This document shows positions 1 through 33,831 of a DNA stretch of 33,831 nt, in pieces; the first letter of the stretch is position 1; each line of letters opens with the position of its first letter. A program made the translations under genes and the position numbers. The DNA comes from Bacteroidaceae bacterium. GTDB taxonomy: Bacteria; Bacteroidota; Bacteroidia; Bacteroidales; Bacteroidaceae. The stretch is from NCBI GenBank assembly GCA_017615245.1, contig JAGAAL010000051.1, forward strand, positions 1 to 33,831, read 5' to 3'. Under the pieces are notes generated by a model, which saw only the letters and a list, made by a program, of their open reading frames with translations, was not told the DNA's origin and made no database searches.

Positions 1-1
1 C

Positions 2-397
2 ACGACCAACCAGTGCATCCTCAGCATCATCGAGGAAGCCAGCGAGGCAGTAGATTTCAATTTCGACATCATCAATATGAACGGTGAAAGCGTCCTCACC
101 AGCGAACTCAGCGAAGGCAACGTGAACGTGATGCCAAAGGATCGCAACGCAGACTACTACCAGTGCAACTACGAACTCTCAGTTCCAGAGTTGATGGATA
201 TCATCGTGAATGCAAAGGACAACACGGTAGTTATCAACGGCACTCAGGTAAGCAGCAAGGCTCTGGCAAGCGCAATAGCAAGCGTACAGAAGGAACTCCG
301 CCCAGCCGCACATGCTCCTGAATTCCCACAGCGTCACCGCATGCACGCAACCCCTTGGGGTGCTCCACGCTTCGGCCAGTTTGCAGTTAGAATGTAA
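2..397 (+). CDS. C-terminal part of an unidentified protein (5' end outside window)
   Basis: The frame is open from the left edge of the window to a TAA at 395-397, giving 131 residues. The first ATG in frame is at 77, but codons before it continue without a stop, so this is the tail of a longer gene and not a complete short one. The sequence alternates polar and aliphatic residues, contains a stretch with several Asn and Ala residues, and ends in a basic, His/Pro/Arg-rich tail (PQRHRMHATPWGAPRFGQ) that may be flexible. Codon use favours C-ending codons (AAC, ATC, GAC), as in well-expressed genes of this group. I do not recognise the family and assign no function. A strong hairpin follows 45 nt after the stop. 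Confidence 0.6.
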   Translation, partial: TTNQCILSIIEEASEAVDFNFDIINMNGESVLTSELSEGNVNVMPKDRNADYYQCNYELSVPELMDIIVNAKDNTVVINGTQVSSKALASAIASVQKELRPAAHAPEFPQRHRMHATPWGAPRFGQFAVRM

Positions 398-442
398 TAT
401 TATCTAAATAGACTCTTTCCTACTAAGAATTTTTTCTGCGAA

Positions 443-476
443 GAGAGGTGCAGGTCTGTGAAAACCTGCACCTCTC
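443..476. terminator. Strong hairpin between convergent genes
   Basis: A perfect 13-bp stem (443-455 with 464-476, GAGAGGTGCAGGT arm) closes an 8-nt loop. It lies between the end of the left-edge gene (397) and the end of the minus-strand FKBP-like gene (508), so it can end both transcripts. Downstream on the plus strand is AT-rich (AATATATTTATT) but not a clean T-run; the minus side lacks a T-run. Confidence 0.6.
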
Positions 477-507
477 AATATATTTATTATATTATCGGCC
501 TTATTTC

Positions 508-1155
508 TTAGTGCCAAGCGGTATCGTTGTCGATTTTGTAACGATAGATGCGGGCGAGTTTCAGATCGTACACCAAGGTGGAGTAGGCGGGGATAGCTCC
601 TTTGGTATAGTCGGTGGCTCCATAGCCTAAATAATAAGGGATGTAGACCAACCAACGATCACCTTCGTGCATGTGCATCAGGGCTGTGGATATACCTACC
701 ACGAGGTTTTGGTTGACACAGAAGATGGTAGGAACATCGGTGGTTTCGTTCAGCTCGTTGGTGCTGTAACTCTTTCCAAAGGCTTTGCCCTGCGGATGTT
801 GGGCGGTAGGAATGAGGCGACCGATGTAATGGATGCGGACGGAGTCGACATACATGGGACTGTAAGTACCAGTGCCTACTTCCAGCTTCTTTACATAGAT
901 GAAGTAGTTGTTCATTCCTTGATATAGGCTCGCATCATCGCCTAGATTGAAGGCTTTGATGATTTCCCAGCTACCGTCTGCATTGGTTTGGGCAACATGG
1001 GCAATGGAGTCGACGAATGCCTGATTGCGGTCGCGCCAATTGTCGAACTCACTCACTTCGTCTTTCTCGGAGCAGGAAGCGACCATATATCCTCCTACGA
1101 TGAGGAACACTACGTAGGCTATTGCCTTCAGTTGTTCAAAAATTTTATGTTTCAT
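508..1155 (-). CDS. FKBP-type peptidyl-prolyl isomerase-like lipoprotein (DUF4827-like)
   Basis: The 215-aa protein starts with a signal peptide and a lipobox ending at Cys28 (MVASC). The residues after the Cys are S-E-K-D-E, which resembles the Bacteroidota lipoprotein export signal, so surface exposure is possible. The C-terminal half reads as an FKBP fold: V-R-I-H-Y-I-G-R-L near residue 107, a G-K-A-F-G-K-S element, VVGISTALMHMHEGDRW, then IPYYLGYG and IPAYSTLVYDLKL. In the FKBP family this fold catalyses cis-trans isomerisation of prolyl bonds. Several FKBP active-site aromatics are not obvious, so it may be a binding rather than a catalytic version. It lies 41 nt downstream of glyS on the same strand and is probably its operon partner. 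The FKBP relation is firm; the DUF4827 label is from memory. Confidence 0.75.
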   Translation of the reverse strand: MKHKIFEQLKAIAYVVFLIVGGYMVASCSEKDEVSEFDNWRDRNQAFVDSIAHVAQTNADGSWEIIKAFNLGDDASLYQGMNNYFIYVKKLEVGTGTYSPMYVDSVRIHYIGRLIPTAQHPQGKAFGKSYSTNELNETTDVPTIFCVNQNLVVGISTALMHMHEGDRWLVYIPYYLGYGATDYTKGAIPAYSTLVYDLKLARIYRYKIDNDTAWH

Positions 1156-1160
1156 AACAT

Positions 1161-1198
1161 TCTACTCCCCTCCTCGGAGGGAGGGGTATGGGGGGCTT
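1161..1198. repeat. GC-rich hairpin repeat element (copy a) at glyS stop codon
   Basis: Plus strand shows CCCCTCC, a short loop, GGAGGGAGGGG, then a TATGGGGGG run that meets the glyS stop codon at 1197-1199. It fills the gap between glyS and the FKBP-like gene. It resembles the elements at 9707, 11471, 12948 and 15004 (C-rich arm, G-rich arm, G-run). The copy directly touches the stop codon, as at the tyrS stop. Confidence 0.55.
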
Positions 1199-2738
1199 AC
1201 TTCAGTTTCTTCAACAGACTGGTGATTGACACCTTATCTTCTATAATACCCAGCAGGCCGGAGATGTTGACACGCTCCTGTTCCATCGTATCGCGGAAAC
1301 GGATGGTGACGGTGTTGTCTTCGAGCGACTGGTGGTCTACTGTAACACAATAAGGGGTACCGATGGCATCCTGACGACGATAACGCTTACCGATTGAGTC
1401 TTTCTCGTCATACTGGCAGTTGAAATGGAACTTAAGTTCGTCGATAATCTCGCGAGCTTTCTCTGGCAGTCCGTCCTTCTTCGTGAGTGGCATCACAGCA
1501 AGTTTTACTGGTGCAATGGCTGCAGGAAGTTTCAATACTACACGTGTCTCCCCATTCTCCAACTGCTCTTCCTGATAACTGTGACACATCACGCTGAGGA
1601 ACATACGGTCGACACCGATGGAGGTCTCGATGACGTATGGAGTGTACGATTCGTTCAGCTCTGGGTCGAAGTACTTGATGGACTTGCCTGAGTACTTCTC
1701 ATGCTGAGAGAGGTCGAAGTTGGTACGAGAGTGAATACCCTCTACCTCTTTGAATCCGAATGGCATCTTGAATTCAATGTCAGTTGCTGCATTGGCATAG
1801 TGTGCCAGCTTCTCATGGTCGTGGAAACGATAGTTCTCAGCTCCGAACCCAAGGTTCTGATGCCAAGCCATACGGGTCTTCTTCCAAGTCTGGAACCAGT
1901 CGAGTTCGGTACCTGGCTTAATGAAGAACTGCATTTCCATCTGTTCGAATTCACGCATACGGAAGATGAACTGACGAGCTACAATCTCGTTACGGAAGGC
2001 CTTACCGATCTGTGCAATACCGAAAGGAATCTTCATACGGCCTGTCTTCTGTACGTTGAGGTAATTTACAAAGATACCCTGAGCAGTTTCTGGACGCAGG
2101 TAGATAGTTGATGCACCATCGGCAGTACTACCCATCTCGGTCTTGAACATCAAATTGAACTGACGCACTTCTGTCCAGTTGCGGGTACCGCTGATAGGGC
2201 ATACGATTTCTTCGTCGAGGATAATCTGACGGAGTTCGTCCAGATCCATTGCGTTCATGGCCTTGCTGTAACGCTCGTGCAGGGCATCACGTTTTGCCAA
2301 ATCCTCTGCTACCTTCGGACTGGTTTCACGGTATTTCTGTTCATCGAACGCATCACCAAAACGCTTACGAGCCTTGGCTACTTCTTTCTCCACTTTCTCC
2401 TCGTATTTTGCAATCTGTTCCTCAATCAGTACATCGGCACGATAGCGTTTTTTCGAGTCACGGTTGTCAATCAATGGGTCGTTGAATGCATCGACGTGGC
2501 CTGAAGCCTTCCAGATTGTAGGGTGCATGAAGATAGCGGAGTCGATACCCACGATATTCTCGTGCATCAGCACCATGCTCTGCCACCAATACTGCTTGAT
2601 GTTGTTCTTCATCTCAACACCGTTCTGACCGTAGTCATATACTGCTCCCAGTCCATCATAGATATCGCTTGATGGAAACACAAATCCGTACTCTTTACAA
2701 TGAGATACTACTTTCTTAAATACATCTTCCTGTGCCAT
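1197..2738 (-). CDS. glyS: Glycyl-tRNA synthetase (alpha2 type)
   Basis: This 513-aa class II aminoacyl-tRNA synthetase attaches glycine to tRNA-Gly in the cytoplasm. It is the single-chain homodimeric type, not the alpha/beta type of E. coli. Family landmarks are the N-terminal region DIYDGLGAVYDYGQNGVEMKNN (about residues 25-46), the WKASGHVDAFNDPL segment (about 76-89), a motif-2 region (GKAFRNEIVARQFIFRMREF, about 246-265), a motif-3 region (ETSIGVDRMFL, about 370-380) and a C-terminal anticodon-binding domain. The residues between 100 and 150 form a charged helical insertion. The start ATG at 2736-2738 is only 32 nt from the hairpin at 2771-2800, and no TAnnTTTG box lies between them, so transcription probably comes from the upstream tRNA promoter. 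The name glyQS is also used for this type. Confidence 0.96.
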   Translation of the reverse strand: MAQEDVFKKVVSHCKEYGFVFPSSDIYDGLGAVYDYGQNGVEMKNNIKQYWWQSMVLMHENIVGIDSAIFMHPTIWKASGHVDAFNDPLIDNRDSKKRYRADVLIEEQIAKYEEKVEKEVAKARKRFGDAFDEQKYRETSPKVAEDLAKRDALHERYSKAMNAMDLDELRQIILDEEIVCPISGTRNWTEVRQFNLMFKTEMGSTADGASTIYLRPETAQGIFVNYLNVQKTGRMKIPFGIAQIGKAFRNEIVARQFIFRMREFEQMEMQFFIKPGTELDWFQTWKKTRMAWHQNLGFGAENYRFHDHEKLAHYANAATDIEFKMPFGFKEVEGIHSRTNFDLSQHEKYSGKSIKYFDPELNESYTPYVIETSIGVDRMFLSVMCHSYQEEQLENGETRVVLKLPAAIAPVKLAVMPLTKKDGLPEKAREIIDELKFHFNCQYDEKDSIGKRYRRQDAIGTPYCVTVDHQSLEDNTVTIRFRDTMEQERVNISGLLGIIEDKVSITSLLKKLK

Positions 2739-2770
2739 ATTGTTTTAATTAAGATCTGTTTTTGATGAAA

Positions 2771-2800
2771 ATACGCTGTAAGTGGTGTCTTACAGCGTAT
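2771..2800 (-). terminator. Hairpin between tRNA-Leu and glyS (terminator or attenuator)
   Basis: A perfect 12-bp inverted repeat (2771-2782 with 2789-2800, arm ATACGCTGTAAG) has a 6-nt loop, and on the minus strand is followed by TTTTCATC. It sits 18 nt past the 3' end of tRNA-Leu and 32 nt before the glyS start. The T-run is short, so partial read-through into glyS is likely; see the findings. Confidence 0.65.
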
Positions 2801-2817
2801 TTGCTTGACAAGCCGAG

Positions 2818-2899
2818 TACCCAGAGCCGGGGTCGAACCGGCACGGGTTGCCCCACTGGTGTTTGAGACCAGCGCGTCTACCGATTCCGCCATCTGGGC
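2818..2899 (-). tRNA. tRNA-Leu (anticodon CAA)
   Basis: On the minus strand the acceptor arms GCCCAGA (2899-2893) and TCTGGGT (2825-2819) pair over seven positions with a G-U at 1-72; the discriminator A is at 2818. The anticodon stem CTGGT/ACCAG encloses the loop CTCAAAC, giving anticodon CAA, which reads UUG. A long variable arm (GGGGCAACCCG region) agrees with tRNA-Leu. The T arm GGTTCGACCCC is canonical. The 3' CCA is not encoded. It is 29 nt downstream of tRNA-Asn in the same transcript. Confidence 0.96.
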
Positions 2900-2928
2900 T
2901 TGTGACTATGATGTCACGAAGAACATCG

Positions 2929-3002
2929 CGCTTCAGGATGGGCTTGAACCAACGACCCCATGATTAACAGTCATGTGCTCTAACCAACTGAGCTACTGAA
3001 GC
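2929..3002 (-). tRNA. tRNA-Asn (anticodon GTT)
   Basis: On the minus strand the acceptor arms GCTTCAG (3002-2996) and CTGAAGC (2936-2930) pair perfectly, with discriminator G at 2929. The D arm GCTCAGTTGGTTAGAGC and T arm with GGTTCAAGCC are canonical. The anticodon loop CTGTTAA gives GTT, so the gene reads AAC/AAU. CCA is not encoded. It is the promoter-proximal gene of the tRNA-Asn, tRNA-Leu, glyS unit. Confidence 0.96.
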
Positions 3003-3037
3003 AGGTGCAAAACTGACATAATCGGCTTTTGCGGCTG

Positions 3038-3068
3038 CAAAGGTAGTAAATAATTCATAATTCACAAT
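3038..3068 (-). promoter_or_regulatory. Bacteroidota promoter for tRNA-Asn/tRNA-Leu (and probably glyS)
   Basis: On the minus strand TACCTTTG (3045-3038) fits the -7 consensus TAnnTTTG, and ATTG (3068-3065) lies 19 nt upstream where the -33 element is expected. The box is 35 nt upstream of the mature tRNA-Asn 5' end. Confidence 0.75.
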
Positions 3069-3079
3069 GCATAATTCAA
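3052..3079. repeat. Heptanucleotide array (four units) upstream of the tRNA promoter
   Basis: Four consecutive 7-mers on the plus strand: AATTCAT, AATTCAC, AATGCAT, AATTCAA. Read toward the tRNA genes they end 6 nt before the TACCTTTG box. The placement matches the arrays at 3114, 5324 and 21208 although the unit sequence differs. Confidence 0.55.
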
Positions 3080-3113
3080 AATTTCTTTCATTTTTTTTGT
3101 TTTTTTGCTATTC

Positions 3114-3141
3114 TCTAAACGCTAAACGCTAAACTCTAAAC
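3114..3141 (+). repeat. Heptanucleotide array (NNTAAAC x4) upstream of the glycosyltransferase promoter
   Basis: Four consecutive units: TCTAAAC, GCTAAAC, GCTAAAC, TCTAAAC. A 9-nt T-rich spacer separates the last unit from TACCTTTG at 3151. The array covers the place where a -33 box would be expected, and no TTTG is present there. Confidence 0.7.
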
Positions 3142-3150
3142 TTTTTTTTG

Positions 3151-3158
3151 TACCTTTG
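3151..3158 (+). promoter_or_regulatory. TAnnTTTG promoter box for the glycosyltransferase operon
   Basis: TACCTTTG, 82 nt before the ATG at 3240. The flanks (TTTTG before, CA-CCGA after) are nearly the same as at the box at 5360. Confidence 0.7.
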
Positions 3159-3239
3159 CACCCGAAAATCGTATGAAGGCGAGAGTTGTACTAAGCTTGC
3201 TTAGGCTATGCTGAATGTGAACGATTTGAACAAAGTAAA

Positions 3240-4499
3240 ATGCGAGTACTTATCATCAATACATCGGAACGAGTCGGTGGTGCTGCAATTGCTGCAAACC
3301 GCTTGATGGAGGCGCTGAAGAAGAATGGTGTGAAAGCGAAGATGCTGGTGCGCGATAAACAGACGGACCAGATGACGGTTTCGGCCATCCCTTCATCATG
3401 GCTGTTGCCGCTGAAGTTTGTGTGGGAGCGTGGATGCATCTTTCTGGCGAACCGCTTCAGCAAGCAGAACCTGTTTCAGTTGGATATTGCGAATACAGGG
3501 ACGGATATCGTTCATCTGTTTGAGTTCGAGCAGGCCGACATCATCCATCTGCATTGGGTGAATCAGGGTTTCCTGTCGATGGCCGACCTAAACAGAATTT
3601 TACATGCAGGTAAGCCGGTTGTGATTACGATGCACGATATGTGGTATTTTACAGGTATTTGTCACTATGCAGGCGACTGTACTCGTTATGAGTCAAGTTG
3701 TTATAAATGTCCTCAACTGAAGAAAGGTGGATGTGGTACGGATTGGGCAGCAAAGGTGTTTGAACAGAAGCGTCAGATGTTCTGCGATGTGAAGGTGTCG
3801 TTCGTGGGTTGTAGCCAATGGATTACTAATCTGGCTCGCCGAAGCAGTCTGACACAAGGACAGTTCGTCATTAATATCCCTAATACTATCAATACGCATG
3901 TATTCCATCCAACAGATATGGCTGAGGTGCGCCGCAAGTGGAACTTGCCTGAGGACAAGAAACTGATTCTGTTCGGGTCGCAGCGTATCACAGATGAGCG
4001 AAAAGGATTCAGATACTTAGCAGAGGCTTGTAACATCATCAAGGAGACAGCTCCCGATTTGGCTGAGAAATTGGGCATCGTGGTATTAGGTAGCCACTCC
4101 GATAAGGTCGAAAGTTTTATCCCATTCGATGTCTATCCTATCAACTACCTTAGCAACGAGAACGAGGTGATGGAGATGTATAATGCGGTTAACTTGTTTG
4201 TTACCCCATCGCTGCAGGATAACCTTCCGAACACCATTGTGGAAGCAATGGCCTGTGGAACTCCTTGTGTGGGCTTCAACGTGGGTGGTATCCCTGAGAT
4301 GATAGACCACTTGCAGAACGGCTACGTAGCAGTTTATAAAGATGCACAGGACTTTGCGAAAGGTATTCTGTGGTGTTTGGATAAGGAAAACTATGATAGA
4401 TTATGTGAGAATGCCCATAAGAAAGCATTGAACACCTATAGCGAGGATCGTATAGCTCGCCGCTATACTGATGTATATGAAATGTTGTTGGAACAATGA
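3240..4499 (+). CDS. Glycosyltransferase, GT4 family (GT-B fold)
   Basis: This 419-aa protein transfers a sugar from a nucleotide-sugar donor, probably onto a surface polysaccharide or glycolipid at the cytoplasmic face of the membrane; donor and acceptor cannot be read from the sequence. The N-terminal domain has the acceptor-side start MRVLIINTSERVGGAAIAA, and a segment IIHLHWVNQGFL (about residues 101-112) and MHDMWYFTGICHYAGDC (about 131-147) typical of GT4 enzymes. A Cys-rich patch (C-x7-C region near 143-165) could bind a metal. The C-terminal donor domain has LFGSQRITDERKGFRYL and the EX7E-type motif PSLQDNLPNTIVEAMACGTP (about 321-340). The stop overlaps the start of the next gene (ATGA), so the two are translationally coupled. 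Confidence 0.88.
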   Translation: MRVLIINTSERVGGAAIAANRLMEALKKNGVKAKMLVRDKQTDQMTVSAIPSSWLLPLKFVWERGCIFLANRFSKQNLFQLDIANTGTDIVHLFEFEQADIIHLHWVNQGFLSMADLNRILHAGKPVVITMHDMWYFTGICHYAGDCTRYESSCYKCPQLKKGGCGTDWAAKVFEQKRQMFCDVKVSFVGCSQWITNLARRSSLTQGQFVINIPNTINTHVFHPTDMAEVRRKWNLPEDKKLILFGSQRITDERKGFRYLAEACNIIKETAPDLAEKLGIVVLGSHSDKVESFIPFDVYPINYLSNENEVMEMYNAVNLFVTPSLQDNLPNTIVEAMACGTPCVGFNVGGIPEMIDHLQNGYVAVYKDAQDFAKGILWCLDKENYDRLCENAHKKALNTYSEDRIARRYTDVYEMLLEQ

Positions 4500-5245
4500 A
4501 CACACCTTATTTATCTATTATAACGGTTACATACAACGCTGAGTTGGTGTTAGGTCGTACATTGGAGAGTGTGGCGATGCAGACCTATCGTGGTTTTGTG
4601 GAGCATATCATTGTTGATGGTGCTTCGAAAGACCGCACGTTGGAGTTGGCCAGAACATACAAACAGGAGCATCCTGAGATTGCTGTAACGTTGGTAAGTG
4701 AGCCTGACAAGGGACTATATGACGCAATGAATAAGGGGTTGAAATTGGCAAAGGGTGAATTTGTGTGTTTTCTGAATGCAGGCGACCGACTGCACGATAA
4801 AATGACACTTGAAGATATCTTTGATAATGCCGAACATCCTGAGCAGATAGGAGTAATCTATGGCGATACCAATATCGTGGACAATCATGGCAATTATCTC
4901 CGTCAACGCCATTTGAATGCACCCGAACAATTGACTTGGAGATCGTTTCAAGAGGGAATGCTGGTGTGCCATCAGTCCTTTTATGCCCGACGTACGCTTT
5001 GTCCCCCGTATGACTTGCAGTATCGTTTCTCGTCGGATGTGGATTGGTGTATCAGGGTGATGAAGGCAGGCGAGGAGCAAGGGCTGACAAACCTGAATAT
5101 GCATTCGGTGCTGACAGACTATCTCGATGGCGGTATGACGCTGAAGAACCATCGTGCTTCACTTATCGAACGTTTCCGCATCATGGTCCATTATTACGGT
5201 CTGATGACGACCGTATGGAATCATTTCCTATTTTTATTTCGTTGA
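4496..5245 (+). CDS. Glycosyltransferase, GT2 family (GT-A fold)
   Basis: The 249-aa protein shows the GT2 pattern: LSIITVTYNAELVLGRTLESV at the N terminus, HIIVDGASKDRTLEL (about residues 37-51), SEPDKGLYDAMNKGLKLAKG (about 68-87) and FLNAGDRL (about 91-98), where N-A-G-D stands in the usual D-x-D position, as in several polysaccharide GT2 enzymes. The later SSDVDWCIRVMKAGE segment fits the acceptor-binding part. Its start overlaps the GT4 stop by four bases, so both enzymes are probably made together and act on the same glycan. No polymerase or flippase gene is nearby. No clear terminator follows, but the next gene has its own promoter. Confidence 0.88.
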   Translation: MNTPYLSIITVTYNAELVLGRTLESVAMQTYRGFVEHIIVDGASKDRTLELARTYKQEHPEIAVTLVSEPDKGLYDAMNKGLKLAKGEFVCFLNAGDRLHDKMTLEDIFDNAEHPEQIGVIYGDTNIVDNHGNYLRQRHLNAPEQLTWRSFQEGMLVCHQSFYARRTLCPPYDLQYRFSSDVDWCIRVMKAGEEQGLTNLNMHSVLTDYLDGGMTLKNHRASLIERFRIMVHYYGLMTTVWNHFLFLFR

Positions 5246-5323
5246 AAGAGTAGGAAACGATGTAATCTAAGGTGCGCAAAATCGAACGTTTTGAGAAAAA
5301 ATGAAGGTGGGAAGGTGCTTTTC

Positions 5324-5351
5324 TTTAAACTCTAAACCCTAAACTTTAAAC
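5324..5351 (+). repeat. Heptanucleotide array (NNTAAAC x4) upstream of the acyl-CoA ligase promoter
   Basis: Four units TTTAAAC, TCTAAAC, CCTAAAC, TTTAAAC, then an 8-nt spacer (TTTATTTG) and TACCTTTG at 5360. Same unit type, copy number and placement as at 3114-3158. Confidence 0.7.
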
Positions 5352-5359
5352 TTTATTTG

Positions 5360-5367
5360 TACCTTTG
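5360..5367 (+). promoter_or_regulatory. TAnnTTTG promoter box for the acyl-CoA ligase gene
   Basis: TACCTTTG, 52 nt before the ATG at 5419. It includes a TTG in frame with the gene; that TTG would lie upstream of the transcription start and so is not a start codon. Confidence 0.7.
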
Positions 5368-5418
5368 CAGCCGATTTGCGATAAGAAAAGAATACAAGGA
5401 TTTTATAAAGAAGATTAT

Positions 5419-7086
5419 ATGACGACAAATCTGATGGAAACGCCAATGATGGGCTACATCAACACAATGTTTAAACGCGAGTGGGACTCATTGGCTTTCG
5501 CAGACTATGGGACAGATATCGCCTATTCACATAAAGAGGTATTTGAACATATTCAGCGCTTACAAATCGTATTTGAATTATATGGAATCAAGCAGGGGGA
5601 CAAGATTGCGCTCTGCGACAAGAACAGTTCCAATTGGGCCGTTTCGTTCTTAAGTGTCTTTACCTATGGTGCCGTAGGTGTGCCCTTGCTGGCAGACTTC
5701 CATATCGACCAGATAGAGAACCTCACCAAACATTCGGAGGCTAAGTTATTGATAACTAGCCAGAAAGTGTACGACAGTGCATCGGCCCTCGATAAAGACC
5801 TGCTGATTGACATCACTACCTTCCGCCCTTTTGCAGAGAAGGAGGGTAAGGACACTCAACTGACCAAGATTTTCAAACAAGCTGATGAGGTATTTGCCCA
5901 GCGTTTCCCTGAGGGTGTAAAGGCAGATGATGTGCAGTTTGCTGATGTAGATATGGAAGCATTGGCACTTATCAGTTATACATCAGGCTCTACAGGTAAT
6001 CCCAAGGGTGTGATGTTACCTTACCGCACCTTCTGGTCAAATGTGGTGTTCTGTCACGAATACCTTCCTCGTCCGACAGAGCAGGATCAGTTCATGTCTA
6101 TTCTCCCGATGGCTCACATGTATGGTTTCTCCATAGAGTTCCTCTATCCGATGACTACAGGACGCCCTATCTATCTGCTGACACGCATTCCGAGTCCGCA
6201 AGTGCTCTTGAAAGCGTTTGCTGATGTACGTCCGTTCTTGGTAGTCACCGTGCCACTCATCGTTGAGAAAATCATTCAGAACAAAGTGTTCCCTGTGCTG
6301 AAGACTCCCAAGATGAAGTTCCTGCTGGCCATTCCTGGTATTCGGCAGATTATATATAACAAGATTCGCAAGCAACTTATTGACGTCTTTGGCGGTCGTT
6401 TCATTGAAGTCGTATTCGGTGGAGCAGCTGTCAATCGTGAGGTCGATAAGTTCCTTGCAAAAATCAACTTCCCATACACCACAGGCTATGGTATGACGGA
6501 GTGTGCACCACTCATCAGTTATGCCGATTATAGAATAAGCAAGGTGGGCTCGTGCGGAAAAGTGGTCACTAGAATGGAGATTAAAGTAGACAGCGATAAT
6601 CCTGAGAACAAGCCAGGCGAATTGCTGGTACGCGGTACTAATATGATGACTGGCTACTACAAGAACCCAGAAGCAACAGCCGAAGCAATCACGGAAGACG
6701 GATGGCTCCATACGGGCGACCTTGTGACGGTTGACAGCGAAGGATTCATCTTCATACGCGGACGCAAGAAGAACATGCTGCTTGGTGCCAACGGGCAGAA
6801 CGTATATCCAGAGGAGGTAGAGGATGTGATTCTCAGCAACTCATTGGCTGACGAATGTGTGCTTGTGCAGCGTGACCAGAAGTTCGTCGCACTTGTCTAT
6901 GTAAACGAAACCACCCTTGAGAAGGTGAAGTTACAGCGAGAGCAACTTGCCTACGTCTTTGAAAGCTCACGTGCTGCCATCAACGAACTGCTTCCTAAGT
7001 TCGTCCAGCTAACAGGTTTCGAAGTCCGTGAAGAAGAGTTCCAAAAGACACCAAAGAAGAATATCAAACGATTCTTGTATGTATAA
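5419..7086 (+). CDS. AMP-dependent acyl-CoA synthetase/ligase (long-chain fatty acid type)
   Basis: The 555-aa enzyme activates a carboxylic acid, most likely a fatty acid, with ATP to an acyl-adenylate and then to acyl-CoA (ANL superfamily). The P-loop-like motif YTSGSTGNPKGVML is at about residues 193-206, the A5 motif TGYGMTECAP at about 354-363, the A7 motif GWLHTGDL at about 426-433 and the hinge motif FIRGRKKNMLLGANGQNVYPEEVE at about 441-464. The C-terminal catalytic Lys is within TPKKNIKRF. The frame could be extended to a TTG at 5365, but this is part of the -7 promoter box, so ATG 5419 is chosen. It is monocistronic: its own promoter upstream and a strong terminator directly after the stop. 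Substrate is not certain; related members of the family include o-succinylbenzoate and aryl ligases. Confidence 0.88.
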   Translation: MTTNLMETPMMGYINTMFKREWDSLAFADYGTDIAYSHKEVFEHIQRLQIVFELYGIKQGDKIALCDKNSSNWAVSFLSVFTYGAVGVPLLADFHIDQIENLTKHSEAKLLITSQKVYDSASALDKDLLIDITTFRPFAEKEGKDTQLTKIFKQADEVFAQRFPEGVKADDVQFADVDMEALALISYTSGSTGNPKGVMLPYRTFWSNVVFCHEYLPRPTEQDQFMSILPMAHMYGFSIEFLYPMTTGRPIYLLTRIPSPQVLLKAFADVRPFLVVTVPLIVEKIIQNKVFPVLKTPKMKFLLAIPGIRQIIYNKIRKQLIDVFGGRFIEVVFGGAAVNREVDKFLAKINFPYTTGYGMTECAPLISYADYRISKVGSCGKVVTRMEIKVDSDNPENKPGELLVRGTNMMTGYYKNPEATAEAITEDGWLHTGDLVTVDSEGFIFIRGRKKNMLLGANGQNVYPEEVEDVILSNSLADECVLVQRDQKFVALVYVNETTLEKVKLQREQLAYVFESSRAAINELLPKFVQLTGFEVREEEFQKTPKKNIKRFLYV

Positions 7087-7115
7087 TAAAAGCCTCTCAC
7101 AACGAGAGGCTTTTA
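7087..7115. terminator. Bidirectional intrinsic terminator
   Basis: A perfect 12-bp stem (7087-7098 with 7104-7115, arm TAAAAGCCTCTC) with a 5-nt loop has T-rich sequence on the plus side and the A-run arm giving U-rich RNA on the minus side. It lies between the stops of the acyl-CoA ligase gene (7086) and the convergent DUF5686 gene (7138). Confidence 0.92.
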
Positions 7116-7137
7116 TTTTATCACTCTATTGGAGCTA

Positions 7138-9684
7138 TTAGAATTTTACTTCAATTGCGAAACGGACGCCGTTTTTCTTAATTTTGTCGCCCCCGGGAAC
7201 CTCGGGAAGGTCGAGGTAATTGAGACGGCGGACATACTGAATCTTCAGAAATTTGAAGATGTTGCTAATACCACAGGAGAACTCCATGTAGGGGGTGTTG
7301 CCCATGATGAAACTGGTGGGCTGGCCGTCGCGTGTCGGGAAGCGGAACAGGTCGCCGTCTGCTGGGTTGAGATATGGGTTGTTCTTATCTGAAAGTTTGC
7401 CGTATATCATCTTAAACCCGAGGTTCTCGCGCCATTTGAGTTTCTTGAATAGCGGTATGCGGTTGAACAGTTTACCATCAAGATTCCAATAAACGCTGAG
7501 GGACGCATAGCGGTCGTTTAGGAACTCCATGTTGCGTAGCATGTTGAACGACCAACGGTCGAACTGTGTGAAGTAAGATAGGTTGGACGATGGAGTGAAG
7601 AGCATAGGGAACGGTACTTTATTCCATTGGATACCTCCCTTTAGGTATGTCTCAATGTATCCGCATGCGCCTGGCATCCAGAATTTCTTGAAGATGGTAG
7701 CTTCAGTGGTGTTGTAGCGGTATTGCCCACCCATGAATCCGTCGAAACCAATGGTGTGTTCGAGGGTCGTCACCAGTGCATCGCGGTTAATCTTCAGACG
7801 CTGTTGTTTGGTCAGGATGAAGGTTTCGCTTGGAGCATATCGCAGACCAATCTTGAGGTCTGTTGTCTTCAGGTTGGACAAGACAGCACCATCGCTGTTT
7901 CGCAGATAGACGAGCTTTCCGGCTGGTGTGAACTTGGAATTGTCGAGCGATACGGTCCATGTTAGGAATGTCTTCGTCTCGTATCGGAATGTGGCCCTGA
8001 AATCGTTCACATACATCATCTGATCCAGTTTGCCTGTCTTGAATGAGGTGAAAACGTTGCTCTTGTCTGTTCCAGAGAACTTATCGACTGGCGACATGTC
8101 GTCATACATATATGATACGGTAATCGAGCGGTGGGGAAACTCGTGAGCCATGTATTTCTTTTTGTCGAACGTGTACTCAAGTTCTGCTTTATATTTTGAT
8201 TGTTTGTCCTTCAAGCCGTATGCATAATACCCACGAGCAAAAAGGTGACGATTGAGGTTTCCTGTCGTTTGTAAGCTACCCTGAAAGCGCATGCCGTCAA
8301 TGTCGTTATGCGAAACAATGGCGTTCAGCGGCATGAAGTCAATCTTATTGGGACGTGGTGTCAGCTCTATGGAATTCTCTACAACTGCCGTGAGCAGATA
8401 CTTCCAGAAGCTTCCTATGTCCTGATTGATTTTCTCTACAGAGCGACCAAGATTACTTTCGGTATTCGACAACTTCACAGGCCGTGCAGCTGCCCAGTAA
8501 GTGGAGTCCTTGAACTCGGCATCGGGTAGTACATCGTCCACTCTCGAATAGCGGAAAGCTTTCTGGTCAGTAATCGGCTCGAAGCTATAGTTGCTGTAAT
8601 GGGTATAGCGCTGACAGGCCATATTCAGTATGCCAAGCATACCGCTCATTTCCACAATCATGTTGTCGTTCTCAAGCACTCGCTCGCCTGTGGGCAAGGT
8701 CATGAAATCCTGGATGACAAGCAGATTATCTACAAAGTTCACGCCCGACTTGTAGGGGATGTTCAGCACGCATCGCTTCACCTGATTCTCTGCATCATCA
8801 GTGATAAACAAGTGGCCTGAGAAGCCAAAATCTTGCTTGTTATTCGGCACAAACACAACATCGATACAACGCTCCCCGTTCACTTCTGTCGTGTCTTGGA
8901 TGTAGTAATGATAAAACGCAATCGCCTCAGAAGTGGATATAGGACTGATGAACGGATGCTGGAGCAAGCGCACGTTGTCCTTGTAGATATCCACATCTGT
9001 AAAGATGTCCTTAACCCACCCAGTCAACATGTCTCCTGATGTCAACATGGTGTTGAAACCGTCGCTGCGTTTTCCTGTAATGGTGGTTTTGGAGGCCTTG
9101 GGGTCTTTGCGATAGTTCTCTGACGAGGTCGTTTCGTCCACCATGATAGGGATAATCAGCTTACCTGTCTCAGGACATACTTCAGCCAAACTACTCTTCT
9201 CCACGTCGTTGTACGAAAATGTGTGCTTCTCGTATCTGTCGTAGTGGTAGAAATCCTTCTCTTTGATGTCGCTGATGCGTTTGTTGGCAATCACCTTCCT
9301 CATCAGCTCCACCGCAGGGTTGTTCTTGCGACTGTATTTCACTTTCTCCTTCTTCACCACCACCTCGCTGAGCAGTATCTCGTTGGAGTACAGCTTGATG
9401 GTACTGTGAATCTCTGTGTGCGAGGCGTTCACAGTCACGATGACAGGCTTGTAACCCAAGCAAGTCACTTCGAGCTTGTTGTGGTCCTTGTAGATATTCA
9501 CTTGGAACTTGCCATCCATATCCGACTGTTGGCCGATAGAGGTCCCGACATACTTCGCGGTTGCGTATGGCACAGGCTCACCCGTACCGGCATCGATTAC
9601 TGTGCCGTAGAACTGGGCACGTGATGATGTTGGAAGCAACAGCAACAGAAGTGATAATATGAATAGAAGCAAGGAGTGTTTCAT
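7138..9684 (-). CDS. DUF5686 and carboxypeptidase-regulatory-like domain outer-membrane protein
   Basis: The 848-aa protein begins with a Leu-rich signal peptide (cleavage near SSRAQ, residue 23-24). Residues about 25-110 are a carboxypeptidase regulatory-like beta-sandwich (FYGTVIDAGTGEPVPYA, then DGKFQV and LEVTCLGYKP). The rest fits the DUF5686 family, from VVVKKEKVKYSRKNNPAVEL onward, with many alternating beta strands, and the chain ends in a terminal Phe (AIEVKF) as in beta-barrel outer-membrane proteins. The architecture resembles a TonB-dependent transporter without plug or TonB box; the function of the family is not known to me. It lies 69 nt downstream of gpmI on the same strand, separated by a GC-rich hairpin, and ends at the bidirectional terminator at 7087. 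Confidence 0.85.
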   Translation of the reverse strand: MKHSLLLFILSLLLLLLPTSSRAQFYGTVIDAGTGEPVPYATAKYVGTSIGQQSDMDGKFQVNIYKDHNKLEVTCLGYKPVIVTVNASHTEIHSTIKLYSNEILLSEVVVKKEKVKYSRKNNPAVELMRKVIANKRISDIKEKDFYHYDRYEKHTFSYNDVEKSSLAEVCPETGKLIIPIMVDETTSSENYRKDPKASKTTITGKRSDGFNTMLTSGDMLTGWVKDIFTDVDIYKDNVRLLQHPFISPISTSEAIAFYHYYIQDTTEVNGERCIDVVFVPNNKQDFGFSGHLFITDDAENQVKRCVLNIPYKSGVNFVDNLLVIQDFMTLPTGERVLENDNMIVEMSGMLGILNMACQRYTHYSNYSFEPITDQKAFRYSRVDDVLPDAEFKDSTYWAAARPVKLSNTESNLGRSVEKINQDIGSFWKYLLTAVVENSIELTPRPNKIDFMPLNAIVSHNDIDGMRFQGSLQTTGNLNRHLFARGYYAYGLKDKQSKYKAELEYTFDKKKYMAHEFPHRSITVSYMYDDMSPVDKFSGTDKSNVFTSFKTGKLDQMMYVNDFRATFRYETKTFLTWTVSLDNSKFTPAGKLVYLRNSDGAVLSNLKTTDLKIGLRYAPSETFILTKQQRLKINRDALVTTLEHTIGFDGFMGGQYRYNTTEATIFKKFWMPGACGYIETYLKGGIQWNKVPFPMLFTPSSNLSYFTQFDRWSFNMLRNMEFLNDRYASLSVYWNLDGKLFNRIPLFKKLKWRENLGFKMIYGKLSDKNNPYLNPADGDLFRFPTRDGQPTSFIMGNTPYMEFSCGISNIFKFLKIQYVRRLNYLDLPEVPGGDKIKKNGVRFAIEVKF

Positions 9685-9706
9685 GTAATATGTAATAATA
9701 GAAGAA

Positions 9707-9739
9707 CCCTCTCCCCTCCATAGAGGCAGGGGGAGAGGG
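9707..9739. repeat. GC-rich hairpin repeat element (copy b)
   Basis: A 10-bp stem CCCTCTCCCC (9707-9716) with GGGGAGAGGG (9730-9739), with an inner CCTC/GAGG pair. It lies between gpmI and the DUF5686 gene; on the plus strand it is followed by CGTTTTTTC. It may reduce read-through between the two minus-strand genes or protect an mRNA end. Confidence 0.6.
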
Positions 9740-9753
9740 CGTTTTTTCTATCT

Positions 9754-11271
9754 TTAATCCTTAATCAAGTCATTTCCTGTCATCTCGGCTGGCTGAGGCA
9801 AGCCCATGATGTGCAGGATGGAAGGTGCTACGTCAGCGAGTACACCATTCTCCACTTTCGCGTTCTTGTTCTCTGTGACATAGATGAATGGAACAGGATT
9901 GAGCGAGTGAGCTGTATTAGGCGTTCCGTCGCTATTGATTTCGTTGTCAGCATTACCGTGATCGGCAATGATGATGACCTCATAGCCAACAGCCTTAGCT
10001 GTCTCTACGACTTCCTTTACACACTCATCGACAGCCTTAACAGCTTTTTCTACAGCTTCGTAGATACCTGTGTGGCCTACCATGTCACCATTTGCAAAGT
10101 TTACAACTACGAAGTCGTATTTATCTTCCTTCAATGCAGCCACCAGCTTGTCCTTCACTTCGTAAGCACTCATCTCAGGCTTGAGGTCGTATGTTGCTAC
10201 CTTTGGTGAAGCAACCAAAATACGCTCTTCGCCCTCGTATGGAGCTTCACGACCTCCATTGAAGAAGAAGGTGACATGTGCATATTTCTCTGTCTCAGCT
10301 GTGTGCAGCTGCTTCAGACCCTTTGAAGAGATGTATTCGCCCAGGGTGTTCTCCACGTTCTCCTTTGGGAAGAGGATATGTACGCCTGTGAATGATGCAT
10401 CGTATGGAGTCATGCAGTAGTACTGCAGGTCTGGGATGGTGTTCATTCCCTGATCAGGCATATCCTGCTGGGTGAGCACGATGGTGAGTTCCTTTGCGCG
10501 GTCGTTGCGGTAGTTGTAGAAGATGATAACATCGCCTTCCTTGATGGTACCGTCGATGTTGGCGTTGTTGATAGGCAGGATGAACTCATCAGTCACACCT
10601 TCGTCGTAGCTTTCCTGCATAGCCTGTACCATATCAGTCGCCTGCTTACCTTCGCCCTTGATGAGAAGGTCGTATGCAATCTTGACACGCTCCCAACGCT
10701 TGTCACGATCCATCGCATAGAATCGTCCGATGATGCTTGCGATTTCGCAACCTGTCTCCTTTCCCTTAGCTGTGAGCTGCTCAATGAAGCCCTTTCCGCT
10801 CTTTGGGTCAGTATCACGTCCGTCCATGAAACAATGGATGTAGGTGTTCTTGATGCCGTATGCCTTGCTGATGTCACAAAGGGTGAATACATGGTCGAGC
10901 GAGCTGTGAACGCCTCCGTTTGAGGTCAAGCCCATCAAGTGAATGCTCTTGCCTGTCTTCTGTGCGTATTCGTAGGCGCTGATGATTTCTGGGTTCTTCA
11001 TGATGGAACCGTCCTTGCAGGCACGGTTAATCTTCACGAGGTCCTGGTACACGATACGTCCGGCACCAATGTTGAGGTGTCCCACCTCTGAATTTCCCAT
11101 CTGGCCGTCAGGCAGACCTACGTTCTCGCCTGATGCCTGTAACTGTGAATGCGGATAGGTTGCATTCAGATAATCCATATATGGAGTTGGTGTGGAATAA
11201 ATTACGTCTCCCTTTGTCTTGTCGCCGATTCCCCATCCATCGAGAATCATTAATAATGCTTTCTTTGCCAT
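9754..11271 (-). CDS. gpmI: 2,3-bisphosphoglycerate-independent phosphoglycerate mutase
   Basis: The 505-aa enzyme interconverts 3- and 2-phosphoglycerate in glycolysis and gluconeogenesis with two Mn ions and a phosphoserine intermediate. The sequence shows LDGWGIGD with metal ligand Asp11, the nucleophile Ser61 in [27 protein letters not shown] (about residues 143-153), [14 protein letters not shown] (about 183-196), RNDRAKEL, the [22 protein letters not shown] segment (about 340-361), [12 protein letters not shown] and the metal-binding IIADHGNAD (about 447-455). The length is normal for the family. It is 230 nt downstream of tyrS; that gap is filled with repeats and has no clear consensus promoter. 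Confidence 0.97.
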
Positions 11272-11321
11272 CCTATTTTAATTTACAATTTACAGGGCTT
11301 CGCCCATTTACTATTTACTAT

Positions 11322-11378
11322 TTTATTTATTGGATTTATTTATTGGAGTTCAGGAGTTACAGGAGTTCAGGAGTTACA
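11322..11378. repeat. Nested short tandem duplications between tyrS and gpmI
   Basis: A 13-nt unit (TTTATTTATTGGA) is present twice in exact tandem at 11322-11334 and 11335-11347. It is followed, overlapping by three bases, by an exact 17-nt tandem pair (GGAGTTCAGGAGTTACA) at 11345-11361 and 11362-11378, itself made of two similar halves. This looks like recent slippage duplication in the 5' region of gpmI. Confidence 0.8.
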
Positions 11379-11406
11379 GACGATACTTTGCTAAAGTCTA
11401 TCTTTC

Positions 11407-11466
11407 TTAACTCTTAATTCTTAACTCTTCACTTTCAACTTATTCAACTGACTTTAAACTTTAAAC
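11407..11466. repeat. Degenerate heptanucleotide array between tyrS and gpmI
   Basis: About eight consecutive 7-mers on the plus strand, including TTAACTC, TTAATTC, TTAACTC, TTCACTT, TCAACTT and ending with TTTAAAC twice (11453-11466). The TTTAAAC units match those of the promoter arrays, but no TAnnTTTG box follows here. Toward gpmI a weak TAGACTTTAG sequence is present. Confidence 0.55.
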
Positions 11467-11470
11467 TATA

Positions 11471-11503
11471 TCCTCCTCCCCCTAAAGGGGGGCGGGGGGT
11501 CTT
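11471..11503. repeat. GC-rich hairpin repeat element (copy c) at tyrS stop codon
   Basis: CCCCCT, AA, AGGGGGG then CGGGGGGTCTTA; the final TTA is the complement of the tyrS stop codon. The order and orientation match copy d at 12948 (CCCCCTAAAGGGGG, then GGAGGTCTTA). Confidence 0.65.
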
Positions 11504-12800
11504 ACTCTGCAATTAGTAGATAATAGTTTTTCTTGCCTTTCTGCACCAGCAGATACTTGTCGTCGATGAGGTCGGCTGTTGTCAGCACCTGGTCAAACTG
11601 TGCCAGCTTCTCCTTGTTGATGCTCACACCACCACCTTGGGTCATCTTACGCATCTCGCCCTTTGAAGGGAAGATGTCTGTCTTCTCTGCACAGAGGTCA
11701 ACGGCCTTGATGCCTGCTGCCAACTCGTCCTTCGAGATGTTGTAGTGAGGCACACCGTCGAACACATCAAGCAAGGTACGCTCGTCAAGCTTCAGGAGGG
11801 CATCCTTGGTAGCCTTACCAAACAGGATGTTTGATGCCTCGACAGCCATATTGTAGTCTTCTTCAGAGTGTACCATGATGGTCAGTTCCTTAGCCAGACG
11901 CTTCTGAAGCACACGCATACCTGGGTCTTGATCCTGCTCTGCGATGAGTGCGTCGATTTCTTCCTTCTCAAGCGAAGTGAATATCTTGATGTAACGTTTG
12001 GCATCTTCGTCGCTGGTGTTCATCCAGAACTGATAGAAGATATAAGGTGAGGTGTATTCACGATTCAACCAGATGTTACCCTTCTCCGTCTTTCCGAACT
12101 TCGTTCCGTCTGCCTTCGTCACAAGTGGGCAGGTGAGTGCGAAACACTCGTTGCCGTTGATGCGGCGAATCAATTCTGAACCCGTTGTGATGTTACCCCA
12201 TTGGTCAGCACCACCCAACTGCAGCTTGCAGTTCTTATGCTCGTTGAGGTAGAGGAAGTCGTAACCCTGCAGCAGCTGATAGGTGAATTCTGTGAACGAA
12301 AGTCCATCGCGAGCCTCACCGTTGAGGCGCTTCTGCACACTTTCCTTCGCCATCATGTAGTTCACAGTGATGTGCTTGCCGATATCACGTGCGAAATCGA
12401 GGAACGTGAAGTTCTTCATCCAGTCGTAGTTGTTCACCAGTTCAGCCTTGTTAGGTGCATCGCTCTCGAAATCGAGGAACTTGCTCAACTGAGCCTTGAT
12501 ACATTCCACGTTGTGACGCAATGTAGCCTCGTCCAGCAAGTTACGTTCCTGACTCTTACCCGAAGGGTCGCCAATCATACCTGTAGCACCACCAATCAGC
12601 GCCAGCGGCTTGTGTCCGCAACGCTGGAAATGACGCAACATCATCACACCACACAAGTGTCCGATGTGCAATGAGTCAGCCGTAGGGTCGATACCCAGAT
12701 AAGCCGTCACCTGTTCTTTCTCTAAGAGTTCTTCTGTGCCTGGCATCATCTGGTGAATCATGCCACGCCACTCAAGTTCTTTTACAAAATTCTTTGACAT
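11502..12800 (-). CDS. tyrS: Tyrosyl-tRNA synthetase
   Basis: The 432-aa class I synthetase charges tRNA-Tyr. The Rossmann-fold signature HIGH is at residues 45-48 ([14 protein letters not shown]), and the KMSKS-type loop reads KFGKT at 234-238, the usual form in bacterial TyrRS. The tyrosine-binding region [12 protein letters not shown] is at about 193-204. The last about 60 residues look like an S4 RNA-binding domain ([18 protein letters not shown]). The ATG at 12798-12800 is 79 nt downstream of a TAACTTTG promoter box. The gene is followed by GC-rich repeat copy c at its stop codon. No T-box-like leader is seen. Confidence 0.97.
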
Positions 12801-12878
12801 CCTATTTTTAATTTAAATTCAATTTTTCAATCCTTCAATTTTTAAATTTTTACATTGCCGCTTGCGGCTTTTGGCCTG

Positions 12879-12886
12879 CAAAGTTA
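12879..12886 (-). promoter_or_regulatory. TAnnTTTG promoter box for tyrS
   Basis: TAACTTTG on the minus strand, 79 nt upstream of the tyrS ATG. No clear -33 TTTG at 19-21 nt. The leader is very AT-rich, with ATTGA repeated about every 8 nt. Confidence 0.65.
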
Positions 12887-12947
12887 CAAATAAAATATGA
12901 AATGTAGAACATGAATAATGAATTATGTCAGTTTTTCAATCTTTAAT

Positions 12948-12975
12948 TCCCCCTAAAGGGGGTTAGGAGGTCTTA
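12948..12975. repeat. GC-rich hairpin repeat element (copy d)
   Basis: CCCCCT/AGGGGG hairpin followed by TTAGGAGGTCTTA. Closely related to copy c but not next to a stop codon of any convincing gene; it lies upstream of tyrS and of the divergent gene at 13054. Confidence 0.6.
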
Positions 12976-13053
12976 TTTTTCGCTTTTTTACACCTTATTA
13001 TTATAATAGAGGGCACAATAAAAATGGGTTAGTTGCGTTATTGTATACAAATA

Positions 13054-13863
13054 ATGTCGAATATTATGAGTATCTTCCTCAACATTCTCAAAGGTTTGGC
13101 CATGTTGCTTGTCACAATCCTGATTCTTCTGTTCTGGATTAATGACTTTTATGGCTGGCTGGCTCTCGTTTTCGGTTGTTTGATATTTATTCCTGCAATC
13201 ATCGCGGCAATCGTCATTATGATCCGTTCCAGAAAGATGGCAAACAAGAGCCAAAAGTTCTTCCTTGCTTGGGGAATACTCAATGTCGTGTTCCTCGTTG
13301 CTTATTTCCTGTTTTGGCATCCCAAACAGCAATGCAATGCAGACATCATGGCTGAACACTATGAAAAGCATGCAAAGGAGATGGAGGATTTCATTTCGTA
13401 TCTTGACAATGCCTTGGACGACAGCGTTGCAGTGCGTTTGGAATTTGAGTATGGGAAAGCTACGATGTTCCATGTTGCAGCCAAAGGCGATTCCCTGATG
13501 TCTACCCATTGGGGTGATGCTGAGGAGAAGAAGGATTCGCTGATGAGCGTGGTTGGACTTACCCGGACGGAGTACGATCAGATACGTGATAACCTTCGTT
13601 CATTAGGTTGCATAGGTGTAGAAAGAACAACCTTTCCAGACATAAACTGGACCGTGATTTATTTCCGTCGGAGTGGAATGGGCATGTATAGCTTCTATCT
13701 ATTTGACAAACCCATGAGCCAGAAAGACAAAGATTACTATATGAACGACTATTCCTGTGTTCCATATAACGAAAAGGTCGTTTTTATTTATGGAGGAGGT
13801 GCTTTTTTGAGTGACAGATTCCCAGGAAAGGATGATTTCCTCAAGAAACATAAACCTTGGTGA
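13054..13863 (+). CDS. Hypothetical membrane protein with three N-terminal transmembrane helices
   Basis: I do not recognise this 269-aa protein. Hydrophobic segments at about residues 7-27, 32-52 and 68-86 are likely membrane helices, with basic residues (RSRKMANKSQK) between the second and third. The remaining about 180 residues form a soluble domain with two helical stretches (EHYEKHAKEMEDFISYLDNAL and DSLMSVVGLTRTEYDQIRDNL) and strands with the pattern WTVIYFRRSGMGMYSFYLFD. The frame extends to a TTG at 13033; ATG 13054 is preferred and ATG 13066 is also possible. No consensus promoter is seen upstream. The stop is only 6 nt from the stop of the convergent HU-like gene, with no room for a terminator. 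Base composition is like that of the neighbours. Confidence 0.72.
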   Translation: MSNIMSIFLNILKGLAMLLVTILILLFWINDFYGWLALVFGCLIFIPAIIAAIVIMIRSRKMANKSQKFFLAWGILNVVFLVAYFLFWHPKQQCNADIMAEHYEKHAKEMEDFISYLDNALDDSVAVRLEFEYGKATMFHVAAKGDSLMSTHWGDAEEKKDSLMSVVGLTRTEYDQIRDNLRSLGCIGVERTTFPDINWTVIYFRRSGMGMYSFYLFDKPMSQKDKDYYMNDYSCVPYNEKVVFIYGGGAFLSDRFPGKDDFLKKHKPW

Positions 13864-13869
13864 TTCATT

Positions 13870-14526
13870 TCATTCCTTCTTCACCCACACTTTGTACGAA
13901 CGCGAGCCTTGCTCGGCGATGCCTGACTGAGGGTCGGCAGTTATGCGTTTCAGGTCGGCAGAGGCAGACGAACGACACAGTCCTGTGGCACTCACGTATT
14001 CTGTGAAGGTCATTTGGCCTTTCCGTTCGATGATTCCCTTTGCTATTGCCAACCGTTCCTCTTGCGTGTAGGGATTCTTCTGAGGCGTTCTCACCTTCTT
14101 GGCCATACGGGTGAACTCGGCATGCTCATTCATCGCCTTCAGCAACTGAGGGTCGGGTTTGAAGTTGATGCCCTTGATGCACACATGCCTGTACTTCTCC
14201 TTTGGATTCTTTGCTTTTGACGTTTTCCCGTTTTTCGCGTTCTCCTGTTCCGATGGTGTATTCGTGTCGAAGCCAAGTGAGAGCGAGAAGACGCCAAGAC
14301 CGTCGATTTTGATGCTGTGACCTTCTGGCATCCAGTTTGCCATCGTCATAATCAAGGTGTCGAACACCCCTTTCATCATACCCTCGCTGAACGTCCCGGC
14401 ATAACTGTGCATCTTCTTCAGCAGTGCCTCATAGTCCTGCAGGTTATACGTCTGCATCTTTGGGTACAACACTTTTTTACCATTCGTCAGCTCCTCTGGG
14501 AGCGCTTGTAAGATATATCCTGCCAT
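13870..14526 (-). CDS. HU-like DNA-binding protein with C-terminal putative winged helix
   Basis: The 218-aa protein has two parts. Residues about 1-130 resemble the Bacteroidota HU/IHF-like fold: a helical stretch (LQDYEALLKKMHSYAGTFSEG) is followed by the two-strand signature GHSIKIDGLGVFSLSLGF (about 69-86) and a basic linker rich in Lys and Asn that may be the DNA-contacting arm. Residues about 153-216 look like a winged helix-turn-helix: helix EERLAIAKGIIERKG, then TFTEYVSATGLCRSSASADL (173-192, the likely turn and recognition helix) and the wing GIAEQGSRSYKVWVKK. HU-family proteins bend and organise DNA; the extra HTH suggests sequence-specific binding. Its leader carries four 21-bp-spaced palindromes (14589-14666) below a strong promoter, suggesting autoregulation. 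This role is inferred. Confidence 0.78.
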   Translation of the reverse strand: MAGYILQALPEELTNGKKVLYPKMQTYNLQDYEALLKKMHSYAGTFSEGMMKGVFDTLIMTMANWMPEGHSIKIDGLGVFSLSLGFDTNTPSEQENAKNGKTSKAKNPKEKYRHVCIKGINFKPDPQLLKAMNEHAEFTRMAKKVRTPQKNPYTQEERLAIAKGIIERKGQMTFTEYVSATGLCRSSASADLKRITADPQSGIAEQGSRSYKVWVKKE

Positions 14527-14588
14527 CTCTTCCGAAATTTTTTGTTTGATTACTACTTTTTTGTTCTTACTCCTAAGTCTGTTTCTTG

Positions 14589-14666
14589 TTCGTGGCCCGC
14601 GAACCTGTGTTCGCCGCCCACGAATCCAGGTTTGCCGACCGCGAATCAGTGTTCGTCGCCCACGAA
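14589..14666. promoter_or_regulatory. Operator-like array: four palindromes at exact 21-bp spacing
   Basis: Four 15-bp imperfect palindromes are at 14589-14603 (TTCGTGGCCCGCGAA), 14610-14624 (TTCGCCGCCCACGAA), 14631-14645 (TTTGCCGACCGCGAA) and 14652-14666 (TTCGTCGCCCACGAA). Starts differ by exactly 21 bp, two helical turns, so all sites face the same side of the DNA. The 6-bp spacers vary (CCTGTG, TCCAGG, TCAGTG). The consensus is TTCGnSGnCCnCGAA. The array lies just downstream of the promoter at 14684 and 63-140 nt upstream of the HU-like gene's start. Confidence 0.85.
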
Positions 14667-14683
14667 CAACATTTTTCCCTCTG

Positions 14684-14714
14684 CAAAGATATAAAATCTT
14701 CCAGACCCCACAAA
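14684..14714 (-). promoter_or_regulatory. Promoter of the HU-like gene
   Basis: On the minus strand TTTG (14714-14711), a 19-nt spacer and TATCTTTG (14691-14684) form a full-consensus Bacteroidota promoter. Transcription would start about 14677, immediately before the palindrome array. Confidence 0.82.
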
Positions 14715-14721
14715 ATAAAAC

Positions 14722-14820
14722 ATGAGAAACCGTAAAATATACGGGAAATTTTTATTTGGCGAATATGGAACTCCGCTTAGGTTATTGCTTCTGAAAGCAG
14801 ACGGTCATATCAATGAATGA
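14722..14820 (+). CDS. Possible small protein of 32 aa
   Basis: An ATG at 14722 opens 32 codons ending in TGA at 14818-14820: MRNRKIYGKFLFGEYG, then TPLRLLLLKADGHINE. The peptide is basic at the N terminus with a Leu-rich middle. A 10-bp hairpin with a T-rich tail starts three bases after the stop, as expected for the end of a real transcript. No TAnnTTTG box is seen upstream on this strand, and the ORF overlaps the far end of the divergent promoter region. It could be a small gene, a decayed remnant of a longer one, or chance. No family recognised. Confidence 0.3.
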   Translation: MRNRKIYGKFLFGEYGTPLRLLLLKADGHINE

Positions 14821-14822
14821 GA

Positions 14823-14847
14823 AAATGCAGGCAAAACGTCTGCATTT
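14823..14847 (+). terminator. Intrinsic terminator after the 32-aa ORF
   Basis: Stem AAATGCAGGC (14823-14832) with GTCTGCATTT (14838-14847), one G-T pair, loop AAAAC, followed by CTTGTTTAATTT. It separates the HU regulatory region from the purL promoter. Confidence 0.65.
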
Positions 14848-14892
14848 CTTGTTTAATTTGGACTTTTTAATTTCTAATTAAAAATTATTTTG

Positions 14893-14900
14893 TAACTTTG
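14893..14900 (+). promoter_or_regulatory. TAnnTTTG promoter box for purL
   Basis: TAACTTTG, about 240 nt upstream of the purL ATG. It is preceded by an AT-rich tract; no clear -33 TTTG at the expected distance. The long leader contains the hairpin repeats at 14917-15098. Confidence 0.65.
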
Positions 14901-14916
14901 CAGTGGAAAATCAGGA

Positions 14917-14996
14917 ACATACTCCTCAGTCACTGCGTGACAGCTCCCCTATCTTAGGGGAGCAGCTAGTTAGCAAGACTTAGAGGAGGAGTATGT
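14917..14996. repeat. Nested cruciform element in the purL leader
   Basis: An 11-bp perfect outer stem (ACATACTCCTC 14917-14927 with GAGGAGTATGT 14986-14996) encloses two hairpins: GTCAC/GTGAC (14929-14941, 3-nt loop) and the 9-bp GCTCCCCTA/TAGGGGAGC (14943-14963, 3-nt loop). As RNA it would form a three-way or four-way junction in the purL leader. Confidence 0.75.
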
Positions 14997-15003
14997 ATAC
15001 AGA

Positions 15004-15098
15004 GCTCTCCTCCTAAGATAGGGGGTTTCTGTCCCCCGATAACGGGGGAACCGAAGGGGGTGTAAAGACCATTGAAACCCCGAAGGGGGGAGGGAGTA
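15004..15098. repeat. GC-rich hairpin repeat cluster (copy e) in the purL leader
   Basis: Contains CTCCTCCTAAGATAGGGGG, the hairpin TCCCCCG/CGGGGGA with loop ATAA (15032-15049), and two further G-runs (CCGAAGGGGG, CCCCGAAGGGGGGAGGG). The CCTAAGATAGG sequence echoes CCTATCTTAGG inside the neighbouring cruciform. Related to copies a-d. Confidence 0.65.
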
Positions 15099-15140
15099 TG
15101 CAATAGAAAGAACAAATTCAGAACTTATCAATAAGAAACA

Positions 15141-18100
15141 ATGATTTACTTTTTCATTACGCCGCAGAACAGCATCATCGCCGTGAGTATGAATCATGAA
15201 ATCAGCTCGAAGGAGACGGATGCACTTCAGTGGCTTTTCAGTGGCGCACAGAAGCGCGACGAGCAGACAATTGGTGGTTTGTTTGCTGGCCCTCGTCGTG
15301 AGATGATTACTCCTTGGAGTACCAACGCTGTGGAGATTACCCAGAACATGGGTTTGACAGGCATCGAGCGTATAGAGGAGTTCTTTCCTATTGACAAAGA
15401 TGCAGACATCGACCCGATGCTGCAGCGCAGATACGAGGAACTGAACCAGCAGATTTTCACCGTCAACATCGAGCCGGCTGCCATCCAGCATATCGACAAT
15501 TTGGAGGAATACAACGAACAGGAAGGTTTGGCACTGAGTCCGGAGGAGATTGAATACCTGCATAAAGTAGAGGGACAGTTGGGACGTAAGCTTACTGACT
15601 CTGAGGTATTCGGCTTTGCACAAATCAACTCTGAGCATTGTCGCCACAAGATATTCGGCGGCACCTTCATCATCGACGGCAAGGAGAAGGAGAGTAGCCT
15701 TTTCCAGATGATTAAGAAAACCACGCAGGAGAACCCTAACAAAATTATCTCTGCGTATAAAGATAATGTGGCATTCGCACAAGGTCCTGTAGTGGAGCAG
15801 TTTGCCCCTAAGGACCACAGCACCAGCGACTATTTCCAGACGAAGGACATCGAATCAGTCATCTCGCTGAAGGCAGAGACGCATAACTTCCCTACTACCG
15901 TAGAGCCGTTCAACGGTGCTGCGACGGGTACTGGAGGTGAGATTCGCGACCGTATGGGTGGTGGAACTGGTTCGTGGCCGATTGCAGGAACTGCTGTCTA
16001 TATGACAAGCTACCGCAACGGCGAGCATCCTCGTCATTGGCTCTATCAGACACCTGAGCAGATACTGATTAAGGCTTCGAACGGTGCCAGCGACTTTGGT
16101 AACAAGTTCGGACAGCCGCTGATTTGCGGTTCTGTGCTGACATTCGAGCATCAAGAGAAGCAGAAGGGTGAACCGCTCTATGGCTACGATAAAGTCATCA
16201 TGTTGGCTGGTGGTGTAGGTTATGGCACCAAGCGCGACTGTCTGAAGGGTGAACCTCAGAAGGGAAACAAGATTGTCGTGGTGGGTGGTGATAACTACCG
16301 TATCGGATTGGGCGGCGGAAGTGTCAGCTCTGTTGATACAGGTCGTTACTCGAGCGGCATCGAGCTGAATGCCGTTCAGCGTGCCAACCCAGAGATGCAG
16401 AAACGTGCCAATAACCTGGTGCGTGCTCTTTGTGAGGAAGATGTGAACCCTATCGTCTCTATCCACGATCACGGTAGCGCAGGACATGTGAACTGCCTGA
16501 GTGAGTTGGTCGAAGAGTGCGGCGGTCAGATTGATATGACGAAGTTGCCAATTGGCGACAAGACGCTGAGTTCGAAGGAAATCATCGCCAACGAGTCGCA
16601 GGAGCGTATGGGCCTCCTCATTGACGAGAAACATATAGATCATGTACGTAAGATTGCGGAACGTGAACGTGCTCCACTCTATGTGGTGGGTGAGACAACA
16701 GGCGATGCCCACTTCTCATTCCGGCAGGGCGACGGTATCCGTCCGTTCGACCTTGAAGTGTCGCAGATGTTTGGCCACTCGCCAAAGACCTATATGCGCG
16801 ACGAGACAGTGGAGCATAAGTATGCTCCAGTAGAGTACAAACTAGAAAATCTAGAAATACTAGAGTATCTGAAAAAAGTGCTCAAGCTTGAGGCTGTGGC
16901 TTGTAAGGATTGGCTGACCAACAAGGTTGACCGCTCTGTGACGGGTAAGATCGCCCGTCAGCAGTGTCAGGGTGAGTTGCAGCTGCCTCTTAGCGACTGT
17001 GGTGTGGTTGCCCTCGACTATCGTGGAAAGGCTGGTATCGCAACTGCCATCGGACATGCTCCGCAAGCAGGTTTGGCTGACCCAGCTGCTGGTAGTGTGC
17101 TTTCTGTAGCGGAATCATTGACCAACATCGTATGGGCACCATTGACAGAGGGACTTGACAGCGTAAGTCTGTCAGCAAACTGGATGTGGCCTTGTCGTAG
17201 TCAGAAAGGTGAGGATGCACGCTTGTTTGCAGGTGTGAAGGCATTGAGCGATTTCTGCCGTGCCCTTCAGGTGAACGTACCAACAGGTAAGGACTCGCTT
17301 TCAATGACGCAGAAGTATCCTGACGGCACGAAGGTCATCAGCCCGGGAACCGTGATTGTAAGTAGCGGTGGTGAGGTGAGCGACATCCGTAAGGTGGTTT
17401 CGCCAGTAGTTCAGAACGTAGATTCTGTGCTGTATCATATCGACTTCTCGTTCGACGAGCTGAGGTTGGGTGGAAGTGCCTTTGCACAGACTCAGGGAAA
17501 GGTAGGCAGCGATGTGCCCACTGTTCAGAACCCAGAGTATTTCCGTGACGCCTTCATGGCTGTGCAGGAACTGGTGAACAACGAATTGCTGTTGGCTGGT
17601 CACGACATTAGTGCAGGAGGTTTGGTGACCTGTCTGCTCGAGATGTGCTTCGCCAATACGAAGGGCGGATTGAAGGTCAACCTCGATGAAATGGGCGAAA
17701 AAGACCTCGTGAAGCGGCTGTTTGCCGAGAATCCTGCTGTTGTGATTCAGGTGGCGAAAGCCAATGTCGAACAGGTTGAAAGCATACTTGCCGATGCAGG
17801 TGTGGGCTTTGCAAAGATAGGCGAACCTATTGCTGAGCGTGTTATCAAGATTGAGGGCGCACAGGGTAACACCTTATTAAATATAGATGAGTTGCGTGAT
17901 GAGTGGTATGCCACTTCGCACGAACTCGACCGTTTGCAGAGCATGAATGGTCAAGCAGACGAACGCTTTACGAACTATAAGAACCAACCTATTGAACACA
18001 AATTCAATGCTGACTTCACAGGTACGTTTGCTCAGTATGGCATCAGTCCTGATCGTGACTCTACACCATCAGAGACACGTCCTAAGGCTGCCATCATCCG

Positions 18101-18821
18101 TGAGAAGGGTACGAACGGTGAACGCGAGATGGCTTATTGCCTCTATCTTGCAGGCTTCGACGTGAAGGACGTGATGATGACGGACCTCGTAAGCGGACGT
18201 GAGACACTCGAAGAGATACAGATGATTGTGTTCTGTGGAGGATTCTCTAACTCGGATGTGCTGGGTAGTGCAAAAGGTTGGGCAGGTGCATTCCTCTACA
18301 ATCCAAAGGCAAAACAAGCACTCGAAAACTTCTACGCTCGCAAGGACACCCTCTCGCTGGGTATCTGTAATGGCTGTCAGTTGATGATGGAACTGGGCTT
18401 GCTTGGTGTGAAAGGCAGCATGCAGCACAACATCAGTCATAAGTTCGAGAGCGCATTCCTTACACTCAGCATTCCTCAGAACGACTCCGTACTCTTCGGA
18501 TCGCTTAGCGGTAACAAACTGGGTTTGTGGGTGGCTCACGGAGAAGGCCGCTTCTCATTGCCTGACCCAGAGAGTGCTTACAACGTAGTTGCGAAGTACA
18601 ACTATCATGGTTATCCAGCCAATCCAAATGGCAGCGACTACGACATCGCAGGTATTTGTACAGCTGACGGTCGCCATCTCGCGATGATGCCCCACTTGGA
18701 GCGTGCCATCTTCCCTTGGCAGATGGGACACTATCCAGAGAATCGCAAGCACGATGATGTCACTCCATGGATTGAAGCATTCGTGAATGGACGAAAATGG
18801 TGCGAACAGCATCGAGGATAA
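15141..18821 (+). CDS. purL: Phosphoribosylformylglycinamidine synthase (FGAM synthase)
   Basis: The 1226-aa enzyme converts FGAR, glutamine and ATP to FGAM in purine synthesis. It is the large single-chain form that joins PurS-, PurL- and PurQ-like parts. The N-terminal PurS-like domain precedes the FGAM motifs FAQINSEHCRHKIFGG (about residues 152-167), SLKAETHNFPTTVEPFNGAATGTGGEIRDRMGGG split over about 240-275, and LGGGSVSS (about 392-399). The C-terminal glutaminase domain from about 975 (KAAIIREKGTNGEREMAY) carries the nucleophile Cys1076 in LGICNGCQLMMELGL, and PHLERAIFPWQMGHYPE near the end, with the His of the triad. The start agrees with the usual MIYFFITP-type N terminus. The leader of about 230 nt is full of hairpins; no purine riboswitch was recognised. 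Confidence 0.97.
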   Translation: MIYFFITPQNSIIAVSMNHEISSKETDALQWLFSGAQKRDEQTIGGLFAGPRREMITPWSTNAVEITQNMGLTGIERIEEFFPIDKDADIDPMLQRRYEELNQQIFTVNIEPAAIQHIDNLEEYNEQEGLALSPEEIEYLHKVEGQLGRKLTDSEVFGFAQINSEHCRHKIFGGTFIIDGKEKESSLFQMIKKTTQENPNKIISAYKDNVAFAQGPVVEQFAPKDHSTSDYFQTKDIESVISLKAETHNFPTTVEPFNGAATGTGGEIRDRMGGGTGSWPIAGTAVYMTSYRNGEHPRHWLYQTPEQILIKASNGASDFGNKFGQPLICGSVLTFEHQEKQKGEPLYGYDKVIMLAGGVGYGTKRDCLKGEPQKGNKIVVVGGDNYRIGLGGGSVSSVDTGRYSSGIELNAVQRANPEMQKRANNLVRALCEEDVNPIVSIHDHGSAGHVNCLSELVEECGGQIDMTKLPIGDKTLSSKEIIANESQERMGLLIDEKHIDHVRKIAERERAPLYVVGETTGDAHFSFRQGDGIRPFDLEVSQMFGHSPKTYMRDETVEHKYAPVEYKLENLEILEYLKKVLKLEAVACKDWLTNKVDRSVTGKIARQQCQGELQLPLSDCGVVALDYRGKAGIATAIGHAPQAGLADPAAGSVLSVAESLTNIVWAPLTEGLDSVSLSANWMWPCRSQKGEDARLFAGVKALSDFCRALQVNVPTGKDSLSMTQKYPDGTKVISPGTVIVSSGGEVSDIRKVVSPVVQNVDSVLYHIDFSFDELRLGGSAFAQTQGKVGSDVPTVQNPEYFRDAFMAVQELVNNELLLAGHDISAGGLVTCLLEMCFANTKGGLKVNLDEMGEKDLVKRLFAENPAVVIQVAKANVEQVESILADAGVGFAKIGEPIAERVIKIEGAQGNTLLNIDELRDEWYATSHELDRLQSMNGQADERFTNYKNQPIEHKFNADFTGTFAQYGISPDRDSTPSETRPKAAIIREKGTNGEREMAYCLYLAGFDVKDVMMTDLVSGRETLEEIQMIVFCGGFSNSDVLGSAKGWAGAFLYNPKAKQALENFYARKDTLSLGICNGCQLMMELGLLGVKGSMQHNISHKFESAFLTLSIPQNDSVLFGSLSGNKLGLWVAHGEGRFSLPDPESAYNVVAKYNYHGYPANPNGSDYDIAGICTADGRHLAMMPHLERAIFPWQMGHYPENRKHDDVTPWIEAFVNGRKWCEQHRG

Positions 18822-18822
18822 G

Positions 18823-18860
18823 AAAAAACGGAGTCAATCTTGAGATTGGCTCCGTTTTTA
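18823..18860. terminator. Bidirectional terminator between purL and lepB
   Basis: A 17-bp stem with one G-T mismatch (AAAAACGGAGTCAATCT with AGATTGGCTCCGTTTTT) directly after the purL stop. A/T-runs on both sides suit termination in both directions. A second perfect palindrome (AATAAGGTGTACACCTTATT, 18860-18879) overlaps the lepB stop codon. Confidence 0.9.
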
Positions 18861-18874
18861 ATAAGGTGTACACC

Positions 18875-20389
18875 TTATTTAATATTATCTACCCACTTAA
18901 AGAGGCGTTTCCAACGAATCTTCGATGAAGCAGGGTTGTTGTCAGGACAGATAGACAGCCATATAAAGAGCGGCTTACCAACCACATGGTCTTCTGGAAC
19001 GAAGCCCCAATAGCGGCTGTCGGCAGAATTGTGGCGGTTGTCACCCATCATCCAGTAGTAATCCATCTTGAAGGTATACTCAGTTGTTTCTTTTCCATTG
19101 ATGAAAATCTTGCCGTTCTCAACCTTCAGGTCGTTTCCTTCGTACACACGGATAGGACGGTCATAAACTGCAATGTTGTCCATTGTAAGCTGTAGTTTCT
19201 TGCCTTTTGCCGGAATCCAGATGGGACCGTAGTTGTCGCGAGTCCATCCATAGTCGTGATTGAGCGGATACACATGTCCTGAGTTGATGTCCATAATCTC
19301 CACGATGCTATCGATGAGTTCTGTGTGGCTCTGCAATGCAGCCTTAGTCTTCTCAGTGAGCGGAACTCCGATACGATGCTCTTCGAATGGATGATCAGGA
19401 CGGTCGTTCCAGCGTGCATAAGCTTCATCGCTGATTTGCAATTCGTCACGCAGTTCGTCATTCAATTCCCCCTTCGCATAGACATAATAGTTGAACTGTG
19501 CCTCAGTAGGTGTCTTCTGAGCTTTTCCGTCGATATAGATTATCTTATCCTTGATTTCCAACTTCTGATTTGGTAGACCCACACACCGTTTCACATAATT
19601 CTCACGACGGTCAACAGGACGGCTGGTGATTTCGCCAAAGCGGAACTTGTCTTGAGCAACGAGTTTTTTACCCACTTGGTATAACTCGTCGAACATTCTC
19701 ATCTGTTGTTCAGTGTTCAGCGAACTCATTGCTGGTAATTCGTACCCTTGATTCTTATAGGCTTCGACTCCATACATATAGCAGAGTTCATAGAAGTCGT
19801 TGGGATAATTCACGGCTACGGTATCGCCTGCAGGATAGTTGAAAACTACGATGTCACCATATTCTACCTTTCCCAGACCTTTCACACGGCGGTATTCCCA
19901 ATGAGGCCACTCAATATACGACTTGGCATTGATGACAGGAAGAGTATGTTGGGTGAGGGGCATCGTAAGAGGTGTCTGAGGAATACGAGGACCGTAACTC
20001 AGTTTGCTGACCAGTAGATAGTCACCTGTCAAAAGTGACTTCTCCAACGAACTACTTGGAATTTGATAGTTCTGGAAAAAGAACTGATTAACAAAGTAAA
20101 CAGCAACCAAAGCAAACACCAAAGCATCGACCCAGCTCATCAGGGTACGACCCACAGGGCTTTCGAGGTTTTTCCACCAAGTCCATTTGATTTTCTTGGA
20201 AATATAAACGTCGTAGATGAATGGTACTACGAGGAGTCCCCACCAACTGCCTACCCAATAGAGGAAGGCAAGATACAGAACAAGTACGATGATGAACATC
20301 ACCCAGTTCTTTTTCTTCTCTGCTTTCTCGATTTTGTCTGCGTTGGCTCTTTCCGCCCTTATCTGTTTAGAACCTTTAAACTTTACCAT
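18875..20389 (-). CDS. lepB: Signal peptidase I
   Basis: The 504-aa membrane serine protease removes signal peptides from exported proteins at the outer face of the inner membrane. After a charged N terminus there are two hydrophobic segments (about residues 30-60) and another at about 86-102. The catalytic Ser114 lies in QIPSSSLEKSLLTGDYLLVSK, and the general base Lys267 in RRENYVKRCVGLPNQ. The last conserved box GDNRHNSADSRYWGFVPEDH is at about 448-467. The chain is much longer than the E. coli enzyme because of an insert between the Ser and Lys boxes and another before the C-terminal box, which is usual in Bacteroidota. It follows dapB after 68 nt with no promoter box seen, so the two are probably one operon. 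Confidence 0.95.
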   Translation of the reverse strand: MVKFKGSKQIRAERANADKIEKAEKKKNWVMFIIVLVLYLAFLYWVGSWWGLLVVPFIYDVYISKKIKWTWWKNLESPVGRTLMSWVDALVFALVAVYFVNQFFFQNYQIPSSSLEKSLLTGDYLLVSKLSYGPRIPQTPLTMPLTQHTLPVINAKSYIEWPHWEYRRVKGLGKVEYGDIVVFNYPAGDTVAVNYPNDFYELCYMYGVEAYKNQGYELPAMSSLNTEQQMRMFDELYQVGKKLVAQDKFRFGEITSRPVDRRENYVKRCVGLPNQKLEIKDKIIYIDGKAQKTPTEAQFNYYVYAKGELNDELRDELQISDEAYARWNDRPDHPFEEHRIGVPLTEKTKAALQSHTELIDSIVEIMDINSGHVYPLNHDYGWTRDNYGPIWIPAKGKKLQLTMDNIAVYDRPIRVYEGNDLKVENGKIFINGKETTEYTFKMDYYWMMGDNRHNSADSRYWGFVPEDHVVGKPLFIWLSICPDNNPASSKIRWKRLFKWVDNIK

Positions 20390-20457
20390 ATTATTGTTTT
20401 TTAGTCGTTTGACTTCGTCTCGTAAGAAAAAACTACGGGATGTGCAGTTAATAATCC

Positions 20458-21174
20458 TTAAAACTGAAATAAATCGCTGGTGGTCAATAGTCCCTGATGC
20501 GTTGCAGTATATTCTGCAGCAAGAACAGCACCCAATGCAAAGCCCTTACGGTTGTGGGCATCGTGGGTGATGGTGATGAGGTCGGCTTCGGAGTCGTAGC
20601 GGACGGTATGAATACCAGGCACCTCTCCACGACGGATGTTGTCCACTCTTAACAGCTTAGGATCAGTGGTATCTTCGGCCCATCTTTCCTTGCGGTCGAG
20701 TGCTTCTACGATTTCCTCAGCCAGCGTGATTGCTGTACCTGAAGGATGGTCAAGCTTATGGACATGATGTGTTTCCTCTAATTCCACGTCGTACTGCGGG
20801 AACTGGTTCATTAACTTGGCCAGATAGCGGTTGACAGCAGAAAAGATGGCTACGCCGATGCTGAAGTTGGATGCCCAAAACAAGGTCTTACCTCCTTCTG
20901 TACAGGCTTTTCGCACTTCTTCACCATGTTCTTTCAACCATCCAGTACTGCCAGAAACAACCTTTACATTATGTTCCCATGCTTTCAAGTAATTGCTGTA
21001 TGCTACCTGAGGCGCCGTAAACTCAATGGCTACATCGGCTGAGCGAAATGCTGGGGAGTTGAAGTCTTCCTGATTATCAATGTCGATAATACTTACGATT
21101 TCATGTCCTCGACTGATGGCAATCTGCTCAATCATCTTACCCATCTTGCCATATCCAATTAATGCAATCTTCAT
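20458..21174 (-). CDS. dapB: 4-hydroxy-tetrahydrodipicolinate reductase
   Basis: The 238-aa enzyme reduces HTPA to tetrahydrodipicolinate with NAD(P)H in the diaminopimelate/lysine pathway, which also feeds peptidoglycan. The N-terminal Rossmann motif is IGYGKMGKMIEQIA (residues 6-19). The catalytic region EETHHVHKLDHPSGTA has His136 and His137 and the substrate-binding Lys140 (corresponding to H159, H160 and K163 in E. coli). STGW at about 76-79 and FSIGV at about 104-108 are also family features. It is shorter than the E. coli protein (273 aa), as is common in this phylum. A TAACTTTG box lies 20 nt before the start codon, so the leader is short. lepB follows as operon partner. Confidence 0.95.
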   Translation of the reverse strand: MKIALIGYGKMGKMIEQIAISRGHEIVSIIDIDNQEDFNSPAFRSADVAIEFTAPQVAYSNYLKAWEHNVKVVSGSTGWLKEHGEEVRKACTEGGKTLFWASNFSIGVAIFSAVNRYLAKLMNQFPQYDVELEETHHVHKLDHPSGTAITLAEEIVEALDRKERWAEDTTDPKLLRVDNIRRGEVPGIHTVRYDSEADLITITHDAHNRKGFALGAVLAAEYTATHQGLLTTSDLFQF

Positions 21175-21193
21175 AAAACATCTAATTTTTTTG

Positions 21194-21201
21194 CAAAGTT
21201 A
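21194..21201 (-). promoter_or_regulatory. TAnnTTTG promoter box for dapB-lepB
   Basis: TAACTTTG on the minus strand, 20 nt before the dapB ATG, preceded by a 6-nt TTTTAC spacer and the heptanucleotide array at 21208-21235. No -33 TTTG at the expected place. Confidence 0.7.
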
Positions 21202-21207
21202 GTAAAA

Positions 21208-21235
21208 GTTTGTAGTTTAAGGATTATAGTTTAAA
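21208..21235 (-). repeat. Heptanucleotide array between divergent dapB and DUF2851 promoters
   Basis: Read on the minus strand: TTTAAAC, TATAATC, CTTAAAC, TACAAAC, four units in 28 nt. It lies 6 nt from the dapB -7 box and 10 nt from the divergent -7 box at 21246, so it could serve both. Confidence 0.6.
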
Positions 21236-21245
21236 GATTTTTAAG

Positions 21246-21253
21246 TATCTTTG
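21246..21253 (+). promoter_or_regulatory. TAnnTTTG promoter box for the DUF2851 gene
   Basis: TATCTTTG, only 18 nt before the ATG at 21272. The in-frame TTG at 21251 is part of this box and so is unlikely to be the start codon. Confidence 0.65.
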
Positions 21254-21271
21254 CAACAAACTACAGCATTT

Positions 21272-22582
21272 ATGGAATATATGCTTCACTATGCGTGGCA
21301 ACATCGCATATTCCCGCTTGGAAAACTACACACAGAAGACGGGAAAGAAATAGAGATCATCAGTGTGGGACGGCACAACTCGGATGCCGGTCCTGATTTT
21401 ATTGGCGCCCAACTGAAAATAGGGGGAATGTTGTGGGTGGGGAATGTGGAAATACATCTCAAGTCGAGTGATTGGTATCATCATCATCATGATACAGATG
21501 CGGCCTACGATAACGTCATCCTTCATGTGGTTTCAGCCGTCGATTGCGAAGTGCGAACATCGAAAGGGCAAGTTATCCCTCAAATGCAACTCGGAATTCC
21601 TAAATATGTGACTTGTAATTATGAGGAGCTGCTGTCGTCAGACCGTCACCCACGCTGCCGCAGCTATTTGAATTTGATGCCTCGTCTTGCGATCACTACA
21701 TGGCTTTCTGCTTTGTATGTGGAGCGTTTAGAGTTTCGTACAGAACAATTATTGGAGCGTAGAAAGCAATGTAACTTAGATTGGGAGCATACGTCTTTTG
21801 TTACTATTGCCAGGAATTTTGGTTTTGGCAAAAATGGTGATACTTTTGAACAATGGGCAAAGACAGTATCTATGAGCGCTATCAATAAGCATCGTGATGA
21901 TTTGTTTCAGATAGAAGCTGTCTTCTTTGGGCAGGCTGGTTTCTTGGATGATGAGTTCCAAAAGAAACGTGCACCGCTTTCAGATTACTATTATAAATTG
22001 AAAGCCGAATATGCCTATCTCAGTAAGAAGTTTGATTTACAAAGCATCAATCCGTCTCAGTGGAAGTTCGCACGGATGCGTCCACAAGGGTTCCCTTATA
22101 TGCGAATCGCCCAACTTGCCAAATTGTATCATACTGGCCAGGTGAATCTTTCGCGTCTGATAGGCGCCCAAACAGTAGAAGATGTTAGAAATATGTTTGA
22201 CGTTCAGGTCAGCGATTATTGGCAAAGTCATTATTCTTTTTCTGATATAGAGGTTCAACCAGGAAACCGTTCACTTTCGACTGCGACAAAAGACCTGGTC
22301 ATCATCAACAGCGTAGTACCTTTACTTTTTGCTTATGGACGGTATAAGGCAGACGAGAGGATGTGTCAAAAAGCCATCGAGATGCTTGAGCAACTGAAGC
22401 CGGAGAGTAATAGTATTATCGAAACATGGCGTGAAGCAGGTATTGAATGCCGTTCTGCTGCTGAATCCCAGGCATTATTACAACTAACGACCCGATACTG
22501 CGAGCCTAAGGACTGTCTTCACTGCCGTTTTGGTTATGAGTATATCCGGCATACTCCAAACTATCTTGAAGAGAAAGAGTAA
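21272..22582 (+). CDS. DUF2851 family protein
   Basis: The 436-aa protein matches my recollection of the DUF2851 family, common in Bacteroidota and of unknown function. Family features are the N-terminal MEYMLHYAWQHRIFPLGKL, SVGRHNSDAGPDFIGAQLKI (about residues 34-53), WVGNVEIHLKSSDWYHHHHD (about 58-77) and AYDNVILHVV (about 81-90). The N-terminal HNSDAGPDF and EIH pattern recalls an acidic/His metal site and may be nuclease-like, which is speculation. The C terminus has a Cys cluster (YCEPKDCLHCRFG, C-x4-C-x2-C) that could hold a metal. An upstream TTG (21251) is inside the promoter box; ATG 21281 is an alternative. A terminator follows at 22662. Confidence 0.82.
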   Translation: MEYMLHYAWQHRIFPLGKLHTEDGKEIEIISVGRHNSDAGPDFIGAQLKIGGMLWVGNVEIHLKSSDWYHHHHDTDAAYDNVILHVVSAVDCEVRTSKGQVIPQMQLGIPKYVTCNYEELLSSDRHPRCRSYLNLMPRLAITTWLSALYVERLEFRTEQLLERRKQCNLDWEHTSFVTIARNFGFGKNGDTFEQWAKTVSMSAINKHRDDLFQIEAVFFGQAGFLDDEFQKKRAPLSDYYYKLKAEYAYLSKKFDLQSINPSQWKFARMRPQGFPYMRIAQLAKLYHTGQVNLSRLIGAQTVEDVRNMFDVQVSDYWQSHYSFSDIEVQPGNRSLSTATKDLVIINSVVPLLFAYGRYKADERMCQKAIEMLEQLKPESNSIIETWREAGIECRSAAESQALLQLTTRYCEPKDCLHCRFGYEYIRHTPNYLEEKE

Positions 22583-22661
22583 AGTGCTGCCTTTGGTGCA
22601 AATGCCGTGTACTACTAGTACTGAGGGTTTGTACGATGCTAAACTCCTATAATATAAGCGT

Positions 22662-22690
22662 AAAAGGCCAGTCTCACGACTGACCTTTTT
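22662..22690 (+). terminator. Intrinsic terminator of the DUF2851 gene
   Basis: Stem AAAAGGCCAGTC (22662-22673) with GACTGACCTTTT (22678-22689), one mismatch, loop TCAC, followed by TTCTTTTAC. It is 80 nt after the stop. A second, weaker inverted repeat GTGCCGAC/GTCGGCAC (22707-22714 with 22738-22745) follows. Confidence 0.8.
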
Positions 22691-22790
22691 CTTTTACTTG
22701 AAAGATGTGCCGACACGGTCAGAATCACTTCTTTTTGGTCGGCACGAGAATATATGTAAGAATTGAATGAAATGTTTCTTATTCTTCATT

Positions 22791-22807
22791 GTCAGGGATG
22801 CCCTGAC
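22791..22807 (-). terminator. Short hairpin just after gyrB
   Basis: Perfect 7-bp stem GTCAGGG/CCCTGAC with a 3-nt loop, 17 nt downstream of the gyrB stop on the minus strand. No T-run follows, so it may protect the 3' end rather than terminate. Confidence 0.4.
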
Positions 22808-22823
22808 GTTGTGCCTTGTTTAC

Positions 22824-24803
22824 TTATGCATCAATATTTGCGTAAGTTGCATTGCGTTCGATGAATTCACGGCGAGGAGGAACATCATCACCCATCAACA
22901 TCGAGAAGATATAATCAGCTTCTGCCGCATCGTCAATGGTGACTTGTTTCAGCAGACGAGTTTCCGGGTTCATAGTCGTTTCCCACAGCTGTTCAGGGTT
23001 CATCTCACCAAGACCTTTATATCGCTGAGTCTTGATACTATCTTGGTTTCCGTCTCCATATTGATCAATAAAGCGGAGTCGTGCCTGCTCGTCATAGCAG
23101 TATTCGCTAATCTTACCCTTCGTACACTTGTAAAGTGGTGGTGTGGCAATGAAAAGTCGTCCGTCTTTAATTAGTTGTGGCATATAACGGAAGAAGAGTG
23201 TGAGCAACAGGGTGTCGATATGTGAACCATCGACATCGGCATCGGTCATAATGATAGTCTTGTAGTAGCGTAACTTCTCATAGTTGGCTTCTTTACTGTC
23301 GTTCTCATCAATTCCGAAGCGTACGCCCAATGCGTTAATGATGTTGTTAACTTCTTCATGATCGAATGCCTGATGCCACTTCACACGTTCCACATTGAAT
23401 ATCTTGCCACGGATAGGCAGAATGGCCTGGAAATGACGGTCACGTCCTTGCTTTGCAGAACCACCTGCGGAATCTCCCTCGACGATAAACATTTCGCAGT
23501 TTGCGGGATCTTTATCAGAGCAGTCGGCAAGTTTGCCAGGCAGTCCTCCTCCTGACATAGGATTCTTGCGCTGCACTTTCTCGCGTGCTGTTCGTGCTGC
23601 GATACGTGCCTCAGCTGCAAGTACCACTTTGTCGATAATGAGTTTTGCCTCCTTTGGATGCTCTTCAAGATAGTTGGTCAAAGCCTCGCCTACGGCAGAG
23701 TTGACAGCTCCCATGACTTCATTGTTACCAAGCTTTGTCTTGGTTTGGCCTTCGAACTGTGGTTCTGCTACTTTGACAGAAATCACAGCAGTCAGTCCTT
23801 CGCGGAAGTCTTCAGGGCTAATTTCAATCTTCTGCTTGTTCAGACGATCCATCAGTTTCTGGTCGTCTGAGGTGTATTTCTTCAATACGCGAGTGAGAGC
23901 AGTACGGAATCCTTGCAGATGGGTACCGCCTTCTATGGTATTGATGTTGTTGACGTATGAATGGATGTTCTCTGAGTATGAGGTATTATACATGATAGCA
24001 GCCTCTATCGGCGTATCGCCTTTCTCTGTATTGAGATAGATGATATCGTCGAAGAGGTGTGTACGCGTAGAGTCGATATATCTCACAAAGTCACGGAGTC
24101 CACCTTCCGAGTAGAACACGTCTTTGCGGATGCCTTCGTAACCTGCTTGTGCGTTCATGTCCAAACGCATGTCTTGCAGGGTAATCGTGATACCTGCGTT
24201 CAAATAAGCCAATTCGCGCATGCGGTTGGCCAGTATCTCGTAACGATAAGTACGTGTGATGAAGATGCTGCCGTCGGGCCAGAACTGCTGGCGAGTGCCT
24301 CGTAGATCTGTTGTGCCGATTTGCTTGACATCATATAAGGGCTTTCCACACGAGTATTCTTGTTGGTAAACCTTACCATCACGGAACACTTGTGAAATCA
24401 TCTTAGTTGACAGGGCATTCACGCAACTGACACCTACACCATGGAGACCTCCGGATACTTTATAAGAGCCTTTGTCGAACTTTCCTCCTGCATGGAGCAC
24501 AGTCATTACGACTTCAAGAGCAGAGCGATGCTCTTTTTCGTGCATGTCAACAGGAATACCACGTCCATTATCCTGAACAGTGATAGAGTTGTCCTCGTTA
24601 ATTGTAACTTCAATGTGGGTGCAGAAACCTGCCAGTGCTTCATCAATAGAGTTATCAACCACTTCATACACTAAGTGGTGAAGTCCTTTCTCGCTAATAT
24701 CGCCAATGTACATTGCAGGGCGTTTACGTACCGCTTCCAAGCCTTCCAAGACTTGGATGTTACTTGCGGAATAGTCAGCTCCTGCTTGAATCAATTCATC
24801 CAT
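22824..24803 (-). CDS. gyrB: DNA gyrase subunit B
   Basis: The 659-aa protein is the ATPase subunit of the gyrase that introduces negative supercoils. The GHKL ATPase domain has VYEVVDNSIDEALAG with the catalytic Glu47 and metal-binding Asn51, DNGRGIPVD (about residues 77-85) and a glycine-rich GGKFDKGSYKVSGGLHGVG loop (about 106-124). The transducer QTKTKLGN motif is at about 354-361. The TOPRIM domain has EGDSAGGSAKQGRDR (about 442-456) and TDADVDGSHI (about 519-528), with QRYKGLGEMNPEQLWETTMNP near the C terminus. ParE is a less likely alternative; the gyrB-rpsT-tRNA-Glu neighbourhood supports GyrB. It has its own full-consensus promoter at 24829-24860. Confidence 0.94.
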   Translation of the reverse strand: MDELIQAGADYSASNIQVLEGLEAVRKRPAMYIGDISEKGLHHLVYEVVDNSIDEALAGFCTHIEVTINEDNSITVQDNGRGIPVDMHEKEHRSALEVVMTVLHAGGKFDKGSYKVSGGLHGVGVSCVNALSTKMISQVFRDGKVYQQEYSCGKPLYDVKQIGTTDLRGTRQQFWPDGSIFITRTYRYEILANRMRELAYLNAGITITLQDMRLDMNAQAGYEGIRKDVFYSEGGLRDFVRYIDSTRTHLFDDIIYLNTEKGDTPIEAAIMYNTSYSENIHSYVNNINTIEGGTHLQGFRTALTRVLKKYTSDDQKLMDRLNKQKIEISPEDFREGLTAVISVKVAEPQFEGQTKTKLGNNEVMGAVNSAVGEALTNYLEEHPKEAKLIIDKVVLAAEARIAARTAREKVQRKNPMSGGGLPGKLADCSDKDPANCEMFIVEGDSAGGSAKQGRDRHFQAILPIRGKIFNVERVKWHQAFDHEEVNNIINALGVRFGIDENDSKEANYEKLRYYKTIIMTDADVDGSHIDTLLLTLFFRYMPQLIKDGRLFIATPPLYKCTKGKISEYCYDEQARLRFIDQYGDGNQDSIKTQRYKGLGEMNPEQLWETTMNPETRLLKQVTIDDAAEADYIFSMLMGDDVPPRREFIERNATYANIDA

Positions 24804-24828
24804 TTCGTTTAAATCACATTTTACGGTA

Positions 24829-24860
24829 CAAATTTACGAAAAAGTATTGAATTGTGCAAA
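24829..24860 (-). promoter_or_regulatory. Promoter of gyrB
   Basis: On the minus strand TTTG (24860-24857), a 20-nt spacer and TAAATTTG (24836-24829), 25 nt before the ATG. It fits the Bacteroidota consensus at both elements. Confidence 0.78.
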
Positions 24861-24885
24861 CATTCTGCCCAAAAAAATGAAAAGA

Positions 24886-24904
24886 AATACACCTTTGGTG
24901 TATT
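24886..24904 (-). terminator. Second hairpin downstream of rpsT (back-up terminator)
   Basis: Perfect 8-bp stem AATACACC/GGTGTATT with a 3-nt loop. On the minus strand it is followed by a T-rich tract (TTTCTTTTCATTTTTTT), and lies 52 nt past the first rpsT terminator and just upstream of the gyrB promoter. Confidence 0.6.
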
Positions 24905-24955
24905 AAATGTAAATTTGGCTTTTAAAGATGAAAAATCGTGTTGTAACTATAAAAA

Positions 24956-24981
24956 AATAAGGTGTCAATTGACACCTTATT
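24956..24981 (-). terminator. Intrinsic terminator of rpsT
   Basis: A perfect 26-bp palindrome (arm AATAAGGTGTCAA) followed on the minus strand by TTTTTATAG, 35 nt after the rpsT stop. Confidence 0.85.
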
Positions 24982-25016
24982 AATATCTAATGGCATAATA
25001 ACCAAGAGTTGCAAAA

Positions 25017-25268
25017 TTAGAGTTTTGAGATGTAGAGCATTGCACCAGATTTGAGGTTTGCTGCCTTCTTCCAGTGAATAATATTCTTCTTTGCAAGTTT
25101 GTCTAACATCTTTTGTACTTGTGGATAAAGTTCCAAAGCAGTCTCTTTCTCCTTTGTGGCACGAAGCTTACGGAGAGCATTACGCATTGTCTTGGCGTAA
25201 TAGCGGTTGTGCAGTCTGCGAGTTTCAGACTGGCGTATGCGCTTGATTGTTGATTTGTGATTTGCCAT
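25017..25268 (-). CDS. rpsT: 30S ribosomal protein S20
   Basis: The 83-aa basic, all-helical protein matches S20: [22 protein letters not shown] at the start, then a second helix [17 protein letters not shown] and the C-terminal [18 protein letters not shown]. It binds 16S rRNA in the body of the small subunit. Length is normal. It is 71 nt downstream of tRNA-Glu on the same strand, with no promoter box between them, so it is probably transcribed from the tRNA promoter and separated by processing of the tRNA 3' end. A small hairpin (GAGCT/AGCTC) lies between them. Confidence 0.96.
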
Positions 25269-25339
25269 TATTTATGTTTCTTTTTGTACTGTTCTGTGAG
25301 CTGTATTAAGCTCTTCTTTCAATTCTTAATAACATGAAG

Positions 25340-25411
25340 TAGTCCCTAGCAGAATCGAACTGCTCTTTAGAGAATGAAAATCTCTCGTCCTAACCGATAG
25401 ACGAAGGGACC
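25340..25411 (-). tRNA. tRNA-Glu (anticodon TTC)
   Basis: On the minus strand the acceptor arms GGTCCCT (25411-25405) and AGGGACT (25347-25341) pair with a G-U at 1-72; discriminator A at 25340. The anticodon stem AGAGA/TCTCT encloses TTTTCAT, giving anticodon TTC (GAA/GAG). D arm and T arm (GCAGTTCGATTCTGC) are canonical. CCA is not encoded. It heads the tRNA-Glu-rpsT unit. Confidence 0.96.
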
Positions 25412-25459
25412 AGCCTCTGACTTAGCGTCAAGCAGAACCACTTTCGCGATTTGCGGATG

Positions 25460-25490
25460 CAAAGGTACGGACATTATTTTGACTGACAAA
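25460..25490 (-). promoter_or_regulatory. Promoter of tRNA-Glu-rpsT
   Basis: On the minus strand TTTG (25490-25487), 19-nt spacer, TACCTTTG (25467-25460): full consensus at both elements, 48 nt before the mature tRNA. Confidence 0.82.
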
Positions 25491-25541
25491 ATTTTTTTGC
25501 ATTTTTTTTTCATATTCTATGTTTTTTCCATATTTTTTTTC

Positions 25542-25549
25542 TATATTTG
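25542..25549 (+). promoter_or_regulatory. TAnnTTTG promoter box for recO
   Basis: TATATTTG, 34 nt before the recO ATG, preceded by several long T-tracts (25492-25540) that may bend the DNA and may replace a -33 box. Confidence 0.65.
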
Positions 25550-25583
25550 CATCTGCGAAAGTTGGCAGAATAAGAAAATTAGT

Positions 25584-26372
25584 ATGGAAAAGCTAAAAGG
25601 TATTGTCCTTAGAACGGTAAAATACGGGGAAAACGGCTATATCGTGGATATGTTTACGAATAGTCGTGGAAGAATGTCGTTTGATGTCAAACGAAGTGCT
25701 TCGCGTCAGCTTACTTTTCAATCATCTGGGGGCAGATCCTGTTTGAAATCTTCTAAGGTCAATCCATCCATTATTATGCCTTTAAGTTTGATTGAGTTCG
25801 AGAGTAGCATTCATGGTCAAATGCGTTTACCTTCTGCAAGGGGAATCCAGCCTTATCACACTTTTGGTTCCCTGCATTTCAATCCTGTGAAGGCATCAAT
25901 TGTCATGTTTCTTTCGGAATGTCTGAGCAATTTGCTGAAAGAAGAGGCTGCAAACATGTTGCTCTATCAGTATATAGAGGATTCTTTAAAATGGTTGGAT
26001 TACGCTGAGACGGGTTATGCGAACTTTCATCTTGTGTTTCTGATGAGGCTTACACGGTTTGTCGGTGTTTTCCCAAATATTGACAAAAGTAGTTTGGTTA
26101 GTCCTCGTCAGACTCATTCCTTATTATATTATGATTTGATGAACAGCGAGTATTCGGGAAATCAACCTCCGCATCAACATTTTCTCAAGCCTGCTGAGGC
26201 TCGGGCTATACCTTATTTATTATATATGGACTATGAGAATATGCATCTATACCGCATGAATCGTCGTCAGCGCCATCGGTGTTTGGAGGTTGTTATTGAA
26301 TATTACATGCTTCATCTCACTGGTTTCCGGGAGCCGAAATCGCTCGAAGTCTTGCAGGATGTATTCGGATGA
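25584..26372 (+). CDS. recO: DNA repair protein RecO
   Basis: The 262-aa protein belongs to the RecO family, which helps load RecA on gapped, SSB-coated DNA in the RecFOR pathway. The N-terminal OB-fold reads MEKLKGIVLRTVKYGENGYIV (residues 1-21), then MFTNSRGRMSFDVKR. The middle VMFLSECLSNLLKEEAANMLLYQYIEDSLKWLD (about 109-141) is the typical helical part, followed by FHLVFLMRLTRFVGVFPNI. The zinc-binding cysteines present in some RecO proteins are absent, as is usual in this phylum. A longer frame starts at 25479, but its first 35 residues are Phe/Ile-rich translation of the T-tracts and promoter, so ATG 25584 is chosen. Confidence 0.9.
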   Translation: MEKLKGIVLRTVKYGENGYIVDMFTNSRGRMSFDVKRSASRQLTFQSSGGRSCLKSSKVNPSIIMPLSLIEFESSIHGQMRLPSARGIQPYHTFGSLHFNPVKASIVMFLSECLSNLLKEEAANMLLYQYIEDSLKWLDYAETGYANFHLVFLMRLTRFVGVFPNIDKSSLVSPRQTHSLLYYDLMNSEYSGNQPPHQHFLKPAEARAIPYLLYMDYENMHLYRMNRRQRHRCLEVVIEYYMLHLTGFREPKSLEVLQDVFG

Positions 26373-26434
26373 GCTGTCTTTTACATCGTTTTTTGATGGC
26401 AAATCCCCCGAAAACGAAATTATTGGCAGAAAAA

Positions 26435-26466
26435 CTTGCTCATTCCAAATAATTGTCGTAACTTTG
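26435..26466 (+). promoter_or_regulatory. Promoter of greA-HIT
   Basis: CTTG (26435-26438), a 20-nt spacer and TAACTTTG (26459-26466). The leader to the greA ATG is about 105 nt. Confidence 0.75.
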
Positions 26467-26468
26467 CA

Positions 26469-26532
26469 GCGCAAAAAGAAAATGAGAGGGTTCCAATGCT
26501 TCAGTGTTGGAATTCTTATTATTTTTCTGCGC
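26469..26532 (+). promoter_or_regulatory. Long leader hairpin of greA (possible attenuator)
   Basis: Outer arms 26469-26483 and 26518-26532 pair over 15 positions with two mismatches and one G-T. The inner hairpin TTCCAATGC/GTGTTGGAA (26491-26499 with 26504-26512, loop TTCA) is followed by the T-rich TTCTTATTATTTTTCT. The structure begins at the predicted transcript start. Confidence 0.65.
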
Positions 26533-26577
26533 AAACAATAACTAAGAACTAAAAATCGATTAAAACTATTTTGGAAT

Positions 26578-27042
26578 ATGGCTTATATGTCACAGGCAGG
26601 CTATGATAAAATCAGAGCCGAAATCAAGCAGCTGGAAGAAGTGGAACGTCCAGAAGTGATTCGTCAGATTCAGGAAGCTCGCGAAAAGGGCGACCTCTCT
26701 GAGAACGCAGAATACGATGCTGCCAAAGAGGCGCAGGGTAAACTTGAAACTAAGATTGCTGAGTTGAAATCCCTTTTGGCAGATGCAAAAATCATTGATA
26801 CGTCGAAGGTGCAGACAGATACGGTCCAGATTCTTTCGAAAGTCGAGATGAAAAACGTAAGAACTGGTATGGTAATGACTTACACGCTGGTCAGCGAAAG
26901 CGAAGCTAATCTCAGTGAAGGAAAAATCTCGGTTGCAACTCCGATAGCACAGGGACTGCTCGGAAAGAAAGTGGGCGATGTGGCTACGATTACTATTCCC
27001 CAGGGAGTGATTGAACTTGAAATACTCAACATTTCTGTCTAA
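26578..27042 (+). CDS. greA: Transcription elongation factor GreA
   Basis: The 154-aa factor rescues backtracked RNA polymerase by stimulating transcript cleavage. The N-terminal coiled coil (about residues 8-75) carries the acidic tip REKGDLSENAEYDAAKE with Asp39 and Glu42, corresponding to the catalytic acidic pair of E. coli GreA. The C-terminal FKBP-like domain ends with SVATPIAQGLLGKKVGDVATI and LEILNIS. Length is typical. A second ATG four codons in (26587) is possible. The gene follows a structured leader at 26469-26532 and is 23 nt upstream of the HIT-family gene, probably one operon. Confidence 0.95.
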   Translation: MAYMSQAGYDKIRAEIKQLEEVERPEVIRQIQEAREKGDLSENAEYDAAKEAQGKLETKIAELKSLLADAKIIDTSKVQTDTVQILSKVEMKNVRTGMVMTYTLVSESEANLSEGKISVATPIAQGLLGKKVGDVATITIPQGVIELEILNISV

Positions 27043-27065
27043 CTCATTCAAACTCTTGATTCATC

Positions 27066-27467
27066 ATGGCTACGATTTTTACGAAAATTGCAAACGGCGA
27101 GATTCCCAGCTACAAATGTGCGGAGAACGAGGAGTTCTATGCATTTCTCGATATTAATCCGCTGGTAAAGGGTCACACCCTTTGTATTCCCCGTCGCGAG
27201 GTTGATTACATTTTTGACATGGAGGACGATGAGATTGCCCGTTTTCAGGTATTTGCCAAGAAGGTAGCGTTGGCTATCAAGTCGGCTTTCCCTTGTGTGA
27301 AAGTGGGCGAGGCGGTTCTTGGGCTTGAGGTACCCCACGCTCATATCCACCTTATTCCAATGCAGTCGGAAAAGGATATGCTGTTCAGCAACCCGAAACA
27401 GAAATTTCCTGCCGACGAGATGCAGGCTGCAGCCGATGCAATCTTCGCCGAGTTCCAGAAATTATAA
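27066..27467 (+). CDS. HIT family protein (HINT-type purine nucleotide hydrolase)
   Basis: The 133-aa protein has the histidine-triad motif HAHIHLI at residues 91-97 and the N-terminal TIFTKIANGEIPSYKCAE, LDINPLVKGHTLCIPRRE typical of HINT proteins. These hydrolyse adenosine phosphoramidates or acyl-adenylates, with the central His as nucleophile. It shares the greA transcript (23-nt gap) and ends before a strong bidirectional terminator. The in vivo substrate is not known. Confidence 0.92.
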   Translation: MATIFTKIANGEIPSYKCAENEEFYAFLDINPLVKGHTLCIPRREVDYIFDMEDDEIARFQVFAKKVALAIKSAFPCVKVGEAVLGLEVPHAHIHLIPMQSEKDMLFSNPKQKFPADEMQAAADAIFAEFQKL

Positions 27468-27486
27468 TTCTTTCTACATCTCTACA

Positions 27487-27520
27487 AATAAGAGAGCAGC
27501 CTTTAGGTTGCTCTCTTATT
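27487..27520. terminator. Bidirectional terminator between HIT gene and skp operon
   Basis: A 14-bp stem with one G-T pair (AATAAGAGAGCAGC with GTTGCTCTCTTATT region, 27487-27500 with 27507-27520). It serves the convergent greA-HIT and skp-side operons. Confidence 0.9.
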
Positions 27521-27541
27521 TGATTAATATTAAATTTTGTT

Positions 27542-28039
27542 TTACTTAATGTTGAGCTTGGCCTTGACCTGGTCGGTAACGTCAGTGCTGAGAGTTTCGT
27601 TGATGAACGGGATTCCGCTAGTCACGTCCATGATGTAGATGTATCCTCCAGCTGTGCCTACGTCCTTAATGGCTTTGCCGACTTTCTCGGATATCTCGGC
27701 CAGTTTGGTCTGCTCCTGCTGAGCCAGATCATTTTCTGCAGTCTGATGGTACTGGTTGAGTCGAGTGTTGAGATCCTCTAACTCCTGCTGGCGACGCTGC
27801 TTCATGGTTTCGGGCAGCGACTCACCATTCTTTTGATAGTCCTCGAGCTTGGTTCTGAGCTCGTCTTGCATGCGTTTCAGTTCGTCTTCATATTGCTTTG
27901 CAAGGGTTTCCAGCTCGGTCCGTGCTTTTGTGTATTCGGGCATTGCATCAACGATGGCTGCCGTATTAACGTGTGCAAACTTCTGTGCTGATGCACTCAA
28001 GGGCAGTACGATGAGTGCGAGAATAATCAGTTTTTTCAT
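27542..28039 (-). CDS. OmpH/Skp family periplasmic chaperone (second copy)
   Basis: The 165-aa protein has a signal peptide (MKKLIILALIVLPLSASAQ, cleaved after about residue 19), the family start KFAHVNTAAIVDAMPEYTKA, a long charged coiled coil (about residues 40-125) and a C-terminal strand region with GGYIYIMDVTSGIPF. Skp-type trimers hold unfolded outer-membrane proteins in the periplasm. It is the last gene of the bamA operon, 35 nt after its paralogue. The two share only the family pattern, so the duplication is old. Confidence 0.9.
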   Translation of the reverse strand: MKKLIILALIVLPLSASAQKFAHVNTAAIVDAMPEYTKARTELETLAKQYEDELKRMQDELRTKLEDYQKNGESLPETMKQRRQQELEDLNTRLNQYHQTAENDLAQQEQTKLAEISEKVGKAIKDVGTAGGYIYIMDVTSGIPFINETLSTDVTDQVKAKLNIK

Positions 28040-28074
28040 TTTTTCGTTATAATTAAATGGTTGAATATTTCATT

Positions 28075-28584
28075 TTAGTTCGAATAGCCGAGTTTCTGCA
28101 GCACTTCGTCGCTGATGTCAATTTTCGGCGATGCGTAGATGATGCTGCCTCCAGACGCACGGTCAAGAATCAGCTGGTAGCCTTTCTGGTCGCTGATATC
28201 ACGGACTGCATTGTATATTTCATCCTGAATAGGGGCCATGAGGCTCTGGCGTTTCTTGAACAGTTCACCTTCGCTACCGAAGTACTTTTTCTTCAAGTCA
28301 CTCGCTTCCTTTTCCTTCGCCATGATAGCCTCTTCGGTTTTCTGCTTCTGTGCATCAGAGAGGAACACTGATTCCGACTGATATTTTTTGTACATAGTCT
28401 CCACTTCTGTTAGTATAGCCTCTACTTCGCCTTCCCATTTTTTAGAAATCTGGTTCAGCTGCTCGTTAGCACGTTCGTATGCAGGCACATTTTTGAGAAT
28501 GTACTCCATGTCGACCAGCGCATATTTTTGCGCAAATACACTCATTGGTAGTGCTATGAGTGCGATGAATAGTAGTTTTTTCAT
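28075..28584 (-). CDS. OmpH/Skp family periplasmic chaperone (first copy)
   Basis: The 169-aa protein has a signal peptide (MKKLLFIALIALPMSVFAQ) and the start KYALVDMEYILKNVPAYERA, then a coiled coil (about residues 40-130) rich in Glu, Lys and Gln, and the C-terminal KGYQLILDRASGGSIIYASP that forms the trimer body in Skp. It lies 29 nt downstream of bamA, as expected for a chaperone that feeds substrates to the Bam machine. Confidence 0.92.
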   Translation of the reverse strand: MKKLLFIALIALPMSVFAQKYALVDMEYILKNVPAYERANEQLNQISKKWEGEVEAILTEVETMYKKYQSESVFLSDAQKQKTEEAIMAKEKEASDLKKKYFGSEGELFKKRQSLMAPIQDEIYNAVRDISDQKGYQLILDRASGGSIIYASPKIDISDEVLQKLGYSN

Positions 28585-28613
28585 ATACCTTATATTTATA
28601 TAATAATAGTGAA

Positions 28614-31268
28614 TTAGAATTCTTGTCCCAGGACGAAGTGGAAATGTCCGCCTCCGTAGCTCGACGAGCCGAATGCTTTATCGAATCCGTATGCATAGTC
28701 GATACCCATCAGTCCGACCATCGGGAGGAATAGACGGACGCCGACACCTGCCGAGCGTTTCATATCGAACGGATTGAATTTTTGTATGTTGTTCCACGCA
28801 TTACCGCCTTCAAGGAATGCCAACGCATAGATATTGGTTGATCCTTCGAGCAGCAATGGGTAGCGGAGTTCCATTGTCATACGAGTATATGCATAACCTT
28901 CTGTTCCTACGCTTGGAGTGAATGCTCCGTTTTCGTAACCACGTAGAGCGATAGTTTCTGAATAATAACTCGTAGAATACCCTGACATTCCGTCACCTCC
29001 GACATAGAAGGTTTCGAAAGGCGAACGTTTGTTGCGGTTGTAATGTCCAAGGAATCCCGCATCGTAGCGAGCCATCAGCACAAAGCTTTTCTTCGCACTT
29101 GAAAGCGGAATATAGACCTTGGAATTAAATTTCCATTTGTGGTATTCTATCCAACGGTATTTCTTTTGGATGTCGCGCTGGTAATTGGCATCGCTTACCG
29201 AAGATGCCAATTGACTGTAGTCTGTTCCGTCCCACAAAGAATAAGGCGGAGTAGCACTGACTGATAAAGAGATTTCAGAACCGTGACGAGGGAAGAATGT
29301 CGCACCGATTGACGAACGGATCAATTGGAGCGTCAAGTTGATATTGTTACAGTTACCATTTGAAATCAAGAAATATTCCCAGTCTTTCAGCATATATCGG
29401 GTGTATGACAGTGATGCGTTCAAATAGAAATTGTTGTCAGGCCAGTTCAAACGTTTTCCCCATCCTAATGACAAACCGAACAATTGGATATATTTGTCTG
29501 GGTCGTAGAATGAAGAGTAATTGTTATAGTATGTATTGTTGTAGTTTCCATAACCATACAGCATTGAGTAATAGGAATTGTAGTAGCTGCTGTTATAATA
29601 ACTGCTATTCACATCAGTTTGTTTGGAATAGAAGGCCGATACTGATAAGCGGGTAGGACGTTTGCCACCAAACCAAGGATCAGAGAATGAAACGCTGTAT
29701 GACTGGTAGTAACTACCATTTGTAGAAGCACTGAGTTCAAACTGTTGGCCATGACCCTGTGGCAGGATACCACGACGATTTTTGTTCTTCCCAAAGAGAT
29801 TCTGCATGGAGAAGTTAGAGAATTTTAGTCCGGCACGACCAATTACGCCAGTTTGACCCCAACCCAAAGAGAACTCAACCTGGTCGCTTGGCTTTGGAGT
29901 CAGTCCGATACTGAGATCTAGAGTTCCGTTCTGTTCGTCTGCCTTAATCCATTTGTTAGGATCGAGTGCCTCTGGATCGAAATGTCCCATCTGCGCAATC
30001 TCCTGTGCGGTAGTTTTAAAAGCATCCATTGTAAACAAATCGCCAGGTTTAAGTTTCAACTCACGACGAACCACTTCTTCATACACTTTCTCATTACCAT
30101 AGATTTGAATTTTATTGATGGTCGCTTGCTTACCTTCCGTTACATAAATTACCAAATCAATGGAATCACCGTCAATTTCCTCCTCTTTTGGCAGGACACG
30201 ACTAAAGACGTAACCGTGATTATAGTATTGGTTGCCGATAGAGTTGTCGTCACTATTCAGGCGTTCTGTCAGTTTCTTTTGGTTGTAAACATCTCCACGT
30301 TTCATGCCTAAAGCTTCCGACATGGCTGCAGAATTATAGATAGTGTTTCCTACCCAACTTACATTACGAAGGTAATATTTCTGGCCTTCGTAGATATTAA
30401 GGTAGATGTCAACGGTATTGTTTCCTAAATCGACAACACTATCCGATTCGATGATGGCATCACGATAACCCAATTCGTTGTATTTTTCAATGACGCGCTC
30501 TTTATCTTCTTCATATTTCTCTGCAATGAATTTCTTTGCTTTGAGGAAACTCTTGAGTCCTTTTTCGTTGGTCTTTTTCAGGAGACCTCCAGAAAAGAAA
30601 TTTCCTGTGAATTTCTTACGAGCAATATTCTCATTACCAGTGATATAGATTTTGTTAATCTTGACTTTCTCGTTCTTGTTGATGTTGACGTCAACAATCA
30701 GTTGGTCATTATGGGCAATATCATCTTTCTGAACGATTTCAACTTCTGCATTCTTGAATCCTTTGTCTTCGAAGTATCGTTTGATGACAATCTTAGCGCG
30801 GTCAATCATATTCGGGCTGATTTGGTTACCTTTCACAATACCAATCTTATCTGCCAGATCATCACGCTCGTTCTTTTTAACACCATTGATGTTGACTTCA
30901 GATACCTTAGGACGGATGCTGAGCCGGATGTTGAGGAAAATACTATCGTCACGGACTTCTTTTGCTTCGATTCTGACATCCGAGAATAAACCATGTTTCC
31001 AGTAACGCTTCACGGCATCGGTAATATCATCTCCAGGCACAATGATTCGTTCTCCGACACTTAGTCCGGAGATAGCAATCAGAATATAGTCTTCGTATTT
31101 TTGTACTCCCTCGTTTGTGACTTCTACCGAAATGCCACCGATGGCATAATTATGAGCTTGTCCATAGATGATGGTTGGTTTGTCTTGCGCCATCATGCTA
31201 TTTGTTGAACCGAGACCCATAAATAGGCATGCTACAATGAGGTTTCTTATGTATGTCAATGATTTCAT
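28614..31268 (-). CDS. bamA: Outer membrane protein assembly factor BamA
   Basis: The 884-aa protein is the core of the machine that inserts beta-barrel proteins into the outer membrane. A signal peptide (MKSLTYIRNLIVACLFMGLG start, cleaved near SMMAQ) is followed by about five POTRA domains (about residues 40-430; for example VSEVNINGVKKNERDDL and KINKIYITGNENIARKKF) and a 16-strand barrel ending in FVLGQEF with the terminal Phe. The barrel has the surface-antigen motif VGGDGMSGYSTSYYSETIALRGY. A Tyr/Asn/Ser-rich insert at about 553-590 is probably an extracellular loop. The frame extends to a TTG at 31292 that overlaps uppS; ATG 31268 gives a clean signal peptide and a 4-nt gap, and is preferred. 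Confidence 0.94.
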   Translation of the reverse strand: MKSLTYIRNLIVACLFMGLGSTNSMMAQDKPTIIYGQAHNYAIGGISVEVTNEGVQKYEDYILIAISGLSVGERIIVPGDDITDAVKRYWKHGLFSDVRIEAKEVRDDSIFLNIRLSIRPKVSEVNINGVKKNERDDLADKIGIVKGNQISPNMIDRAKIVIKRYFEDKGFKNAEVEIVQKDDIAHNDQLIVDVNINKNEKVKINKIYITGNENIARKKFTGNFFSGGLLKKTNEKGLKSFLKAKKFIAEKYEEDKERVIEKYNELGYRDAIIESDSVVDLGNNTVDIYLNIYEGQKYYLRNVSWVGNTIYNSAAMSEALGMKRGDVYNQKKLTERLNSDDNSIGNQYYNHGYVFSRVLPKEEEIDGDSIDLVIYVTEGKQATINKIQIYGNEKVYEEVVRRELKLKPGDLFTMDAFKTTAQEIAQMGHFDPEALDPNKWIKADEQNGTLDLSIGLTPKPSDQVEFSLGWGQTGVIGRAGLKFSNFSMQNLFGKNKNRRGILPQGHGQQFELSASTNGSYYQSYSVSFSDPWFGGKRPTRLSVSAFYSKQTDVNSSYYNSSYYNSYYSMLYGYGNYNNTYYNNYSSFYDPDKYIQLFGLSLGWGKRLNWPDNNFYLNASLSYTRYMLKDWEYFLISNGNCNNINLTLQLIRSSIGATFFPRHGSEISLSVSATPPYSLWDGTDYSQLASSVSDANYQRDIQKKYRWIEYHKWKFNSKVYIPLSSAKKSFVLMARYDAGFLGHYNRNKRSPFETFYVGGDGMSGYSTSYYSETIALRGYENGAFTPSVGTEGYAYTRMTMELRYPLLLEGSTNIYALAFLEGGNAWNNIQKFNPFDMKRSAGVGVRLFLPMVGLMGIDYAYGFDKAFGSSSYGGGHFHFVLGQEF

Positions 31269-31272
31269 CCTC

Positions 31273-32016
31273 TTACTTGTTCGTTTCTTCAACTATTTGG
31301 TCACCAGTCTTTCCATAGCGTCTTTGACGTCCTTGATAGTCGGCAATTGCTTTGTGGAATTCATCGATGGTGAAGTCTGGCCAATATACATCCGTGAAAT
31401 AAAACTCTGAGTATGCACACTGCCACAGCAAGTAATTGCTCAAACGCAGTTCGCCGCCAGTGCGTATCATCAGTTCGGGTTCTGGCATACCTTTCGTTTC
31501 CAGATGTTGATTGATAGTATCTTCTGTAATGTCAGTACTTTTCAGTTTCCCTTGTTCTACCTCAGTTGCAATATCCTTCATGGCTTTGGTCAACTCCCAT
31601 TTCGATGAATAACTCAAGGCTACAACCATACAGGTATTGGTATTGTTCTTTGTAATATCTGCCAGATGTGCCACTGCATCTTGTACGATTGGAGAGAGTC
31701 TATGGACGTCACCAATTACTTTGAAGCGTGCATTATTCTTCATGAACGTGTCTTCATCAAGATGTTGCAACAGCAATGCCATGAGGGCTGTGATCTCTTC
31801 TTTGGGCCGGTTCCAGTTTTCTGTAGAAAACGTGTAGAGTGTGAGGTAGTCAACACGCAGACGTACAGCCTCCTCCATGATTTCATGGACTTGCTGCGCT
31901 CCTTGTTGATGACCAACGGTACGCTCTTGTCCGCGTGCTTTTGCCCATCTGCCATTACCGTCCATAATGATGGCGATGTGGCGAGGGATTCTGTTGAGAT
32001 CTAACTGGACTGACAT
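31273..32016 (-). CDS. uppS: Isoprenyl transferase (undecaprenyl diphosphate synthase)
   Basis: The 247-aa cis-prenyltransferase extends farnesyl diphosphate with isopentenyl units to undecaprenyl diphosphate, the lipid carrier for peptidoglycan and surface glycans. The motif [17 protein letters not shown] is at residues 13-29 with the Mg-binding Asp19. Further family boxes are [13 protein letters not shown] (about 59-71), [22 protein letters not shown] (about 193-214, usual form RTSGE/RxSNFL) and [14 protein letters not shown] in place of RTSGE is common in this phylum as I recall it. It is 15 nt after the DUF6089-like gene and 4 nt before bamA. Confidence 0.95.
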
Positions 32017-32031
32017 ATGTGTTTTGTTCTA

Positions 32032-32700
32032 TTAATCGTTATTACATTCTCTATATCTTGGACTCAAGTCAAATGACAGATAAACTTTGGTGAGGCAATA
32101 GGAGTCTTTATTTTTCAAAAAACCACTCTTGATAGAGTAGGGATCGCTGATCCCATCCAATTTGTCGCTCATGCTGAAGTGCATGCACCAATCCATACCT
32201 ATGTTGACTCTCTCTTTCAGTTTATATTTCACACCAAATCCTATCGGGATATTCATGGTCACGGTCTTGTTTCCGTACGTGAATCCTAATCCCATCTGAA
32301 CGTATGGTGCGAGTCGCTTATGTCCTTTGTAACCGCTACCTGTGCCATAACCGCAAAAGTTGAGTTCGTATTGGCAGCCAAGGTCGAAGACAGATTTCTT
32401 GAAGTCCCAATCTTGGTCAGTCACGTTGGGATATTTGTTCTTCAACTCCAGTGCATTGCCTGCGATACCGCTGTACATGAGGTCAAACTTTAGGGCCATG
32501 CGTGGGTTAATGTTGTATCGGAGCAAAACTCCACCCGCCAACTGACTTTTCTTATAAAGCGATGAGTAGTTGGCGTCGCCCATATAGAAACCTGTGCCAA
32601 GCATGCCACCTAACTCGTATTTGTATTCGAGTTCCTGAGCGTGCAAGCAGATGGTACCGAGCACACACGCTAGCGTCAATATAAACTTACGTAACGTCAT
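32032..32700 (-). CDS. DUF6089-like outer-membrane beta-barrel protein
   Basis: The 222-aa protein begins with a signal peptide (MTLRKFILTLACVLGTICLHAQ) and continues with alternating strands rich in Gly, Tyr and Phe (YKYELGGMLGTGFYMGDANY, then LRYNINPRMALKFDLMYSG, VQMGLGFTYGNKTVTMNIP, FGVKYKLKERVNIGMDW), as in small OmpA- or OmpW-size barrels. The position directly upstream of uppS and bamA agrees with my memory of the DUF6089 family in Bacteroides. Its start overlaps the stop of the preceding gene (ATGA), so it is translationally coupled. Function is unknown; the operon suggests a part in outer-membrane assembly. Confidence 0.8.
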   Translation of the reverse strand: MTLRKFILTLACVLGTICLHAQELEYKYELGGMLGTGFYMGDANYSSLYKKSQLAGGVLLRYNINPRMALKFDLMYSGIAGNALELKNKYPNVTDQDWDFKKSVFDLGCQYELNFCGYGTGSGYKGHKRLAPYVQMGLGFTYGNKTVTMNIPIGFGVKYKLKERVNIGMDWCMHFSMSDKLDGISDPYSIKSGFLKNKDSYCLTKVYLSFDLSPRYRECNND

Positions 32701-33831
32701 TTCAGCTTGTTGATTTTACCTTTCCACATCGTCACGCTACCTTCGTTATTCACCTGCATCATGATGATATGCTCACCGTTGACGGTCACACTAACGTGTT
32801 TGTAAGGTAGGAGCGTGGTGGGAGGAAACTGGTACTCCGTCACTTGTTTCCATGTAATGCCGTTGTCTTCGGACTTATAGAACCATTTGTTATCACCGCC
32901 TAAGGCATAAAGGGCATCGTTATAATGGAAAATAGTGAGGTTTGTGAGTGCAGGCAGTGGATATTGGTTGTCTGCCGTGACAGTGATGCAGTCCCACTGC
33001 TGATTGCTTGCTTGTTCTTTGGCTGCAATCTTATACCATACTGCTGCGTGGTCGCTTTGTTGGCTGGTTACGCCTGCCAAGATGTCGACTTGCAGATTGT
33101 CGTTGGTGCGGGTATTGTATGCTGCAGATGAAATATATTGGTCGGGAAGCAGATTCATGTAGTGTGTGCCGTTTGTTGTCCATGTATTCAAGTCGGTTGT
33201 GGCAAGAATCTGTGTGCCATCAAAGGCATAAAGATAGAAACGATCGGCAGCCAGCAGTCTTTGAACTTTTTGGGTTGAAGCGGCATCCCATGTTACACCA
33301 TTTGCTGATGAATAGATAGTGCCGTCTGAGTCGAGAGTATAGAACTTTCCACTGAAATACAGCACGGACAGAAAGTCAAGATGGATGGCAGTGGTCATCA
33401 GTCCGTTTTTTGTTTCCCATGCGGTTCCGTCAGTTTTACCATAGCTTACAGCCGGTTTGTCTGCAATGTCGGCAAACATGTATAGTTGGTCATTTGCTGC
33501 GATAAGTTTAGGGTTGGATGTCGGTTGGATGTTTAGAGTGATAGGTTCTGTCCACAGCATCGAGTCGGCATTTGCGGTATAGCGATATATCACAGCAGTG
33601 TAATGTTTGGATGAGACTCCGTCTGAGGCCATTACCATCAAATCCAAAGGAGTAGAGAGGTCTAACGAGTCTTTTCCATTACTAATTGGATAGTAGTTAT
33701 CATCGCCGGACCACTTTGCATAAAGCACTCCTGTATAGCTGAATGAAGCAACCACTCTTTTGAGGTTTGTCCAGCTGGGCAGTGAATCAATTGAGTAGAT
33801 TCGCCCGTTCACTTGGTCAATATTGAATTTA
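32697..33831 (-). CDS. DUF6242-like protein with Asp-box beta-propeller (N terminus outside window)
   Basis: The frame stays open to the right edge of the window, so about 377 C-terminal residues are seen and the start is missing. The first visible residues (KFNIDQVNGRIYSIDSLPSW) form a Bacteroidota module that I associate with DUF6242. The later part has repeated four-strand blades with Asp-box motifs: SEDNGITW near the C terminus and the degenerate SSANGVTW and TTDLNTWTTNG, which point to a sialidase-like beta-propeller. It is probably an exported or lipid-anchored protein, but the signal is outside the window. It overlaps the DUF6089-like gene by four bases and thus belongs to the uppS-bamA-skp operon. 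Confidence 0.78.
   Translation of the reverse strand, partial: KFNIDQVNGRIYSIDSLPSWTNLKRVVASFSYTGVLYAKWSGDDNYYPISNGKDSLDLSTPLDLMVMASDGVSSKHYTAVIYRYTANADSMLWTEPITLNIQPTSNPKLIAANDQLYMFADIADKPAVSYGKTDGTAWETKNGLMTTAIHLDFLSVLYFSGKFYTLDSDGTIYSSANGVTWDAASTQKVQRLLAADRFYLYAFDGTQILATTDLNTWTTNGTHYMNLLPDQYISSAAYNTRTNDNLQVDILAGVTSQQSDHAAVWYKIAAKEQASNQQWDCITVTADNQYPLPALTNLTIFHYNDALYALGGDNKWFYKSEDNGITWKQVTEYQFPPTTLLPYKHVSVTVNGEHIIMMQVNNEGSVTMWKGKINKLK

Follow-up and report, generated by a model that had tools for sequence, protein, structure and literature searches.

A 21-bp-phased palindrome array at the promoter of an HU-HIG/winged-helix gene in Bacteroidaceae, with a predicted role as the protein's own DNA site

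Results and Discussion

Four Phased Palindromes in Front of an HU-HIG Gene

The window analyzed here is a whole contig (C33) of 33.8 kb from a 62%-complete Bacteroidaceae assembly. A minus-strand gene in it encodes a 218-aa protein, and the stretch separating the start codon of this gene from its predicted promoter holds four imperfect palindromes of 15 bp, spaced exactly 21 bp apart (Table 1) and positioned as the original prediction had placed them. The 6-bp spacers between them read CCTGTG, TCCAGG, and TCAGTG, and 6, 5, 5, and 6 of 7 arm pairs are matched in palindromes 1 to 4. The consensus proposed for all four, TTCGnSGnCCnCGAA, describes them overall, with palindrome 3 departing at one base (TTTG). 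The four palindromes are genuine and beyond chance: in a scan for four phased palindromes, the array gave the top 21-bp score of the window (22 of 28), above all 100 dinucleotide shuffles, the best of which reached 20, and at the other periods from 17 to 40 no score exceeded 19. The 15-mer pattern, allowing one mismatch, matches eight times in the window, seven of these inside the array, against 0.43 expected; none of 100 shuffles reached eight.

Table 1. Features of the HU-HIG locus in window coordinates
Feature	Position	Strand	Remark
HU-HIG + winged-helix protein, 218 aa	13870..14526	-	
Winged helix, residues 151-218, three helices and two strands	13873..14076	-	Structure model, block-mean pLDDT 74-91
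Predicted recognition helix, residues 185-197	13936..13974	-	
Residue 190, Ala in the window protein	13957-13959	-	Best palindrome-tracking column
HU-HIG domain, residues 7-140	14107..14508	-	PF18291, 51.4 bits; HU/IHF matches of family profile
Gene-side flank unit (minus strand AGAAACAGACTTAGGAGTAAG)	14565..14585		
Array, four 21-bp units (15-bp imperfect palindrome and 6-bp linker each), 84 bp	14586..14669		
Palindrome 1 TTCGTGGCCCGCGAA	14589..14603		
Palindrome 2 TTCGCCGCCCACGAA	14610..14624		
Palindrome 3 TTTGCCGACCGCGAA	14631..14645		
Palindrome 4 TTCGTCGCCCACGAA	14652..14666		
Flank unit CATTTTTCCCTCTGCAAAGAT	14670..14690		21-bp register with array; overlaps -7 element
Predicted -7 element TATCTTTG	14684..14691	-	Consensus match only
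Predicted -33-like element TTTTG	14711..14715	-	Consensus match only

The promoter is a consensus guess, a match of the form TTTTG-N19-TATCTTTG on the minus strand at 14715-14684; from its position, the array would begin some 11 nt past the probable start of transcription, in agreement with the original prediction. The flank unit that overlaps the -7 element is similar to flank units of the dispersed arrays described below. The search for further copies that the original prediction called for turned up one array only in the window's own genome, which also has a single match to the 218-aa protein at E ≤ 0.001. The convergent neighbor gene at 13033-13863 has no Pfam family above cut-off. At 14930-15090 lies an inverted-repeat-rich stretch with AGCTCCCCTATCTTAGGGGAGCAG, and a closely similar stretch precedes the HU-HIG gene in another genome (L034; L and G numbers are our handles for loci and genomes); this stretch may be another dispersed element.

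An HU-HIG Protein with a C-Terminal Winged Helix

The 218-aa protein belongs to the HU-HIG family, scoring 51.4 bits against PF18291 (cut-off 26.2), and falls short of TIGR01201 (HU_rel; 48.5 bits against a curated cut-off of 68.6). A profile built from 22 homologues matches PDB chains of HU and IHF over profile positions ~28-118. The structure model confidently places helices at residues 155-169, 174-181, and 185-197 followed by two strands (H-H-H-E-E) within residues 151-218, which by this model are a winged helix; it was built on a shallow alignment of 3 sequences, and its HU part has pLDDT below 50. The profile matches and the model thus bear out the proposal of an HU protein with a C-terminal winged helix. 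The HU-HIG clade was reportedly defined by Burroughs and others in Cell Cycle in 2017. The Pfam entry for PF18291 describes an HU domain fused to a wHTH, Ig, or Gly-rich motif and thereby names the winged-helix fusion seen here, but its description holds no operator or DNA element. We found no described function or target of HU-HIG proteins in the parts of the open literature searched.

PADLOC profiles for anti-phage defense returned no family for the 3 proteins submitted. A phage origin was rejected: a scan of viral contigs yielded no relative, and the one phage-labelled match is weak (26.7% identity) and lacks a 21-bp array. A plasmid origin was likewise set aside. Six matches are labelled plasmid, of which three were inspected; the annotated one, from Bacteroides finegoldii, looks chromosomal because its neighbors are recA and clpB.

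Arrays Upstream of Homologous Genes

Of 251 genomes searched within the family, 106 have protein matches at E ≤ 1e-8; another query at E ≤ 1e-12 found them in 142 of 399, a set that overlaps the first, and an order-wide draw gave 7 of 294. Each upstream region was scored for three phased palindromes at periods of 17-40 bp, and the highest-scoring period was taken as best. The first set retained near-identical species and counted one locus twice (L061/L113); one of its 123 loci had too short an upstream region. Period 21 was best in 95/122 upstream regions, against 8/122 shuffled copies. Predictions for a second set were written down before its loci were fetched; there, period 21 was best in 40/60 (67%, just under the predicted >70%; shuffled 2), and 47/60 scored at least 16. 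This second set includes two genes already met earlier (L167; L256 = L175), and 17 of its 61 loci come from genomes searched before. Pooled, period 21 is best in 135/182 upstream regions, against 23/358 control windows of the same loci, so that across homologues the site recurs at the protein's own promoter in the manner of an operator. Another period is best in the remaining 47/182, and a visible array is absent upstream of some winged-helix members (L141, L105, L100, and others). Among named species, Parabacteroides distasonis (WP_005856492.1) and B. finegoldii (WP_022275387.1) have a best period of 21, and a Phocaeicola massiliensis homologue has no clear 21-bp array. Loci L029 and L222 (too little upstream sequence), arrays scoring below 16 or 17, and proteins less than 12% apart were left out before counting.

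The array goes with the winged helix. Among HU-type genes without one (ten HU-HIG-type and one plain 90-aa HU), period 21 was best in 0/11; these come from 30 comparison loci, of which 9 gave no ORF, 3 had too little upstream sequence, and 7 turned out to encode a winged helix, with a best period of 21 in 4 of the 7.

Four units are the usual number (79/97 arrays in the first set and 35/47 in the second, 114/144 overall), three units following in 12 and 10, and a G or C stands at the palindrome center in 261/375 units. The 21-bp rhythm does not end with the palindromes: over 71 diverged arrays, the AT/GC composition of both flanks oscillates with a 21-bp period (permutation P = 5e-4). This holds past the first 42 bp as well, and power at 21.5-22 is equal to or slightly above that at 21.

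Position Relative to the Promoter

Homologue promoters were assigned as consensus calls. In 23 of the 99 arrays with such a call, the array starts 13-14 bp past the -7 element, and in 52 it lies wholly upstream of it. Spacings of the upstream arrays to the -7 element cluster near 21, 35, 43, 54, and 64 bp, in a 10.5-bp register (R = 0.60, n = 37, Rayleigh p < 1e-5; R = 0.62, n = 27, p = 3e-5). Nine of the 37 stand off this register, at a spacing of 33-37 bp. The original prediction had the protein block its own transcription, which fits the window, with its array just downstream of the predicted promoter; given the 52 upstream arrays, blocking is not the general mode.

The same distribution bears on two readings at the RNA level that the original prediction had offered as alternatives. 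In the first, the palindromes would be RNA hairpins in the mRNA leader; they are able to form hairpins, and in the window and many relatives the array does lie between promoter and gene. Because arrays are found both before and after the predicted promoter, and lie wholly upstream in more than half of the cases with a promoter call, an RNA leader cannot be the general explanation. Strict 21-bp phasing and a helical register relative to the promoter are moreover properties of DNA, dispersed copies occur whatever the orientation of the neighboring genes, and no Rfam family matches at the array (the known RNA families of the window are three tRNAs only). We therefore hold the hairpin reading to be very improbable. 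The second, a short leader ORF that would run across the array (giving MLFVGDEH in the window and periodic peptides of seven codons at other loci), draws on the fact that 21 bp is seven codons: in L056 an open frame through the array, upstream of 4001, gives a 7-residue periodic peptide, and open frames are more numerous in arrays that lie downstream of the promoter than in those upstream of it (1.46 vs. 0.96, p = 0.0045). On the reverse strand, however, frames are equally open (1.57 vs. 1.46 forward, p = 0.51), and the excess is explained by the G+C content, which differs between the groups (0.40 vs. 0.31). Of all the readings considered, the leader ORF strikes us as the least credible.

Residue 190 and the Letters of the Palindrome

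The architecture is common to these genes, but the motif is not. It had been expected that homologues would carry the same phased palindrome; they carry palindromes of the same phase, with letters private to each gene. Read outward from the center, the half-site is CCACGAAC in the window, CCTGCAAC in L027, TGCTGATT in L119, CGGCGTTT in L123, and CTAAGGAT in L038. The protein column that best follows motif distance is residue 190 (window numbering; r = 0.36), also with HU-domain distance partialled out, and this residue falls in the third helix of the confidently modeled winged helix. Columns 184, 186, and 189 of the recognition helix rank high as well, as do 121, 9, and 10 outside it; of the 25 strongest column-position pairs, 7 are in the recognition helix, against 1.5 expected. 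Whole-domain distances correlate with motif distance at r = 0.22 for the HU domain and 0.18 for the helix, and the partial correlations are 0.16 for HU and 0.10 for the helix given HU (p = 0.02). Since HU distance tracks the motif equally well, shared descent explains part of the association between motif and helix.

At residue 190 itself, the association is sharper than descent produces. In the first set, TG occupies half-site positions 3-4 in 24/29 arrays of Arg190 proteins and in 4/40 with other residues; in the second, the counts are 7/10 and 1/22 (p = 2.6e-4; 6/9 for Arg190 without L167). Pooled, they are 31/39 and 5/62, with phi = 0.73; two sets of 2000 two-state simulations each, along a tree made without the recognition helix, peaked at phi = 0.35 and 0.49. 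The window protein has Ala190, and its palindromes have AC at these positions.

These results also weigh on the idea that some other host factor binds the array and regulates the HU-HIG gene. Such a factor would fit with the HU domain following the motif overall no less closely than the helix, and the CCTWAGG-type palindromes that flank the arrays of G173, being unlike the core, may have another binder. Yet in a set of largely new loci the motif could be predicted from one residue of the gene's own recognition helix, and the association goes beyond shared descent; cores also differ among the paralogues of one genome, which a single common factor leaves unexplained; we judge this reading quite improbable. 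Paralogues of one genome are no more distinct in motif than matched pairs, and insulation between paralogues was dropped as an idea, as this comparison gave no sign of selection for it.

Taken together, three findings argue for recognition of the array by the protein and for an action on its own promoter at the level of DNA: the array is linked to the winged helix, its motif co-varies with residue 190, and its spacing from the promoter keeps helical register. The proposal that the protein binds the array through its HTH and regulates itself is thus supported in outline by sequence comparison; as a complete account it does not extend to G173, where arrays lie mostly away from the gene.

Dispersed Arrays in Relatives

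Searches of G165, G137, and G207 with the core of their own array gave 29, 34, and 23 forward matches, against 2, 4, and 4 for controls. G165 has three more arrays, one of them interrupted at a contig end, and G137 and G207 have several. A complete array of exactly 84 bp was found in 12 of the 14 loci examined from these genomes, a number that includes two of the genes' own arrays, one site entered twice (L283 is the same site as L280), and two loci with a common flank at contig ends (L284 and L286). Flank units phased at 21 bp accompany these dispersed arrays, inverted on both sides. Two array sites are common to G165 and G137. Core matches also exceed controls in G145 (30 vs. 9) and G541 (17 vs. 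5), and do not in G152 for this core (15 vs. 17) or in a further group of genomes searched; in G058 the motif is not above control genome-wide, though a second array lies 5 kb from its own one. In G137 and G207, some arrays (L281, L282, L287) stand beside or between tandem genes that we take to encode large ABC-transporter permeases.

G173, whose own array has three units, yields at least 69 core matches, against 9 for controls, and at least 15 dispersed intergenic arrays with a nearly identical core, against the one at its HU-HIG gene. Twelve of 15 such loci have three units, two have four, and one has two. The CCTWAGG-type palindromes flank the arrays in register, and flank similarity between copies stops ~60 bp out, pairwise identity falling from 0.94 to about 0.25-0.3. 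By manual reading, the genes around the 15 arrays are tandem in 8 cases, convergent in 4, and divergent in 3, which speaks against promoter control as the only role of the dispersed arrays. One G173 array lies upstream of the counterpart (84% DNA identity) of the window gene at 15141-18821, presumably purL, which adjoins the HU-HIG gene in the window; another is at a tRNA pair with a gene, by our reading a glycosyltransferase, that is also found in the window, where that site has no array. A neighbor of arrays in both G173 and G137 that we read as BlaI-M56 was considered as a conserved target and rejected, the proteins being only 28% identical.

The original prediction had itself named arrays lying mainly away from such genes as evidence against it, and a simple autorepressor model indeed fails in G173, because 15 dispersed arrays stand there against one at the gene. 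In some species, as the dispersed copies show, the function goes beyond autoregulation; these copies may be a regulon, chromosome-organizing sites, or repeats that exploit the protein. The last possibility leads to a rival reading in which the arrays would be self-copying repeats of the REP or MITE kind, scattered over the chromosome; by chance one copy would have come to lie at the HU-HIG gene, to be either recruited or just tolerated. The near-identical cores of the G173 copies, the end of their flank similarity ~60 bp out, and the mixed orientations of their neighbors, by which these copies are not all promoter operators, point this way, as does a complete 84-bp array at 3393-3476 of L285, which has a flank resembling the HU-HIG gene's promoter and no HU-HIG gene. 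Private arrays at the promoters of most winged-helix HU-HIG genes, co-varying with the protein, count against it, as does the single array of the window genome; the two sites common to G165 and G137 indicate that copies are not freely mobile, and no transposase was identified. We regard this reading as unlikely. The array flanks are inverted copies of each other, and the empty sites compared were diverged ones only (window vs. L294). The L285 array is possibly a site that lost or copied the promoter.

Proposed Mechanism

On balance, and with some reserve, we favor the reading that the array is a private DNA platform of the HU-HIG/winged-helix protein, on which a phased, probably wrapped complex would control the gene's own promoter, the protein also serving dispersed sites in some lineages. 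We infer that one protein dimer would bind each 15-bp palindrome, reading it through the winged helices, with residue 190 contacting half-site positions 3-4, and that the HU bodies would bend the array DNA. Units two helical turns apart would let the dimers stack on one face, so that the core and its 21-bp-phased flanks could be wrapped compactly over the promoter. With its array just downstream of the predicted promoter, the window gene would most likely be repressed by such a complex; in relatives whose array lies upstream in register with the promoter, the complex could work either through contact or by taking the promoter into the wrap. The dispersed intergenic copies of some lineages would be served by the protein as well.

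A more far-reaching version, which we consider doubtful at present, is sequence-addressed chromosome packing: the protein would form a nucleosome-like wrapped complex of ~200 bp on its private array of phased palindromes with phased flanks, not only at the promoter of its gene but, in some species, also at numerous places between genes, with the letters of the sites rewritten genome-wide as the recognition helix changes.

Relation to Known Systems

In Escherichia coli, IHF-bound RIB elements belong to REP clusters, and IHF/HU with RIB likewise pairs an HU-fold protein with intergenic repeated palindromic elements. The present protein differs in having a winged helix of its own that would read sequence, and its sites differ in being phased at 21 bp, lying at the protein's own promoter, and changing in sequence with the protein. 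MatP/matS, Noc, and ParB/parS each combine a dedicated DNA-binding protein with dispersed short palindromic sites; we claim no relatedness, and the present sites are instead phased arrays with a sequence private to each lineage. The BrickBuilt MITE of Porphyromonas gingivalis (PMC4596501) is also a dispersed intergenic element of tandem units in Bacteroidota, with 19 copies, always intergenic, 23-nt direct repeats, and terminal inverted repeats like those of ISPg1/ISPg9; the accessible part of that report names no protein partner, whereas the present arrays are 21-bp palindromes, usually three or four, with a putative cognate protein. In the same species, which is of a related order, the HU protein PG0121 is linked to an inverted-repeat DNA element, one long inverted repeat of 77 bp at a capsule locus (PMC3969353). 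In the parts of the open literature available to us, we found no description of such arrays, BrickBuilt, a REP survey, and PG0121 coming closest.

The array supplies each such gene with a predicted target, a predicted stoichiometry (usually four dimers), and a candidate one-residue specificity rule, and the system, found in Prevotella-related gut bacteria, would be a natural series in which a bending protein and its sites change together. The dispersed copies raise the question of whether sequence-addressed HU proteins organize the chromosome in these bacteria. HU-HIG proteins are expanded in gut Bacteroidales; one genome (G131) has 14 HU-HIG matches, at least 5 of them with a winged helix, a strong expansion of paralogues.
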